64,000 bases of DNA, from the NCBI RefSeq assembly GCF_005145025.1, contig NZ_CP039695.1, positions 2,537,501 through 2,601,500 on the forward strand. The letters are read 5' to 3'. The DNA comes from Novosphingobium sp. EMRT-2 (GTDB lineage: Bacteria > Pseudomonadota > Alphaproteobacteria > Sphingomonadales > Sphingomonadaceae). This document shows, one piece after another, positions 1 through 64,000 of the stretch. Both the position numbers and the translations under genes were made by a program. Position 1 is the stretch's first letter. Every line of letters starts with the position of its first letter. The notes under the pieces were generated by a model. That model ran no database searches and was not told the origin of the DNA. It worked only from the letters and a program-made list of their open reading frames with translations.

Positions 1-982
1 CGGAGCGTCCGCGCCAGCTGTAGCCGGCATAGACGATGCCGTTGCCGGTCCGGCTCAGTGTCGATCCGTCGGTCAGCGACCGCAGCGCGATGCCGGTCTT
101 GAATTCGTCGCTGTCGGCCGTGGCACCGATGGTCATCGTGCCGACGAACCGGCCCTTGCCGGGGGCAGAGGCGCTGACCAGCCATTTGCCGGCCAGGCGC
201 GGGTCCTGCATCCGGGACTTCCACTGTGTCCATTCGGGCGTGTGCAGCGGGGCGACCTTGCGCGTGTAGTCCAGCGCGATCTGGCCCTGCGTCACCGGCG
301 TCGCACCGGGCTTGGTCACGATCGGCGTGGGCTGGCCGAAGACCGCGCCGGGCTCGTCCGTGGCGGGGCGGCGATACTGCACGTCGGCCTGCGAATAGAG
401 CGCGACGTGGAAATCCTGCAGAAGCTTCCATTCGGTGCCCGACCGGCGCCAGGACAGCGGCTGGGCGAAGGCGTGGCAGGTAGCACAGGCGCCGCGCAGG
501 GATTCGCTGGGGATGTTGGTCTCGTCCTGGATGCGATGCTCCACGAGGTACATCACCGGCTTCGCTTCCTCGGGCGCAAGGCCATGACTGGCCGAAAGAT
601 AGCGGACCACCTGACGCGATTCCTCGGGCGTGATCTGCAAGCCGTTCAATTTGACCATGCGCTTGATCGCCTGCGCCCAGCCTTCCGGCGTGGTGCGCAG
701 CCAGGAAATGCGCGAAAGATTGCCCTTGGCATCGGCGGTATGGCACGCGCCGCACTTTTCCTTGGTCAGGCTGTCGGTGACCGGGATGCCTTCCTCGCTC
801 TCCGGCTTGTCCGCCCCACCGGTCATGCCGCCGGCCTGCGCGACGACGGCGGTCGCGGTGCACAGGCCCGCCAACAGCAACGGGCGCAACGAAAAGCGAG
901 CCGTCAGCGCGGCCCGCCACGACGGGCTGGCGGCGGCATCCTGCGCATCGAGTGGACGGGACTCGGTATCCGGGTAGGCCAT
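1..982 (-). CDS. qhpA: Quinohemoprotein amine dehydrogenase alpha subunit, N-terminal part (cut by window edge)
   Basis: Periplasmic dihaem subunit of the CTQ-type amine dehydrogenase, which oxidises primary amines to aldehydes. 327 codons are visible and the frame runs off the left edge. A basic N-terminal stretch is followed by a hydrophobic segment (about residues 35-50), a signal peptide. Two haem c motifs follow, CGACH at 77-81 and CATCH at 166-170, the spacing of the dihaem domain I, and then beta-rich sequence as in domains II-IV. The ATG at 982 has an AGGGGGAT ribosome site upstream. The gamma, beta and radical-SAM maturation genes normally follow and would lie beyond the left edge. 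It is separated from the molybdoenzyme genes by a terminator and has its own upstream box. A plain dihaem cytochrome is the alternative, but the sequence past the haems argues against it. Confidence 0.85.
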   Translation of the reverse strand, partial: MAYPDTESRPLDAQDAAASPSWRAALTARFSLRPLLLAGLCTATAVVAQAGGMTGGADKPESEEGIPVTDSLTKEKCGACHTADAKGNLSRISWLRTTPEGWAQAIKRMVKLNGLQITPEESRQVVRYLSASHGLAPEEAKPVMYLVEHRIQDETNIPSESLRGACATCHAFAQPLSWRRSGTEWKLLQDFHVALYSQADVQYRRPATDEPGAVFGQPTPIVTKPGATPVTQGQIALDYTRKVAPLHTPEWTQWKSRMQDPRLAGKWLVSASAPGKGRFVGTMTIGATADSDEFKTGIALRSLTDGSTLSRTGNGIVYAGYSWRGRS

Positions 983-1047
983 GCTCGCGAAATCCCCCTG
1001 ATTGGACCGTAAGCAGCGCGATTCGAGCGCGGGTCACGGGGATAAGC

Positions 1048-1072
1048 TTGACGGTTGTCCAAGATTGGTCAA
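1048..1072 (-). promoter_or_regulatory. Inverted-repeat box upstream of the qhpA-like gene
   Basis: TTGAC-N15-GTCAA, 65 bp before the start codon. Read toward qhpA the spacer contains TTGGAC. 19 of 25 positions match the box at 6072-6096 upstream of the TTQ amine dehydrogenase operon, with identical arm spacing. TTGAC could also serve as a -35 element. A shared operator or activator site is inference. Confidence 0.6.
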
Positions 1073-1114
1073 CGCCTTTGTTGCGGTGCCGCCAATCTTT
1101 TTTGCAGATGCGAA

Positions 1115-1151
1115 AAAAGGCGTGTGATCCGATTGGAATCACACGCCTTTT
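1115..1151 (-). terminator. Rho-independent terminator after the molybdoenzyme genes
   Basis: A 14-bp perfect stem (1115-1128 pairing with 1138-1151, core GGCGTGTGAT) with a 9-base loop. The stem carries A/T runs at both feet, so it could work in both directions. It sits just past the minus-strand stop at 1194 and before the qhpA promoter region. Confidence 0.8.
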
Positions 1152-1193
1152 GGATGTTGGAAACTGTCCTGGCGGGCGGCGTTCGGGCCGCGA

Positions 1194-3434
1194 TCAGGTC
1201 AACTGCAACGGCAGGGATCGCAGCCGTTTGCCGGTGGCGGCGCGGATGGCGTTGGCGATCGCCGGAATGACCGGCGGCAGCGCCGGTTCGCCCAGCCCGG
1301 TGGGCGGGAAATCGCTCTTCACCCAGGTGATCGCGACATCGCGCGGCACGGCATCGATGCGCAGCAGCGGGAAATCGCCGAAGTTGTCGGCCGTGATCGC
1401 GCCCGCCTCCTGCACCACCGGCTGCCACACCAGCGCCTGCGCGATGCCGTCGATCGCCGCGCCCTGCGACTGGTGTTCGGCATTGAGCGGATTGATGATC
1501 TGGCTGCCGATGTCGCCCGCCATCCAGATCTTGTCGACCTTCACCGACGTTCCGCCCGAGACCGTGACGTCGACGACTTCCGCGAAATAGCCGCGATGGC
1601 TGAAATAGAAGCCGAAGCCGCGCCCCTTGACCGCATCGCCCGCGCCCTTGGCGGGGCCTGTGCGCCCGGTCCAGTTCGCGGCCTTGCACACCGCGTCGAT
1701 CACGCTGCGGGCGCGGCCGGTGTGGAACACCAGCCCCTTGCGCTCGGTCGGCAGTTCGCGCGGTGCGCCCAGCGTCCGGCGCATCAGTTCGGGCAAGTCG
1801 AGGCCGGCGGCTTCCGCCACCTCGTCGAGGAAGCCCTGGTACACGAAGGCCATGGCGTTGGACGTCGGCGCGCGCAGCCAGCCGGTCGGCAGGTTGGTCT
1901 TGAGATAGGTCGCGCCCAGGTGGGCATCGGGCACTACCGGAGCGGGAAATTCGGTGGAGCTCATTTCCGCCGCGCGGATCGGCTTGCCGTCCGCGCCGAA
2001 GGTGATGAAGTGGTCCTTGAACGCGATCAGCGCGCCCTTGGCATCGAGGCCGGCGGTGAAGCGGTGCCAGCCGGCGGGGCGATAGTAATCGTGCCGCAGG
2101 TCGTCCGTGCGGTCCCACAGCAGCTTGACCGGCCGGCCCGGCACGCCCTTCGCCACCTGCGCCGCCAGCACCATGTAGTCGCTCATCAGCCGGCGGCCGA
2201 AACCGCCGCCGATGCGCGTCATGTGGATGGTCATCGCTTCGGGCGCGATGCCGAGCATGGCGGCCACTTCCCTGCGCCCGGCGCCCGGATTCTGCGCGGG
2301 CGCCCACAGCTCCAGCTTGCCGTCCGCCGTCCACAGCGCGGTGCAGTTCTGCGGCTCCAGCGTGGCGTGGGCAAGGAAGGGGTAGGAATAGTCGGCGGTC
2401 ACCGTCTTCGCCGCCCCGGCCAGCGCCTTGTCCGCATCGCCGGCCTTGAACAGATCGGCCTGCGGCGCGGCGCCCAGCGCATCGGCGGCCTGCTTCGCAT
2501 AGCCGGCGGTCGAGAATTGCTTCTGCGTGGCATCGTCCCACGCCACCACCAGCTTTTCGCGGGCCTTGCTGGCTTTCCACCAGCTGTCGGCGACGATCGC
2601 GACGGCATCCTGCTGCCCCGGCGGGACAAGGCCGCTGTTGACCGGCACCACGGCGACGACGCCCGGAATCCCGCGCACCGCCGCGTCGTCGATCCGGGCG
2701 ATGGTGCCGCCGAACGCCGGGCACTTGACCAGCGCGGCGTGGAGCATGCCGGGCAGGTGCGTGTCGATCCCGAACAGGGGTGTGCCCTTGACGATCTTCG
2801 GCGTGTCCACGCCCGGCATCGGCTGACCGATGATGCGGAACGCCTCCGCCGGCTTGAGCGGCACCGTGGCGAGATCGGGCACCGGCATGCCGGCCGCCTC
2901 GCGCGCCAGCGCGGCATAGGGCACGCTGCGCCCGCCGGCCTTGTCGATCACCTTGCCGGCTTCGGTCGAAAGCGCTGACGGGGCGACGCCCCACTGCTTC
3001 GCCGCCGCCGCCACCAGCATGGCGCGCGCGGCCGCACCGGCCTGACGCATGGGAAGCCAGTTGTTCGGCGTCGCGGTGCTGCCGCCGGCGACCTGAAGGC
3101 CATAGCGCTTGTCGTCGGCGTCGGTCTGCTCGATGCGGACCTGGCTCCACGCCACGTCGAGTTCCTCGGCGATCAGCATCGGCAGCATGGTCTTCACGCC
3201 CTGGCCGATCTCGGGATTCTTGGCGCCGATGGTCACGCTGTTGTCCGCGTTGATGCGGATGAAGGCGGTGAGCACGACAGGTTCGCCAGCCACGCCACCG
3301 GCCGCGCCAGTCGCCTGCGCCAGCGCGATCCGGGCGTCGAAGGTCAGCACCGCCCCGCCCGCGAGCGACGCGGCGAGGAACGAGCGGCGGCTCAGCGCCG
3401 CGCCAACGGCTTCCCGATCTTTCACGATGCTCAT
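1194..3434 (-). CDS. Xanthine dehydrogenase-family molybdopterin-binding subunit (isoquinoline 1-oxidoreductase beta / periplasmic aldehyde dehydrogenase type)
   Basis: Large Mo-cofactor subunit, 746 aa. A twin-arginine signal (SRRSFLA, residues 15-21) marks Tat export of the folded enzyme to the periplasm. The C-terminal GEPALPP motif supplies the active-site glutamate (E716) typical of this family. The start ATG overlaps the small-subunit stop (ATGA), so the two are translationally coupled. Members oxidise aldehydes or N-heterocycles; next to two amine dehydrogenases, oxidation of amine-derived aldehydes is the likeliest role, but the substrate is inference. XdhC-like and MobA/MocA-like genes at 9.8-11.3 kb could mature its cofactor. 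Confidence 0.9.
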   Translation of the reverse strand: MSIVKDREAVGAALSRRSFLAASLAGGAVLTFDARIALAQATGAAGGVAGEPVVLTAFIRINADNSVTIGAKNPEIGQGVKTMLPMLIAEELDVAWSQVRIEQTDADDKRYGLQVAGGSTATPNNWLPMRQAGAAARAMLVAAAAKQWGVAPSALSTEAGKVIDKAGGRSVPYAALAREAAGMPVPDLATVPLKPAEAFRIIGQPMPGVDTPKIVKGTPLFGIDTHLPGMLHAALVKCPAFGGTIARIDDAAVRGIPGVVAVVPVNSGLVPPGQQDAVAIVADSWWKASKAREKLVVAWDDATQKQFSTAGYAKQAADALGAAPQADLFKAGDADKALAGAAKTVTADYSYPFLAHATLEPQNCTALWTADGKLELWAPAQNPGAGRREVAAMLGIAPEAMTIHMTRIGGGFGRRLMSDYMVLAAQVAKGVPGRPVKLLWDRTDDLRHDYYRPAGWHRFTAGLDAKGALIAFKDHFITFGADGKPIRAAEMSSTEFPAPVVPDAHLGATYLKTNLPTGWLRAPTSNAMAFVYQGFLDEVAEAAGLDLPELMRRTLGAPRELPTERKGLVFHTGRARSVIDAVCKAANWTGRTGPAKGAGDAVKGRGFGFYFSHRGYFAEVVDVTVSGGTSVKVDKIWMAGDIGSQIINPLNAEHQSQGAAIDGIAQALVWQPVVQEAGAITADNFGDFPLLRIDAVPRDVAITWVKSDFPPTGLGEPALPPVIPAIANAIRAATGKRLRSLPLQLT

Positions 3435-3892
3435 GCCGCCACTCCCGCCGCCTTGCGGATCGCCTTCTGGATGCGCAGGTAGGTGGCGCAACGGCAGATA
3501 TTGCCGCTCATGCCGCCCTCGATGTCCTCGGCCGTCGGCTTGGGCGTCTGCGTCAGCAGCGCGGTGGCGGACATGATCTGACCGGCCTGGCAGTAACCGC
3601 ATTGCGGGACGTCGAGATCGACCCAGGCATCGACCACCTTCTTGCCTACCGGAAGCGAGGCCACGTCCTCGATCGTGGTGATCTGCTTGCCGGCCGCATC
3701 GGCGATCGGCGTCTGGCACGATCGCACGGCGTTCCCGTCCAGCAGCACGGTGCAGGCGCCGCACAGGCCCGCGCCGCAGCCGAACTTGGTGCCGGGCAGG
3801 TTCAGGTCTTCGCGCAAGACCCACAGCAGCGGTTTGTCGGCGTCCGCGTCGACGACGCGCTTCTTGCGGTTGACGGTCAGCGAAATGGCCAT
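3431..3892 (-). CDS. (2Fe-2S)-binding small subunit of the molybdenum hydroxylase
   Basis: 153 aa, the usual length for the IorA/PaoA-type electron-transfer subunit. A plant-ferredoxin-like cluster is formed by C39, C44, C47 and C59 (GCGAGLCGAC). The second, helical [2Fe-2S] domain has C98, C101, C133 and C135 (CGYC...ICRC). It passes electrons from the Mo centre to an external acceptor. There is no own signal peptide, so it is probably co-exported with the Tat-bearing partner. The ATG at 3892 is chosen because family proteins start directly at this beta-strand; upstream in-frame codons are not family-like. Divergent from the tetR gene at 4174. Confidence 0.92.
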   Translation of the reverse strand: MAISLTVNRKKRVVDADADKPLLWVLREDLNLPGTKFGCGAGLCGACTVLLDGNAVRSCQTPIADAAGKQITTIEDVASLPVGKKVVDAWVDLDVPQCGYCQAGQIMSATALLTQTPKPTAEDIEGGMSGNICRCATYLRIQKAIRKAAGVAA

Positions 3893-3983
3893 CGGCAGTC
3901 CTTCATGCTTGATCGCGCGGATATTCTCATCCCGCTCGCCTCTTAGGCCAGGCGCATGGGGATGCGCCATTGCCAAACGGATA

Positions 3984-3998
3984 TTCCGTAACGCGGAA
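3984..3998. promoter_or_regulatory. Palindrome TTCCG-N5-CGGAA in the iorA-like/tetR divergent region
   Basis: Perfect 5-bp arms in the 281-bp region between the molybdoenzyme operon and the TetR gene. The position suits a TetR autoregulatory operator. Assignment to that regulator is inference. Confidence 0.4.
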
Positions 3999-4052
3999 CG
4001 TCGGCAGGATGGAAACCTTTGTTGCCCGGTTTCAAGAATTTGGCTTGAAAAC

Positions 4053-4077
4053 GTCGCGAATATTGGACAGGCATCAA
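4053..4077 (+). promoter_or_regulatory. Degenerate third copy of the amine-dehydrogenase box
   Basis: The core AAT.TTGGACA and the right arm TCAA match the qhpA box; the left arm is poor. 14 of the 19 positions shared by the other two boxes agree. It lies in the same divergent region as the palindrome at 3984. Could be chance. Confidence 0.3.
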
Positions 4078-4173
4078 GTATCCGTCAAGCGTTGTTGCGC
4101 GCGCGGAATTAAAAAGGTTGGGCGGGGGCAGTCGGGCTGGCGAGCCACGTTCAGGAGTGTTAGGCCGGGTGCA

Positions 4174-4830
4174 ATGGCAAGCGATGTCGCCCACATGATA
4201 GCCACGCGTCCGGGAACCTATACGCGCGGCACCGAGACGGTCGACGCCATTCTCAAGGCCGCGTTGACCGTGCTGATAGATGAAGGCGCGGGCGCGTTCA
4301 CAATCCGCCGGATCGCCGCCGAATGCGGGATGAAGGTGGGCAACGTCAGCTACCATTTTCCGCGCAAGGAAATGCTGATCCAGATCCTGCTCGACGAGTT
4401 GCTGGAAAGCTATGACAAGCTGCTGGAGAACCGCGTCCGCCAGCCCGACCTGACGGCGGAGGAGCGGCTGCGCCTGCTGATCGAGATCTGCCTGGACGAC
4501 ATTGCCGGCAAGCGCACCACGCGGTTGTTTACCGAACTGTGGGCGCTGGCCAACCAGAACGAATTCATCGCGGATCGGGTCAGGGCCTTCTATCAGGGGG
4601 TCCACGATTTCATCGGCGAATACGTGGCGCTGCTCAATCCCCGGCTCTCGCCCGATCAGGTGCACACAGTTGCGCTTTATATCAGCGCGTCGATGGAAGG
4701 CTCTACGCCATTCCTCGGATATGAAAAACCGTGGGCCGCGAAGATGATGGCGTTCCGGACCATAGCGGCCCGCGCGCTGGTCGATCTCGCCAGAACGATA
4801 ACGCCGGAACAGATTTCCGGCCTTCGGTAA
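4174..4830 (+). CDS. TetR/AcrR-family transcriptional regulator
   Basis: 218 aa from ATG 4174. An N-terminal helix-turn-helix is visible (AFTIRRIAAECGMKVGNVSYHFPRKEML), followed by an all-helical ligand domain. Divergent from the molybdoenzyme genes and directly upstream of the MFS and amine dehydrogenase genes, so it is the natural local regulator of the amine/aldehyde pathway; the inducer is unknown. No strong ribosome site precedes 4174 (an AGGAG is 17 bp away) and ATG 4195 is possible. Confidence 0.9.
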   Translation: MASDVAHMIATRPGTYTRGTETVDAILKAALTVLIDEGAGAFTIRRIAAECGMKVGNVSYHFPRKEMLIQILLDELLESYDKLLENRVRQPDLTAEERLRLLIEICLDDIAGKRTTRLFTELWALANQNEFIADRVRAFYQGVHDFIGEYVALLNPRLSPDQVHTVALYISASMEGSTPFLGYEKPWAAKMMAFRTIAARALVDLARTITPEQISGLR

Positions 4831-4890
4831 GGCGCGCGAAGCAGCACGCGGCGCGGCAGGGTCCTGACCCCAGGGCTGTGAGTGTGCCGG

Positions 4891-6075
4891 ATGCGGAACA
4901 GGGCGATCATCGGGAGGAGCGTTGGGGCGGCGTCGCTGGCGGCCGCGCTCGGATGCCTGCAACCCGGCATCGATCCCATCTATCTGACGGTGTTGAGCGA
5001 TGCGCGGCCCGTGCCGCTGGAAGCGCACGGCCTGGTCGTGGGCTTCACCCAGGCGGGATCGGCGCTGGGCGCACTGACCGTCTGGCGGCTGGGGCCGGTA
5101 TTGCCCCGGTGGATCGTGCTGGCGGCGGCCGTGCTGGCGCTTCTGGGCAGCGTGGCGGTTGTCGTTGCCGACAGTCTGGCATTGGTGCTGGCGTGCCGCG
5201 CCGGCTATGGGCTGGCCATGGGGGTGATCTATGCCACCACCATGGCCGCCTACGCCGCGCGCCGGCCCAACAAGGCCTATGGTGCGGTCTATCTGACCCA
5301 GCTCATTCTTTCGACTCTGGTTTCGCTGGCCTTGCCCGAACTCATGCTGGCGGCCGGCGCGAAAACCGCGCTGATGGCGATGGCGCTGGTGCCGGCCCTC
5401 GCGCTGGTGGTGCTGGTGCCGTTCGTGCGGTCGGCATCGATGATAGATGGCCCGTCCGGCGTCGTCCCTGGACGGAGCGCGGTGCCGGCCGCCGGCTGGG
5501 CGCTGGCGGCGGCAACCTTCTGGTTCATCTGTTCGACGATGCTGGTGTGGAGCTTCTCGGCCGCGCTGGCCACGCGCGCGGGCATCGCCGATCGCACGAT
5601 CGGGCAAGCCGTGGCGATCGGCTCCGTCGTCGGCGCGCTGACCGCGGCGGCGGTGATGCGCGAGCGGCTGCTGGTGCCGCTGCCGTTCACCGCCCTGCTG
5701 TCGGGGCTGGCGCTTGCATCGCCGGTGGTGCTGACGGTGCCGGGGGCGGACGGCGCCTATGTCGCCTCGATCGTGCTGCTCAACATCGGTTCCACCGCGA
5801 TCATCATCCGCTGCTCCGGGCTGGCGACGGCGACGAGCCGGGATTCGCGCTTTCGCGTGTTCGTGGCCTGCACGCACAGCCTTGGGCTGATCGCCGGGCC
5901 GTTGCTGGGAACGGCGATGATGGCGCTGTTCGGGCGCGACGGGTTGCTGATCGGCGTGGCGCTGGCGCTGACAGGCGGGCTGCTCTCGGTGGGCTGGGCG
6001 GTCCGCGCCGGATTTGCGGGGGTGCCTGCCGCAAGCCCTGAAAAGGGTGGCGTACCCGCCGCACTAGGCGCTTGA
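4891..6075 (+). CDS. MFS transporter
   Basis: 394 aa with about twelve hydrophobic segments and no signal peptide, typical of the major facilitator superfamily. The GTG at 4882 is in frame, but ATG 4891 starts immediately before the first membrane segment. 60 bp after tetR and 118 bp before the amine dehydrogenase operon. Uptake of an amine or export of its oxidation product would fit the context; the sequence does not reveal the substrate. Confidence 0.85.
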   Translation: MRNRAIIGRSVGAASLAAALGCLQPGIDPIYLTVLSDARPVPLEAHGLVVGFTQAGSALGALTVWRLGPVLPRWIVLAAAVLALLGSVAVVVADSLALVLACRAGYGLAMGVIYATTMAAYAARRPNKAYGAVYLTQLILSTLVSLALPELMLAAGAKTALMAMALVPALALVVLVPFVRSASMIDGPSGVVPGRSAVPAAGWALAAATFWFICSTMLVWSFSAALATRAGIADRTIGQAVAIGSVVGALTAAAVMRERLLVPLPFTALLSGLALASPVVLTVPGADGAYVASIVLLNIGSTAIIIRCSGLATATSRDSRFRVFVACTHSLGLIAGPLLGTAMMALFGRDGLLIGVALALTGGLLSVGWAVRAGFAGVPAASPEKGGVPAALGA

Positions 6076-6096
6076 CTAAAACTGGACGAACGTCAA
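6072..6096 (+). promoter_or_regulatory. Inverted-repeat box upstream of the TTQ amine dehydrogenase operon
   Basis: TTGAC-N15-GTCAA with internal TGGAC, 97 bp before the ATG at 6194 and overlapping the MFS stop codon. Same arm spacing and 19/25 identity to the box before the qhpA-like gene. Confidence 0.6.
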
Positions 6097-6193
6097 ACCT
6101 TCATCCGACATCGCTGCGCCGTGCGATCTTGCGGGGGCAAGAGCAGGGCGAGGGCGTCGCGTCGGCCGTCGCAACCCAGGGGGTCTAGGTCAG

Positions 6194-7378
6194 ATGAAAT
6201 CCATTGCCAGCCGCATGCTATCCGCCATCCCGACGCTTGCCGCCTGCCTCGCGCTGTCGGCGATCGACGCGCCGCAGGCCTTGGCCGACACCGCCAATCC
6301 CACGGAGCCCGAAGAATCGGACGTCGCCTCGATCACGCCGCCCAAGCCAGGCTGGATTTTCGTGAACCGCGGTTTCGTATCCCCCGGCACCGCGATCTAC
6401 GACACCGGCAACGGCAAGATGCTGGGTTTGGTGCAGATGGCGGTTCTCGCGGATATGGCGATCGATCCGGCGGGCAAGTTCTACTACGTGGCCGAAACGA
6501 TCTGGAGCAAGGGCAATCGCGGCACGCGGCAGGACATGGTCACGGTCTATGATTCGACGAATCTCAAACTGCAGGCCGAAATCCCGATTCCCGGCCGTCT
6601 GCTGATCGGCGGCCGCAAGCAGGACTTCATCCTGAGCGACGACGGCAAGCTGGGTTTCGTCTATAACTTCAGCCCCGCGTCGTCGGTCAGCGTGGTCGAT
6701 CTGGAAAAGCGCAAGTTCCTGCGCGCGATCGAGCTGCCCGGCTGCGCCAGCCTGATCCCCAATCCCGGCGCCGGCTTCTCCGCGCTCTGCGCCGATGGTT
6801 CGCTGGCCACGGTCACGGCGGGTGCCGCGAAGCCCGCGATCACCCATTCGGCCCCGTTCTTTTCGGCGACCGACGATCCGATCTTCGACAACCTGATCTA
6901 CGACAAGACGAAGCAGCAGGCGGTTTTCCTGTCCTACACCGGCAAGATCTATACCGCGAAGATGGCGGCGGCGCCCACGGTTTCCGAGCCCTTCTCGATC
7001 CAGGTGGCGGCCGGGCTGCGCGCGGGCGACACCAAGCCGCTCGACGTCAACTGGTATCCCGGCGGGGGGCAGCCGATGGCGCTCCACCGCGCGTCCGGCC
7101 ATCTGTTCGTGCTGATGCATCTGGGCGAATACTGGACGCACAAGGCCGGCGGCACGGAAATCTGGGACGTCGATCTCGCGGCGAAGAAAGTGGTGAAGCG
7201 CGTGCCGATCACCGATCCGGCTACCACGATCGAGGTGACGCAGGAAGCCGATCCCAAGCTGATGTATTCCGGCGGCGAAGCGGGAACGGTCCATGTGGTC
7301 GACGTGAAGACCTGGGACGAATCGCTGAAGCTCGACCGGGCCGGCAGCGGCGTGATCACGGTGGTGGAAGCGCGGTGA
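6194..7378 (+). CDS. aauB: Amine dehydrogenase large (beta-propeller) subunit
   Basis: 394 aa, the expected size for the heavy chain of methylamine/aromatic amine dehydrogenase. A cleavable signal peptide (hydrophobic to about residue 31, ALA) sends it to the periplasm. The body is a seven-bladed propeller with repeated beta-blade strands, including the family stretch YYVAETIWSKGNRGTRQDMV. It forms the alpha2beta2 enzyme with the TTQ light subunit at 8622. First gene of a tightly packed operon: the mauE start overlaps its stop (GTGA). The order B-E-D-A-cytochrome without mauF resembles the aromatic amine dehydrogenase (aau) type more than classical mau. Confidence 0.9.
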   Translation: MKSIASRMLSAIPTLAACLALSAIDAPQALADTANPTEPEESDVASITPPKPGWIFVNRGFVSPGTAIYDTGNGKMLGLVQMAVLADMAIDPAGKFYYVAETIWSKGNRGTRQDMVTVYDSTNLKLQAEIPIPGRLLIGGRKQDFILSDDGKLGFVYNFSPASSVSVVDLEKRKFLRAIELPGCASLIPNPGAGFSALCADGSLATVTAGAAKPAITHSAPFFSATDDPIFDNLIYDKTKQQAVFLSYTGKIYTAKMAAAPTVSEPFSIQVAAGLRAGDTKPLDVNWYPGGGQPMALHRASGHLFVLMHLGEYWTHKAGGTEIWDVDLAAKKVVKRVPITDPATTIEVTQEADPKLMYSGGEAGTVHVVDVKTWDESLKLDRAGSGVITVVEAR

Positions 7379-7965
7379 GCGCCCTCGCCGCCGATCTTGC
7401 GGTTTCGGGCCTGGGCATGACGGGCCTGCGCGTGATGGGGCTGGCGGGCGCGTGCGGCGTGGGCCTGGTCTTCGTGCACGCGGGCGCGTCGAAGCTGCTT
7501 CATCGCGATGTGCTGCCCGGCGTGATCGCCAACTACCGGCTGCTTCCCGATGCGTTGGTCGCGCCGGTGGCGGCGGTGCTGCCATGGGGCGAACTGGCGC
7601 TCGGGCTGGCGCTGCTGGCCGGCGGACCGCCCTTCGCCGTGGTGCCCGCGCTGGTCCTGCTGGGGCTGTTCGCTGGGGCGATGGCGGTGAACATCGCGCG
7701 CGGGCGGCGTTCGATCGACTGCGGCTGCGGCCGGTCGCAACTGCGCCAGACGCTGGGCTGGCCGCTGGTGGCGCGCAATATCGTGCTGATGATCCTGGTG
7801 GCGTTGCGCCTGCCGGCCGCGCTGCCGTCCACCGGCCTCGAACTGGCGATTGCCATTGTCGGCGGGGTCAGCCTGTTCGTTCTTTATCTGCTCTTCAACG
7901 CCATTGCCGCGCTGGCTGTCTCGCCTGTCGCGGCCAGAGTCAACGCTGGAATCAAACGGAGGTGA
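7375..7965 (+). CDS. mauE: MauE-like membrane protein (MauE/DoxX family)
   Basis: 196 aa inner-membrane protein with four to five hydrophobic segments and the conserved IDCGCG cysteine motif after the third. MauE is needed with MauD to form the many disulphides of the light subunit in the periplasm. GTG start at 7375 overlaps the large-subunit stop by 4 bp. Its last codons contain the ACGGAGGT ribosome site of mauD. Confidence 0.88.
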   Translation: MSALAADLAVSGLGMTGLRVMGLAGACGVGLVFVHAGASKLLHRDVLPGVIANYRLLPDALVAPVAAVLPWGELALGLALLAGGPPFAVVPALVLLGLFAGAMAVNIARGRRSIDCGCGRSQLRQTLGWPLVARNIVLMILVALRLPAALPSTGLELAIAIVGGVSLFVLYLLFNAIAALAVSPVAARVNAGIKRR

Positions 7966-7969
7966 GCCC

Positions 7970-8572
7970 ATGCTGACGGCGCTTATCGTTTCGCAGGTCC
8001 TTTCGTGGGGCGTGATCCTCGCGCTCGTCGTCGCGATGCTGGCGCTGGCGCGTCAGGTGGGCGTGCTGCACATGCGCGTGGCGCCGGCGGGCGCGCTGAC
8101 CACGGCGGGCGGGCCTTCGGTGGGAGCATCGTCGCCGGCCATTCCTGCGCGGACGCTCGATGGCGCGGCGGTGACCGTGGGCGGTGCCGCCCCCGGATCG
8201 GCGCTACGCTTGCTGATGTTCGTCTCCGCCGCCTGCCCGCTGTGCAAGGGGCTGATCCCGATGGCCAAGTCGTTCGCGCGGGACGAACGCGTCCAGCTGA
8301 TCTTCGTGGGGGACGATGATCCGGCGGTGCAGCGCGGGATGATCGAACAGCACGGAATCGGATCGTACCAGTTCATCAACGGGCCGGACGTGGGGCAGGC
8401 GTTCGAGGTGGGCAAGCTGCCTTACGCGGTGCTGCTCGATGCCGATGGCACGGTGTTGTCCAAGGGGCTGGTCAACAGCCGCGAACACCTGGAGAGCCTG
8501 GTGATCGCGCACGAGATGGGCGTCCGTTCGGTGCAGGACTATATCGGCAGCCTGAAGGCGGAAGTGGCGTGA
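7970..8572 (+). CDS. mauD: Methylamine dehydrogenase accessory protein MauD (thioredoxin-like)
   Basis: 200 aa. An N-terminal membrane anchor (residues 8-27) is followed by a thioredoxin fold with the redox motif CPLC and cis-proline region KLPYAVL. It is thought to guide disulphide formation in the light subunit. ATG 7970 is chosen because GGAGGT ends 5-6 bases before it and the anchor begins at once; the frame is open further upstream inside mauE but lacks a ribosome site. Confidence 0.92.
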   Translation: MLTALIVSQVLSWGVILALVVAMLALARQVGVLHMRVAPAGALTTAGGPSVGASSPAIPARTLDGAAVTVGGAAPGSALRLLMFVSAACPLCKGLIPMAKSFARDERVQLIFVGDDDPAVQRGMIEQHGIGSYQFINGPDVGQAFEVGKLPYAVLLDADGTVLSKGLVNSREHLESLVIAHEMGVRSVQDYIGSLKAEVA

Positions 8573-8621
8573 TGGCTGTGGCGCGGCTTGCCCGCGCGGA
8601 CAATTTCAAGGGGGCATGGTC

Positions 8622-9164
8622 ATGAAGAAGTTCGATGCGGACGCCATGGGCGAAACGCTGCTTCGCCGTTTCGCGGGCGGCACCTCGCGCCGTGGCATCC
8701 TGGCGCGGCTGGGCGCGGCGCTGGTGGCCGCCCCGGTGTTTCCGCTGCTGCCGGTCAGCCGGGCGGAAGCGGCCAAGCCCGACCGGTCGGGCGAAGGCAA
8801 GACCGCTTTCGCCCGCGTGGCGCAGAGCAAGGACAACACCAAGTGCGATTACTGGCGCTATTGCGCGATCGACGGTTCGCTGTGCACCTGCTGCGGCGGC
8901 GGCATCCACACCTGCCCGCCCGGCGCGGAACCTTCGCCCGTCTCTTGGGTGGGCACCTGCGTCAATCCCGATGACGGCAAGTCCTACCTGATCGCCTACC
9001 GCGATTGCTGCGGCAAGTCGTACTGCATGCAGTGCGATTGCAACAACACCGACCGCGAGACGCAGCTCTACGTGCCGCAGCTCAACAACGACGTGATCTG
9101 GTGCTTCGGCACGAGCAGCATGGAATACCACTGCTCCACCGCCGTGCTCGTCGGTCCCGCCTGA
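8622..9164 (+). CDS. aauA: Amine dehydrogenase light subunit (TTQ-bearing)
   Basis: 180 aa. A Tat-type signal (SRRGILA, about residue 22) precedes the cysteine-rich TTQ domain. W109 (PVSWVGTC) and W160 (NDVIWCFG) are the cofactor tryptophans, and D84 (AIDG) and D128 (YRDCCG) the active-site aspartates. With this start the numbering coincides with that used for aromatic amine dehydrogenase (W109, W160, D128), as far as I recall it. ATG 8622 is preferred over ATG 8616 because AAGGGGG lies 7 bp upstream. The residue after the last cysteine, normally the catalytic threonine (T172), is serine here (YHCS). Confidence 0.95.
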   Translation: MKKFDADAMGETLLRRFAGGTSRRGILARLGAALVAAPVFPLLPVSRAEAAKPDRSGEGKTAFARVAQSKDNTKCDYWRYCAIDGSLCTCCGGGIHTCPPGAEPSPVSWVGTCVNPDDGKSYLIAYRDCCGKSYCMQCDCNNTDRETQLYVPQLNNDVIWCFGTSSMEYHCSTAVLVGPA

Positions 9165-9208
9165 CGGGGCGATTGCGCGAAAGGGGTGTGCAGAGGGATA
9201 TTGGCGGC

Positions 9209-9751
9209 ATGGCGTTTCGTTCCTGGCCCGTTTTCTGCCTGGCGCTGATCGCGCTGGTCTGCGCCGTCGGGCGCGCGGACGTGCGCGCCACGCCGGCCCA
9301 GCCCAGTCCGGTCCAGCCCGCTCCGGCGACGGTGATGGTCGATCCGGAACTGGCGCGGTCGGACTATGTCGAGCATTGCGCCGGCTGCCACGGGGTGCAG
9401 GGCAAGTCCGCGCCCGCACCGCTGCCCGAACTGTTCGGCCGCGTCGGCTGGTTCATGTGCACGCCGCAATCGCGCGCCTACCTGCTGCGCCTGCCGAATA
9501 TCGCGCACAGCCGGATCAAGGATAACGCCGAACTGGCAGACATGATGAACTACGTGGTCTTCGTGATCGGCGCGGACAGCGTGCCGCCGGGGACCAGGCC
9601 GTTCACGGGCGCGGAAGTGACGCGCGAACGGCCGCTGGTGATGGATTCGGCCTCGCTGACCGCCGAACGCGCGCGCCATGCCGCCGATGCGATCCGCAAG
9701 TGCCGGGCGCCCGCCTCGCTCGGCCTGCTCTATCCGGGCGAGACGAAGTGA
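9209..9751 (+). CDS. Periplasmic c-type cytochrome of the amine dehydrogenase operon
   Basis: 180 aa with a signal peptide (to about residue 24) and one haem motif CAGCH. The methionine ligand is not obvious; MMNYVVFVIG resembles the usual C-terminal helix of small cytochromes c. Last of the amine dehydrogenase genes, like the small cytochrome that follows the light-subunit gene in aromatic amine dehydrogenase clusters, and a likely electron acceptor from TTQ. Not MauG: only one haem and no peroxidase-like domain. ATG 9209 has AGAGGG 11 bp upstream. Confidence 0.85.
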   Translation: MAFRSWPVFCLALIALVCAVGRADVRATPAQPSPVQPAPATVMVDPELARSDYVEHCAGCHGVQGKSAPAPLPELFGRVGWFMCTPQSRAYLLRLPNIAHSRIKDNAELADMMNYVVFVIGADSVPPGTRPFTGAEVTRERPLVMDSASLTAERARHAADAIRKCRAPASLGLLYPGETK

Positions 9752-9782
9752 CCCGGGCGGGGGAATGCGCTAAGCTGGCCCG

Positions 9783-10784
9783 ATGATCGCGCCGACGCCC
9801 ATCGACATCCTGCGCCTGCTGGCGCGCGGCGCGGCTGACGGCGTGGAGGGCGTGCTGGTGACGCTGACCGGCATTGAAGGCACGTCTTCGCGTGCGATCG
9901 GCACGCAGATGGCGGTGCTGGCCGATGGCCGCCACGCTGGCTCGTTCTCCGGCGGCTGCATCGAGGCGGCGGTGATCGCCGAGGCGCTGGAGGTGCTGGC
10001 GCGCGGCGAGGGGCGGGTGATTCGCTACGGCTCCGGCTCCCCCTATATCGATATCCGCCTGCCTTGCGGCGGGGGCATCGACCTGTTGTTCACGCCCTGC
10101 CGCGATGCGCGATCGATCGTGGCCGTGCTGGGGGCGCTGGCCCGACGCGAACCGATGGCGCTCGCGCTCGGCGTCGCGGGGGCCGCGCCTGCCGGGGCCG
10201 ATGCCCCGGCAGGATGGAGCGCGGACGCGTTCGTGCAGCACTACGTGCCGCCCCTGCGGCTTGTGGCGGTGGGGCAGGGCGAAGACCTTGCTGCGCTCGC
10301 CCGGCTGGCCATGGCGTTCGGCATCGAGGTCGTCGCGCATGCGCCCGAACGCGATCCGTTGATGCGGGAAGCCGCCGGGGCGATGGCGGTGCATCCGATG
10401 GCCTCGCGCACGGCCGAGGTGGCTTTCGCGAGCGATGCGTGGACGGCGATCGTCTTCCTGTTCCACGACCACGACTGGGAAGAGGCCCTTCTGCCGCGCG
10501 CGCTGGCCGCGCCGGCGTTCTATCACGGCGCGATCGGCAGCCGGCGGACGCACCGCGCGCGGGTGGACATGCTGCGCGCGGCGGGCGTGCCGGAATCGCG
10601 GATCGATGCCTTGCGCGGCTCGATCGGCCTGATCCCGTCGACGCGCGATCCGGCGACGCTCGCACTGTCGATCCTGGGCGAGGTGGTACAGGACTATCAG
10701 GCCTGCGCCGGCGGTGCGGAATGGACCGCAGGCGCGACGCGGCTGGTTGCTCGCGCGGAGCCGCCCGTCGTCCCGCGTGGCTGA
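9783..10784 (+). CDS. XdhC/CoxI-family molybdoenzyme maturation protein
   Basis: 333 aa. The N-terminal XdhC/CoxI domain has the motif GSFSGGCIE (about residues 57-65). A C-terminal Rossmann-like domain has YHGAIGSRR. Family proteins bind molybdopterin and insert the sulphurated Mo cofactor into xanthine dehydrogenase-type enzymes. The obvious client here is the molybdoenzyme at 1194-3892. Starts 31 bp after the cytochrome gene and overlaps the next gene by 8 bp. Confidence 0.9.
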   Translation: MIAPTPIDILRLLARGAADGVEGVLVTLTGIEGTSSRAIGTQMAVLADGRHAGSFSGGCIEAAVIAEALEVLARGEGRVIRYGSGSPYIDIRLPCGGGIDLLFTPCRDARSIVAVLGALARREPMALALGVAGAAPAGADAPAGWSADAFVQHYVPPLRLVAVGQGEDLAALARLAMAFGIEVVAHAPERDPLMREAAGAMAVHPMASRTAEVAFASDAWTAIVFLFHDHDWEEALLPRALAAPAFYHGAIGSRRTHRARVDMLRAAGVPESRIDALRGSIGLIPSTRDPATLALSILGEVVQDYQACAGGAEWTAGATRLVARAEPPVVPRG

Positions 10785-11349
10785 ACCGGATTTTTCGGGG
10801 ATAGTAGCCCTCCTGCTGGCGGCGGGGCGCGGCGCGCGGTTCGGAGGCGCCAAGCTGGGCGCGGACCTGGGCGGCCGCCCGGTGGCGTTTCATGCCGCCG
10901 CCATGCTGGCAGGCCTGCCCTTCGCACAGCACCTTGCCGTCGTGCGCGACGACACGCCTAATCTCGCCCCGCTGGGCTGGACGACGCTGCCGCTCGATCC
11001 TCCCCACGCACCGCAATCGCGTTCGCTGGCGATCGGCGTGGCGGCGGCGCGAGCGGCGCGCGCGCGGGGTGTATTGATCGCGCTGGCGGACATGCCGCTG
11101 GTGCCGACCGCGCACGTCGCGGCGCTGGTGGGGGCATTCGACGGGGATCGCATCGCCAGCAGCGCGGCGGGGCAACGCATGCCGCCGGCGCTGTTCGGCG
11201 CGAGGCACTTCGGCGCGCTGGAGGCCCTGTCCGGGGACCGGGGCGCTGGCGCGCTGCTGACCGGTGCACCTTGCCTGCCGCTGCCGCCGGGCGCCGAGCT
11301 GGATGTGGACCGGCCGGAAGATCTTGTCCGGGCCGCGGGTCTTCTGTGA
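10777..11349 (+). CDS. Molybdenum cofactor nucleotidyltransferase (MobA/MocA-like)
   Basis: 190 aa NTP-transferase fold opening with LLAAGRGARFGGAK, the nucleotide-binding loop. The LADMPLV motif marks the metal-binding aspartate. MocA makes the cytosine dinucleotide cofactor used by xanthine dehydrogenase-family enzymes, matching the client at 1194-3892. GTG 10777 is chosen because it puts the first strand about nine residues in and overlaps the XdhC stop by 8 bp; an ATG at 10714 would add residues unlike the family. MCD versus MGD specificity is inference. Confidence 0.85.
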   Translation: MAEPDFSGIVALLLAAGRGARFGGAKLGADLGGRPVAFHAAAMLAGLPFAQHLAVVRDDTPNLAPLGWTTLPLDPPHAPQSRSLAIGVAAARAARARGVLIALADMPLVPTAHVAALVGAFDGDRIASSAAGQRMPPALFGARHFGALEALSGDRGAGALLTGAPCLPLPPGAELDVDRPEDLVRAAGLL

Positions 11350-11377
11350 TGCGGAAGCCCGTGCTAATCGGCAGAGC

Positions 11378-12532
11378 ATGACCGCCCGCCTAGAGCCTTT
11401 TCACGCCATTGCCGTCAGCCGCATCGCCCATCGCCTGGGCACGGAGGGGCGCGCCGTCATTCACATGGAGTTTGGCCAGCCGTCCACCGGCGCGCCCGCG
11501 CAGGCGATCGCCGCCGCGCACCATGTGCTGGATACCGATCCCATGGGCTACTGGGAAAGCCCGAAGCTGAAAGCGCGGATTGCCCGGCACTACAAGGAAA
11601 CCTGCGGTGCGGTGATCGATCCCGAACAGATCGTGCTGACCTGCGGGGCATCGCCGGGCCTGGTGCTGGCGCTGTCGCTGCTGTTCGATCCCGGCGCGCG
11701 CGTCGCCATCGCGCGGCCCGGTTACGTTGCCTATCGCAACAACCTCCGCGCGCTGCATATGGAGCCGGTGGAACTGCCGTGCGGCGCGGCGGAGCGCTAT
11801 CAGGTGACCGCCGCCGCGCTCGACGCGCTGGAGCCGGCGCCCGACGGGCTGATCCTGGCCAGCCCCGCCAATCCGACCGGCACGGTGATCGAACCCGCCG
11901 AACTGGCCGCGATCGCCGAGGTCTGCCGTCGCAAGGGCATCCGCGTGATCTCGGACGAGATCTACCACGGCATCACCTATGGCGCGCCGGCGGTGTCGAT
12001 GCTGGCGGAAGACCGCCAGGCGATCGTGGTCAACAGCTTCTCCAAGTATTTCAGCATGGCCGGCTGGCGGCTGGGCTGGGTGGTCGTGCCCGCCGCGCTG
12101 GTGGACCAGGCGCGGGCACGGATGGGCAACCTGTTCCTGACGCCGCCGGTGCTGGCGCAGCACGCCGGGCTGATCGCGTTCGATTGCCGCGACGAACTCG
12201 AAGGCCATGTCACCACCTATGCGCGCAACCGCGATCTGCTGCTGGCGGCGCTGCCGGGCATGGGGCTGGGCCGCATCGCCCCGCCCGACGGCGCGTTCTA
12301 CATCTACGCCGACATCGGGCACCTGACCGACGACAGCCTGCCCTTCTGCATTCGCCTGCTGGAGGAAACCGGCGTCGCCACCGCGCCGGGCATCGATTTC
12401 GACCCGGTCGAGGGGCACCGGTTCATCCGTATCAGCTTCGCGGTATCGACCGACCGGGTGATCGACGCGATCGAGCGGATGCGCCCGTGGTTCGCGGCGC
12501 GCATGGCGGAAGCGCGGGCCGTCTCGGTCTGA
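11378..12532 (+). CDS. PLP-dependent class I/II aminotransferase
   Basis: 384 aa, full length for the AspC/AlaT-type fold. The PLP lysine lies in [24 protein letters not shown] and [11 protein letters not shown] are the other cofactor-contacting motifs. Starts 28 bp after the MocA-like gene, the end of a same-strand run from 6194. A link to amine catabolism is possible, but cytosolic transamination of an unknown amino acid is all the sequence supports. No terminator is obvious before the repeat at 12581. Confidence 0.92.
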
Positions 12533-12580
12533 GGGGGATGGAAAGGCAGCGCATGGGACGCGCACCCCGCTGCGACTAAC

Positions 12581-12629
12581 GTCGCCGTCGGCGACGCAAG
12601 TCTCGCTCCCCTCCCGCTTGCGGGAGGGG
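12581..12629. repeat. Pair of GC-rich palindromes (REP-like)
   Basis: GTCGCC-GTC-GGCGAC (12581-12595) followed by a perfect 10-bp inverted repeat CCCCTCCCGC/GCGGGAGGGG with a 2-base centre (12608-12629), then a long G run. It looks like an intergenic repeat that may also end transcription of the aminotransferase. No second copy seen in the window. The rest of the 214-bp gap shows nothing else. Confidence 0.5.
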
Positions 12630-12746
12630 CCGGGGGGGGGGGCCTTCCATGCCCCTCCGTTCGCAAAACCGACAAGCCCGATTTTTGCCCGCGACGGCGC
12701 CATTACGTGTTGCGGTGCAGCATTGTTTGGCGCACTGTCCGCAACC

Positions 12747-15700
12747 ATGATCAAGGCGGGTCTCCATCACCTCACGCGCTATTCCTACAACAAGCCGGTC
12801 ATGCTGGGGCCGCAGGTCATCCGCCTGCGACCCGCGCCGCACAGCCGCACGGCGGTGCCCAACTATTCGCTGAAGATCAGCCCGGCCAACCACTTCCTGA
12901 ACTGGCAACAGGACCCGCTGGGCAACTGGCAGGCGCGGATCGTGTTTCCCGAGCCGGTGGACCATTTCCAGATCGAGGTGGACCTGCTGGCCGAGCTGGC
13001 GGTGATCAACCCGTTCGATTTCTTCGTCGAGGAATACGCCGAGGAATACCCCTACACTTATGCGCCCGCGCTGGCCTCCGATCTTGCCGCCTATTTCGAG
13101 ACGGAACCGCAAGGCCCGCTGTTCGATGCGCTGTACCAGCGCTTCCAGGGCCATCAGGGCCGCACGATCGATTTTCTCGTGGAGATCAACCAGGCGGTCA
13201 ACCAGACCGTCGGCTATGTCATCCGCATGGAACCGGGCGTGCAGTCGCCCGAGGAAACGCTGGAGATCGGCACCGGATCGTGCCGCGATTCGGCGTGGCT
13301 GCTGGTGCAGTTGCTGCGCCGCCTGGGGTTCGCCGCGCGGTTCGTCTCGGGTTATTCGATCCAGCTGACGCCCGACGTGGTGGCGGTCGATGGACCGAAG
13401 GGCGTGTCGCAGGACATCTGCGACCTGCACGCCTGGGCCGAAGTCTATGTTCCCGGTGCCGGCTGGATCGGGCTGGACGCCACCTGGGGCCTGTTCGCGG
13501 GCGAAGGCCATATTCCGCTCTGCGCCACGCCGCACTACCGCTCCGCCGCGCCGATCGAAGGCGTGGTGATGGAGCCGGTCCATTCGGACTTCCGGTTCGA
13601 GATGGAAGTCTCGCGCATCCAGGAAGCGGTGCGGATCACCAAGCCGTTCACCGAGGCGCGCTGGGATGCCCTGCTCGCGCTGGGCGACAAGGTGGACGCC
13701 GATCTGGCGGCGGGCGACGTGCGCCTGACCATCGGCGGCGAGCCGACCTTCATCGCCGACGACGATTTCGAGGCGCCCGAATGGAACAGCGCGGCGGTCG
13801 GCCCGACCAAGGCCGCCTATGCCGACCGGCTGATCCGGCTGCTGCGCGAACGGTTCGCGCCGGGTTCGCTGCTCCACCACGGGCAGGGCAAGTGGTATCC
13901 CGGCGAAAGCCTGCCGCGCTGGGGCTATTCGATCTACTGGCGCGCCGATGGCGTGCCGATCTGGCGCGATCCATCGCTGATCGCCGGGGAACGGCTGCCG
14001 CAGGCGCAGCCGGCTGATGCCGATACGCCGCAGCCCGACGCCGCGATGGCGGAGGTGTTCCTGACCACCGCCGCCCGCAACCTGGGGGTGGAGGAGGACT
14101 TCGTCCAGCCGGTCTATGAAGACGCGGTGGAATGGATCGTGAAGGAGGCCGAGCTTCCCGCCAACACGAGCCCCACCGATCCGCAGCTGGACGATCCCGA
14201 AGTACGGCAGCGCTTCATGCGCACGTTCCAGCGCGGGCTGACCAGGCCGGTGGGCTATGTCCTGCCGGTGCAGCGCTGGCACGCCGCGCCATCGCGGGTG
14301 ACGCGCTGGCAGAGCGAACGCTGGAAAGTGCGGCGCGGCGCGCTCTATGCGGTGCCGGGCGACAGCGCGCTGGGCTATCGCCTGCCGCTGGGATCGCTGC
14401 CGTTCGTGCCGCCGTCCGACTATCCCTATATCCACCCCCGCGATACCGCCGAGCCGCGCGAGCCGCTGGCCGATTTCCGCGCGCAAGTGGCGGAGCGCGG
14501 GCACCAGGTGCGCGATGCCGCGACCCCGGCGGAAGCCGTCGCCGAACAGGCGAGCATCGCCGTCGAAGGCCCGGCGGGGACGGCGCAACGCCGGATCGAA
14601 CAGGTCGCGATCGAAGGCGCCGTCCGCACCGCGCTGACGGTGGAGCCGAAGGACGGCTACTTGTCCGTGTTCCTGCCGCCCGTGGAATCGCTGGACGATT
14701 ATCTAGACCTGATCGCGGCGGTGGAGCAGGTCGCCGAGGAAACGCGCGTGCCGATCCGGATCGAGGGCTATCCACCGCCACCCGATCCGCGCCTGACGGT
14801 GCTGAAGATTACCCCCGATCCCGGCGTGATCGAAGTGAACATCCAGCCGGCAAAATCGTGGCGCGAAGCGGTGGACATCACCGAAACGCTGTACGAATGC
14901 GCGCGCGAAGTGGGACTGACGGCGGACAAGTTCATGGTCGATGGCCGCTCCGTCGGCACCGGCGGCGGCAACCACATCGTGCTGGGCGGGCCGACCCTGC
15001 TCGATTCGCCGTTCATCCGCCGGCCGGACCTGCTCAAGAGCTTCGTGCTTTACTGGCAGCGCCATCCCGCGCTCAGCTACCTGTTTTCAGGCATGTTCAT
15101 CGGCCCGACCTGCCAGGCCCCGCGCATCGACGAAGCGCGGCACGATGCGCTCTACGAACTGGAGATCGCGCTGGCGCAGGTTCCCCCGCCGGATCAGCCG
15201 CAGCCGCCGGCCTGGGTGGTCGATCGGCTGTTCCGCAACCTGCTGGTCGACGTGACGGGCAATACCCACCGCACCGAAATCTGCATCGACAAGCTGTTTT
15301 CGCCCGATGGCCCGACTGGTCGGCTCGGCCTGGTCGAGTTCCGCGGGTTCGAGATGCCGCCCGACGCCAGGATGAGCCTGGCGCAGCAATTGCTGCTGCG
15401 GGCGCTGACCGCCTGGTTCTGGAAGCAGCCGCAGGACGGACCGCTGGTGCGCTGGGGCACGCAGTTGCACGACCGCTTCATGCTGCCGCATTACGTCTGG
15501 GCCGATTTCCTCGACGTGCTGGCCGATCTGCGCGCTGCGGGGTACGATTTCGATCCGGTGTGGTTCGAGGCACAGCGCCAGTTCCGCTTCCCGGTGCACG
15601 GCGCGGTCGAGGGCGGCGGCGTGCAGCTTGAAGTGGCGCACGCGCTGGAGCCGTGGAACGTGCTGGGCGAAACCGGCGCGATCGGCGGCACGGTGCGCTA

Positions 15701-16139
15701 TGTCGACAGTTCGACCGAACGGTTGCAGATCCGCGCCAGCGGGCTGGTGCCGGGCCGCCACGTGATCGCCTGCAACGGGCGGCGGCTGCCCCTGCAGCCG
15801 ACCGGCGTTCCGGGCGAGGCCGTGGCCGGGGTGCGTTACAAGGCGTGGTTCCCCGCCAACTGCCTGCACCCAATGATGCCGGCCCACGCGCCGCTGACGT
15901 TCGACATCCTCGATACGTGGAACGGCCGTTCGCTGGGGGGATGCGTCTATCATGTGGCGCATCCGGGCGGGCGGAACTATGATACCGTGCCCGTCAACGG
16001 TTATGAAGCGGAAGCCCGGCGCAAGGCGCGCTTCCAGGATCACGGCCATTCGCCGGGCAGCCAGGCCATTCCGGCCGAGGAAGCAGCAGGGGAGTTTCCG
16101 ATGTCGCTCGATCTCAGGCGTCCCGCGCATCTGATCTGA
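12747..16139 (+). CDS. Large transglutaminase-like protein (DUF2126 family)
   Basis: 1130 aa. An N-terminal beta domain (1-85) precedes a transglutaminase-like core with triad C179 (GSCRDSAW), H229 (DLHAWAEV) and D244 (GLDATWG). A long C-terminal DUF2126 region contains TIGGEPTFI and a second motif-rich half ([10 protein letters not shown]). ATG 12747 starts exactly at the family N-terminus. Its stop shares one base with the ATG of the ATP-grasp gene. The three-gene operon corresponds to a predicted peptide-ligase/amidase system found in many bacteria; the product is unknown. Confidence 0.92.
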
Positions 16140-18628
16140 TGGCGTTGGTCGAGAACGCAGCGCCGCCCGCCCCGGCCATGAACCGGTTGCAGGACTATCC
16201 GGTCGACGTCGACGCGGGCGACCTGTTTCGCCATGCCTCGGGCGATGTCGCCGAAAAGTGGGTGGCCATGGCCAACGGCCTGTCCACGCTGGCGGCGGAA
16301 TCGGGCCTTTCGGTGCAGGAACTGGTCGCGCGCCAGATCCAGGACATGGGCATGAGCTTCCGCATCGCCGGCGATGACGAGGAGCGCGAATGGCCGCTGA
16401 CGCCGATGCCGCTGCTGATCGGCGCGCAGGAATGGGCGGAGGTGGAACGCGGGCTGATCCAGCGCGCGCGGCTGCTCGAACAGCTTGTGGCGGATATCTA
16501 TGGCCCGCAGCGGCTGGTGGACGATGGTTTCCTGCCCGCCGCCGTGATCGCGGGCAGCCGCTATTTCGCGCGCAACATGGTGGGGCTGAAGCCGCGCGCC
16601 GATCATTACCTGCATGTCTATGCGGTCGATCTGGCGCGGGGGCCGCGCGGGCAGTGGCGCGTGCTGGGAGACCGGCTGCGGCTGGCCAACGGCATCGGCT
16701 ATGCGCTGGAGAACCGCCTGGCCCTGTCGCGCGGCACCGGCACGCTGCTGTCGGAGATCAACGCCCGGCGCGTCGCGCGCTTCTTCGGCGATCTGCGCGC
16801 GGGAATTGCCCGCGATTGCCAGCGCGAAAGCCCGCGCATCGCGCTGCTCACGCCCGGCCGGTTCAACCAGAGCTATCCCGAACAGGCCCATCTCGCGCGT
16901 TATCTGGGCTTTCCGCTGGTGGAAGGGCGCGATCTGGCGGTGATCGACGATCGGCTCTATATCCGCACGATCGCCGGGCCGAAGCGGATCGACGCGGTCT
17001 GGCGCTGGATCGACACCAATGCGCTCGATCCGCTGAGCTTCGATGCGCGCTCGACCATCGGCGTGCCGGACATGTTCGATGCCTGGGCTTCGGGCGGGCT
17101 GGAGATGGCCAACTGGCCGGGCGTCGAACTGCTGGAGGCACCGGCCTTCGCCGCGTTCATGCCGCGCCTGTGCCGCACCCTGCTGGGCGAGGAGCCGCTG
17201 CTGCCGAACATCGCGACATGGTGGTGCGGGCAGCCGGTGGAAGCGGACATCGTGCGCGCGCGGTTCGACGAGTTCGTCATCACGCCGGCGTTCGGCCAGC
17301 CGGTCGAGGGGCTGGAGGACGGGTGCGGCGTAGCCGGGGCCAGCCTTTCCCCTTCCGCGCGCGACCTGCTGTTCGATGCGATGCAGCGGCGTCCGATGGA
17401 CTACTGCGGGCAGGAAATCGTCCATCTTTCCACCACGCCCGCGCTGGTGGGGGATCGGTTCGAGCCGCGCCCGTTCACGCTGCGCGCGTTCGTGGCGCGC
17501 GGGCCGGATGGCGAATGGACCGTCATGCCCGGCGGATTCGCGCGGCTCGCGTCCTCCGGCGGGTTGCTCACCTCGCTGATGGGCGAAGGTGATCTCTCGG
17601 CCGACGTCTGCGTGGTCGATACGGCGGCGGTGCCGGATTACGGATCGACCACCCTGGGCGATGCCCCGGCGATCCGGCGCGGCGGCGGCATCCTCGCCAG
17701 CCAGGCGGCGGACAACCTGTTCTGGTTCGGCCGCTATTGCGAGCGCGCGGAAATGACGGTGCGGATCGTCCGTTCGATCCTGGGCAGTTCGATCGAGGTC
17801 GATGCCGGCGCGGGCATCAACCCCGCCGTGCGCGAAAAGCTGGTGGAACTGCTGTTCCTGTGGGGCGCGATCCGCGCGAAGGACCAGAAGCTGTCCGCGC
17901 ACGAGGCCTGCCGCATCGCGCTGGGCGATGGCGGGCTGCCGGGCAGCGTCAGCACGCTGCTGGGGAACATCCGCGGCGTCGGCCTGTCGTTGCGCGACCG
18001 GTTCGCGCCCGATTTCTGGCGCATCGCCAGCCGGCCGATGCCCAAGCTGGATTCGCACCGGCCGGGCGCGCTACTGCGCGTGGCGCGCGAACTGGTGGAG
18101 CGGTTCGGCGCGCTGGCGGGGCTGGGGGCGGAGGACATGGTGCGCGGGCCGGCCTGGCGCTTCCTCGACATCGGCCGACGGCTGGAACGCGCTCTCGCGG
18201 TCTGCCGGATGACGCGCCAGCTGGGCGTGCTGCCGGAAGCCGATGCGCTGGGCGCGCTGCTGGACCTGTGCGACAGTCAGATAACCTACCGGTCGCGCTA
18301 TCTCAGCCTGCCGTTGCGCGATCCGGTGCTGGACCTCCTGCTGCTCGATGGGGAAAATCCGCGCTCGCTGGTGTTCCAGTTGCAGACGCTCGCCGCACAT
18401 GTCACCGTCCTGCCGGCGTTGGGCGAGGACAACCTGCCCGAAGCGCCCTTGCGCGAAACCCGCGCCGCGCTCGCGCCGTTCCTCAGCCTGACGATCGATG
18501 CCGTCGACGATGCTCTGCTGGGCGAAACCGAACGGCGCCTGCTGACCTTGTCCGAAGCGATTTCCGCGCGATACTTCCTGCAGTTCGAACGCTCCGAACC
18601 CGTCGTGCGCAGCAATCTGCTGGTATGA
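16139..18628 (+). CDS. Circularly permuted ATP-grasp protein fused to an alpha-E domain
   Basis: 829 aa. The N-terminal half (about 1-480) is a circularly permuted type-2 ATP-grasp (DUF404/DUF407), a predicted peptide-bond-forming ligase. The C-terminal half, from about 515 (GGGILASQAADNLFWFGRYCERAE), is an alpha-helical alpha-E domain (DUF403). In many genomes these are two genes; here they are one polypeptide. The start overlaps the upstream stop by 1 bp and the next gene begins 10 bp after the stop, so the three are co-translated. Confidence 0.92.
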   Translation: MALVENAAPPAPAMNRLQDYPVDVDAGDLFRHASGDVAEKWVAMANGLSTLAAESGLSVQELVARQIQDMGMSFRIAGDDEEREWPLTPMPLLIGAQEWAEVERGLIQRARLLEQLVADIYGPQRLVDDGFLPAAVIAGSRYFARNMVGLKPRADHYLHVYAVDLARGPRGQWRVLGDRLRLANGIGYALENRLALSRGTGTLLSEINARRVARFFGDLRAGIARDCQRESPRIALLTPGRFNQSYPEQAHLARYLGFPLVEGRDLAVIDDRLYIRTIAGPKRIDAVWRWIDTNALDPLSFDARSTIGVPDMFDAWASGGLEMANWPGVELLEAPAFAAFMPRLCRTLLGEEPLLPNIATWWCGQPVEADIVRARFDEFVITPAFGQPVEGLEDGCGVAGASLSPSARDLLFDAMQRRPMDYCGQEIVHLSTTPALVGDRFEPRPFTLRAFVARGPDGEWTVMPGGFARLASSGGLLTSLMGEGDLSADVCVVDTAAVPDYGSTTLGDAPAIRRGGGILASQAADNLFWFGRYCERAEMTVRIVRSILGSSIEVDAGAGINPAVREKLVELLFLWGAIRAKDQKLSAHEACRIALGDGGLPGSVSTLLGNIRGVGLSLRDRFAPDFWRIASRPMPKLDSHRPGALLRVARELVERFGALAGLGAEDMVRGPAWRFLDIGRRLERALAVCRMTRQLGVLPEADALGALLDLCDSQITYRSRYLSLPLRDPVLDLLLLDGENPRSLVFQLQTLAAHVTVLPALGEDNLPEAPLRETRAALAPFLSLTIDAVDDALLGETERRLLTLSEAISARYFLQFERSEPVVRSNLLV

Positions 18629-18638
18629 TGGCCCGGCC

Positions 18639-19520
18639 ATGATCTACGATGTCAGGCATCTGACCACCGTGCAATACGCGGGCGGCGTGCGTCTGGCGCG
18701 CTTCAACCTGCGCCTGAAGCCGGCGTCGTGGCCGGGGCAGATCCTGCGCGACTATGCGTTGAAGATCGATCCCGTGCCGTCCGCGATCCAGCAGGAAAGC
18801 GGCCCGTGGGTGGTCAACCGCGCCCGCCTGTCGATCGATGCGCCGCTGAAGAAGCTGTCGATCGAGGCCCGGTTCCGCGTGGAAGTGGCGCCGCCGTGTT
18901 TTTCGCTCGACATGGCGGTCAGCCCCACCGTGACGCAAGTGCGCGAACGCACGCTGGTGCGGCGCGATCTGTCGTCCACCAGCCCGGCCGGTTATCTCTA
19001 CGGCTCCACGGTGGTGCAGATTTCGCCCGAGATCGCCGGCTGGGCGGCGCGGTTCTTCACCCCCGGAACGCCCACGCTGGCCGCCGGGCGGGCGCTGATG
19101 GAAGCGATCCACGGTGAGTTCAAGTACGATGGCAGCGCCACCGTGGCGGATACCCCGCCCGACGTGGCGTTCCGCCTGCGCCGCGGCGTGTGCCAGGACT
19201 TCGCGCACATCATGATCGTCGCCGCGCGCGCGCACGGCATTCCGGCGGCCTATGTCAGCGGCTATCTGCGCACGCTGCCGCCGCCGGGCAAACCCCGGCT
19301 GGTCGGCGCCGACGCGATGCACGCCTGGGTCAACCTGTGGTGTGGCGACGAACTGGGCTGGGTCGGCTTCGATCCCACCAACGCGGTCTTCGCGGGCACC
19401 GATCACATCTTCACCGCCATGGGCCGTGACTATGCCGACGTGGCGCCGATCGACGGCGTGTTTCTGGGCGGGGGGAGCCAGAACATGACGGTGGCCGTGG
19501 ACGTGATTCCGGTCGACTGA
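18639..19520 (+). CDS. Transglutaminase-family cysteine peptidase-like protein
   Basis: 293 aa. An N-terminal beta domain resembles that of the 12747 gene, followed by a catalytic core with C185 (GVCQDFAH), H228 (DAMHAW) and D245 (GFDPTN), an intact triad. The domain order is that of small bacterial transglutaminase-like proteins, probably an amidase or protease. No signal peptide, so cytoplasmic. Third gene of the ATP-grasp operon; likely acts on the peptide or tag made by the ligase (inference). Confidence 0.92.
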   Translation: MIYDVRHLTTVQYAGGVRLARFNLRLKPASWPGQILRDYALKIDPVPSAIQQESGPWVVNRARLSIDAPLKKLSIEARFRVEVAPPCFSLDMAVSPTVTQVRERTLVRRDLSSTSPAGYLYGSTVVQISPEIAGWAARFFTPGTPTLAAGRALMEAIHGEFKYDGSATVADTPPDVAFRLRRGVCQDFAHIMIVAARAHGIPAAYVSGYLRTLPPPGKPRLVGADAMHAWVNLWCGDELGWVGFDPTNAVFAGTDHIFTAMGRDYADVAPIDGVFLGGGSQNMTVAVDVIPVD

Positions 19521-19667
19521 GCAGGGCGGGCGCGCAGTCCGATCGGGCGGACGATTAATCCTTTTGGGTGAAGAAGCGGAATTGTGCGCCGGCGGCGCGT
19601 GCAATCCCGGCGCCGGTTCCTATCTTCGCGCGATCGGGCCAGGATGCCCGGAACAGGAGACAGGCGC

Positions 19668-20774
19668 ATGGCGCGACCCAAGTTGTTCGAACCGCTTGAA
19701 ATAGGCGGGCTTTCGCTTTCCAACCGCATCGTGATCGCGCCGATGTGCCAGTATTCCGCCGTCGATGGCGAGATGACCGACTGGCACCTCATGCACCTCG
19801 GCAACCTTGCCCAATCGGGTGCGGGCGTGCTGACGATCGAGGCGACCGCCGTGCTGCCGGAAGGGCGCATCAGCTATGCCGATGTCGGTCTGTGGGATGA
19901 CCGGACCGAGGCGGCGATGGCCCGCGTGGTGGAAAGCCTGCGCCGCCATTCGCCGATGCCCATCGCCATCCAGCTGGGGCATGCCGGGCGCAAGGCTTCG
20001 ACCGACAAGCCGTGGCTGGGCAAGGGCCAGATCGCGCCGGACGCGGACAACGGCTGGCAGACCGAGGCGCCTTCCGCGGTTCCGTTCGCCGCCGGAGAGA
20101 ACCCGCCGTTGGCGCTCGACCGCGCCGGGATGGACCGCATCCGCGATGCCTTTGCCGAAGCGGCGCGGCGCGCGGCGCGGATCGGCATCGATGCCGTGCA
20201 GATTCACGGCGCGCACGGCTATCTGCTGCACCAGTTCCTGTCGCCGCTTTCGAACCGGCGGGACGATGCCTATGGCGGCAGCCTGGAGAACCGGATGCGG
20301 TTCCCGCTGGAAGTGTTCGATGCCGTGCGCGCCGCCTTCCCCGCGGATCGGCCGGTAACGGTCCGCGTCTCCGGCACCGACTGGGTGGACGGCGGCTGGG
20401 ATGCGGAGCAGACCGTGGCCTTCGCGCGCGAACTGGAGCGCCGGGGCGCGGCCGCGATCCACGTCTCCAGCGGCGGGCTCGATCCGCGCCAGGCGATTCC
20501 CGTGGCTCCCGGCTATCAGGTGCCGCTGGCGCGCGCGGTGAAGCAGGCCGTATCGATCCCCGTGGTCGCGGTCGGGCTCATCACCGGGTTCGAACAGGCC
20601 GAACAGATCGTCGCTTCGGGCGACGCGGACCTCGTCGCGCTGGCGCGCACCGTGCTCTACGACCCGCGCTGGCCCTGGCACGCGGCGGCCCATCTGGGCG
20701 CCTCGGTCCATGCGGCGGACCAGTATCTTCGCTGCCAGCCGCACCAGTATCGCCATCTCTTCGCGGCGGACTGA
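19668..20774 (+). CDS. NADH:flavin oxidoreductase / old yellow enzyme family (YqjM/NamA-like)
   Basis: 368 aa TIM-barrel FMN enzyme that reduces activated C=C bonds. PMCQYSA has the cysteine that tunes FMN in the YqjM subgroup; LGHAGRKAS and HGAHGYLLHQFLSPLSN are FMN and substrate motifs. ATG 19668 has AGGAGA 7 bp upstream; the frame is open earlier without a ribosome site. Separate from the transglutaminase operon (147 bp gap). Convergent with the autotransporter. Confidence 0.93.
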   Translation: MARPKLFEPLEIGGLSLSNRIVIAPMCQYSAVDGEMTDWHLMHLGNLAQSGAGVLTIEATAVLPEGRISYADVGLWDDRTEAAMARVVESLRRHSPMPIAIQLGHAGRKASTDKPWLGKGQIAPDADNGWQTEAPSAVPFAAGENPPLALDRAGMDRIRDAFAEAARRAARIGIDAVQIHGAHGYLLHQFLSPLSNRRDDAYGGSLENRMRFPLEVFDAVRAAFPADRPVTVRVSGTDWVDGGWDAEQTVAFARELERRGAAAIHVSSGGLDPRQAIPVAPGYQVPLARAVKQAVSIPVVAVGLITGFEQAEQIVASGDADLVALARTVLYDPRWPWHAAAHLGASVHAADQYLRCQPHQYRHLFAAD

Positions 20775-20792
20775 AGCGCTGCCGACGCAAAA

Positions 20793-20831
20793 GGGCAAGG
20801 GCCTGGAGCACGTGGCCCCAGACCCCTGCCC
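20793..20831. terminator. Possible hairpin between convergent genes
   Basis: GGGCAAGGG pairs with CCCCTGCCC with one mismatch, enclosing a GGCC/GGCC stem. Located in the 75-bp gap between the convergent oxidoreductase and autotransporter genes. No T-run. Confidence 0.35.
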
Positions 20832-20849
20832 GATGGCTCTACGCCCGCG

Positions 20850-23800
20850 TCAGAGCGCGATGCTGAGCGAAGCGCGGATCGAATAATCGACCACGCCCTG
20901 CGCTCGTTCAGCCCCGCCGGTCAGGCGCCAGGTGTAGTCCAGGCCGCCCTGCAGGATGCTGACCTTGCCGATCCAGGCCGACTTCAGGCTGTCCGGCGTC
21001 AGCGCGAACTGGTTGCCGTCGGTGAAGTTGGCCAGCGTGGTGCCGAGATGGCCCGAAAGCTGGTTGCGCCGGCCGCCTTCCACTTCGACGGTGAACGGGC
21101 GGCCTTCATAGGAGCTGGGGCCGCTGCTCCAGCTGGCGACAAGCGTGGTCGTGCCGGTCAGCGCGCTGCTGTTGCGCCCGGCCACCTCCAGGATGATCGG
21201 CGCGCTGCCGGTCTCGTCATAGGCGTTTTCGTGCAGGCGATAGTATTCGACGATCGCCTTGGGGCGCAGCTGGAAGTTGCCGCCCACATCGAAGCCATAG
21301 GATGCGCCGCCCGATCCCGTGATCATCCAGCCCTTCCACTTGCCCGCAGCGGTATAATTGAAGCTGGTGCCGCTGACGGCCCCCGTGAACGTGCGCGCGG
21401 AGGTTGCCGAAAGGCGGCTCCCCCCCACGCGGGCGAAGGCGTAGAACGGCCCCTTGGCCATGCGCCAGAAGGCGCCGACCTCGAGGTTGCTGGTCTTCAC
21501 CGACTGGTAGCTGCTGGTGTTCACCTTGCCGCTGATCCAGGTAAGCGAAAGGCCGACGTTGCCGATGCCCGTCACGCGTTCAAGCCCGCCGGACAGGCCG
21601 AAGCCGTGGTCGGAGAAGCCGGCGGTGCCGGTCGTCTGCTTGCCGCCGTGGAAATAGATCGGCTCGAACCAGCCGCCCACGTTGCTGATCGTGAACAGCG
21701 AGGAATCGTCCTGCACGTGCTGCGCGGCAAGGCGCGAACCGCGCGTCACGAAATCGAACACGCCGCCGGCATAATCGGGCATCAGCTGGTTGAACTGCGC
21801 TTGCAGCGTGGGCGCGTCCGCCACCTGCAGCAGGTCGGTTTCGAGCGCCGAAGGGGTGCCGCCGGCGGCCGTCAGCGCCTGGGCCTGCGCGATGATCGGG
21901 TTGTAGATGGCGCCTTGCGCGGCGGTCAGCCCCAGTTGCGCGGCGGTCTTGCGGGCGATGGTGAGTTGCAGGTTGTTGCCCTGCGTGGCCAGCGTGCCGG
22001 CGTAGAGGACCGGCAGGGCCAGATTGCTGGCGCTCAGGTTCGAAGCGCCGGTAAGGCCGTTGGACGTCAGCACCGTATAGGTGCCTTCCGCCTTGGCGAT
22101 GGACGTGAGCGAGGCGGTGATCTTCGATCCGCTGGCGAACGTCGCGGTATTGGTGACGAAGGTGGAATTCGTGCCGGTGGTGCCATCGATATAGACGCCC
22201 AGCGTGCCGTTCGCGCCCACGTTCAGCGTGTTGACCGCGATGTTGCCGGTCGCGTTGGCGGCGAACAGGCCCGAGTTGACGTTTACCGTTGCCTGCGAAC
22301 CGCCCGTGACGGTGCCCCGCCAGATCGAGCTGTCGTTGAGCGTCAGCGTGGCCGGCTGGTCGTTGAAGATCAGCGTGCCGGTGAAGCGCGAATTGCCGCC
22401 CATCGTCATCGTGGCGGTGCCCGTGCCGAAATCGATGTTGCCGATATACTTCGAATCGTCGGCCATGATCACGGTGTCGTTGCCGGCGCCAAGGAACGTG
22501 TTGCCGGTGATCTTGCCGGTTTCGACGTCCAGCGTGTCATTGCCGCTGCCGGTGTAGATGTTGCCGGTGATCGCCGCATAGACCGTGGCGGTATCGACGT
22601 TGTAGCCCGCCGCGGCCTTGTCGGTCTTTTGCGAGGCCGCATCGGTCGCGTTGAGGTACTGCTTGACGGTGACGCCGCTGGTGTTGGCGGAAAGATCGAT
22701 CGCCCCGGACTGGCTGCCCTGGTTGGAGGTGATGAAGCCGGTGTTGTTCACCGTCGTCAGCGTGCCCGACAGGTCGCGGACCGCGTAGGCGCTGATGCCC
22801 AGCGATGTGCTGGCGGCCTTGACCGTGCCGCTGACGTAAAGCGTGGGAACCGTGGAGCCCTGGTTGATGAGAATGGCGGTGGCGTTGGCATCGTTGGTCG
22901 TCGCGGTGACGTTGCCGTTGATGCCGATGCCGCCGGCCAGGTTCACGTTGCCGCCCTTGCCCCCGATCACGATGCCATAGGCGTTGGTCGAGCTGTAATA
23001 GGCATTGGCGGTCACGCTGCCGTCCACCGCCACCGAATAGGTGCCATCGTTGCTGGCCACGGTGCCGATCGCGATGTTGTTCGCGCCGCCGATCTGGAGC
23101 CCGGGGCTGCTGCCATAGGACTGGATCGAGCCGGTGGTCTCGGTCGACGTGCTGGAATTGGGAGCCGCGATCAGGACCCCGCCCGCGACGTTTCCGTCCA
23201 CTTCCACCGCGGCTGCCCCGCTTTGCAGCGCGGTGCGCGAAAGAACCTGCGAGGTGCCGTCGTCGGCGGTGTAGGTGGTGGCTTGCCCCAGGGTGCCGTT
23301 GATCTTCAGCGTGCCGCCGATATCGCCGCTGGTGACCAGCGCCTGCGCGCCCTGGCCGATCGCCGTGACGGTTCCGCCCACGGTGACATTGCCGGTTACC
23401 GCGGACGTGCGGATGCCGGCGCTGTTATCGCCCTTTACCGAGATCGTGCCGGTATTGGCGAGATTGCCGTTGAGCGTCGAATCGAGCGCGATGCCGGCGG
23501 AATTGAGCCCTTCGACCGAGATCGTGCCCGAATTGGTGACCGATCCGGTCACCGTGCCGCCCGATAGCACGTGGATGCCGTACCGGTTCGATGCGGCCGC
23601 GATCGGGCCATCGGCGATGTTGACGCCGTTGTTGGTAATGAAGGGGGCCGTGTAGTTTTCGGTGACGTTGATCGCGCCGGCGTTCGATATCGTCGTGCTC
23701 GTGCCGGGGTTGACGGTGATCCCGGTCGCGCCGTTGCCCGCACCCATGGCGATCGTGCCGCCCGAAGCCACGGTGGCGGTGTTGGAGGAATCGACCGTCA

Positions 23801-23993
23801 CCGCGCTGCCGTTGACCAGCGTGATCGTGCCGCCGCTGGCGACGGTGACGTTGCCGCCCGTGGACGTGAGGACCGGGGTGGTGCTGTTGCCGCTGACCGT
23901 GGTGTCGGCCAGGGCAACCTCTGCGCCCAGCGCGAAGGTCAGCGTGGCGAACGAGACGGTGGCGAGGAAACGGGGCGTGCGGTGACGATGCAT
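20850..23993 (-). CDS. Autotransporter with beta-solenoid passenger and outer-membrane barrel
   Basis: 1047 aa. A signal peptide (to about residue 28, EVALA) precedes a passenger of repeated short turns of the type NTGTISVKGDN.SAGI and GNVTVGG, typical of a right-handed beta-solenoid rich in N, G, T and S. The C-terminal 250-280 residues, from about GGWFEPIYFHGGKQ, form the autotransporter barrel and end in RASLSIAL. ATG 23993 directly precedes the signal peptide; an upstream in-frame extension is not signal-like. Adhesin or surface fibre is the usual role; no enzymatic domain is seen. Divergent from an ECF sigma factor. Confidence 0.92.
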   Translation of the reverse strand: MHRHRTPRFLATVSFATLTFALGAEVALADTTVSGNSTTPVLTSTGGNVTVASGGTITLVNGSAVTVDSSNTATVASGGTIAMGAGNGATGITVNPGTSTTISNAGAINVTENYTAPFITNNGVNIADGPIAAASNRYGIHVLSGGTVTGSVTNSGTISVEGLNSAGIALDSTLNGNLANTGTISVKGDNSAGIRTSAVTGNVTVGGTVTAIGQGAQALVTSGDIGGTLKINGTLGQATTYTADDGTSQVLSRTALQSGAAAVEVDGNVAGGVLIAAPNSSTSTETTGSIQSYGSSPGLQIGGANNIAIGTVASNDGTYSVAVDGSVTANAYYSSTNAYGIVIGGKGGNVNLAGGIGINGNVTATTNDANATAILINQGSTVPTLYVSGTVKAASTSLGISAYAVRDLSGTLTTVNNTGFITSNQGSQSGAIDLSANTSGVTVKQYLNATDAASQKTDKAAAGYNVDTATVYAAITGNIYTGSGNDTLDVETGKITGNTFLGAGNDTVIMADDSKYIGNIDFGTGTATMTMGGNSRFTGTLIFNDQPATLTLNDSSIWRGTVTGGSQATVNVNSGLFAANATGNIAVNTLNVGANGTLGVYIDGTTGTNSTFVTNTATFASGSKITASLTSIAKAEGTYTVLTSNGLTGASNLSASNLALPVLYAGTLATQGNNLQLTIARKTAAQLGLTAAQGAIYNPIIAQAQALTAAGGTPSALETDLLQVADAPTLQAQFNQLMPDYAGGVFDFVTRGSRLAAQHVQDDSSLFTISNVGGWFEPIYFHGGKQTTGTAGFSDHGFGLSGGLERVTGIGNVGLSLTWISGKVNTSSYQSVKTSNLEVGAFWRMAKGPFYAFARVGGSRLSATSARTFTGAVSGTSFNYTAAGKWKGWMITGSGGASYGFDVGGNFQLRPKAIVEYYRLHENAYDETGSAPIILEVAGRNSSALTGTTTLVASWSSGPSSYEGRPFTVEVEGGRRNQLSGHLGTTLANFTDGNQFALTPDSLKSAWIGKVSILQGGLDYTWRLTGGAERAQGVVDYSIRASLSIAL

Positions 23994-24016
23994 GGGGGGA
24001 CGTGATCCGTGAAATG

Positions 24017-24040
24017 GGGCCTGCGACGAATCGCAGGCCC
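24017..24040 (-). other. Stable hairpin in the autotransporter 5' leader
   Basis: Perfect 10-bp stem GGGCCTGCGA/TCGCAGGCCC with a CGAA tetraloop-size loop, 24 bp upstream of the autotransporter ATG. Could modulate translation or mRNA stability. The remaining gap to 24272 also contains a GTTGCGCAAC palindrome (24204-24213). Confidence 0.45.
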
Positions 24041-24272
24041 GGTTTTGTGGTGCGACCCGCAAGCTCGACTGATGCCGGCGGTGTTCTCGACAGGGCGGAA
24101 ACAACGCGACATCAAACTTCAAGGGTAAGGGGCCACGGTGGTTCCGGTGATCAAAACGGCCCAGCCCGCCAAACCCTTCGCGCCGGGGGCGTTGAAATAT
24201 TTCGTTGCGCAACATCGGTAAATTTGCCGTTCAGGGTTGGACCGCCAGCAAGAGCCGGGCCGTTGGTTCCCG

Positions 24273-24989
24273 ATGAGGGGACCGCGCGTGGAGGCGACAG
24301 TCGGTGTGACTTTCCTAGGCGATTCCGGAGCGGACGGGGCATTCGTGGCCGATCACGCCTCGCTTGCGCCCGACGCTCCCATGCTGTGGTCGGCGTTCGA
24401 CGACCTGTCTTTGATGGGCGAAGTGGGACGTGGCGTGATCGCCGCGTTTTCCGTGCTGGTCGAACGGCATACCCCCGCGCTCTACCGCGTGGCCATGCGC
24501 ATGCTGGGCGATGGGCACGAAGCCGAAGACGTGGTGCAGGAATGCTTCACGCGCCTGTGGCAGCAGGCCCCGCGATGGCAATCGAGCGGGGCGGGGCTGG
24601 TGGGCTGGCTCCATCGCGTCGCGATGAACTTGTGCTTCGACCGGAAGCGCCGTTTTCGCGTGGTGATCACGCCCGATCTGCCCGAACGGGCCGATCCCAT
24701 GCCGCTTGCCGACGCCACGATCGAAGCGGATCAGGCGCGCGCAGCCGTGGCCGGGGCCTTGGCGGACCTGCCTGAACGGTATCGGGCCGCGCTCGTGCTG
24801 TGCTATTACGAGGGCTTCACAAACGCGCTTGCCGCCGAAGTTCTGGAACTTAACATAAAGGCCATGGAATCGCTTCTGTTCAGGGCACGGCGTCACCTGC
24901 GCGAATTGCTGGAAGCGCGCGACGTGGGCGTTGCCGATCTGCGCGCGCGCGAACCGACCGTGGCCTATGGCATGGAACTGCGGGCATGA
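24273..24989 (+). CDS. ECF-type RNA polymerase sigma factor
   Basis: 238 aa from ATG 24273. Region 2 reads HEAEDVVQECFTRLWQ and region 4 LPERYRAALVLCYYEGFTNALAAEVL, the standard ECF layout. About 50 residues precede region 2 helix 1, longer than usual, so a later start (for example ATG 24381) is possible; no strong ribosome site helps to decide. The stop overlaps the next start (ATGA), the usual coupling to an anti-sigma factor. Targets unknown; the divergent autotransporter is the nearest candidate. Confidence 0.88.
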   Translation: MRGPRVEATVGVTFLGDSGADGAFVADHASLAPDAPMLWSAFDDLSLMGEVGRGVIAAFSVLVERHTPALYRVAMRMLGDGHEAEDVVQECFTRLWQQAPRWQSSGAGLVGWLHRVAMNLCFDRKRRFRVVITPDLPERADPMPLADATIEADQARAAVAGALADLPERYRAALVLCYYEGFTNALAAEVLELNIKAMESLLFRARRHLRELLEARDVGVADLRAREPTVAYGMELRA

Positions 24990-25804
24990 GGCGGGTTATC
25001 CCCATCGCGCCCGCCGCGCGCGAAGCGGCGCTGGACCGCGCGCTAGATCAGTTGCCCGCGCCGGCGGTTCCCGCTGACCTCATGGCCCGGATCGTGCGGG
25101 ACGTGCCGCTGCTGCCCCAGGCCGCCGCGCCCCAGGCGCTCGCACCCGCTGGCGTGGCGGTGCGGCCGGTCGCGGCGCAGGTGGCGGCGTCCGTTCCGTC
25201 CCAGCGGGCACGCCATCCCGTCTGGCGGCGGCTGGCGGCTGGCGGCGGCATCGGCGCACTGGCTGCCGGAATAGCGGCCGTGGCGATGATCGGCATGGGT
25301 GCCGATCCGCCGGGCGTTCCGGCGAACGGAGGCGGCGCTCCGATGGCATTCGCGCCGGCGGTGCCGGCGGACACGGCTGACGGAAAGCCAACCGCTCTCG
25401 CAGCTCCGCAGGCGAAACTGGCTGCCGCTGCCGCAAGCCCTTCGCGGCCTGTCCCCGCGCAGGAAGCGCTGCCGGAAGAAGACGCTATTCCGCTCGAGGC
25501 ATCGCCCACCGTTCCGGCGGAAATGACGCCCGAGGTTCTCGCATCGGCGGCCGCGGCGCCGAAGGGCGAACTGGTCGGCCCCCGCGATGACGACGGTGAA
25601 AAGACGGGGCCGCAGATACCGTCGCGCGGATTGATGGGGCCGCCCGCGCCGCAGGCGTACGGCTATGTCGGCGCGCTCTCTCCGCCTGGAGGTGGCTCCG
25701 CCGCCGTGCCCGGGGCGCCAGCGCAGGAAAATTCCGCACCCGCGCCCGGACGAGGCGCTGGCGGCCGGATGCCCGGCGGTGCCGGCGGCGGTCATCCGTT
25801 CTGA
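24986..25804 (+). CDS. Putative membrane-anchored anti-sigma factor
   Basis: 272 aa. A cytoplasmic N-terminal part of about 80 residues is followed by one hydrophobic segment (about 86-106) and a long Ala/Pro/Gly-rich, low-complexity periplasmic tail. No zinc anti-sigma motif (HxxxCxxC) is present. The call rests on the 4-bp overlap with the sigma gene and the topology rather than on recognised domains. Confidence 0.6.
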   Translation: MRRVIPIAPAAREAALDRALDQLPAPAVPADLMARIVRDVPLLPQAAAPQALAPAGVAVRPVAAQVAASVPSQRARHPVWRRLAAGGGIGALAAGIAAVAMIGMGADPPGVPANGGGAPMAFAPAVPADTADGKPTALAAPQAKLAAAAASPSRPVPAQEALPEEDAIPLEASPTVPAEMTPEVLASAAAAPKGELVGPRDDDGEKTGPQIPSRGLMGPPAPQAYGYVGALSPPGGGSAAVPGAPAQENSAPAPGRGAGGRMPGGAGGGHPF

Positions 25805-25827
25805 GCATCGCGGGGCAAGGTAGCCCC

Positions 25828-26553
25828 TCATTGCATCACCCCTGCCGGAAACAGGACCGCATGCGTGGCCGCCGCGGTGAGATCGCGCTTCTGCCAGAAC
25901 GTCGGGCGGGGGCCGGCTAACGACACGCGCAGCATGCCCTCCAGCCCCGGCGAGGCGCACAGGTTGTCGCTATCCGCCTGAATGCAGGTGACGTTGAGAC
26001 CCCGCAACAGGCGCAGGGTACGATGCGGATCGCTGTCGGGCAGGTCATGCAGCCGCAGCCACGCCGGCCCCGCGTAGAAATGGACCGTGGGATCAGGGCG
26101 GATCAGCACCACGGACGAAATGCGATGCCGCAGATCGGGCGGAACCGCGCCGAGGCCGGTGTCGAGAATGTCCGCGCCGAACGCGAAGCCGATCAGCGCG
26201 ACGTGCTCGGCGCCGCTGGCCGAAAGCGCCTCGCGAATGCTGTCATCCACCAGTTGATCGACATAGGCCCGGTCCCTATCGCCCACGAACAGGGAGGGGG
26301 TATCCACTCTCAGCACAGGCACGCCTTGGCGTCGCAGGGCTGCTGCTATGTCGGGTTCGTCGCCCAGCGGCAGCAGTCCGGCCGTCCCGGCGAAATAAAC
26401 CGCGACCGGGCGGCCGGTGATGGATTGCGCGGCGGGTTGAAAGCGCGTCGGATCGCGCAGGAAGCAACCGCCTGCCCCGACCGCCGCTACCGCGACGATG
26501 GGGAGGACGGCTGCCCAGCCCAGCAATTTGCGACCCAAAGAGCTATCGGCCAT
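25828..26553 (-). CDS. VirJ/AcvB-like alpha/beta-hydrolase homologue without the nucleophile serine
   Basis: 241 aa with an N-terminal membrane or lipoprotein signal (C30). The core matches the VirJ/AcvB family, known in Agrobacterium for lysyl-phosphatidylglycerol hydrolysis and type IV secretion support. The nucleophile elbow, G-x-S-x-G in active members, reads GFAFGAD with A124 in the serine position. A conserved-looking histidine remains near the C-terminus (THAVLF). It may be a pseudo-enzyme or binding protein. Stands alone between two operons transcribed the other way. Confidence 0.75.
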   Translation of the reverse strand: MADSSLGRKLLGWAAVLPIVAVAAVGAGGCFLRDPTRFQPAAQSITGRPVAVYFAGTAGLLPLGDEPDIAAALRRQGVPVLRVDTPSLFVGDRDRAYVDQLVDDSIREALSASGAEHVALIGFAFGADILDTGLGAVPPDLRHRISSVVLIRPDPTVHFYAGPAWLRLHDLPDSDPHRTLRLLRGLNVTCIQADSDNLCASPGLEGMLRVSLAGPRPTFWQKRDLTAAATHAVLFPAGVMQ

Positions 26554-26635
26554 TTGCTCCGAATACCCGCTGCCCTCTATCCCGCGCGTGGGGAAAGCAT
26601 TAACACGCTGTCATCAACTGTCATGGAACGGGTTT

Positions 26636-27328
26636 GTGGCTGGACGTATCCTGCTGGTCGAAGACGATCCCCAGATCGGTGATTACATCGCGCGGGGACT
26701 GGATGAGGAAGGTTTCACGGTCGATCGCGCCACGACCGGGCGCGACGGCCTGTTCCTGGCCACCGACAGCCAGTTTGACGTGGTGGTGCTGGACCGGATG
26801 CTGCCGGGGATGGACGGCCTTTCCGTGCTGAAGGCGCTTCGTGCGGCCGAAGTGCGGACGCCGGTGATCATCCTGTCGGCGCTGGGCAGCACCGATGACC
26901 GGATCGCGGGGCTGACAGCGGGCGCGGACGACTACCTCGGCAAACCGTTTTCCTTCGCCGAACTGCTGGCGCGCGTGCAGGCGCTGATCCGCCGTGGCGG
27001 CGGAACGGCGCAGAAGCCGGCGCAGGAAACGACATTGCGGTGCAGCGATCTCGAACTGGACCGGCTCACCCGGCAGGTGCGCCGGGGAACGCGCAAGATC
27101 GCGCTGCAGCCGCGCGAATTCCGCCTGCTGGAATACATGCTGCTGCACCAGGGCGAGGTGGTGACGCGGACCATGCTGCTGGAGGCGGTGTGGGACTATC
27201 ACTTCGATCCCGGCACCAACGTCATCGACGTGCATATCAGCCGGCTTCGGCGCAAGATCGACGACGGGGAGGATCAGCCGCTGTTCCACACGGTGCGCGG
27301 GGCGGGATACCGGCTGGCGCTGGACTGA
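26636..27328 (+). CDS. OmpR-family response regulator
   Basis: 230 aa. Receiver domain with acidic pocket E9/D10/D11, phosphoacceptor D53 and the conserved lysine in GKPFSF, then a winged-helix DNA-binding domain (VIDVHISRLRRKID). GTG 26636 is chosen because it opens VAGRILLVEDD, the normal family start, with GGAACGGG just upstream; the frame extends earlier without family similarity. Ten bases before the sensor kinase gene. Confidence 0.93.
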   Translation: MAGRILLVEDDPQIGDYIARGLDEEGFTVDRATTGRDGLFLATDSQFDVVVLDRMLPGMDGLSVLKALRAAEVRTPVIILSALGSTDDRIAGLTAGADDYLGKPFSFAELLARVQALIRRGGGTAQKPAQETTLRCSDLELDRLTRQVRRGTRKIALQPREFRLLEYMLLHQGEVVTRTMLLEAVWDYHFDPGTNVIDVHISRLRRKIDDGEDQPLFHTVRGAGYRLALD

Positions 27329-27337
27329 GCGGAACCG

Positions 27338-28681
27338 ATGTCGGCCCGGCGGCGCCCTTCTCCCACCATGATGCGGCTGGTGGCCGCCGTGTTCGTGCTG
27401 CAACTTCTGTCCAGCATGGCGGCGATCTTCTTCCTGCGCTCCGAGATGCTGGAAGTGGTGCGCAGCGATCGCGTGCGGCAGGTGACCGACCTGCGCGATG
27501 ACCTGCTGACGGCCTATTACGACGGCGGTCGCGACGAACTGGCCAATTTCATCAACGCCAAGCGCGGCAGCGCGGCCGACCCCACGGTGTTCATCGCGCT
27601 TTCGGGGCAGGGGCCGACGATCCTCAACAACCTGTCGCGCGTGCCCTCGATTTCGGTATCGGCGCAGCCGCACATCGTGCACATCCATCGCGGCCCCAGC
27701 CTGCCCGAAACGGAGGGGATGGCGATCGCCAGCAGTCTGCCCGGCGGCGACACGCTGGTCGTCGGCGTGCTCGGCGCGGTCGAGCGGCGCTTCACGCTGG
27801 CCTTCGCGGCGGCGATCGGCCTTACCGTCGTCATCGCCGTAGCCCTTGCCACCGTGAGCGCGCTGCTGCTCGGCTTCGTGATCAGCCAGCGCACGCATGA
27901 GATCGCCGACACCGCGGCGGAACTGGCTTCCGGCAATTTCGGCGCGCGCCTGTCGACGCGGGATACGGGGGACGGGTTCGATCACCTGCGCCTGCAGATG
28001 AACCTGATGGCGGAACGGATCGACGAACTGGTCTCGCAGCTCAGCGCCATTTCCGGGGCGCTGGCGCACGATCTGCGCTCGCCCGTCACCCGGCTGTCGG
28101 CGGCGATCGACACGGCGCTGGCGCGCGTGGACGAACCCGGCGCGGCGGACGCGCTGCAGGCGGCGCGCGCGGATGCCGACGCCCTGCGATCCATGCTGGA
28201 AAACGCGCTGGAGATCAGCCGGCTGGAAGGCGGCGCCATCCAGGATCGCCGCGTGCCGCTGGATCTGGCCGCCGTGGCCGAGGATCTGGTCGAACTCTAC
28301 GAACCGCTGGCGGAACAATCGGGTGTGACGCTGTGTGCCGATGCGCGCAGCGTCACCGTGCCGGCCGATCGCGAATTCCTGTCGCGCGCGCTCGCCAATC
28401 TGATCGACAATGCGCTGAAATATGGCGGCTCCACGATCACGGTCGCCACGCGCGCGGTCGAGGGCTGGGGCGAGATCATCGTTAGCGACGATGGACCCGG
28501 CATTCCCGAGCAGGACCGGGCGCGCGTGGTCGAACGGTTCGTGCGGCTGGACAATGCGCGCACGCGCACCGGGGGCGGGCTGGGGCTCGCCATGGTCGCC
28601 GCCGTGGCGCGGCTCCATGGCGGCGAACTGGTGCTGTCAGGTGAGCGCGGGCTCGTGGCTACCCTGCGGCTCCCGCGCTGA
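27338..28681 (+). CDS. Sensor histidine kinase
   Basis: 447 aa inner-membrane kinase: first membrane segment about 12-34, a periplasmic sensor of about 120 residues, second segment about 152-183, a HAMP linker, the phosphoacceptor H244 in ALAHDLRSPVTRL, and an ATPase with N-box NLIDNALKYGG, DDGPGIPE and GGGLGLAMV. Partner of the regulator just upstream. Its 3' end overlaps by 45 bp the convergent glycosyltransferase-fusion gene. The signal is unknown; a role for the neighbouring polysaccharide gene is a guess. Confidence 0.95.
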   Translation: MSARRRPSPTMMRLVAAVFVLQLLSSMAAIFFLRSEMLEVVRSDRVRQVTDLRDDLLTAYYDGGRDELANFINAKRGSAADPTVFIALSGQGPTILNNLSRVPSISVSAQPHIVHIHRGPSLPETEGMAIASSLPGGDTLVVGVLGAVERRFTLAFAAAIGLTVVIAVALATVSALLLGFVISQRTHEIADTAAELASGNFGARLSTRDTGDGFDHLRLQMNLMAERIDELVSQLSAISGALAHDLRSPVTRLSAAIDTALARVDEPGAADALQAARADADALRSMLENALEISRLEGGAIQDRRVPLDLAAVAEDLVELYEPLAEQSGVTLCADARSVTVPADREFLSRALANLIDNALKYGGSTITVATRAVEGWGEIIVSDDGPGIPEQDRARVVERFVRLDNARTRTGGGLGLAMVAAVARLHGGELVLSGERGLVATLRLPR

Positions 28682-31600
28682 AGGCGCTTCGGGCGGAGCG
28701 GCGGGGGCCGGAGCGGCAGCGGTGGCCGACGGGGCGACGCTGACGCGGCCGGTCCGTTCCAGCTTGCCCCAGCCGATCCCCAGCCCCGCCGTCGCCGCGC
28801 CCACCGCGCGGATCACCACGCCGTACATCAGCTGGCGATAGACGAAGCGTTGCGTCAGCAGCAACAGTGCCGGGAAGCGCTTTTCGCGCACGTCGAGGCG
28901 ATAGGCGATCCAGCCGCACAGCAGGTCCACGGTGGTAAAGCCGATCCAGTAGATGCCCATGCGCAACACGTCGGTCTGCGTCTGGTCCCAGCCGTGCTGC
29001 ATCACGCGCACGATCGTTCCCACGATCGAGATGCCGAGCGCCAGATCGATCAGCGGCGAAATCAGCGCGAACAGGATCTGGAACAGCCAGGCCTGCGGCA
29101 TACCCACGAAGGCAAGGCCGCTGGGGTGCCGCTCGCGCAGGATCGCGCGGTGCTTCCACAGGCACTGGAGCGTGCCGAACGCCCAGCGGAAACGCTGTTT
29201 GCCCAGCGCGCGCAGCGTTTCGGGTGCTTCGGTCCACGCCACCGCGTCCTCGTCGTAGGCGATCTTCCAGCCCTTGCGCTGGATGGCGATGGTCAGGTCC
29301 TGGTCCTCGGCCAGCGTGTCTTCGGGATAGCCGCCGATTTGCTCGAGCGCGCTGCGCCGCCAGGCGCCCACCGCGCCGGGCACCACCATGATCGCGTCGA
29401 ACCGGGTCAGCGCGCGGCGTTCGATGTTCTGCGCGGTGACGTATTCCACGGCCTGCCAGCGCGTGACGATGTTCACGCGGTTGCCCACCTTGGCATTGCC
29501 GGCGACCGCGCCGATGCGATCGAGTTCGAACCAGCGGACCAGCTTGCTGATCGTCTGCGGCTCGAACTGCGTATCGGCGTCGAGCGCGACGATGATCTCG
29601 CCACTGGCCTGCGCCAGCGCCCGGTTGAGCGCCGAGGCCTTGCCGCCGTTGGCCATGGTCATCAGCCGCACGCGCGGCTCGTTGCCGAAGGCGGCGGCCA
29701 CGATCGCGCTGGTGCGATCCTTTGATCCGTCGTCCGCCACGATCACTTCCATGTGCGGATAGTCGCTGGCGAGGATGCGGTGGACCGACGCCTCGATCAC
29801 CCGCTCCTCGTTGTAGGCGGGGATGATGACGCTCACCAGCGGACGATAGGCGGACTCGCGCGACAGGCCCAGGCGGCGTTCGGGGAACAGGGCCAGCGCG
29901 GTCATGCTGATCGCCCGCGCCATGCCGAGCGCGATGGCGAAGAAGAAGATCCAGTCCAGACCGTCGATCGCCGCCGCCAGGCTCGAGAAGATCGCCACGT
30001 CGGCGCGCACGGCCAGCAGATCCAGCCCGGAAACCTGCGGCATCACGTCGTCGCGGGTCAGGCCGGCCAGCGTCGATACCGGCACGAAGCGATAGCCTTC
30101 GGCCTGCAGCGTGGCGATGATGCGCGGCAGCGCCTTCACCGTTTCCGCCCGGCTGCCGCCGCCATCGTGCAGCAGGATCACGTTGGCGGAACGATCGCCG
30201 TTGCCGTTGCGCACGGCATCGAGCGTGCGCTGCACGATCTCGTCGGCGCTGCGGCCCTTGACCCAGTCGCCCGGATCGGCGTGGAGGCCGACGATGGTAT
30301 AGCCCTGTTGCTGCGCCACCAGCGCCGGCCCCAGCTCATCGGTCGTGGTCGGCTCGGCATCCCCGAAATAGGGCGCGCGGAACAGGCGGGTGGAACGGCC
30401 GGTATAGGCTTCGATCAGCCGCTGCGTGGCGTTGAGCTCCAGCTTGATGCCGGTGTCGCTCTCGTCCGCCATGTTCGGATGGGTATAGCTGTGGTTGCCT
30501 ATCTCGTTGCCTTCGGCAACCAGGCGGCGCAGCAGCCCCCGGTTGCCCACGCCGTTTTCGCCGATCACGAAGAACGTGCCGGGCACATGGTACTGTTCCA
30601 GCACGGAAAGGATCTGCGGCGTCCAGACCGGATCGGGGCCGTCGTCGAAGGTCAGCGCTACCAGCTTGGGCCGGTCGCCGGTGCGGCGCACGACATAGGG
30701 CGTGGGCAGCGTCTGGTACTGTTCGCTGGTGATCAGGTTCGAGCGCGGATCGAACGACACGGCGCGCTGGCCGGGCGTCGGCGTCGCGTCGATGCGCAGG
30801 ATCTCGCCATTGTCCTCGACATCGGCATTGGTCGATTCGCTGATGTGGCCAAGATCGGGGCGCGCTCCGCCCGCGCGCCCGGTCCGGGCGCCGGCGTTCC
30901 AGCTCTTGAGCGCGTTCCAGAAGCCGGGGTCTTCCGATCCCAGCCGCCACAGCGCGACCGAATTGAGCCCCATGCGCGAAAGGACCTGCATCTGGTTCCA
31001 GCTGGCGGCGGCATCGAGCAGCCACACGTCGTGGCGGACGTTGTTGTCGGTATAGGCGAAGCCGGCGTTGCCGCTCGCCTTGTCCCAGGTGGGGTTCGCC
31101 CCGCTGTCGTGCGCGGCGAGCCAGGCTTCCTCGACCGTCAGGCTGTCGGCATGGCCTTCGTGCCAGTCATAGGCATAGTTGCCCAGCGCGACGATGATCT
31201 TGCTGGCGGCCACGCCCTTCAGCGAATCGGCAAGATGGGCCGCGAACCAACCGTTTGACGCGATCGGACCGGGTTCGCCACCCTGCCAGTGCTCGTCATA
31301 GGCCATGAGCACGACCTTGTCGGCGACTTGCGCGAAGGTGCGCGCGGACCAGGCCGGATCGTCGACCGGCATCGTCACCGACACCACCCGGTGCTTCGGC
31401 GCAAGCCGCGCGTGCAGATCGGCCACGAACTGGCGGAGCAGCCCCAGGCTGCCTTCCGGCATGTTCTCGAAATCGACCATCACCCCGCCGTCGCCGGTCT
31501 TGTCGAGAAACTGGTCGACGCCCTGCACCAGCGCGGCGCGGCGGGCCGGGTTGGCCAGCGCGCGGGCAGTGCCCGCGCCGTCCCACGTTCCGTTGCTGGC

Positions 31601-32071
31601 GTTCTGCAGCACCGGGACGACCAAGGGGCGGTGAATTGCGGCGGCCAGCACGCGGCGCATCCGGGCGTCGTCGTTGGCATGGAGGTTGCCGGCCTGGTCG
31701 ATCGACATCAGCGTCGGCGCGACCCAGTCCAGCTCGCCGGAATGGTGCGCCAGCGTATCGGCGCTGTCATCGGTCCAGGAGGTGTAAAAGCCGACGGTCA
31801 GCGGCGCGCCGGGCTTGCGCGCGGGCGCGGGATTGCGGCCGAACAGGCGTTCGATCCGGTGGGAGAGGCGGCTGACCTGCGCCTTCAGGGGCAGCGGTGC
31901 GGTGCGTTCGGTCCCGAACGGAAGGGGGGAAGGGGCGCTGACGGTCGCCACGGTCGTCGCGAAAATCACGCAGACGGCCAGCAGGAGCGCCAGAATCGCG
32001 AAGGCGCCGCGGCGGGTCCAGCGGCGGCGACGGCCAGTCGGATCGAAAAAGATTGGACGTGACACCAGCAT
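28637..32071 (-). CDS. Fusion of GH18-like, polysaccharide deacetylase and GT2 glycosyltransferase
   Basis: 1144 aa membrane protein. An N-terminal membrane anchor (22-43) precedes a GH18-like domain with MVDFEN (catalytic-type E202), then a NodB deacetylase with TFDDGP (474-479), NHSYTH (526-531), RAPYFG and LLHDGG. A membrane segment near 695-725 leads to a GT2 domain with DDGS (780-783), DAD (831-833), ED (922-923) and QRFRW (959-963), then three to four C-terminal membrane segments. It combines synthesis, deacetylation and trimming of a beta-linked N-acetylglucosamine-type polymer. ATG 32071 is preferred, although ATG 32095 is possible. Confidence 0.9.
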   Translation of the reverse strand: MLVSRPIFFDPTGRRRRWTRRGAFAILALLLAVCVIFATTVATVSAPSPLPFGTERTAPLPLKAQVSRLSHRIERLFGRNPAPARKPGAPLTVGFYTSWTDDSADTLAHHSGELDWVAPTLMSIDQAGNLHANDDARMRRVLAAAIHRPLVVPVLQNASNGTWDGAGTARALANPARRAALVQGVDQFLDKTGDGGVMVDFENMPEGSLGLLRQFVADLHARLAPKHRVVSVTMPVDDPAWSARTFAQVADKVVLMAYDEHWQGGEPGPIASNGWFAAHLADSLKGVAASKIIVALGNYAYDWHEGHADSLTVEEAWLAAHDSGANPTWDKASGNAGFAYTDNNVRHDVWLLDAAASWNQMQVLSRMGLNSVALWRLGSEDPGFWNALKSWNAGARTGRAGGARPDLGHISESTNADVEDNGEILRIDATPTPGQRAVSFDPRSNLITSEQYQTLPTPYVVRRTGDRPKLVALTFDDGPDPVWTPQILSVLEQYHVPGTFFVIGENGVGNRGLLRRLVAEGNEIGNHSYTHPNMADESDTGIKLELNATQRLIEAYTGRSTRLFRAPYFGDAEPTTTDELGPALVAQQQGYTIVGLHADPGDWVKGRSADEIVQRTLDAVRNGNGDRSANVILLHDGGGSRAETVKALPRIIATLQAEGYRFVPVSTLAGLTRDDVMPQVSGLDLLAVRADVAIFSSLAAAIDGLDWIFFFAIALGMARAISMTALALFPERRLGLSRESAYRPLVSVIIPAYNEERVIEASVHRILASDYPHMEVIVADDGSKDRTSAIVAAAFGNEPRVRLMTMANGGKASALNRALAQASGEIIVALDADTQFEPQTISKLVRWFELDRIGAVAGNAKVGNRVNIVTRWQAVEYVTAQNIERRALTRFDAIMVVPGAVGAWRRSALEQIGGYPEDTLAEDQDLTIAIQRKGWKIAYDEDAVAWTEAPETLRALGKQRFRWAFGTLQCLWKHRAILRERHPSGLAFVGMPQAWLFQILFALISPLIDLALGISIVGTIVRVMQHGWDQTQTDVLRMGIYWIGFTTVDLLCGWIAYRLDVREKRFPALLLLTQRFVYRQLMYGVVIRAVGAATAGLGIGWGKLERTGRVSVAPSATAAAPAPAAPPEAPSAREPQGSHEPALT

Positions 32072-32349
32072 TCCCCGGTTCTGGCCCAGCGCCATCGGAG
32101 GCGCGGCCGGTGACGGCAAGGCAGTTGGAGAATGTATCGGAACAGGGGACCGTCACGTTGCGATCCATCGACAACTGCCTTGCCGCCGAGCTGGTTTCTA
32201 GGCTGGCGCACGCAACGGCGGCGTGAGCAAAACATTACGTTTTGGCCATGGAAGGTCCGTTCCGGATTTCCGAACATCATCAATGGCATTTGACCACTGT
32301 CGCGCCGGCGTCCGTGCGCTTACACCGGTCGCCAGCAGAAGGTGAGATC

Positions 32350-33186
32350 ATGGTGCAGCCCGTCTATTTCCTGTCCCACGGCGGAGGCCCCTGGCCCTGG
32401 CTGGAAGGCCCGTTCCGGCGCGATTTCGATTGGCTCGAAGCCTCGCTCAAGGCCCTGCCCGGGCAGTTGCCCGAACCGCCCAAGGCGGTGCTCGCGATTT
32501 CCGGGCACTGGGAGGAGGCGGAATTCACCGTATCCTCCGCGGCCCAGCCGGGGATGGTCTATGACTATTTCGGCTTTCCCGAGCACACCTACCAGATCCG
32601 CTATCCCGCGCCCGGTTCGCCCGCAGTGGCGGGACGCGTGCTGGATCTCGCCGCGCAGGCCGGCATCGCGATGAACGCCGATCCGGCGCGCGGGTTCGAT
32701 CACGGCACGTTCTCGATGCTCCAGCCGATTTATCCCGACGCGCACGTGCCGGTCGTCAGCCTGTCGATGAAGCAGGGCTATGACCCGGCCGCGCATCTGG
32801 CGCTGGGGCGGGCGCTGGCGCCGCTGCGCGCGGAAGGCGTGCTGATCATCGGCTCCGGTCTGTCCTATCACAACCTTCGCTTGTTCGACGCGCGCGCGTT
32901 CGAACCCTCCGCGCAGTTCGACGCCTGGCTGCGCCATGCCCTGATCGACCTGGCGCCGGAAGACCGCGCGCGGGCGCTGGAGCAGTGGGATGCCGCGCCT
33001 TCCGCGCGGATCGCCCACCCGCGCGAGGATCACCTGATTCCGCTGATGGTCGCGGTCGGCGCGGCGGGAAGCGATCCGGCCACCTGCATCTATTCGCAGA
33101 ACGATCTGCGCGGCGGCATCACCGCGTCGGCCTATCGCTTCGGCGAGGACCGTAGCGCCAGCGGGTTCGATCGGCTGGCGGCGTGA
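32350..33186 (+). CDS. LigB/DODA-type class III extradiol ring-cleavage dioxygenase
   Basis: 278 aa. Histidines in SHGGGP, GHWEE and DHGTFS are the metal-binding and catalytic positions of the 4,5-DOPA dioxygenase-like family; IIGSGLSYHNL is a further family motif. ATG 32350 has AGAAGGTGAG upstream. It cleaves catechol-like rings in the cytoplasm; the physiological substrate is not evident. A single gene, convergent with the GNAT gene 4 bp away. Confidence 0.9.
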   Translation: MVQPVYFLSHGGGPWPWLEGPFRRDFDWLEASLKALPGQLPEPPKAVLAISGHWEEAEFTVSSAAQPGMVYDYFGFPEHTYQIRYPAPGSPAVAGRVLDLAAQAGIAMNADPARGFDHGTFSMLQPIYPDAHVPVVSLSMKQGYDPAAHLALGRALAPLRAEGVLIIGSGLSYHNLRLFDARAFEPSAQFDAWLRHALIDLAPEDRARALEQWDAAPSARIAHPREDHLIPLMVAVGAAGSDPATCIYSQNDLRGGITASAYRFGEDRSASGFDRLAA

Positions 33187-33190
33187 CCGG

Positions 33191-33616
33191 TCAGCGCCCG
33201 TCGAGCCGCCGGCCCATCGTCACCACCGCCTGATCCTCGTACCCCAGCGCGGCATAGAAAGCGCGGGTCGGCAGGTTGTCGGTGCGGACCATGAACATGA
33301 TCTTGGGGCAATCGCGCGCCCGCAGCCAGGCTTCGGCGGCGGCCATGAGACTGCGGCCGACGCCCTGCCGCTGCCGACCGGGCGCGACGCCCAGATAATA
33401 GACCCAGCCCCGGTGCCCGTCGAACCCGACCATGACCGCGCCGGCGGGCGTATCCCCGCCGTCCTCGGCCACCAGCACCGTCGACGCCGGGTTTTCCAGC
33501 GCCAGCCGGTAATCCGTCTCGGGATCGTTCCATGGCCGCGTCAGGCCGGCGGCGCGCCACAGCGCGATCACCGGATCGCGATCATCGGCGGTGGCGTCGC
33601 GCAGCGTTATCGGCAC
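33191..33616 (-). CDS. GNAT acetyltransferase (YpeA-like)
   Basis: 141 aa. Acetyl-CoA motif VAPGRQRQGVGRSLM and C-terminal TRAFYAALGYE are clear. The start is taken at GTG 33616, which gives VPITLRDATADD as in family members. A TTG at 33637 is also in frame but lies inside the island att repeat. On the rebuilt chromosome without the island the gene would start 7 bases after the guaA stop, suggesting it was once coupled to guaA and has been cut off by the insertion. Confidence 0.88.
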   Translation of the reverse strand: MPITLRDATADDRDPVIALWRAAGLTRPWNDPETDYRLALENPASTVLVAEDGGDTPAGAVMVGFDGHRGWVYYLGVAPGRQRQGVGRSLMAAAEAWLRARDCPKIMFMVRTDNLPTRAFYAALGYEDQAVVTMGRRLDGR

Positions 33617-33622
33617 AAGCCG

Positions 33623-33638
33623 ATCATTCCCATTCAAT
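33623..33638. other. Left attachment repeat
   Basis: ATCATTCCCATTCAAT; on the minus strand it still spells the guaA-like ending (I-E-W-E-stop). Two mismatches to the right copy at 45055. The chromosome continues leftward into the GNAT gene. Confidence 0.8.
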
Positions 33639-33675
33639 TATCGGCTGAATGGCCTATCTAATTGAAAAACATAGC

Positions 33676-33719
33676 GAAAAAATTTTTTCAAAAATGGTTA
33701 TACCGTCACCCTTACCGTC
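33676..33719. promoter_or_regulatory. A-tract palindrome and tandem TACCGTC arm-type sites, left end
   Basis: GAAAAAATTTTTTC (33676-33689), a bendable palindrome, then TACCGTCA (33701-33708) and TACCGTC (33713-33719), whose starts are 12 bp apart. The same octamer with the same 12-bp period recurs at the right end. Likely integrase or excisionase arm sites. Confidence 0.6.
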
Positions 33720-34041
33720 GAAAAGCTACCGCTTATGAAAACATTGGCTTTTTTCGGCTCATTGGCATGGGAAAGACTTCGCCATCTATCGCCGGTGACG
33801 AAGCCGATGCCATTTGAGCAGTACGAATGGCGAACGTGCTCGCAACAACCTTATCGTATCGATTCAAGAGCCGGTTTGCCATCCTCGTAGAAGGATTCCT
33901 TCTTAAGCGCTCTTGGCCCCCAAGCACGTCAAACCGCCGCTTCGATCTACCATTTCAACCCGCCGTTAAGCCGGCCCAACAGCAGCATCGTTTCAAATTT
34001 CCATATATGGCCGATATTGATCGATTGCTGGTCATATTTGA
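33720..34041. other. Non-coding left end of island
   Basis: Moderate-GC DNA with stop codons in all frames except short, unconvincing ones. GTCATATTTGA at 34031-34041 repeats the sequence at 35691-35701 in the hipBA promoter. Nothing else recognised. Confidence 0.5.
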
Positions 34042-35274
34042 CTACATGCCTAGCGCGAGCTCGGTCTCCGCGTTCATGAACGCCGGTTCGTAATCCCGCG
34101 CCAATGCACCTGACACGCCCACCTGACGCAGAGTCTCACGCCAGCCTTCCGATATGTGCCGTGCGGTATCGCGGATGATCTGCCTCGCTTCCTCGGGCGG
34201 GATCTCGAAAAACTCGCAGGCTTCAAGCGCGAGCGCGATGGACCGATCATGCGCGCCGCCCTCCAGGATAGCAGTTTCCAGGTGCGGATTTCGATCCGGT
34301 GCGGGGTTCACATCGAACACGGGCGACAACCGCCATTGGCCTCCTCCAACATAAAGGAAGCCATGGTTTTTCAGATGATCGTCCTTGTTTGACACGAGGA
34401 CCGTGAAAATCAGGCGCAGGAAAAGCTCGCGAAAATCGGCTTTGGGATCGGCGCCATAGGCACGGATAAAATCGACGATCTCCGTATAAGAGCCCAACTC
34501 CGTCCCGGTCTTCCCAAGTGCCGTGCGCGCTGAGATATAGGGAATCCGGGAACTGCCTCGCCGGTCGAACCGCTGGATCAGCGCGACCGGAAAGGGAGTG
34601 TCGGCGAGTTCCAGCCTGGCCGTAGGCGTGCGAATGCCGCAAGCCTGGGCTAGCCGAAGCGTCGCGACCTCGACCCTTTCGATCGGCTGCTGATCGTGGA
34701 CCGAGGTGAATTTGGCCAACCATAGCGTATCGCCGTCCTGGACATTGGCCTTGGGCCGGGCGCCGCCCGAACCGCCCGCGCCCGCCAACGCCTGCATCTC
34801 TTCGGCAGAGATCTCCTTACCCTGCTCATAGGCGCGGGCAATGGCCGTTATCGCTTCCAGCTCGAGGAGGCGGGGCACGGCGTCACCCGCTTTACCGCGA
34901 ATGATCTCTCCATCGTCGCCCTGGAATCGCAGTGCGCCCTGACGACAAGCGTCGTCGGACAGCGTCAGATACTCAAACTCGCTCAGACCATTGCCATAGG
35001 CACGTTCGAGAAGGCGCCGTCCCCAACTGTCCGGCGCGGCATCGGCGAAGACGCCCGCCAGTGCATCACGCATGTTCCCCGGCTGGCCCGACGTATGAAA
35101 AGGGCCGCCTTCCAGAGGAAGATCCGGCTGCACGGCAAAGGCCCGGGGATTTTCTATCCAGGCAGCGTCATAGGCAAAGGTCGAGAACTGCCGCGGCCCC
35201 GCTGCTGTGAAACGCAGCTGACCGACGGGCACACGACTGTCGCCAAGAACAACCTGGGCAGCAAACTCCGCCAT
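34042..35274 (-). CDS. hipA: HipA-family toxin kinase
   Basis: 410 aa. Ser/Thr kinase fold of the HipA type: an N-terminal subdomain, a glycine-rich loop GGSGGARPKAN (167-177), the catalytic segment NKDDHLKNHG (296-305) and the metal-binding SPVFDVNP (317-324). HipA kinases phosphorylate glutamyl-tRNA synthetase and induce dormancy. All key residues are present, so it is probably active. Its start overlaps the antitoxin stop. Island cargo, probably acting as an addiction module. Transcription runs on toward the GNAT gene. Confidence 0.92.
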   Translation of the reverse strand: MAEFAAQVVLGDSRVPVGQLRFTAAGPRQFSTFAYDAAWIENPRAFAVQPDLPLEGGPFHTSGQPGNMRDALAGVFADAAPDSWGRRLLERAYGNGLSEFEYLTLSDDACRQGALRFQGDDGEIIRGKAGDAVPRLLELEAITAIARAYEQGKEISAEEMQALAGAGGSGGARPKANVQDGDTLWLAKFTSVHDQQPIERVEVATLRLAQACGIRTPTARLELADTPFPVALIQRFDRRGSSRIPYISARTALGKTGTELGSYTEIVDFIRAYGADPKADFRELFLRLIFTVLVSNKDDHLKNHGFLYVGGGQWRLSPVFDVNPAPDRNPHLETAILEGGAHDRSIALALEACEFFEIPPEEARQIIRDTARHISEGWRETLRQVGVSGALARDYEPAFMNAETELALGM

Positions 35275-35666
35275 CAGAACGACGCCCCGTCAGGATCGAC
35301 CACGTCATCGAGCGCGCGCGTCGGATCCGACTTGGCCTTTTGCTTTCTGATCCTCGTCGCGAAAGACTTGCCTCGCTGCGGCAGGCGCTCGGTAGACAGC
35401 GCAAGCCCCAGGTCATCCTTGCGGACATCGATCAGATCGGCCAGCCGTTCGACAAGCCCGAGAACGACCAGCACATCCGCAAGCGTCCCGATAGCAACGC
35501 CAGGGTCGCCCTTTTCGAGCCGCGCGATAGAACTGGCCGATGTTCCGGCGCGCATGGCCAGGTCCGCAACCGCAATACTGCGCCGTAGCCGCGCATTTCG
35601 AATGTCCTGCCCAAGCCTTTCGAGGGCTGGTCCGACCTTTGGAGAGCCCATGATAATGCCCCACAT
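35274..35666 (-). CDS. hipB: HipB-like antitoxin (XRE helix-turn-helix)
   Basis: 130 aa. The HTH (VADLAMRAGTSASSIARLEKGDPGVAIGTLADVL, about residues 33-66) is of the Cro/XRE type; the basic C-terminal tail (RIRKQKAKSDPTRALDD) probably contacts HipA. Overlaps hipA, as in canonical hipBA. The first ATG at 35666 lacks a ribosome site; an internal ATG (35651) is about equally likely. Presumably autoregulates through the promoter just upstream. Confidence 0.88.
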   Translation of the reverse strand: MWGIIMGSPKVGPALERLGQDIRNARLRRSIAVADLAMRAGTSASSIARLEKGDPGVAIGTLADVLVVLGLVERLADLIDVRKDDLGLALSTERLPQRGKSFATRIRKQKAKSDPTRALDDVVDPDGASF

Positions 35667-35685
35667 CTGGTGAATTACGGTGCAA

Positions 35686-35714
35686 TATTTGTCATATTTG
35701 ATGAGTTATGTCAA
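35686..35714 (-). promoter_or_regulatory. Predicted hipBA promoter
   Basis: On the minus strand TTGACA (35709-35714), 17-bp spacer, CAAATA (35686-35691). The spacer contains TCAAATATGAC, whose complement GTCATATTTGA is repeated after hipA at 34031; it may be a HipB operator. Confidence 0.5.
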
Positions 35715-35833
35715 GTCCGTGGTGGTCATGTAACGCGGAATAGCCGAAAACATGCCTTACCCTTCTCCCGGTAGAAGGCGAAATCTGACTAGTGCCTGGC
35801 CAACCTCGGCTGGCCTCAGGATGATGGCGAGAA

Positions 35834-37102
35834 CTATTCCTTCCGCCCCTGAGGGCTCTTTCCGGCATCCAGAAACATCGGGAAGAAGCTGCGCTGGGTC
35901 TTCACCTTGATGATGTCATTGACGCCGATCGTGTTCGCTTTGCGTCTCTCGCCACCGGCTGGCGTGATCACCTCAAGATCGGGGTTCTCGATGATCGCGG
36001 CATGGACGTCATCGGCATGCGCCGGCGTGACGTTGTAAATGCTCTCATAGAACTCCATCACCGACATGGCATCACCAGCTTCAGTCACGAGACGGGGGAC
36101 GTCATCAAGAAGCTGGGTCTTGGCCGAGGCACGGCCATTGTCGTCGAAGAGATAGAGCATCCCCTCATCATGGCGCGGGTCATAGGACAACATGTTGAGG
36201 CCCGATCGGCCGAAGTGGGCCTGAAGGCTGGCATTGTCGTGGAGGATATTGTTGTAAACTTGCCGTGCCCGATAAGCGTTGGCGAAGTGGATCAGCCAAT
36301 AGCGCCAGCCGCCAGGGTTGTTGATCGAGAACGGACTCACATAGGGCGCGCAAAGCCGGAAAGCGTCGAAGACGATCTTCTCTGCGGTTCCGAGCCAATC
36401 CTTCTGGCTCATCAACCCGTCCAATGCCTGGACATCGCCGCTGGCGAGACCGAGATGATCGAGTTGCGCACGCAGGCGCTCCGGCTGGTCTTTCTGGAGG
36501 AACGCCAGCAACGAACTGATAACGAAGGTGTAGAAGATCTCGGCCGCAGGATACGAGTGCATGATGTCAAGAATCGTATTCCGCTCGACATGGCTGTGGC
36601 CGCACTGGTCCAGGTTGAAGATCACGCTGCGATAGCGTCCTTGCTCCAGGAAACGCTTGATTTTGGGATAGGCGGTTTCGAAAAACTCGTTGAGATACTC
36701 GACGCGCAGATGGAGCTTCGGGCAGGTCGCGACGATGTCGGCCTGGAGCGGCGCCACATGCGTTTTTAGAAGTTCGATCGCGTCACGGCTGGCATCGTTG
36801 AAGACCAGCAGGCACTCGACCTCGATCGCGTTCAAGCCCTGTGCCGCGCGATGCGTGTTCACGGCCTCGGTGGCTCGCTTCAACTCTTCGATGAAAATCA
36901 ATGGGGAGCCCGATGTCCCGCACTGGTAGCGGCCGCCCCCGGCGAAGCCATCGACGATGGCCAGCCGAAAACGTTCCTGCTGCGGCAGCTTGCAGCGAAC
37001 GGTCAGGTAATCGAAGCAATATTCACGGAGAATCTTGTGTTTGCGCCGCGAATGCTCCTCAAGCTTTGCGCCGTCAGCCCACTCGTATCGCTTCTCAACC
37101 AT
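35834..37102 (-). CDS. Three-Cys-motif partner protein TcmP-like
   Basis: 422 aa. N-terminal KHKILREYCFDYL and the glycine-rich DGFAGGG at 51-57, resembling a SAM-binding loop, followed by a long helical region with FNLDQCGHS (a DPPY-like position, altered). This is the pattern of TcmP, a family that regularly accompanies the DUF5131 protein, here 26 bp upstream. The activity is uncharacterised. A nucleotide- or protein-modifying methyltransferase is a reasonable guess; this and a role in phage defence are inference. Confidence 0.8.
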   Translation of the reverse strand: MVEKRYEWADGAKLEEHSRRKHKILREYCFDYLTVRCKLPQQERFRLAIVDGFAGGGRYQCGTSGSPLIFIEELKRATEAVNTHRAAQGLNAIEVECLLVFNDASRDAIELLKTHVAPLQADIVATCPKLHLRVEYLNEFFETAYPKIKRFLEQGRYRSVIFNLDQCGHSHVERNTILDIMHSYPAAEIFYTFVISSLLAFLQKDQPERLRAQLDHLGLASGDVQALDGLMSQKDWLGTAEKIVFDAFRLCAPYVSPFSINNPGGWRYWLIHFANAYRARQVYNNILHDNASLQAHFGRSGLNMLSYDPRHDEGMLYLFDDNGRASAKTQLLDDVPRLVTEAGDAMSVMEFYESIYNVTPAHADDVHAAIIENPDLEVITPAGGERRKANTIGVNDIIKVKTQRSFFPMFLDAGKSPQGRKE

Positions 37103-37128
37103 AGCATCCCCCCAAGCCTATCTGACGA

Positions 37129-37911
37129 TCACGCGAACGCTTGCGCCGCCGTGGGCATTTCATCCCAGGTCTGACCGCGATATTCGCGGCCGTTCGCCTT
37201 TTTCGATCGCTTCTTGTTGTCTTTCCCCCAGGTCCCCCACTGCTTGAAGAAGAAGGCCGTACCAGCCGACAGGCACTGGACATAAATCTCGTCGATCCAT
37301 TCCTCCCGGATGGGACGGGCTGACTTCCCGCTTTCCCCGCCCACGATAGCCCAATGGATGCCGCGCAGATCGACGGTCCCTACAGACCCAATCAAGGGTT
37401 CGAACGATATGAAACGGATCGCGGCCGGCGCAGCACGCAGGGCATCGATCCTGCCCACCACGTCCCCGTCTTCGATACTTGTGCCGAGCCAGACGTTCGG
37501 CAGCACCTCTCCGATCTTGGTGGCGACCAGTTCCGCCATACGCTCGGGCCGTTTCGTCAGAATCTGATAATTATGGTGTGGCGTCTCACGCATTACCTTC
37601 CAGACATCGAGAATGAAGGCGTCCGTGACCTGCTCGTGAAACAGGTCGCTCATCGAATTGACGAAAATCTTGCGCGGCTTGCGCCAACCATAGGGAATCG
37701 CAAGCGCATCCCGATCCTCACGCACAACGCCGTTCCAGACCGTTCTCTGCCCGCTCTTGCGGGTCAGGCCGGCATATTTCTGGATGTGCATGGCATCAAG
37801 GCGCTTAGCCATCTCCATGGCATAGCAATGGGTGCAGCCGGCAGAGATGATCGAGCAGCCGGCAACAGGATTCCATGTGGCGTCCGTCCATTCTATTTGG
37901 GTTTCAGCCAT
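37129..37911 (-). CDS. DUF5131 (phage Gp37/Gp68-like) three-cysteine protein
   Basis: 260 aa. The N-terminal cysteines C19, C26 and C29 (GCSIISAGCTHCYA) form the C-x6-C-x2-C motif that gives the family its three-Cys name and suggests a radical-SAM-like iron-sulphur site; the downstream VNSMSDLFHE, LTKRPERM and WAIVGGESG are family signatures. It follows the DUF6088-like gene by 36 bp and precedes tcmP by 26 bp, so the three look like an operon. Homologues occur on phages and mobile elements. Reaction unknown. Confidence 0.85.
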   Translation of the reverse strand: MAETQIEWTDATWNPVAGCSIISAGCTHCYAMEMAKRLDAMHIQKYAGLTRKSGQRTVWNGVVREDRDALAIPYGWRKPRKIFVNSMSDLFHEQVTDAFILDVWKVMRETPHHNYQILTKRPERMAELVATKIGEVLPNVWLGTSIEDGDVVGRIDALRAAPAAIRFISFEPLIGSVGTVDLRGIHWAIVGGESGKSARPIREEWIDEIYVQCLSAGTAFFFKQWGTWGKDNKKRSKKANGREYRGQTWDEMPTAAQAFA

Positions 37912-37947
37912 TGCACCCTCCCGTGCGAAGTTCGATCTGCTTAGGCA

Positions 37948-38559
37948 TCATTTTGTCATTTCTCTCGGTTCATACGCGACCCTGCCAACGCTTTGCGCGA
38001 GCCACGTCGGAAGCTGTGGCGCTACGGCGACCAACTCGCCGAACACGCCGGGCGGCATCTTCCGCTTCAACGTCTTGAGCGCCGTTTCTGCTTTCTCCGG
38101 GCCAAGCCAGGCCAGCGCCCGCACGGCCTCCCCTGCCGGCCGGTTGGCCAAGGCCAGTTGCCAGCGCGGCGCATGCCGCAATTCCACGACCTGCTTGCCG
38201 AGGTGCATCTTTCGGCTGCGCCCGGAGGTCAGATAGACCGAGTGGACGGGCACTTGCGTCGTCAAGCCAAGGGCGTTCGCCGCGGCGGCGCCGTTCGAGA
38301 CGATGACCTCCCCCTTCTGGGTGGCAAGGGCCTCGACAGCCTGCTCGACCGAAGGCGTGCGCGTGCCGAACCGGCTGGTAATGGGGCGCAGATAGACGCC
38401 ACGACCGGCGCGGATGAGCTGCCCGCGATCCGTCAGGCGCGACAACGCCTGATCCACGGCTGCCCGGTTTCCGAGGTGCAGCAGGCTCTTGGCGGACACA
38501 GGAGCACCTTCGGGCAGGCCCGTCGCATGCGACAAAATCTGTTCGGTCAGCCGAGTCAT
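37948..38559 (-). CDS. DUF6088 / AbiEi-antitoxin-like winged-helix protein
   Basis: 203 aa. The N-terminal winged helix (AAVDQALSRLTDRGQLIRAGRGVYLRP, about 30-57) is the recognition domain seen in AbiEi-type antitoxins, followed by the C-terminal antitoxin-like domain. ATG 38559 has GGGGAAAG upstream. The nucleotidyltransferase toxin AbiEii that usually follows is absent; instead DUF5131 and TcmP follow. It may regulate that pair, or be an orphan. Confidence 0.8.
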   Translation of the reverse strand: MTRLTEQILSHATGLPEGAPVSAKSLLHLGNRAAVDQALSRLTDRGQLIRAGRGVYLRPITSRFGTRTPSVEQAVEALATQKGEVIVSNGAAAANALGLTTQVPVHSVYLTSGRSRKMHLGKQVVELRHAPRWQLALANRPAGEAVRALAWLGPEKAETALKTLKRKMPPGVFGELVAVAPQLPTWLAQSVGRVAYEPREMTK

Positions 38560-38799
38560 GGTCTTTCCCCTGTTAGAAAAATACGCGGTTTTCTGACAGT
38601 TTTCAAGGAACCCTTCTGAAGGGACAGGACCGGATAAGGGGGGAAGGCCTTCCCCTGCGGCCGAGCCAGGGTCTCGGCCCACCCCTTCTGCGGGGAGAGC
38701 CCCGCAACGCCCCCAGTAGAGTGAGAGTGCAGACCGGGTTTTCCATGACGGGTTGAGGACTGGAGAAGAGGTCTCCGGCGCCCGTCGCGGAGAACCGCG

Positions 38800-38988
38800 A
38801 TGTTCAGGAAAGACGCCAGCGCACGCCCCGGCTCGGATCGGGCGAACCTTTACGACGACATCACCGGCAAGATCATCGCCGAGTTGGAGGCGGGCCGCTT
38901 CCCTTGGGTCCAGCCCTGGGGATCGGCCTCAGTCAAGGCGCCCCTCGCCATGCCGAGGAACGCCGCGACCGGGCGGCATTATTCGGGG
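38800..38988 (+). pseudogene. ardC: Truncated ardC-like antirestriction/replication gene (5' end only)
   Basis: 63 codons remain: LYDDITGKIIAELEAGRFPWVQPWG and RNAATGRHYSG are the start of the ArdC N-terminal domain. The frame runs into the outer IS21 terminal repeat at 38989 and stops three codons later. Full ArdC proteins are roughly 300 aa and no 3' part exists on the far side of the IS, so the rest is lost. CGGAGAA precedes ATG 38800. Confidence 0.8.
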
Positions 38989-39018
38989 TGTTGAGTTGCA
39001 CTGAGAAGTGACCCGGGA
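38989..39018 (+). repeat. Left terminal inverted repeat of outer IS21
   Basis: 30 bp starting TGTTGAGTTGCACTGAG, perfectly complementary to 44243-44272. A further CACTGAGAATTGACCC copy follows about 15 bp further in. Confidence 0.85.
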
Positions 39019-40222
39019 GGGTTATAAGTTTTCACTGAGAATTGACCCATGTTTTCCTCGCCCCTGGCTGACAGTCAGGAGGCATCGGAGTGATCGACAT
39101 GGACCTACTCAGTGTGATCCGCCGCTGGCATTTTCGGCAAGGCATCCCCATTCGCGAGATCCGGCGGCGGACTGGATTATCGCGCAACACGATCCGCAAA
39201 TATCTGCGCGATGACGCGGTGGAGCCGACGTTCAAGGTTCCCAAACGGCCGAGCAAGCTTGATCAGTTTGCAGAAAAACTGACGACGTGGCTGCGGGTGG
39301 AATCTGGCAAGTCGCGCAAACAGAAGCGAACAGCCAAGCAGCTACATGCAGATCTGGTTAAGCTGGGCTACGAGGGATCATACAGCCGTGTTGCCGCCTT
39401 CGCCCGCTCGTGGAAGACCGAACGCCAATATGAAAAGCAAACCAGTGGGCGCGGCACATTCGTACCGCTGATCTTCCAGCCCGGTGAGGCCTTTCAGTTC
39501 GATTGGAGTGAAGATTACGCCCTTCTGAATGGCCGGCCTACCAAGCTGCAGGTGGCCCATACCAAGCTCTCCCACAGTCGGGCGTTCATCACGCGAGCCT
39601 ATCTGCTGCAAACGCACGAGATGTTGTTCGACGCACTGACGCAGGCCTTCCGGGTGCTGGGCGGCGTGCCTCAGCGTGGAATATTCGACAATATGAAGAC
39701 GGCTGTAGACCGGATCGGCCAGGGCAAAGTCCGACAGGTCAATGCGCGGTTCGCTGCCATGGCCAGCCACTACCTGTTCGAAACGGATTTTTGCAATCCG
39801 GCCTCAGGCTGGGAGAAAGGTCAGGTCGAGAAAAACGTTCAGGATGCGCGTCGACGGTTATGGCAGCCAATGCCCAACTTCCCAGATCTTGATGCCCTCA
39901 ATGCCTGGTTGGAAGAGCGGTGCATCGCACAATGGGGAGAAATCCAGCATGGCGTCCTCCCCGGCACAGTTGCCGATGTGCACGCCGTTGAGATTATCAG
40001 CCTGATGCCGATGGGGCGGGCCTTCGATGGCTTTGTCGAACATACCAAGCGCGTGTCGCCGACCTGCCTGATCGCGTTCGAGCGCAATCGCTATAGCGTT
40101 CCTGCATCCTTTGCGAACCGGCCAGTGAGCCTGCGGGTCTATCCTGATCGGTTGGTCATCGCGGCCGAGGGGCAAATCTTGTGCGAGCACAACCGGATTA
40201 TCGACCGTTCTCACCAGAAGCC

Positions 40223-40227
40223 GGGGC
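40223..40227. repeat. Target-site duplication of nested IS (left copy)
   Basis: GGGGC, repeated at 43018-43022 on the other side of the nested element. Confidence 0.8.
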
Positions 40228-40486
40228 TGTAGCGCGACGATTACGGAGTCCGGTCGGCGTCAATTATGATGGCCGATAGGTGGCCGCGCCGGTTGGTGAA
40301 TTCTGGCTACCATTTGCTGTTGCGGGGAGCAACCGTCGAGCGACAATTACGACGCTGGGTAATTGTCGCTGACGCTGGCCGGAAGCGAGGGTCTGAAGCG
40401 CATGGGATGGTTGGCATGTAATTGCCGCTGGCGACAATTACCCGTTGCCTCAGCAAGGGTGCTCCCGAGCGCGAAGCCAGCGACAA

Positions 40487-41296
40487 TTATGATGGCCGGT
40501 CCGGGGCGCCATTCGGCGGGTCGTAATCGCCGGCGTTGATACGGGCGACGGCGGAACGTTTGCGGTAGCTTTCGCCGTTCATCTCGATGATGATCGAGTG
40601 GTGCACGAGGCGGTCGATCGCGGCGACAGTCATAGCGGGATCAGGGAAGACGTTGTCCCATGCCGAAAATGGCTGGTTGGCGGTAATGGCGAGCGAGTGG
40701 CGTTCGTAGCGGTGGGCGATGAGCTCGAACAAGGCGCTGGTCTCGACCTGGTCCTTGCGGACGTAGGACAGATCGTCGAGCACGATGAGATCGAACTTGT
40801 CGAGCTTGTCGAGCATGGCGGGTAGGCTGAGGTCGCGGCGCGCGGACTGGAGCTTCTGGACCATGTCGGTGGTGGAGCAGAACAGGACGCGCCGCCCCGT
40901 GTCGATGAGGGCATGACCAATGGCAGCAACTGCGTGCGTCTTGCCGGTCCCGCTCTGGCCGAACAGCAGCAGGTTGCCGCCGCTCTCGATCCAGTCGTCA
41001 CCGGCGGCGAGGGACAAGAGGTGCGGTTTGCGGATGCCGGGGGCTGCGTCGAAATCGAAGGTGGCGAAGGTCTTGCCTGCGGGCAAGCCGGACTGGTCGC
41101 GATGGCGCTGGATGCGCCGGGAGGAGCGATCGGCCATCTCGATCTCGAGAAGCGAGGCCAGCAGGTTGGCGGCCGGCCAGCCATCGCGATCGGCGGTGTC
41201 GGTGAGGCGCTTCCAGTTGCGGTTGATACTCGGCAGGCGCAAGGCCTTGAGCAGGGTAGGCAGCACGGCGGCGGCCTGGTCCTTGGTGCGGGTCAT
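40487..41296 (-). CDS. istB: IstB-like AAA+ ATPase (nested IS)
   Basis: 269 aa. Walker A GQSGTGKTH and Walker B LIVLDDLSY are intact, as is the C-terminal RRSAVA...NAGDYDPP region. IstB assists IstA in strand transfer and target selection. The start overlaps the istA stop (TGATG), the usual coupling. Confidence 0.93.
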   Translation of the reverse strand: MTRTKDQAAAVLPTLLKALRLPSINRNWKRLTDTADRDGWPAANLLASLLEIEMADRSSRRIQRHRDQSGLPAGKTFATFDFDAAPGIRKPHLLSLAAGDDWIESGGNLLLFGQSGTGKTHAVAAIGHALIDTGRRVLFCSTTDMVQKLQSARRDLSLPAMLDKLDKFDLIVLDDLSYVRKDQVETSALFELIAHRYERHSLAITANQPFSAWDNVFPDPAMTVAAIDRLVHHSIIIEMNGESYRKRSAVARINAGDYDPPNGAPDRPS

Positions 41297-42801
41297 CAGT
41301 ACACCTCCCCGCTGGCGATCAAGCTGTTGTAGCTGTGCAGATCGGGAGGCGGGATAGTGACATCGCGCTGCGATCTTGCGGTTGGCAGGAACTCGTCCCT
41401 GAGCGCATCGACATCGGGCAAGCGCCCTCTGTCGAGTGCCTCATCGATCCGCCGGGCCAGCACGTCGACACAGTCGCCCCTGGCGGCGATATCGAGCAGC
41501 GCGACGGCATCGCGGCAGGCCTGCCGTCCATCGAGTTGGGCATCGAAGGCTTGCCAGGCCCGCCGGTAGGCGTGATCGGGGAACAGGGCTTCGCGGTAGA
41601 CGAGGTTGCGCAGCGCACCAGGCTTGCGGCGCAGGTTACCGATCATGTGCCGGAAATCGATGCTGTGCCCCCGGTGGGGATGGCTGATCCGCACACGCGG
41701 CGTGGACATTACCCTGTCCGGACCGAGGAAGAGCTCAATGCGATCGTCAAAGAGATGCGCGTTGAGGCGCCGTCCGACGAGGCGGGAAGGCACCGAATAG
41801 GTAACCCGATCGATGGCGACGGTGCCGTTGCGGGTGACATCGACGGTGACCATGGCGAAATCGGTGGTTCGCCTTGCGGGCAGCGCCTTGAGTACCCTGC
41901 GTTCTGCATCGATGTGCGCAGCATGCCGCCGGTTCTGTCTGGCGACCTGCGCCTCAACGAACTCGCGCCAGGCCTCGATGCTGACGAAATCGCGGCTTCC
42001 CCGCCGGCGTAAGGCCTGATCGAGCCGTCGCTTGAGATGGGCATGGGGACCTTCGATCGATCCGTTCTCGTGCGCCTCGCCGCGGTTGTTGCGGGTAGCG
42101 AGCATGCCGTAATGACGGCACAGCTCGTCATAGCTTCGGGTAAAATCCCGCTGCGCATCGGCGTCGAGGTTTTTGTAGGCGGCTGACAGGGAATCGCTGC
42201 GGTGTTCGGCCGGCGCGCCGCCCAGCTTCCACAAGGCATCCTGCAGGTGCTCCGAAAGGGCGGCAAAGCTCTCCCCGCCCAGCACGACAGCCGCATGCTC
42301 CCAGCCACTCGCCGCCAAGCGGAAGTGGTAAAGGCGATAGGCCAGGGTCTCGCCGGCAACGGTGACCTTGAGACTGTCGCATACCGTGAAATCCGACAGG
42401 CCCTGCCGACCGGGCTCATGATGCTGCGGGAAGAAGATCTCCTTCTCGCCGCCGTGCAGTGCCCGCCAGCGGGCGATCCGGCGTTCAAGTGTTCGTCGTA
42501 TCGCATCGGGAACAGCATCCTCGCCGAACTCGTCCTGGAGCGTCTCGAAGACCGTGACGGCAATGATACCGTCGATCTGGAGCAACTCCTCGACGCGTGG
42601 CCAGAATGGCTCGAGCGGATCGGCGCGGGTGCGCCAGTGGCGCTCCTTCTTCTTCTGGGACGGAAGCTGCGGATCGTTCTCGATCCGGCGTGCGCTGCGC
42701 TCGCTGATACCGGCCTTGGCAGCCGCGACGGCCTGGGTGTGTTGGCGACGATGGGTCATGAAGAGAAATACCTGCTGATCGGAAATGTGGTGGCCCGGCA
42801 T
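41296..42801 (-). CDS. istA: IstA-like DDE transposase (nested IS)
   Basis: 501 aa, full length for IS21 IstA. N-terminal HTH (AVAAAKAGISERSARRIE) and the DDE core, with aspartates in LSDFTV and RSDSLS and glutamate in HENGSIEGPH. Intact with its istB, so this element may still be mobile. ATG 42801 is the first start; a later ATG at residue 15 is possible. Confidence 0.93.
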   Translation of the reverse strand: MPGHHISDQQVFLFMTHRRQHTQAVAAAKAGISERSARRIENDPQLPSQKKKERHWRTRADPLEPFWPRVEELLQIDGIIAVTVFETLQDEFGEDAVPDAIRRTLERRIARWRALHGGEKEIFFPQHHEPGRQGLSDFTVCDSLKVTVAGETLAYRLYHFRLAASGWEHAAVVLGGESFAALSEHLQDALWKLGGAPAEHRSDSLSAAYKNLDADAQRDFTRSYDELCRHYGMLATRNNRGEAHENGSIEGPHAHLKRRLDQALRRRGSRDFVSIEAWREFVEAQVARQNRRHAAHIDAERRVLKALPARRTTDFAMVTVDVTRNGTVAIDRVTYSVPSRLVGRRLNAHLFDDRIELFLGPDRVMSTPRVRISHPHRGHSIDFRHMIGNLRRKPGALRNLVYREALFPDHAYRRAWQAFDAQLDGRQACRDAVALLDIAARGDCVDVLARRIDEALDRGRLPDVDALRDEFLPTARSQRDVTIPPPDLHSYNSLIASGEVY

Positions 42802-43017
42802 CGCAAACCCATCGCTCGTTGTTCGATGAGTGTTCCGATACCACCGCCCGCCACAGCCCCGATCAGCCCCCCCGAAAGAAGGGGAAAAAGATCGCCACCG
42901 GTTGTCTGGTCCGCTCTCCGGTCGGGGCTACGCCCCTCCCTACGATCAGCCCAGACAACCGATCCTACCGGCCATCATAGTTGCCGCTCAACCGGCCATC
43001 GTAGTTGTCGCCACGCA

Positions 43018-43022
43018 GGGGC
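43018..43022. repeat. Target-site duplication of nested IS (right copy)
   Basis: GGGGC, matching 40223-40227. Confidence 0.8.
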
Positions 43023-43403
43023 AGACGATCTATGACTGGCGGCACTATCTGGCAGTTGTTCAGCGCAAGCCTGGCGCTTTGCGCAATGGGGCGCCATTCC
43101 TCGAAATGCCCGAAGCCTTCCGGCAACTGCAGGGGCATCTGCTCAAGCGGCTCGGTGGTGACAGGGAGATGGTCGAAATCCTCGCCCTTGTTCTACAGCA
43201 TAACGAACAGGCTGTGCTCAGCGCCGTCGAACTGGCCCTCGAAGCTGGGGTGCCGACCAAAACCCACATCCTCAATGTTCTGCACCGCCTGATCGATGGC
43301 AAGGCTCCACCGGCATCCCCAATCGATGCCCCGCAGGCCCTGCGCCTCGCCCAGGAGCCTGTTGCCGATGTCGAACGCTACGACACGCTGAGGGCGTTAC
43401 GCC

Positions 43404-44183
43404 ATGCGTCATGATCCGGCCAGCGCCGCTGTGGTTGTCATGCTACGTGGCCTCAAAATGTATGGCATGGCGCAAGCCGCTGGTGATCTGATCGAGCAGG
43501 GCGCGCCAGCCTTTGATGCTGCCGTTCCGATCCTCTCACAGCTTCTCAAGGCGGAGATGTCCGAGCGGGAGGTCAGGTCCATTGCTTACCAGATCAAGGC
43601 AGCCCGGTTCCCGGCCTACAAGGATCTGGCAGGCTTCGACTTTGCCGTCAGTGAGGTCAACGAGGCGCTCGTGCGTCAACTTCACCGTGGTGACTTTATG
43701 GATAGCGCCGACAACGTCGTACTGATCGGCGGACCAGGCACCGGCAAAAGCCACATCGCGACGGCTTTGGGCGTCCAGGCGGTTGAGCATCACCGCAAAA
43801 AGATCCGCTTCTTCTCCACCGTCGATCTGGTCAATGCGTTGGAGCAGGAAAAGGCCGCAAACAGAGCGGGCCAGTTGGCCGAGCGTCTGTTGCGCCTCGA
43901 CCTCGTCATCCTTGATGAGCTGGGATATCTACCCTTCAGCCCTTCAGGCGGGGCCATGCTGTTCCATCTGCTCAGCAAACTCTATGAGCGGACCAGCGTT
44001 GTTATCACCACCAACCTGAGCTTCAGCGAGTGGTCCAGTATCTTTGGCGATGCCAAAATGACCACCGCCCTGCTGGATCGCCTCACGCATCATTGCCATA
44101 TCCTTGAAACCGGCAATGACAGCTTCCGCTTCAGAGCCAGTTCCGCCGCCCCAAAATCCAGAAAGGACAAATCACCCGCTTGA
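43404..44183 (+). CDS. istB: IstB-like AAA+ ATPase (outer IS)
   Basis: 259 aa. Walker [10 protein letters not shown], Walker [13 protein letters not shown], sensor-type TTNLSFSEW and C-terminal RLTHHCHI are intact. ATG 43404 overlaps the 3' end of istA by 11 bp. A different subgroup from the nested IS IstB, so the two elements are not recent copies of each other. Now separated from its promoter by the nested insertion. Confidence 0.93.
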
Positions 44184-44242
44184 CCCTGCTCGTCGCAGGC
44201 AGCACATCATCCACGCCCACCCGGGTCACTTCTCAATGAAAA

Positions 44243-44272
44243 TCCCGGGTCACTTCTCAGTGCAACTCAACA
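44243..44272 (-). repeat. Right terminal inverted repeat of outer IS21
   Basis: Perfect 30-bp complement of 38989-39018; a second CATTGAGAAGTGACCC copy lies just inside. Confidence 0.85.
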
Positions 44273-44738
44273 CACGCTCCTTCACCTTCGCACACAGCCC
44301 GCGCAGATCCTCCGGCAGGATCTCCGCCAGCAGCCGGTTGCGAAACGCCGGAAGAATGTCGCGCTCGAAGATTGATCGACGCATGGCGCGCGTGCTGTCC
44401 GCCATTCGCGCTTCCTGAAGCCAGCGCTCACCGAACTGACCAAAGCTCTTCGCCTCTTGAAGGCGACGCTTCTCGCGCTGCTTCTCCTGCGCCGGCGAGC
44501 GGCCCTCCGAAATGGCGCGTCGAGCATCGACCACCTTCTCACGCGCCCGAGCCAGGGAGAGCCCAGCGGGACCGTAGCGCCCCAGCGTCAACGTCTCCCG
44601 GCGGCCGTTCAGTCGGTAGTCCAGGCGGAAGACGATCGCGCCCGAGGGCTGGACTACGACGTACATACCGTCACGGTCCACGATCTTGTATAATTTGTCT
44701 TTCGGTTTCAGCGCCTTAATGGCGGCATCGGTCAACAT
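44273..44738 (-). pseudogene. int: Truncated P4-type tyrosine integrase (5' end only)
   Basis: About 155 codons remain. LTDAAIKALKPKDKLYKIVDRDGMYVVV and LTLGRYGPAGLSLARAREK form the N-terminal DUF4102 arm-binding domain; the start of the core-binding domain follows. The catalytic domain (R..HxxR..Y) is missing, the frame ending in the outer IS right repeat. ATG 44738 has GGAGGG upstream. Its position beside the guaA att site is that of an intact island integrase. Confidence 0.88.
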
Positions 44739-44784
44739 CCACACCCTCCAGATTGGTCAAAATATGCCGGAGAGCGCCCGATTA

Positions 44785-44940
44785 TACCGTCAGGCCGAAA
44801 ACGACCCTTCCGATCTGATATTTCCTTTTATATACAAGGCTTTATGCCAAAAAATATACCGTCAGAAGCTCTCTTGCTCCTGACGGTATATGTGATTTCG
44901 ATCCGAGACAAGTCGCGCCATACCGTCAGCCATACCGTCA
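44785..44940. promoter_or_regulatory. TACCGTCA arm-type site array, right end
   Basis: TACCGTCA at 44785, 44857, 44921 and 44933, plus an inverted copy at 44881. The last pair has starts 12 bp apart, exactly as at the left end (33701, 33713). These lie between the integrase start and the att core, where P4-type integrases and their regulators bind. The rest of the 44745-45054 gap holds nothing else recognised. Confidence 0.65.
44854..44891. repeat. Perfect 12-bp inverted repeat
   Basis: ATATACCGTCAG / CTGACGGTATAT around a 14-base loop, built from two opposed arm-type sites. Could be an Xis/integrase autoregulatory operator in the int promoter region, or a hairpin. Confidence 0.6.
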
Positions 44941-45054
44941 TTCCGGAGGCTAACCCGGCGATAGATGCCGAAAGATCGCGTGATATTTATTTATCTAAAT
45001 CAAGCGTTTATGGCGCATCCTAGCGTAATTTCGGATACCATCGGATAGGCAAAA

Positions 45055-45070
45055 ATCATTCCCACTCGAT
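45055..45070. other. Right attachment repeat (guaA 3' end)
   Basis: ATCATTCCCACTCGAT; complement of the final guaA codons and stop. Matches 33623-33638 at 14 of 16 positions. Confidence 0.8.
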
Positions 45071-46615
45071 CGTGCCGGGCGGCTTGCTGGTGTAGTCATA
45101 GACCACGCGGTTGATGCCCTTCACCTCGTTGACGATGCGCGTCGCCACGCGGCTGAGGAAGCTGGCGTCGAACGGATAGATGTCCGCCGTCATGCCGTCG
45201 GTGGAGGTCACCGCGCGCAACCCGCAGACGCTGTCGTAGGTGCGGAAATCACCCATCACGCCCACGGTCTTGACCGGCAGCAGCACGGCGAAGGCCTGCC
45301 AGATCGCGTCATAGAGCCCGGCGTTGCGGATTTCCTCGAGGTAGATCGCATCGGCCTTGCGCAGGATGTCGCAGCGGTCGCGCGTCACTTCGCCGGGGAT
45401 GCGGATGGCCAGGCCCGGGCCGGGGAACGGATGGCGGCCCACGAAGATCTCGGGCAGGCCCAGTTCGCGGCCCAGCGCGCGCACTTCGTCCTTGAACAGT
45501 TCGCGCAAGGGTTCGACCAGCTGCATGTTCATGCGTTCGGGCAGGCCGCCCACGTTGTGGTGGCTCTTGATCGTCACCGAAGGGCCGCCGGTGAAGCTGA
45601 CGCTTTCGATCACGTCGGGGTAGAGCGTGCCCTGCGCCAGGAAATCGGCCCCGCCCACCTTCTTCGCCTCGGCCTCGAACACGTCGATGAAGGTCTTGCC
45701 GATGAACTTGCGTTTGGCCTCCGGGTCGGTCACGCATTCCAGACCTTTCAGGAACAGCGTGGAGGCGTCCACGTGGACCAGCGGGATGTGGTAGGCGTTG
45801 CGGAACAGGCTCACGACCTGTTCGGCCTCGCCCAGCCGCATCAGGCCGTGGTCGACGAACACGCAGGTAAGCTGGTCGCCGATCGCCTCGTGGATCAGCA
45901 CGGCGGCCACCGCCGAATCGACGCCGCCGGAAAGGCCGCAAATCACGCGGGCGTCGCCCACCTGTTCGCGGATTTCGGCGATCTTGGTCTTGCGGAATTC
46001 CGCCATGGTCCAGTCGCCGGCGCAGCCGCACACGTGGCGCACGAAATTGGCGATCAGCTTGCCGCCATCGGGCGTGTGGACCACTTCGGGGTGGAACTGC
46101 GTGCCGTAGTATTTCTTCTCGTCGTTCGCGATCACCGCGAAAGGCGCGCCGTCCGATACCGCGACGATGCGGAAGCCGGGCGCGAACTGCGTCACCTTGT
46201 CGCCGTGGCTCATCCACACCTGATGGCGCTCGCCCGTCTGCCACAGCCCGTCGAACAGCACGCAGGGTTCTGTCACGGTCAGGAAGGCGCGGCCGAATTC
46301 GCCGGAATCGCCGGGCTCCACCGTGCCGCCCAGCTGGTGGCTCATGACCTGCTGGCCATAACAGATGCCCAGGATCGGCAAGCCGCTGTCGAACAGCACC
46401 TGCGGCGCGCGGGGAGAGCCGTCGGCAGGCACGCTGGCGGGCGATCCCGAAAGGATGATGCCCTTGGGCTTCATCCGCTGGAACGCGGCTTCGGCCTGCG
46501 TGAACGGTGCGATTTCGGAATAGACCCCGGCTTCGCGCACGCGCCGGGCGATCAGCTGCGTGACCTGGCTGCCGAAGTCGACGATGAGGATGGATTCGGA
46601 AGGCTCGATGCTCAT
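45056..46615 (-). CDS. guaA: GMP synthase (glutamine-hydrolysing)
   Basis: 519 aa, full length. An N-terminal class-I glutamine amidotransferase (GICYGQQ, with the nucleophile cysteine, and FHPEVVHT) is joined to an ATP-pyrophosphatase domain ([13 protein letters not shown]-loop) and the C-terminal dimerisation domain ending GTIEWE. Converts XMP to GMP. The island insertion leaves the protein unchanged because the att core restores the last codons. Confidence 0.98.
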
Positions 46616-46850
46616 GGCTGGCCGATAAGGGGAGGGCCGGTTTCTGTCCAGCCGTCGCGTCCGCCAAAGCGATTGTTGGTGATTATTACAGTTGCGTTAC
46701 ATGCAACCGTGGGCGCTTGCTTCGCACTTGCAGCATACGTCAATTGGCGTATTGCGCGCCTCGGTTCGAAAAAGCTCCAGCCCACCCTGCCGGCGCTTCC
46801 TCGAAACCGAGAGGATGTCTGCGAAGGTACACCATAACAGGAGGTATACC
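46616..46850. other. Intergenic region upstream of guaA and the microprotein
   Basis: 235 bp with divergent promoters presumed. No purine riboswitch-like structure or strong palindrome recognised. Confidence 0.4.
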
Positions 46851-46934
46851 ATGCGCAGCTTTGCGACTTACGCGCTGCCGATCATCCTTGCCGCTGGCCT
46901 CAGCGGAATGATGTTCACCGTCACGCTCGCCTGA
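46851..46934 (+). CDS. 27-residue hydrophobic microprotein
   Basis: MRSFATYALPIILAAGLSGM plus seven residues: a basic N-terminus and one membrane-spanning segment. Preceded by a near-consensus AGGAGGT 5 bp before the ATG and followed by a rho-independent terminator at 46972, so it forms a complete small transcription unit. Function unknown. Confidence 0.65.
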   Translation: MRSFATYALPIILAAGLSGMMFTVTLA

Positions 46935-46971
46935 GCCGACGGCACAGCCAATACAGCGCTACCGACAAAAG

Positions 46972-47001
46972 CGGCTGCCCCGGTGGGGCGGCCGTTTTGT
47001 T
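46972..47001 (+). terminator. Rho-independent terminator
   Basis: 10-bp stem CGGCTGCCCC/GGGGCGGCCG (one wobble) with a GGT loop, followed by TTTTGTTTG. Ends the microprotein transcript. Confidence 0.8.
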
Positions 47002-47085
47002 TGTGCGCGATTTGTTTGAGCGGCAAGGGCCGGCCTTTGCCGTCAATGCTTGACGAAACCGCCCGCACGCGGACACCAGCGGAGT

Positions 47086-47946
47086 GTGACCGTCACCCGC
47101 TTCGCCCCCAGCCCCAACGGCCCGCTCCACCTGGGGCATGCCTATGCCGCGATCGTCGCGCAGGATCGCGCGGCGCGGGATCAGGGCGCGTTCCTGCTGC
47201 GCATCGAGGACATCGACGGCGCGCGCAGCCGCCCGGAACTGGCGGAGGCGTTTCGCGCCGACCTTGCCTGGCTGGGACTGGCGTGGCGCGAAGTCCCGCC
47301 CCAGTCACAGCGCATCGCCACGTATGCCGCTGCGGCCGACACGCTGCGCGCGGCGGGGCTGCTTTATCCCTGTCGCTGCACCCGCGCCGAAATCGCCGCC
47401 CAGGCGATACGGCAGGGGCCGGATGGGCCGGTCTATCCCGGCACATGCAGGCCGGGAACAGGACGGAAGCATCCGGTCGAACCCGGACCCGATGTGGCTT
47501 GGCGGCTCGACATGGAGCGCGCCATGGCCGCCGCCGGCGACCTCGCCTGGCATGACGAGCGGCGCGGGCCGCAGCAGGCGCGGCCCGGCGCGTTCGGCGA
47601 TGTGGTGCTGTGGCGCAAGGACGCGCCGGCGAGCTACCATCTGGCCGCGACGGTGGACGACGCGGCGGATGGCGTCACCGTGGTCACGCGCGGCGCCGAC
47701 CTCTTCGCCGCGACTCACGTCCACCGGCTGCTGCAGGCCTTGCTCGGCCTGCCGGTGCCGGTGTGGCACCATCATCCCGTGCTGGTGGAAGCGGATGGGC
47801 GCAAGCTGGCCAAGCGGCGGGGCGCGCCCTCGCTCTCGGACCGCCGGTTGTCGGGGGAAGACGGCATCGCGATCGCCGCCGATCTGCGCGCTGCCCTTTT
47901 TGACACTGGTATTTCACTCTCCGAATACGTAAACCAAATGCCATGA
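47086..47946 (+). CDS. gluQ: Glutamyl-Q tRNA(Asp) synthetase
   Basis: 286 aa, a truncated GluRS-like enzyme lacking the anticodon-binding domain. RFAPSPNGPLHLGHA carries the HIGH-type signature and KLAKRRGA the KMSKS-type loop; cysteines in CRC and GTCR form the zinc site. Attaches glutamate to queuosine in tRNA-Asp. GTG 47086 opens VTVTRFAPSPN as expected; a TTG at 47050 is an alternative. Overlaps the next gene by 4 bp (ATGA). Confidence 0.93.
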   Translation: MTVTRFAPSPNGPLHLGHAYAAIVAQDRAARDQGAFLLRIEDIDGARSRPELAEAFRADLAWLGLAWREVPPQSQRIATYAAAADTLRAAGLLYPCRCTRAEIAAQAIRQGPDGPVYPGTCRPGTGRKHPVEPGPDVAWRLDMERAMAAAGDLAWHDERRGPQQARPGAFGDVVLWRKDAPASYHLAATVDDAADGVTVVTRGADLFAATHVHRLLQALLGLPVPVWHHHPVLVEADGRKLAKRRGAPSLSDRRLSGEDGIAIAADLRAALFDTGISLSEYVNQMP

Positions 47947-48173
47947 AGTACATCCTGATCCCGCTGCTGATCGTGCTGATGGCCATGGCGGTCATCTCGC
48001 TGGTGCGCGGCATCATCGCCTTCCTGAAGTCCACGCGCGAGGATTTGGAGCGCGGGGACCAGCAAGGCGCGACCGAAATGCAGCTCCTGCAGAACAAGAT
48101 GATGTTCAACCGCATCAAGTATCAGGGGCTGGCGGTTCTGGTCGTGGTGATCCTGCTCGCCGCTTCGCGCTGA
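47943..48173 (+). CDS. HIG1-domain/twin-transmembrane small protein
   Basis: 76 aa with two hydrophobic segments (about 3-22 and 57-73) and, between them, the basic stretch QNKMMFNRIKYQG that resembles the HIG1 domain. In alphaproteobacteria such proteins are associated with cytochrome oxidase assembly or hypoxia. Translationally coupled to gluQ and followed at 48210 by the adenosyltransferase. Confidence 0.8.
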   Translation: MKYILIPLLIVLMAMAVISLVRGIIAFLKSTREDLERGDQQGATEMQLLQNKMMFNRIKYQGLAVLVVVILLAASR

Positions 48174-48209
48174 TCCCGTCACGAAGCCGCCGGCAACGGA
48201 TTTGCAGCG

Positions 48210-48773
48210 ATGGTGAAACTCAACAAGATCTACACCCGCACGGGCGATGACGGCACCACGGGGCTGGTCGATGGGTCGCGCCGCGCCAAGCACGATCCGC
48301 GCATGATCGCGATCGGCGAAGTGGACGAGGCGAACAGCGCCATCGGCCTTGCCGCCGTGGCCGCGCCGGAGGCAACCGCGCGCGACCTGCATCGCATCCA
48401 GAACGACCTGTTCGATCTGGGCGCCGATCTGGCGACTCCGGGCGAGGATTTCACCCCGTCCGAGATGGTGCTGCGCATCGTTCCGGCGCAGGTGGCGTGG
48501 CTGGAACAGGCGATCGACGTGCTGAACGAGAGCCTGCCGCCGCTGACCAGCTTCATTCTGCCCGGCGGAAGCGAAGCGGCGGCACGGGTCCATCTGGCGC
48601 GCGCGATCGCGCGGCGCGCGGAGCGGGCTGGGGTGGCGCTGGCGGCGGAAGAGCCGGTCAACCCGGCCGCGCTGGCCTATCTCAACCGCCTGTCGGACTA
48701 TCTGTTCGTGCTGGCCCGCGCGCTCAACGCCGGTGCCGATCCGCTGTGGGTGCCGGGCGCGAACCGCCCCTAG
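48210..48773 (+). CDS. PduO-type cob(I)alamin adenosyltransferase
   Basis: 187 aa. Start motif YTRTGDDGTTGLVDGSRRAKHD binds ATP; GEVDEANSAIG and the helix ARAIARRAERAG are further signatures. Makes adenosylcobalamin for B12-dependent mutases. Same strand as gluQ and the HIG1 gene with a 36-bp gap; probably one transcript. Confidence 0.95.
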   Translation: MVKLNKIYTRTGDDGTTGLVDGSRRAKHDPRMIAIGEVDEANSAIGLAAVAAPEATARDLHRIQNDLFDLGADLATPGEDFTPSEMVLRIVPAQVAWLEQAIDVLNESLPPLTSFILPGGSEAAARVHLARAIARRAERAGVALAAEEPVNPAALAYLNRLSDYLFVLARALNAGADPLWVPGANRP

Positions 48774-48816
48774 GCACGGTGTCCATGGGCGTTGCCATGC
48801 TGCGGGTGCGAAGCTA

Positions 48817-49080
48817 GGGACAGGACCCGTTACTGGCGCGGTCGAGGTTTGAAGCAAAATGGCCTGGTGCAAGGAGAGAGGGCGCAGGAATATGTCGATA
48901 TTTCAAGCCGTCTCGACGCCGCAACAGGCCATTTTGGTCAAATCCCTGCGGGACGTCCAAATGGCTTCCATCTCGAACCGAAAGGCGCTTGCAAAGACGT
49001 CCAGTCTTAGCCGCGCGCCTTTCGGCCCGATATGTTCGCCATTTGGACGCCTCGACCGCGCCAGTAGCGGGTCCTGTCCC
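48817..49080. mobile_element. MITE-like foldback element
   Basis: 264 bp between TA dinucleotides (48815-48816 and 49081-49082) with 31-bp terminal inverted repeats beginning GGGACAGGACCCG (one mismatch). Nested inverted repeats lie inside: CAAAATGGCCTG (48855)/CAGGCCATTTTG (48925) and ACGTCCAAATGG (48953)/CCATTTGGACG (49039). No coding capacity. TA flanks suggest mobilisation by an IS630/Tc1-type transposase (inference). Confidence 0.75.
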
Positions 49081-49115
49081 TAGGGCGCTTCCTATCGGCT
49101 ATGGAGAAGGCAGCC

Positions 49116-49985
49116 ATGCAGAAAGTCGCGGTGATCGGTGCGGGGCAGATGGGCTCCGGCATTACCCAGGTGGTCGCGCAGGCCGGCATTCCGGTGCTGT
49201 TGTCGGACGTGGACCTCGCGCTCGCCGAAAAGGCGAAGGACCGTATCGCCAAGGCGCTGGCCCGGCTGGTGGAAAAGGAAAAGATCACCGCCGCCGCCGC
49301 GGACGCCGCCGTCGCCCTGATCACGCCGGTGGCGGATTATGCCCCCATGGCCGATGCGGAACTGATCATCGAGGCCGCGACCGAGCGCGAGGAGATCAAG
49401 CGCCGTATTTTCGAAAGCGCCGGCAAGGTGCTCGCCGCGAACGCCATCATGGCGAGCAACACCAGCTCGATCCCGATCACGCGCATGGCCGCCGCGTCGC
49501 CTGATCCGGCGCGCTTCGTTGGTCTGCACTTCTTCAACCCGGTGCCGGTCATGCAGTTGATCGAGGTGATTCCGGGGCTGGCGACGTCCGCCGATACGGT
49601 GACGCGGATGCGCGCCTTCGCCGAAACGCTGGGCAAGCAGGTGGTGCAGTCGGAGGACGAGGCGGGCTTCGTCGTCAACCGCATCCTGGTGCCGATGCTG
49701 AACGAGGCGGCGTTTGTGCTGGGCGCGGGCACGGCTTCGGTCGCGGATATCGACAAGGGCTGCCGGCTGGGGCTGAATCACCCGATGGGGCCTTTGCAGC
49801 TGGCGGATTTCATCGGCCTCGATACCTGCCTGGAAATCTGCCGCGTGCTGTTCCATTCGACCGGCGACCCCAAGTACCGCCCCGCCCCGCTGCTGGTGAA
49901 ATACGTCGAGGCCGGCTGGCTCGGCCGCAAGACCGGACGCGGGTTCTACGACTATGCGGGCGCGGAACCCGTGCCGACTCGCTGA
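49116..49985 (+). CDS. 3-hydroxybutyryl-CoA dehydrogenase
   Basis: 289 aa. NAD-binding GAGQMGSG at the N-terminus, catalytic-region SNTSSIPIT and [14 protein letters not shown], and the C-terminal helical domain ending KTGRGFYDY. Oxidises 3-hydroxyacyl-CoA in fatty acid, PHB or aromatic degradation. ATG 49116 is preferred over ATG 49101 because GGAGAAGG sits 4-5 bp upstream. Its upstream region is the MITE-like element. Confidence 0.95.
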
Positions 49986-49991
49986 GCGGCC

Positions 49992-50339
49992 ATGCAGACG
50001 ATCCTGCTGCTCTCGCTGTCCAACCTGTTCATGACGACGGCGTGGTACTGGCACCTGCGCGGCGGCCCGCAAGTGGCCGAGGCGCGGCCGGTGGTGATGG
50101 TCATCGCGATTTCGTGGGGGCTGGCGCTGGTTGAATATTCGCTGGCCGTGCCGGCCAACCGCATCGGCTATGCCCATGGCTGGAGCGCGGGGCAGCTCAA
50201 GGTGGTGCAGGAAGCGATCGCGCTGGTGGTGTTCGGCCTGTTCATGGTGTTCGTGCTGGGCGAACCGTTGCACTGGCGCCACTTCGCGGCCTTCGCCTGC
50301 CTGATGGGGGCGGTGGGCTTCCTGTTCGTCGGGAAGTAG
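49992..50339 (+). CDS. DMT-like small membrane protein (DUF486)
   Basis: 115 aa with four hydrophobic segments; WYWHLRGG, EYSLAVPANRIGY and FAFACLMGAVGFLFV are typical of DUF486. Six bases after the dehydrogenase stop, so co-transcribed. Function unknown. Confidence 0.9.
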   Translation: MQTILLLSLSNLFMTTAWYWHLRGGPQVAEARPVVMVIAISWGLALVEYSLAVPANRIGYAHGWSAGQLKVVQEAIALVVFGLFMVFVLGEPLHWRHFAAFACLMGAVGFLFVGK

Positions 50340-50342
50340 CCG

Positions 50343-50978
50343 TCAGGCGGCGCGCAGCCCGGTCAGCCCTTTGGCGCCGCGGTCCTGCGCGGAAAGGCCA
50401 TCGAACACCGCATCGACGATCCGCGCCAGCTTCTCCTCGCTCAGTCGTTCCATCAGCATGATCATGGTGGGGATCGAGCAATAGGGCGCGACCATCTGGT
50501 TCACCAGGCTGATGGTTTCGTCAACGCCCAGCCCGGCGAAAAAGCCTTCGCCCATCGCCTCTCCGATGATGACGCCCAGATAGTGATCGGCCAGATCGAC
50601 ATAGCTGCGTACTTGCTCGAAGTGTTCCTCGCCGATCTCCACATACATGCGGAAGGCGGTGGGATCGGCATCATACCCCTTGCGCATCGCCACGAAGCGC
50701 CGCGCGAAGAATTCGTACATCTTGCGTCGGGGCGGAAGATCGCTGGCAAGCACTTCTTCCATGATGGCGACCTTGGGGCGGAACCAGAATTCGGCCACCG
50801 CCTCCATCAGCGCGTCCTTGCCATCGAAGTAGCGGCCCAGCACGGCGGGGGATATGCCGGCGCGCGCGGCCAATTCGTGCATGGTCAGCCCCGATCCGCC
50901 GCGCTCCTCGATGATGGCGCGGGCAAGGGTGACAAGGCGTTCGCGCTGGTCGTCGGCGTTTCCTGAGGCACTGGCCAT
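50343..50978 (-). CDS. TetR-family transcriptional regulator
   Basis: 211 aa. N-terminal HTH (LTMHELAARAGISPAVLGRYFDGKDALMEAV), then the ligand-binding helices. GGGAGGA precedes ATG 50978. Convergent with DUF486 (3-bp gap); divergent from the 5'-nucleotidase gene, whose upstream region has GCATT-N4-AATGC near 51065 as a possible operator. Confidence 0.9.
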   Translation of the reverse strand: MASASGNADDQRERLVTLARAIIEERGGSGLTMHELAARAGISPAVLGRYFDGKDALMEAVAEFWFRPKVAIMEEVLASDLPPRRKMYEFFARRFVAMRKGYDADPTAFRMYVEIGEEHFEQVRSYVDLADHYLGVIIGEAMGEGFFAGLGVDETISLVNQMVAPYCSIPTMIMLMERLSEEKLARIVDAVFDGLSAQDRGAKGLTGLRAA

Positions 50979-51147
50979 CGCTTTGGATTCCTCCCGGCGT
51001 GTCTTTATCCGATTCTAGGGACGCGGCCGGCTGGTTTCAATCGCGCGCAAAAACGAATCGCTCCGCATTGCGGAATGCCTTCATCGCGTCATCGCGATCG
51101 GCTAAGGCGCTGCATCGTTTCAACAGAGACAATCAGGTTCGGGTCCC

Positions 51148-52926
51148 ATGACGTATGTTCTGCGCGGTGCGGTCGCACTGACCGTTTCCGTATTGCTTTC
51201 CGCCTGTGCCGGTCCGATCGCTTCGACCGGTCCGGGCGCGGGCAGCCCCGCCGTGACCGAAGCCGGCCCGGTCGAAGTGGGCATCATCGCGTTCAACGAT
51301 TTCCACGGCAGCCTCGAACCGCCGCGCCAGTCCGTGCTGGCGCCAGACGGCAAGGGCGGAACGATGCAGGTTCCCGCCGGCGGCGCGGCGTGGTTCGCGT
51401 CGGCGCTCGAGTCCGTCCGCTCGAAGTATCCCAACCACCTGACCGTTTCGGCCGGCGACATGATCTCGGCCTCGCAGCTTGCCTCCTCGCTCTATCTCGA
51501 CGAGCCGACGATCGGCGTGATGAACCGTATCGGCGTCGATTTCAACGCGGTGGGCAACCACGAATTCGATCGTGGCACTCTCGAACTGCGGCGGATGCAG
51601 GACGGGGGCTGCGAGAAGTTCACGGCCAAGCAGCCGTGCCAGCTCGAACCGTTCACCGGCGCCACGTTCCGGTATCTGGCGGCCAGCACCAAGGATGCGA
51701 GCGGCAACACGCTGTTTCCCGCCACGGGCATCAAGAGCTTCGGCGAAGGCAGCCGCAAGGTGACCATCGGCGTGATCGGCCTGACGCTGAAGGGCACGGT
51801 CGATCTGGTCAGCCCGCAAGGCGTGCGGGGTTATACCTTCGCCGACGAGGCGGACACGATCAACGCGGCGGTTCCGCAGCTCAAGGCGCAGGGGGCGGAC
51901 GCCATCGTCGTGCTGATCCACGAAGGCGGCAAGACCAAGGGGACGCCCGATCCCAATGGCTGCAACGATCTGGTGGGCGATATCAAGCCGATCCTCGACC
52001 GGCTGGACACCCGCGTCGACCTCGTCGTTTCGGGGCACACCCATTGGGAATACGTGTGCGATTACGGCAAGATCAACCCGGCCAAACCGATCCTGCTCAC
52101 CAGCGCCGGCGTCTATGGCAAGGAAGTGACCGACATTACGCTGGAGATCGACCCCGCGCGGCATCAGGTGGTGTCGAAGAAGGCGCACAACGTCATCGTG
52201 CAGTCGATCCCCTATACCTCGGCCACCGGCTTGCGTGAGAACACCACGCTCTATCCGCAGTTCCAGCCGCGGGCCGACATTCTCGAATACGTGAAGCGCT
52301 ACGTCGATGCGTCCAAGGCCTTCACCACGCGCCCGATCGGCAAGCTCTCCGGCCCGGCGACGCGCGGCGACGGCGCCGAAAGCGCGTTCGGTGGCACGCT
52401 GGGCAACCTGATCGCCGACGCCCAGCTCGCCGCCACGCGATCCGCCGGTGCGCAGATCGCCTTCATGAACCCGTTCGGCCTGCGCGCGTCGATCGTGCCG
52501 GGGGCCGACGGCACGGTCACGTTCGGCGATCTCTACCAGACGCAGCCGTTCGGCAACGAGGTGGTTACCGAGACGATGACCGGCGCGGAGATCAAGGCGA
52601 CGCTGGAACAGGGCTTCGACACCAACGGGCCGGAGCAGGTGCTCTCGCCCTCGGCCGGGTTCAGCTTCCGCTTCGACCGCAGCCGGCCGATCGGCGATCG
52701 CATCGTGGCGATGACGTTCAACGGCAAGCCGCTGGACCTGAAGGCCCGCTATCGCGTTACCGTGAACGGCTTCCTGGCGCTGGGTGGAGACACCTTCTCG
52801 GGCTTCGTCGGCAAGCCCGACCAGGTCACCGGTCCCACGGACATGGAAGCGTTGGAAAGCTGGGTGAAAGCGGTGCCCTTGCGCACGGTGCCGGCGGAAG
52901 TCCGCGCGGCGCCGGTCGGGCGCTGA
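51148..52926 (+). CDS. Periplasmic 5'-nucleotidase / metallophosphoesterase lipoprotein
   Basis: 592 aa. Lipoprotein signal with lipobox LSAC (C20). Metallophosphatase motifs NDFHG, GDMIS, GNHEFD and SGHTHW supply the two-metal site; the C-terminal 5'-nucleotidase substrate domain begins around residue 400 (GTLGNLIADA). Hydrolyses nucleotides or cyclic nucleotides outside the cytoplasm. Full length; monocistronic. Confidence 0.94.
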   Translation: MTYVLRGAVALTVSVLLSACAGPIASTGPGAGSPAVTEAGPVEVGIIAFNDFHGSLEPPRQSVLAPDGKGGTMQVPAGGAAWFASALESVRSKYPNHLTVSAGDMISASQLASSLYLDEPTIGVMNRIGVDFNAVGNHEFDRGTLELRRMQDGGCEKFTAKQPCQLEPFTGATFRYLAASTKDASGNTLFPATGIKSFGEGSRKVTIGVIGLTLKGTVDLVSPQGVRGYTFADEADTINAAVPQLKAQGADAIVVLIHEGGKTKGTPDPNGCNDLVGDIKPILDRLDTRVDLVVSGHTHWEYVCDYGKINPAKPILLTSAGVYGKEVTDITLEIDPARHQVVSKKAHNVIVQSIPYTSATGLRENTTLYPQFQPRADILEYVKRYVDASKAFTTRPIGKLSGPATRGDGAESAFGGTLGNLIADAQLAATRSAGAQIAFMNPFGLRASIVPGADGTVTFGDLYQTQPFGNEVVTETMTGAEIKATLEQGFDTNGPEQVLSPSAGFSFRFDRSRPIGDRIVAMTFNGKPLDLKARYRVTVNGFLALGGDTFSGFVGKPDQVTGPTDMEALESWVKAVPLRTVPAEVRAAPVGR

Positions 52927-52935
52927 CCGGCGGCG

Positions 52936-53547
52936 TCAGTCGTCCAGGTTGCCGAAGTCGGTCAGTCCCTTTGCGGGGTGGCGCGGCGTGACGCTGCGGT
53001 AAAAGGCCGCCACCTTCTCCATGTCGGCGCGGTAATCGCCGGTGGGCCAGATCTCCGGACCCAGCCCGCCGGTCTTGGTGCCATAGTCCATCAGCCCGCA
53101 CACCAGCGGAACGCCCGCGCCCAGCGCGATGTGATAGAAGCCCGTGCGCCATTGCCGCACCGCGCCGCGCGTGCCTTCGGGGGCGATCGTCAGCATGAAT
53201 TCGTCGCGCGCGGCGAATTCGTCGATCATCGCCTGGACCATGTTGTTGCGGGATGACCGGTCGATGGCCACGCCGCCCATGTCGCGCATGAAGCCGCCCA
53301 GCGGCCAGCGAAACAGGCTGCGTTTGCCCATGAAATGCGCCCGGATGCCCAGCGCGTCGACAAGGCCCAGAAAATAGACAAAATCCCAGTTCGACGTGTG
53401 CGGCGCGGCTATGATCACGCAACGCCGGCTGGCGGGCGGCGCGCCCACCGCCTTCCAGCCCTGACGGCGATAGAACCACAGCAGCACGCGCCGCACGATC
53501 CGCGAAAGGCGGCCCGGCCGCCGGTCCCGCACCCTGTTGTCTGGCAT
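52936..53547 (-). CDS. PlsC-like lysophospholipid/1-acylglycerol-3-phosphate acyltransferase
   Basis: 203 aa. The HxxxxD motif (HTSNWD, about residues 51-56) and APEGTRG are the acyltransferase signatures. Soluble or peripheral, with no clear membrane anchor. Specific acceptor unknown. Convergent with the nucleotidase gene; divergent from marR. Confidence 0.9.
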   Translation of the reverse strand: MPDNRVRDRRPGRLSRIVRRVLLWFYRRQGWKAVGAPPASRRCVIIAAPHTSNWDFVYFLGLVDALGIRAHFMGKRSLFRWPLGGFMRDMGGVAIDRSSRNNMVQAMIDEFAARDEFMLTIAPEGTRGAVRQWRTGFYHIALGAGVPLVCGLMDYGTKTGGLGPEIWPTGDYRADMEKVAAFYRSVTPRHPAKGLTDFGNLDD

Positions 53548-53638
53548 GTCCTCTCCCCCGATGCGGTTTCCTATCGCGGGAAAGGGGGCGTGTCGAAGGA
53601 AGATGCGGTCGACGCGCAGGGACGGTCCGCTGCTTGAC

Positions 53639-53660
53639 GATAATGAGCATGGCTATTATC
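53639..53660. promoter_or_regulatory. MarR-type palindromic operator
   Basis: GATAATGAGCA/TGGCTATTATC: 22 bp with perfect 6-bp outer arms, overlapping a TTGACG -35-like hexamer (53635-53640) and ending 8 bp before the marR start. Probable autoregulatory site for the efflux operon. Confidence 0.6.
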
Positions 53661-53668
53661 GGCATGGC

Positions 53669-54118
53669 GTGCAAAACAACATCGCCTTCCTCTCCACCGA
53701 TGTCGGGCGTCTCTTCCGCAAGCGTTTCGACGTCGTCAGCCGCGATCTGGGCGTAACGGGGCCGCAATGGCGCGTGCTCGCCGCGCTGAAGCGCACGCCC
53801 GGAATCAACCAGGGCGCCCTCGCGCAGTGGCTTGAGGTGGAGGCGATCACGGCCGGACGGATGATCGACCGGCTGGAAAAGGCGGGGCTGGTGGAGCGCC
53901 GGCCCGATCCGGCAGACCGCCGCGCCTGGCGCTTGTTCCTGACCGATGCGGCCGCGCCGTTGCTCGATGACCTGGCCCTGTTCGCGCAAGGCGTGTTCGC
54001 CGAAGCGCTGACGGGCTTTTCGCAGGATGAACAGGACATGCTGGTGCGCTTGCTCGAACGTGTTCGGGCCAACCTCGCGGAGGATAGCGCCCCGGCTGCA
54101 AGGGTGAGCCATGGCTGA
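53669..54118 (+). CDS. MarR-family regulator of the efflux operon
   Basis: 149 aa winged helix: NQGALAQWLEVEAITAGRMIDRLEKAGLVERRPDPADRRAW is the recognition helix and wing. GTG 53669 (VQNNIAFLSTDVGRLFRKRFD) starts at the family N-terminus; the frame is open upstream but would run through the operator. Overlaps emrA by 8 bp. Presumably represses marR-emrAB until a toxic ligand binds. Confidence 0.9.
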   Translation: MQNNIAFLSTDVGRLFRKRFDVVSRDLGVTGPQWRVLAALKRTPGINQGALAQWLEVEAITAGRMIDRLEKAGLVERRPDPADRRAWRLFLTDAAAPLLDDLALFAQGVFAEALTGFSQDEQDMLVRLLERVRANLAEDSAPAARVSHG

Positions 54119-55208
54119 AGCCGATCCCTTTCCGGGCAAGCCCGGCGAAAGCGACGCGGAATCGCGGCAGGAAGCGATGGCGTCCGCCGCCCGCCATACC
54201 GCGCGGACGCGCCTGAAGCGCGTGCGGATCGTGCTGCTGACCGTGGTGCCGGCGCTGATCGTGGCCGCGGGCCTGTGGTACTGGTTCGGCAATACCGGCT
54301 CCGTCGAGACCGACAATGCCTACGTCAAGCAGGACGTCGTTTCGATCGCGGGGGAAGTGACCGGCCTTATCACCTCGGTCCGCGTCCGCGACAACCAGGA
54401 CGTGAAGGCGGGCGACGTGCTCTTCACCATCGATACCTCGCCCTACGAGGTCGCGATCCGGCAGGCGGACGCGCAGATCGCTACGGCGCAGGCGCACGTT
54501 ACCGCGCTGCAGGCCGACGTTGGCGCCAACGCTGCCGATCTGGGTGCGGCGCGCGACGACCTGGCGCTGGCGCAGGCGAACTACAATCGCGCCAAGGCGC
54601 TGATGGACCGTGGTTTCAACACGCGCGCCAACATGGACGCGGCGGAGCACGCCGTTGCCACCGCGCGGGACAAGCTGGTCGCGATCGAGGCCGAAGTCGC
54701 CAAGGCGCGCGCGCAACTGGCGGATGGCGCGCAGGTGCCGGGCGTCAACCCGGCGATCGCCGCCGCTCAGGCATCGCACGCCAAGGCCGCGCTCGATCTG
54801 CGGCGCACGGTGGTCCGCGCGCCCGCCGACGGCCGGATCACGCAGGTTTCGCGCTTGCAGATCGGGCAGATGGTGTTCCCCGGTGTGCCGATGCTCAGCC
54901 TGGTGCGGGCCGACGGCGCGCGCGTCGAGGCCAATTTCAAGGAAACCGACCTCGATCGCATGCGTCCGGGCCAGCCGGCGGAAATCCGGCTGGATGCCTA
55001 TCCCAAGCTGCGGCTGAAGGGCCATGTCGACAGCATCGGCGCGGGCACCGGGTCGGAGTTCTCGGTCCTGCCCGCGCAGAACGCCACCGGCAACTGGGTC
55101 AAGGTGATCCAGCGCGTGCCGGTGCGCATCGCCATCGATGAAAGATCGCCCCGGCCGCTCATCGCCGGATTGAGCGCGGTGGTGTCGGTCAACGTCGGCA
55201 AGCGCTGA
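54111..55208 (+). CDS. EmrA-like membrane fusion protein (HlyD family)
   Basis: 365 aa. One N-terminal membrane segment (about 42-61), a lipoyl/barrel-sandwich half (TDNAYVKQDVVSIAGEV), a long coiled-coil hairpin (about 110-215), then the second lipoyl half and beta-barrel. Bridges the EmrB pump to an outer-membrane channel. Its stop shares a base with the emrB start. Confidence 0.95.
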   Translation: MAEADPFPGKPGESDAESRQEAMASAARHTARTRLKRVRIVLLTVVPALIVAAGLWYWFGNTGSVETDNAYVKQDVVSIAGEVTGLITSVRVRDNQDVKAGDVLFTIDTSPYEVAIRQADAQIATAQAHVTALQADVGANAADLGAARDDLALAQANYNRAKALMDRGFNTRANMDAAEHAVATARDKLVAIEAEVAKARAQLADGAQVPGVNPAIAAAQASHAKAALDLRRTVVRAPADGRITQVSRLQIGQMVFPGVPMLSLVRADGARVEANFKETDLDRMRPGQPAEIRLDAYPKLRLKGHVDSIGAGTGSEFSVLPAQNATGNWVKVIQRVPVRIAIDERSPRPLIAGLSAVVSVNVGKR

Positions 55209-56773
55209 TGGCAGCGGCGGCGCCGTCCGCAACGGGGCAGGCGGACCTGCCGCCGCTGGTCGTGAAGCATCGCGGGCCGCTGCTGTTCGCGGTGATGGCC
55301 GCGATGGTCATGCAGATGCTCGATACCACGATCGCCAACGTGGCGCTGCCGCACATGCAGGCCTCGCTTTCGGCGACGCAGGAAACGATCAGCTGGGTGC
55401 TGACCAGCTATGTGCTGGCCTCCGCCGTCACCTTGCCGCTGGCGGGATGGCTGGTCGACACGTTCGGCATCCGCCGGGTGTTCATTTCCTCGGTAGTGAT
55501 GTTCACGGCGGCTTCGATACTGTGTGGGCTGGCGCAGAGCCTGGAACAGATCGTGTTCTTCCGGGTGCTGCAGGGGCTGGGCGGCGCGTTCCTGTCGCCG
55601 CTGGCGCAAACGATCATGCTCGATACCAGCACGCCGGCGGAACGGCCGCGCATGATGGGCATCTTCACGCAGGGGGTGATGCTGGGGCCGATCGCCGGCC
55701 CGGTGCTGGGCGGCTACATCACCGAAAACGTGAGCTGGCGCTGGGTGTTCTTCATCAACGTGCCGATCGGCATCTGCGCGGTGATCGCACTGCTGGCGCT
55801 GCTGCCGCAGACGCCGCGCCGCGAGCGGCGTTTCGACGTGTTCGGCTGGGTGCTGATCGCACTGGCGGTGTCCACGCTGCAGCTGATGCTGGATCGCGGC
55901 GCGCAGAAGGACTGGTTCGGATCGGGCGAGATCGTGGCCTATGCCGTGATCGCGGCGGTGGCCTTCTGGATGGCGATCGTCCATCTGGTGACGGCGGACC
56001 ATCCGCTGTTCCCCGCCGCGCTGTTCCGCGATGGCAACTACGTCGCCAGTCTGGGGCTCTACTTCCTCGTCGGCATGGTGATGATGGCGGTGCTGGCGTT
56101 GTTGCCGGGCCTGTTGCAAGGCATCTACGGCTTTCCCGCGATCGACGCGGGCTGGCTGCTGGCGCCGCGCGGCCTGGGCATGCTGCTGTCGATCACCCTG
56201 TTCGGCCGGTTCATCAACCGGTTCGATCCGCGCATTTCGCTGGCCATCGGGCTGTTTCTGGCGGGCTGGTCGCTGTGGCTGATGGCGGGCTGGACGCCGA
56301 ACATGCCGATGCGGCCGATCTTCCTGACGGGGATGTTGCAGGGGCTGGGCCTCAGCTTCACGTTCATTCCGATGAACCTGATCGCTTTCGCAACGCTGCC
56401 GCCGCAGTTGCGCGCGGATGCCGCGGGGATGACCAACCTGTTCCGCAACATCGGATCGTCGATCGGGATCGCGGTCTGCACGGTGCTGCTGGCGCGCAAC
56501 ATCCAGATCAATCACGCGGAACTGGGCGCGCGGCTGACCGCGATGAGCGTGCCGTTCGACATCAACCGGCTGGATACGTTCGGGCCGGTGGGCGATGCGG
56601 CGCTGGGCGTGGCCGACGGGCTGGTCAACCAGCAGGCGGCGATGATCAGCTATCTCAACGATTTCCTGATGATGGCCATCGCGTGCTGGGCGGCGATCCC
56701 GGTGCTGTTCTTCCTGCGCGCGGGCAAGCAGGCCCCCGGCGCGCCGCCGCCCGACGCCGACATGGGGCATTGA
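55208..56773 (+). CDS. EmrB/QacA-type DHA2 MFS multidrug permease
   Basis: 521 aa with about 14 membrane segments. DHA2 signatures: LDTTIANVALPHM in the first helix, GWLVDTFGIRRVF loop and GPIAGPVLGGYI motif C. Drug/proton antiporter working with the EmrA-like protein; regulated by the MarR gene of the same operon. Confidence 0.96.
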   Translation: MAAAAPSATGQADLPPLVVKHRGPLLFAVMAAMVMQMLDTTIANVALPHMQASLSATQETISWVLTSYVLASAVTLPLAGWLVDTFGIRRVFISSVVMFTAASILCGLAQSLEQIVFFRVLQGLGGAFLSPLAQTIMLDTSTPAERPRMMGIFTQGVMLGPIAGPVLGGYITENVSWRWVFFINVPIGICAVIALLALLPQTPRRERRFDVFGWVLIALAVSTLQLMLDRGAQKDWFGSGEIVAYAVIAAVAFWMAIVHLVTADHPLFPAALFRDGNYVASLGLYFLVGMVMMAVLALLPGLLQGIYGFPAIDAGWLLAPRGLGMLLSITLFGRFINRFDPRISLAIGLFLAGWSLWLMAGWTPNMPMRPIFLTGMLQGLGLSFTFIPMNLIAFATLPPQLRADAAGMTNLFRNIGSSIGIAVCTVLLARNIQINHAELGARLTAMSVPFDINRLDTFGPVGDAALGVADGLVNQQAAMISYLNDFLMMAIACWAAIPVLFFLRAGKQAPGAPPPDADMGH

Positions 56774-56782
56774 GCCACGGCG

Positions 56783-57451
56783 TTACGCGCCGGACCGTTC
56801 GTCGGCATCGGGCCAGCGCGTCAGCCGGGGCGTGCTCCGTCGCACGAACAACAGCGGCAGCTTGACCAGCATCAGCGACTTGTGGATCGCATAGTCCGTC
56901 CAGCGCTCGCGCCAGCGCGTGGCCGTGCCGCCATGGCGCGCCAGCCAGTCGCGATAGGGTATCCAGTGGTCCGGTTCGTCCTTTTCGACCACGCGAAAGA
57001 TCCGCGTCATCGCGCGGTCGGAAAGGACCTGGCGGTTGCGCAGCAGCACCTCCACCTGCCGCATGCCGCGCTGTTCGGTCAGCATGATGATACGGCAGAG
57101 CTGCGCGAAGGCGCGGCGGTCGGCGGCGATGGTGGCGGTGTCGAGCGCGTCGATCGGGCAGCCGAACATCCGTTCGATGAACCGGTCGATGTGGCCGCAG
57201 GATCGCCCCACTGCCAGCGGCATGCGGCCCTGCAGATCGAACCAGCGCCGGAACATGACGTAGTGTTTGCGTTCGTCCGCGCGGTGTTTCTCTATTGCGT
57301 CAATGAATCCCGGATCGTCAGGGCATTGCACGCGCACCGCTTCCAGCACGCGGTCGAGCGCGGTGTAGCCGCGATGTTCGTTGTAGAGGTAGATCGAGGC
57401 CAGCACGTCCAGGAAGCGCGCACGAAAAGCGTGGGTGATGGCGTGGATCAT
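56783..57451 (-). CDS. Ferritin-like di-iron protein
   Basis: 222 aa four-helix protein. Iron ligands are visible in the right order: E25 (YNEHR), E60-x2-H63 (DERKH), E126 (TEQRG) and E159-x2-H162 (DEPDH). This is the carboxylate-bridged di-iron pattern of oxidases, hydroxylases and rubrerythrin-like proteins. Two C-terminal hydrophobic patches (KSLMLVKLPLLFV) suggest membrane contact. A TTG at 57460 is an alternative start. Substrate unknown. Confidence 0.75.
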   Translation of the reverse strand: MIHAITHAFRARFLDVLASIYLYNEHRGYTALDRVLEAVRVQCPDDPGFIDAIEKHRADERKHYVMFRRWFDLQGRMPLAVGRSCGHIDRFIERMFGCPIDALDTATIAADRRAFAQLCRIIMLTEQRGMRQVEVLLRNRQVLSDRAMTRIFRVVEKDEPDHWIPYRDWLARHGGTATRWRERWTDYAIHKSLMLVKLPLLFVRRSTPRLTRWPDADERSGA

Positions 57452-57633
57452 GCAGACCAATGTCGCACGGAGCAGCCGGTTCCACCAGTTGCCGATAGGA
57501 CAGATTGTCCCAGGGGCTTACGCCGCTCTTGAAGGGCTCTATATGCGATGTGGCCGCAGCATGGTCCAACCGTGCCGACCGCGCGATCCGGACATCGCGC
57601 CGAATAGAACATAGAAGGCAGGAATCACGGACG

Positions 57634-58050
57634 ATGGCCGAAAACGACAAGTTTCGCTGGATTCTCAAATCCGGCTGGGAAGGGCGTTGCCCCCGCTGCG
57701 GCAAGGGGCACATGTTCAAGGGCTGGCTGAAGCTGGCGGACCGCTGCGAAAGCTGCGGGCTGGACTACAGCTTCGCCAACACGGACGATGGCCCGGCCTT
57801 CTTCGCGTTGTGCATCACCGCGTTTCCGTTGACGTTCCTGGTCGTGTGGGTGCAGGTCGCCTACGATCCGCCGTGGTGGGTCCACGTGCTGACCTCGGTG
57901 CCGGTCCTCGCCATCGGCTGCCTTGCCACGCTGCGCCCGTTCAAGGGCTGGCTGGCCGCCTCGCAATACGTGAACAAGGCGGTGGAAGCGGGCACCGAAG
58001 GCCTGTGGGAAAAGCTCAACGCGCGCGAGCGCGAGGAACGCGGCGAATAG
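57634..58050 (+). CDS. DUF983 zinc-ribbon membrane protein
   Basis: 138 aa. N-terminal zinc ribbon C19-x2-C22 and C38-x2-C41, then two membrane segments (about 52-95). Common in alphaproteobacteria, often near cytochrome oxidase genes; function unknown. ATG 57634 opens the family sequence; the longer frame upstream lacks similarity. Confidence 0.92.
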   Translation: MAENDKFRWILKSGWEGRCPRCGKGHMFKGWLKLADRCESCGLDYSFANTDDGPAFFALCITAFPLTFLVVWVQVAYDPPWWVHVLTSVPVLAIGCLATLRPFKGWLAASQYVNKAVEAGTEGLWEKLNAREREERGE

Positions 58051-58053
58051 CCC

Positions 58054-58749
58054 TCACGTCTTCCGATAGTCGGCGATGATCTCGCCGGCGGCGGCGAGTT
58101 CCGCCTCGTGCGCCGCCTCGCGCCAGGTTTCGGCCAGCGCCTGCTGTTCCCAGTCCTGCATCGCGGGATGCGCGAGGACCCGGTCGACCCAGGCTTGCCC
58201 GCGGCCGACGTCCAGGCCATAGGTCCGCACGCGGAAGGCGACCGGCGCGAAGAAGGCATCGGCGGCGCTGAAGGCCTCGCCCGCCAGCCACGGGCCGCCG
58301 AAACGGTCGAGGCCCTGCGTGAAGATCTCGGCCACCCGCGCCACGTCGCGCAGCAAGGCCGCCGACATCGGGCGCGGCTTTACCCGCACGCCCACGTTCA
58401 TCGTGCAATCGTTGCGCAACGCCCCGAAGCCGCCGTGCATTTCCGCGACAACGCACTGGGCAAAGGCGCGCGCCGCCCCGCCAGCCACCCCGTCCGCCGG
58501 CCACACGCCGGGATGGCGATCCGCTAGGTACAGCGCGATGCCCAGCGAATCCCACACCGTGCGTTCGCCGTCGATCAATACCGGCACCTGGCCCGTCGGC
58601 GAAAAGGCCCGGAACTCGTCGTAATTGCTGGGTTTGGTGAAGGGCTCGAACCGTTCCGCGAAGGGAATGCCGAGCGCCTTCATCAGCAGCCAGGGCCGCA
58701 GCGACCAGCTGGAATAGTTCCGGTTGGCGGTGATCAGCGTGTAGGCCAT
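58054..58749 (-). CDS. Glutathione S-transferase
   Basis: 231 aa. N-terminal thioredoxin-like domain (NRNYSSWSLRPWLLMKALGIPF, with the catalytic-type serine) including PVLIDGERTVWDS for glutathione binding, and a C-terminal helical domain. Seven bases downstream of the glutathione peroxidase on the same strand, so likely co-expressed in oxidative or electrophile stress. Confidence 0.93.
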   Translation of the reverse strand: MAYTLITANRNYSSWSLRPWLLMKALGIPFAERFEPFTKPSNYDEFRAFSPTGQVPVLIDGERTVWDSLGIALYLADRHPGVWPADGVAGGAARAFAQCVVAEMHGGFGALRNDCTMNVGVRVKPRPMSAALLRDVARVAEIFTQGLDRFGGPWLAGEAFSAADAFFAPVAFRVRTYGLDVGRGQAWVDRVLAHPAMQDWEQQALAETWREAAHEAELAAAGEIIADYRKT

Positions 58750-58756
58750 GCAAACC

Positions 58757-59311
58757 TCAGGCGGGCTTGGCCAGTTCCGCCTCGATCACGGCGGTCAGGG
58801 CCGGATCGTCGGGCGTCACGGCGGGCGCGAAGCGGGCGACCACGCTGCCATCGCGCCCGATCACGAACTTCTCGAAGTTCCACAGCACTTCCGGATCCTC
58901 GGTCGGCGTCATGCCATAACCCTTCAGCCGTTCGCGAAATTCGGCGGCCGGGCCGGTCTTGGCGGGCCGCGCTTCCGTCAGCGCGGCGTAGAGGGGCTGC
59001 TTGCCCGGCCCCGTCACGTCCGCCTTGGCGAACAGCGGGAAGGTCACGCCGTAGTTCAGCGAACAGAACGCGGCGATTTCCTCGTGCGTGCCGGGTTCCT
59101 GCGCGCCGAAATCGTTGGCCGGAAATCCCAGCACCTCGAAACCCGCGTCCCGGCGCGCCTCGTAGAGTGCCTCCAGCGCCTCGTACTGCGGGGTCAGCCC
59201 GCACTTCGAGGCGACGTTCACCACCAGCAGGACCTTGCCGGCATGGTTGGCCAGAGTGTCGGGCTGGCCGTCGATGCGGGTCAGAGGGATCGCGGCGAGT
59301 TCGGCGCTCAT
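58757..59311 (-). CDS. Glutathione peroxidase
   Basis: 184 aa. Peroxidatic C37 (NVASKCGLT), Q71 (FGAQEPG) and W144-N145 (WNFEKF) form the catalytic tetrad. Cysteine rather than selenocysteine enzyme, no signal peptide. Reduces hydroperoxides with thiols. Upstream neighbour of the GST and downstream of the CoA-transferase (12 bp gap). Confidence 0.95.
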   Translation of the reverse strand: MSAELAAIPLTRIDGQPDTLANHAGKVLLVVNVASKCGLTPQYEALEALYEARRDAGFEVLGFPANDFGAQEPGTHEEIAAFCSLNYGVTFPLFAKADVTGPGKQPLYAALTEARPAKTGPAAEFRERLKGYGMTPTEDPEVLWNFEKFVIGRDGSVVARFAPAVTPDDPALTAVIEAELAKPA

Positions 59312-59323
59312 GTGATTCGTCCC

Positions 59324-59959
59324 CTAGTCGATATAGTGCGCCGTCGTCTTGGCACGAACGTCGTCCGCCGTCACGCCGGGCGCAAGCTCGATCAGGCGGA
59401 AGGGCGATGCGTGGTCCGGGCGCTGGAACACGGCCAGGTCGGTCACCACCATGTCCACCACGTTTCGGCCGGTCAGCGGCAGCGTGCAGGCCGGGATGAA
59501 CTTGGGGCTGCCGTCCTTGGCGCAATGTTCCATCACGACGATGATCTTCTTCACGCCGGCGACGAGATCCATCGCGCCGCCCATGCCCTTGATCATCTTG
59601 CCGGGGACCATCCAGTTGGCGATGTCGCCGTTTTCGGCCACTTCCATCGCGCCCAGCACGGTCAGGTCGATATGCCCGCCCCGGATCATGGCGAAGCTTT
59701 GCGCGCTGTCGAAATAGGCGGACTGCGGCAGTTCGCTGATCGTCTGCTTGCCGGCGTTGATCAGGTCGGCGTCCACTTCGTCCTCATAGGGGAAGGGGCC
59801 GATGCCCAGCATCCCGTTTTCGGACTGGAGCGTCACTTCCATACCGGCGGGAATGTGGTTCGCCACCAGCGTGGGGATGCCGATGCCCAGGTTCACGTAG
59901 AACCCGTCCTGCAGTTCCTTGGCCGCGCGGGCGGCCATTTCGTCGCGGGTCCAAGCCAT
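59324..59959 (-). CDS. scoB: 3-oxoacid CoA-transferase subunit B
   Basis: 211 aa. The catalytic glutamate is in [26 protein letters not shown] is a further signature. Transfers CoA from succinyl-CoA to acetoacetate or a related 3-keto acid. Its ATG shares a base with the subunit A stop. A single long open frame reads through part of both genes, but the two start codons and family ends separate them. Confidence 0.95.
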
Positions 59960-60669
59960 CACGCGGTCTCCCTTGCACGCACGGTGCGGAATTCGATCTT
60001 CTTGTCGTAGGGCGCGCCCACGATCATTCGCTGGACATAGACGCCCGGCAGGTGGATGGCGTCGGGATCGAGGCTGCCGGTGGGCACCACTTCCTCCACT
60101 TCCACCACGCAGACCCTGCCGGCGGTGGCGGCGGGCACGTTGAAGTTGCGCGCGGTCTTGCGGAACACTACGTTGCCGCTTTCGTCGGCCTTCCACGCCT
60201 TGACCAGCGCCAGATCGGCGAAGATGCCCTGTTCGAGGATGTATTCCTCGCCGTTGAAGACCTTCACTTCCTTGCCTTCGGCCACCAGCGTGCCGACGCC
60301 GGTCTTGGTGTAGAAGCCCGGAATGCCCGCGCCGCCGGCGCGCATCCGCTCGGCCAGCGTGCCCTGCGGGCAGAATTCCACTTCCAGCTCGCCCGAAAGG
60401 TACTGGCGCTCGAATTCCTTGTTCTCGCCGACGTAGGACGAGATCATCTTCTTCACCTGCCGCGTGCGCAGCAGCTTGCCGATGCCTTCGTTGTCGATGC
60501 CGGCGTTGTTGCTGGCGAAGGTCAGGTCCTTCACGCCCGAATCGCGCACCGCGTCGAGCAGGCGTTCGGGCACGCCGCACAGGCCGAAGCCGCCGCAGGT
60601 GATGAGCAGGCCGTCGCGCAGCAGGCCGTCGAGCGCCGCTGCCGCATCGGGATAGAGCTTCTTGGACAT
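59959..60669 (-). CDS. scoA: 3-oxoacid CoA-transferase subunit A
   Basis: 236 aa. CoA-binding [13 protein letters not shown] and [21 protein letters not shown] are the family signatures. ATG 60669 opens [16 protein letters not shown]. First gene of a minus-strand run scoA-scoB-gpx-gst; divergent from a LysR gene 85 bp away, which probably controls it. Confidence 0.95.
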
Positions 60670-60754
60670 CCGGGTCTCTCCCTTTTCCGCGCGCGATCCT
60701 AGCGGCAAAAACCAATTGCAAATAGCGATACTTTTTTATGCTTTATGATAAACA

Positions 60755-61633
60755 ATGGCTATGAAACGCATCGCCATCTACCATCTGGAAACCCTGTTGT
60801 GGATCGCGCGGCTGGGCACGTTCCGCGCGGCGGCGGAGCGGCTCAACACCACGCAGCCGGCGATCAGCGCGCGGGTGCGCGAGCTGGAGGACCAGCTCGG
60901 CATCGCAATCTTCCAGCGCGAAGGCCGGCGCATGGTGCTGACCGCGCGCGGGCGCGAACTGGTGCGCGATTGCGAGCCGTTGTGGGCGGGCTTCGAACGC
61001 GCGCTGCTGAAGGCCAGCAACTTTGCCGGGGCCAGCGGCGTGGTGCGGATCGGCGCGGGGGAAATCGCGGCAGCCAGCTGCCTGCCCGGCTTCGTCCAGC
61101 AGATCGAGCGCGACCTGCCGGGCGTGACGCTGGAGATCGAGATCGATCTGACCGCGCGGATGCTCCAGCAGGTGCTGGCCGGCACCACCGACATCGCCTT
61201 CCTGGCCGGGCCGGTTGAAAATCCGGGCATCCGGACCTGCGGGATCGGCTCGGTCGGGCTGGTCTGGCTGGCGAGTCCGGGGACGGTGGCCGCCGGCGGG
61301 TTCGCGCGGCCCTTGCCGGTATGGTCGGTGCCCGCGCATTCGCCGCTCCATGCCGTGGCCATGGCCACGCTGGCGGAACAGCGCGTGCAGGCTTCTTCGA
61401 TCAACACCTGCAACAACGTGCGGATGCTGATGGAGATCGTGGCGGGCGGCGGCGGCGCGGCGGTGCTGCCGGAAACGATGGTGCGCGCCGAAATGGCGGC
61501 GGGGTCGCTGGTGGAAGTGCTGCCGCGCCCGCGCCGGACGATCCGCTTCGAGGCGGCGATCCGCGCGACCGAGCAGGACCCGGTGATCCTGGAACTCTAT
61601 CGCCGCGCGGGGGCCTTGCGGATCGAAGGCTGA
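60755..61633 (+). CDS. LysR-family transcriptional regulator
   Basis: 292 aa. N-terminal HTH (GTFRAAAERLNTTQPAISARVRELEDQLGIAIFQR) and a periplasmic-binding-protein-like effector domain. Divergent from scoAB; the A/T-rich 85-bp spacer would hold the shared operator. Effector probably a CoA-transferase substrate (inference). Confidence 0.93.
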   Translation: MAMKRIAIYHLETLLWIARLGTFRAAAERLNTTQPAISARVRELEDQLGIAIFQREGRRMVLTARGRELVRDCEPLWAGFERALLKASNFAGASGVVRIGAGEIAAASCLPGFVQQIERDLPGVTLEIEIDLTARMLQQVLAGTTDIAFLAGPVENPGIRTCGIGSVGLVWLASPGTVAAGGFARPLPVWSVPAHSPLHAVAMATLAEQRVQASSINTCNNVRMLMEIVAGGGGAAVLPETMVRAEMAAGSLVEVLPRPRRTIRFEAAIRATEQDPVILELYRRAGALRIEG

Positions 61634-61639
61634 GCGGGA

Positions 61640-62287
61640 TCAGGCGAGATCCAGCCCCAGCGCGGCGGACAGGTCCGCCAGCGCCTGCGCTTCGCCGGTC
61701 ACCTTGATCGCGTGCATTCCCAGCGCGGCGGCGGGTTTGCAGTTGATGCCCAGATCATCCAGGTAGATGCAGTCCGCCGGCTCCAGGCCCAGCTTCTCGC
61801 ACATCATCCGGTAGATGCGCGGATCGGGCTTGCGCACGCCGGCCTTGCTGCTTTCGATCACGTGTTCGAACCGGGCGAAGATCCGTTCCAGCTCGTCGTT
61901 GCCGTCGGCGCTGCGCGCCATGCCCGCGCCATGGCCAGTGGGCACGTTGTTGGTGATGCAGGCCAGGCGATAGCCGGCGGCCTTGATGCGATCGAGCGCG
62001 GTGACCATCGCCGGGCGAACCGCGCCGGCCAGCACCGCCAGCACCGCGCTGCCTTCCAGATCATATCCCAGCGCGCGCGCTTCCGCCGCGAAGAGTTCGT
62101 CGAAGCGGGCCGCGTCGATCTCCGCGCGCTCGAACAGCGCCCAGGCGTTGCTGTCGGGATTGGCCGCGTTGATGCGCCGGACAAGGTTCGCGGGGAGGCC
62201 ACGCTCGCTCTCCAGCCGGTTGAACGCCTCGAAGGGGGAGGACGTGATGACGCCGCCAAAATCGAAGATAACCGCGCGAAACGCCAT
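61640..62287 (-). CDS. HAD-superfamily phosphatase (YihX/epoxide-hydrolase-N type)
   Basis: 215 aa. Motif I DFGGVI with the nucleophile aspartate, motif II ITNN, motif III lysine in SSKAGVRKPDPRIY and motif IV YLDDLGIN. ATG 62287 starts directly before motif I. Likely a small phosphate-ester phosphatase; substrate not determinable. Convergent with LysR. Confidence 0.92.
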   Translation of the reverse strand: MAFRAVIFDFGGVITSSPFEAFNRLESERGLPANLVRRINAANPDSNAWALFERAEIDAARFDELFAAEARALGYDLEGSAVLAVLAGAVRPAMVTALDRIKAAGYRLACITNNVPTGHGAGMARSADGNDELERIFARFEHVIESSKAGVRKPDPRIYRMMCEKLGLEPADCIYLDDLGINCKPAAALGMHAIKVTGEAQALADLSAALGLDLA

Positions 62288-62436
62288 GCCTGCTCCCTCT
62301 TTCCCGGTTTGGGGCCGGACCATGGACGCGCGCAGGCCGCACGGCAAGCGCTGCGGTATCCATCCGATTTGACTTGGATCATGGCGCGGGTGGGCCGATG
62401 CTGACACCCTGCCGGCAACACTGAAGGAGGATCCCT

Positions 62437-63216
62437 ATGCGCTCCATTCTTTGCCCCGTCGATTCGTCGTCCACGCTGGACGACCGGGTTGAAACGGCCC
62501 TGGCCCTGGCCCGTGCGGTGAACGGGCACGTCACGTTCCAGATCGCCACGCCGTTTGCCCAGATGGCCGTCTGGGAGCCGTTCGGCGGCGCCACCCTGTC
62601 CGCCGCCGCCATCGCCGAGGTGCGCGAGGCGGATGAACGGCGCGCGGCCGATCTTGAAGCGCGCCTTGCGCCGCAGGACGTGCCTTTCGACGTGGAGATC
62701 GTCGACAATGGCCGCGTGGAAGGCGTCGCCGCGGCATCACGCTTTACCGATGTCATAGTGGCCAGCCTGGACGAGCCGGCGCTGGAGGAAATCGCCGTCG
62801 GCGTGCGCAGCCCGGTTCTGGCCCTGCCCAAGGGCGTGCCGATGCTGAGGTTCGATGGCCCGGCGGTGGTGGCCTGGGATGGCGGCCATGAGGCGGCGAA
62901 CGCGCTGCGCGCTTCCTTGCCGTTGCTGCGGCTGGCCAGCCAGGTTCACATCGTCACCGTGCGGGAGAAGGCAGACGACTTCCCCGCCGCCGATGCGGCG
63001 CGCTACCTTTCGCGGCATGGCGTGAGCGCCGAGGTTCACGCGGTGGAGGCCAAAGGGACGATCGCGGCCACGATCGAGGATACGGCGCGCAATCTGGGCG
63101 CCGGCCTGATCGTGATGGGTGTGTTCGGGCACAGCCGGCTGCGCGAACTGTTGCTGGGCGGTGTTTCGCGCGCCCTGCTCGACCGGTCGCTGATTCCATT
63201 GCTTCTGGCGCATTGA
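62437..63216 (+). CDS. Universal stress protein family (two tandem domains)
   Basis: 259 aa with a UspA-like fold: N-terminal half RSILCPVDSSSTLDDRVETALALA and C-terminal half ending GLIVMGVFGHSRLRELLLGGVSRALL, the ATP-binding G-x2-G-x9-G(S/T)-type motif. GGAGGATCCC ribosome site just upstream of ATG 62437. Monocistronic. Confidence 0.92.
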   Translation: MRSILCPVDSSSTLDDRVETALALARAVNGHVTFQIATPFAQMAVWEPFGGATLSAAAIAEVREADERRAADLEARLAPQDVPFDVEIVDNGRVEGVAAASRFTDVIVASLDEPALEEIAVGVRSPVLALPKGVPMLRFDGPAVVAWDGGHEAANALRASLPLLRLASQVHIVTVREKADDFPAADAARYLSRHGVSAEVHAVEAKGTIAATIEDTARNLGAGLIVMGVFGHSRLRELLLGGVSRALLDRSLIPLLLAH

Positions 63217-63287
63217 TCGCCGGCCGGCTGGCTTGATCGCCGCTTTGCGGCTAGGTTCCGCGCCGTTCGTTCTGCGGCTGGGAAACT

Positions 63288-63794
63288 ATGATCGGGTCCA
63301 TGCGGCGCATCGGTAAGGCATTGTGGCTTGCGGGGCTGGCGGGCGCGCTGGTCGCGGGGTGCAAGGGTGCGGCCCCGGTGCCGGAAGACGATACCAGCCA
63401 GGGTGCCGGCACGGATACGGCTATCGCGGTTGCGTCACCCACCCCTGCGGTGGTGCCGACCGCCCGTTCCGGCTCCAACGCCGCCATGGGCCAGGCGCTT
63501 GCCCTGCCGGCCCGCCTGCGCGCCACGGGGACGGAGCCGTTCTGGGGGGCGGATGTCGAAGGCACCACCCTGACCTATTCCACGCCGGATTTTCCGGCCG
63601 GCGCGAAAATCACCGTGGCCCGGCGCGCCGGGCCGGATTTCGTCGAATTTACCGGCACGCTCGACGGCAAGCCGCTGACCTTGCGCGTTGTCGCGGGGCC
63701 TTGCAGCGATGGTATGTCCGATCGCGTCTATCCCTATGCGGTGACGCGCGAGATCGGCCCGGACATGGAGCGCGGCTGCGCGCGGGGGCGCTGA
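63288..63794 (+). CDS. Lipoprotein with COG3650-like domain
   Basis: 168 aa. Signal peptide with lipobox LVAGC (C25), a Thr/Ala/Pro linker, then GTEPFWG and CSDGMSDRVYPYAV, the signatures of an uncharacterised family of outer-membrane-associated lipoproteins. ATG 63288 or 63300 could start it. Role unknown. Confidence 0.8.
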   Translation: MIGSMRRIGKALWLAGLAGALVAGCKGAAPVPEDDTSQGAGTDTAIAVASPTPAVVPTARSGSNAAMGQALALPARLRATGTEPFWGADVEGTTLTYSTPDFPAGAKITVARRAGPDFVEFTGTLDGKPLTLRVVAGPCSDGMSDRVYPYAVTREIGPDMERGCARGR

Positions 63795-63897
63795 ACGGGT
63801 AAGGGTGCGCTGCAGCATTGACGCGGATCGGCCTTTACCGATTAGGAATGCTATCGGTTTCTTTGCGGATGTTTGCGGAGCGGATGGAGATAAATCC

Positions 63898-64000
63898 ATG
63901 CGAAACAAAGATGTTGTATTTTTTGCAAGCACAGTTGCCTGTTTCGCACTTGCACAATTTTCGTCAGCAAGGCATACGAAAACTGCCTTTCAGGCATCCT
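63898..64000 (+). CDS. N-terminus of a possible secreted protein (cut by window edge)
   Basis: 34 codons: basic start MRNKD, hydrophobic VVFFASTVACFALA, then polar residues, resembling a signal peptide. GGAGA lies 8 bp before the ATG. Noticeably A/T-richer than its neighbours. Too short to name. Confidence 0.45.
   Translation, partial: MRNKDVVFFASTVACFALAQFSSARHTKTAFQAS

Follow-up and report, generated by a model that had tools for sequence, protein, structure and literature searches.

The two TTGAC-N15-GTCAA boxes that precede the amine dehydrogenase operons of the window analyzed here (the whole 64-kb stretch of DNA, contig C1:2537501-2601500 of a 4.77-Mb genome) are, judged by comparison of sequences, parts of a real and conserved promoter-operator cassette. 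In the model proposed here, the cassette would be controlled by the TetR-family regulator encoded at 4174, so that a single regulon would comprise a TTQ amine dehydrogenase, a quinohemoprotein amine dehydrogenase, and an aldehyde-oxidase-type enzyme, a reading to which we assign a probability of about 0.86. The motif, its conservation, the one-sided position of its TTGAC, and its statistical link to tetR are established by comparison among genomes. The sequence-only reading had proposed a common operator or promoter class for the two boxes, and the cassette would fit that proposal, as it appears to be both. The elements are arranged in the window as follows.

1-982, minus strand: 5' part of qhpA, alpha subunit of the quinohemoprotein amine dehydrogenase; the operon continues outside the window
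1043-1066, minus strand: putative qhpA operator, one mismatch to the 24-bp pattern
1044-1049, minus strand: -10-like AAGCTT of the qhpA promoter
1048-1072, minus strand: qhpA box, exact TTGAC-N15-GTCAA
1067-1072, minus strand: -35-like TTGACC of the qhpA promoter, position of TTGAC conserved
1101-1114, minus strand: second inverted repeat, TTCGCATCTGCAAA, upstream of the qhpA box
1194-3434, minus strand: molybdopterin-binding subunit of a molybdenum-hydroxylase-type enzyme, labeled iorB
3431-3892, minus strand: [2Fe-2S] subunit of a molybdenum-hydroxylase-type enzyme, labeled iorA
4059-4082, minus strand: putative operator of the iorA/tetR gap, one mismatch to the 24-bp pattern
4060-4065, minus strand: -10-like CAATAT, iorA/tetR gap
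4064-4088, minus strand: third box, iorA/tetR gap, one mismatch to TTGAC-N15-GTCAA
4083-4088, minus strand: -35-like TTGACG, iorA/tetR gap
4174-4830, plus strand: TetR-family regulator, proposed to bind the operator
4882-6075, plus strand: transporter-like protein, the MFS label being a reading only
6072-6077, plus strand: -35-like TTGACT of the aauB promoter
6072-6096, plus strand: aauB box, exact TTGAC-N15-GTCAA, its TTGAC overlapping the stop codon of the 4882-6075 gene
6078-6101, plus strand: putative aauB operator, exact match to the 24-bp pattern
6095-6100, plus strand: -10-like AAACCT of the aauB promoter
6194-7378, plus strand: large subunit of the TTQ amine dehydrogenase, labeled aauB, first gene of the operon
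7375-10784, plus strand: rest of the TTQ cluster (mauE-like, mauD-like, small subunit, ORF, xdhC-like)
8616-9164, plus strand: TTQ small subunit
to 9751, plus strand: further ORF of the TTQ cluster
9783-10784, plus strand: xdhC-like gene of the TTQ cluster

On recount, the qhpA and aauB boxes share 19 of their 25 bases and lie 65 bp (qhpA, start codon at 982) and 97 bp (aauB, start codon at 6194) before the start codons, just as had been claimed from the letters alone. Both boxes are real, but their number in the window is three and not two: the copy at 4064-4088 has its TTGAC on the side away from iorA and is identical to the other two at 15/25 and 16/25 positions. The motif is not frequent genome-wide, the possibility that had been raised against it, with the exact string occurring at two places only, the qhpA and aauB boxes themselves (reversed-pattern control, 4). 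Since the bare string shows no genome-wide enrichment, the notable point is that both copies lie in these two promoters. Matches with one mismatch number 5 in the window (shuffle mean 0.79, with 0 of 100 shuffles reaching 5); genome-wide there are 82 versus 122 in the control, and counting such matches was rejected as uninformative. One of them, at 43636-43660 of the window, consists of letters that recur exactly at several other places in the genome and is therefore probably part of a repeated element unrelated to the boxes.

The operator was delineated by comparative footprinting of 20 loci around relatives of the TetR, from which 39 sites were listed and 36 aligned with their flanks, leaving out an uncertain iorA site of L041, the L048 site (target unknown), and the tetR site of L051. 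In the 36 boxes, conservation is seen in an A-rich patch just upstream, in TTGAC (positions 1-5), and in AAnnYTKGAYRnnYGTCMARnnTT (positions 7-30), and is low beyond that. The operator defined in this manner is a 24-bp repeat, AAnnYTKGAYRnnYRTCMARnnTT, located in the promoter spacer and over the -10, with the center of the true inverted repeat at box position 18.5 and not at 13. Allowing up to two mismatches, the pattern is found at six places in the whole genome versus one for the control, the best three being the boxes described above. A matrix with a threshold of 20 was built from 35 sites of 18 loci (the aauB site of L051 being additionally omitted), the training set including some weak sites with scores of 6.6, 10.9, and 15.3.

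Target genes in relatives were accepted at an identity of at least 48% (AauB, QhpA) or 60% (IorA) with a match beginning within residue 70, and each was scanned from 500 bp upstream to 90 bp inside. In a held-out test on 47 further tetR loci of the genus Novosphingobium, the operator was found before aauB in 36/37 cases (the miss scores 19.0) and before qhpA in 19/19, compared with 13/13 and 11/11 in the training loci. Before iorA it was found in 11/36 held-out and 5/14 training loci, where any iorA gene lying at a distance from the gap operator, as in L045-L047, was scored as a miss because the scan span was fixed at 500 bp upstream; the iorA/tetR copy thus appears to be poorly conserved. Of the 1,201,017 other positions in the 85 scanned loci, only 11 reach a score of 20; ten adjoin tetR, and the eleventh lies beside the transporter gene where a contig ends.

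The operator also precedes qhpA in 19 of 20 qhp loci that are unlinked to tetR; as 18 of these loci were picked by the exact box (3 + 15) and only two by QhpD (L111, L112), the figure is not an unbiased recall and shows instead what those boxes precede, which in all 18 unlinked boxes followed is qhpA. Outside the genus set, 27 loci were scanned out of 52 found, the remaining 25 being mostly genus-set records. These 27 (20 Sphingobium, 2 Sphingomonas, and 5 others, including MAG records) comprise 25 at or above threshold and two at 18.5, and in each of them the aauB or qhpA operator is preceded by TTGAC, the distance being one base shorter in two (by eye). Conservation upstream of orthologous operons, the lack of which the sequence-only reading had named as a refutation, is therefore found, including qhp operons unlinked to tetR and other genera. 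Exact boxes in two order-level relatives, G062 and G074, were set aside as probably due to chance, the one in G062 lying at the start of an ORF that we take to be flgL, beside an ORF that is presumably flgK (by eye). In G009 (L037:13185-14140) the qhp operon appears cut down with the operator kept: the qhpA matches end at residue 167, the end of qhpB follows directly, and a search of that genome for a QhpD match returned none.

The proposal that the TetR at 4174 is the factor acting on the boxes is supported by co-occurrence, by sites beside tetR, and by two tetR-less operons without the operator. A TetR match at E <= 1e-50 is present in 70 of 195 genomes of the genus, and 65 were considered to hold an ortholog (at least 57% identity, including G018, whose assembly divides tetR between two frames), with five genomes whose best match is 43-46% counted as without. 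Copies of the exact box, TTGACNNANNYTKGAYRNNYGTCMA, number 80 and are spread over 55 genus genomes (reversed control, 0); the box is present in 54/65 genomes with the ortholog versus 1/130 without, with a Fisher value of 7.7e-36 that is not to be taken literally because the genomes are related; when the discovery genomes are removed, the counts are 38/47 and 1/130. The exact box is absent from 11 of the 65 tetR genomes, and at least one operator is detected by the matrix in 64/65 tetR loci, the exception, L182 (G102), having one at its unlinked qhpA (L146).

Two TTQ operons were available from genomes without this TetR, G045 and G039 (small subunit 85% and 79%), and neither of the two holds an operator at a score of at least 13. 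Both keep TTGACT-N17-xAxxxT upstream of aauB, which in G045 reads TTGACT-N17-AAGTCT. The corresponding sequence of G039, TTGACTAAAGCGGGCCGGTCGGCAAATCTT, taken from an assembly that is 81% complete, differs from L038 at positions 10, 12, 15, and 22 (by eye); of these, 12, 15, and 22 are conserved operator positions, and the letters of the -35 and -10 are kept.

An alternative would be that the box is the site of another regulator, e.g. an unlinked activator or a QhpR-like protein, with tetR merely traveling along. In its favor, G202, the single genome with the exact box among the 130, carries it before qhpA (operator at L160:9914) and gave no TetR match in a search at E <= 1e-8, a situation that could reflect a lost regulator, an assembly gap, or another factor; a different, amine-inducible regulator is described for Paracoccus-type qhp clusters (PMC7876137); and the second repeat upstream of the qhpA box suggests a further factor. 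We nevertheless regard this alternative as improbable in view of the distribution of the exact box between genomes with and without tetR, the presence of operators beside tetR itself, and the fact that, where this tetR is present in the genome, the box is also found at qhp operons unlinked to it. A site inside the promoter, moreover, suits a repressor, and no qhpR-like gene or HTH regulator was seen among the ORFs scanned, covering part of those around the window genome's own qhp operon (L003).

The TetR itself matches PF00440 with 40.5 bits (cut-off 24) and PF13977 (TetR_C_6) with 38.8 bits (cut-off 27), and is modeled as an all-helical protein with a pLDDT of 88.6, for which the best Foldseek match is 2id3 (TM 0.64 by query length, 24% identity). 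Proteins from two Novosphingobium records share 100% and 99% identity with it, and since the orthologs mostly align from residue 8-12, its start may be the ATG at 4195. Assignment to a named TetR subfamily was rejected, as all 12 NCBIfam families listed fall below cut-off (e.g. BetI, 49.5 vs 201.3; RutR, 21 vs 230). The recognition stretch GNVSYHF is constant in 63/63 covered orthologs; ten paralogs or distant relatives read GN[LV][ST]Y[HY][FY], and different repeats, e.g. TGTC-N4-GACA, are present in several of their gaps.

The internal arrangement of the box bears on how its two arms are to be understood. Around the center at 18.5, pairs 8-29 and 15-22 are complementary in all of 85 distinct held-out sites, 12-25 and 14-23 in 92%, 16-21 in 81%, and 7-30 in 73%, although the matrix threshold itself favors complementary sites; pair 13-24 is complementary in 12% only, since the two halves differ there (TGGAC in one, TTGAC in the other). 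The TGGAC half adjoins the outer TTGAC in aauB sites and is mostly the other half in iorA sites, with the outer TTGAC staying gene-distal in both alike. For a noncircular test of the TTGAC, sites were picked by a symmetrized matrix of positions 7-30 alone: the gene-distal TTGAC is exact in 74/86 held-out sites and present with one mismatch in 83/86, while at the mirror place it is exact in 0/86 and present with one mismatch in 2/86. By this comparison, the left TTGAC has the character of a -35 element locked in one orientation. In 100 sites with exact TTGAC, a 17-bp spacer leads to a hexamer at positions 24-29 with A second in 94 and T last in all 100; it has to be noted that the -10 is not independent evidence, because A25 and T29 are also operator positions, and it would form the weaker half of the promoter claim. 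Just before the -35, at positions -9 to -5, lies an A-rich patch (like ACAAA) with A at -8 in 70/85, at -6 in 74/85, and at -5 in 66/85 held-out sites; it may be an UP-like element or belong to a different site.

These data also bear on a second alternative, in which the whole 25-bp TTGAC-N15-GTCAA is the operator and its TTGAC is not a -35 but a third half-site, e.g. for a second TetR dimer. Pairs 1-25, 3-23, 4-22, and 5-21 are indeed complementary in 87-96% of the 85 held-out sites, and center 13 is the second-best center, scoring 0.468 vs 0.575 at 18.5. The pairs from 6-20 to 12-14 around center 13 are, however, complementary in at most 42%, the TTGAC is never mirrored exactly in the 86 sites, it is shifted by one base relative to the repeat in a few sites (L041, L239, L240), and the two tetR-less operons keep TTGACT but lose the repeat, which together make this alternative quite unlikely. 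With TTGAC one-sided and the better center elsewhere, TTGAC-N15-GTCAA was rejected as a true inverted repeat; of the original description, the shared arms are real, but they read differently, as a -35 on the left and as one half of another inverted repeat on the right. That the two boxes match merely by chance is hardly credible, since the lack of genome-wide enrichment of the bare string (2 places versus 4 in the control) is set against held-out conservation within the genus and outside.

The second inverted repeat is a possible site of another factor. The form TTYGCAnnTGCRAA has five copies in the genome (control 0), including window 1101-1114 and L003:3966-3979, which precedes a TonB receptor gene; the neighbors of the three other own-genome copies showed no common function by eye. 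In a panel of 87 loci, all 18 copies stand before qhpA (11) or aauB (7). The looser TYGCANNTGC is found at 15/49 aauB, 17/48 qhpA, and 0/16 iorA sites (reversed control 0), mostly 19-24 bp before the -35, with two qhpA cases at 41 bp. Genome-wide, the operator core TKGAYRNNYRTCMA was counted 10 times (8 for the control), with four of the copies falling in the present neighborhood. The fourth of these, which reads TTGACACCTGTCCA and lacks the outer AA/TT, is located at L003:4046-4059 (C1:2527046, outside the window), upstream of the TonB receptor gene near the qhp operon. In relatives, 2/15 TonB matches have the exact core and 0/15 reach the threshold of 20 (best 18.4), making the TonB receptor gene a weak candidate target of the operator.

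With regard to the neighboring genes, qhpA is followed beyond the window by qhpD, qhpC, qhpB, a QhpG-like gene, an ABC exporter, and qhpE, with the QhpB and QhpG matches below their equivalog cut-offs. The iorAB operon, which encodes the aldehyde-oxidase-type enzyme, is divergent from tetR, and the 4882-6075 protein gave no Pfam or NCBIfam match. The TTQ dehydrogenase matches the small- and large-subunit domains PF02975 (181.7 bits) and PF06433 (164.7 bits) but misses the methylamine dehydrogenase equivalog cut-offs (163.9 vs 454.45 and 193.9 vs 196.85), so that "aau" is a label. The same genome holds two further TTQ dehydrogenase loci, L116 (G000:C1:3028000-3047900) and L117 (G000:C3:630000-649900), the former with its own divergent tetR (43% identical) and two TGTC/GGTC-N4-GACA-like repeats in the gap; no divergent tetR of that kind was seen at L117.

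In the mechanism that we infer, which comprises direct binding, repression as the sign of control, sigma-70 usage, and the inducer, each box would represent a housekeeping-type promoter, with TTGAC as the -35, a 17-bp spacer, and a -10-like NANNNT, and the 24-bp inverted repeat would sit in the spacer and -10. The TetR (4174-4830) would bind this repeat as a dimer and keep RNA polymerase out; since both the spacer and the -10 would be occupied by a dimer sitting on positions 7-30, repression by polymerase exclusion is the most likely mode. The TetR would in this way repress the TTQ operon, the quinohemoprotein operon, and, more weakly conserved, the aldehyde-oxidase-type operon, and would probably regulate its own gene as well. 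The grouping of the amine dehydrogenases with the aldehyde-oxidase-type enzyme suggests induction by amine or its aldehyde: either compound, the aldehyde being derived from the amine, would cause the repressor to be released, as a result of which amine oxidation and aldehyde disposal would answer one signal.

A TetR-controlled catabolic regulon is of a known kind; no literature on this particular one was recognized by a search whose reach most subscription papers lay outside. PA3973 is described as a TetR-type regulator with a short inverted repeat over a predicted -10 and with autoregulation (PMC9736018). The system described here resembles that account in its TetR-type regulator and the inverted repeat in the target promoter, with autoregulation likely, and differs in that a 24-bp single repeat, recognized from sequence alone, is common to at least two unrelated amine dehydrogenase operons. 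The letters of the RutR site are TTGACCAnnTGGTCAA, with a half-site similar to TTGAC. RutR of E. coli belongs to the TetR family and has a palindrome of about 16 bp (PMC10891134). The present protein differs, with 21 bits against a RutR cut-off of 230, as do its predicted targets, which are amine dehydrogenases and not pyrimidine genes. QhpR is a regulator of the AraC type. The qhpABCDEFGR cluster comes with an n-butylamine-inducible regulator (PMC7876137); qhpA, D, C, B, the QhpG-like gene, the ABC exporter, and qhpE are likewise present here, whereas no qhpR-like gene was found among the ORFs scanned and a tetR outside the operon is proposed instead. In the paralogous tetR-TTQ clusters (L116 in the own genome; L118, L119, L123), tetR and the large-subunit gene likewise point away from each other, and the gap between them contains repeats, but the TetR is 41-43% identical, the repeats are of the TGTC-N4-GACA type (two in tandem in some gaps), and the recognition stretch is another.

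For sphingomonads, it seems somewhat more probable than the contrary that one TetR governs TTQ and unrelated quinohemoprotein (CTQ) enzymes together with an aldehyde-oxidase-type enzyme, and perhaps a TonB receptor, via a standard operator-in-promoter cassette that would also act at unlinked qhp operons, with a second factor at TTYGCAnnTGCRAA just upstream. For two quinone-cofactor amine dehydrogenases of sphingomonads, the model offers a specific candidate regulator together with its operator and a list of targets. It predicts that one signal would induce both amine dehydrogenases, and the operator could serve as an amine- or aldehyde-responsive promoter.
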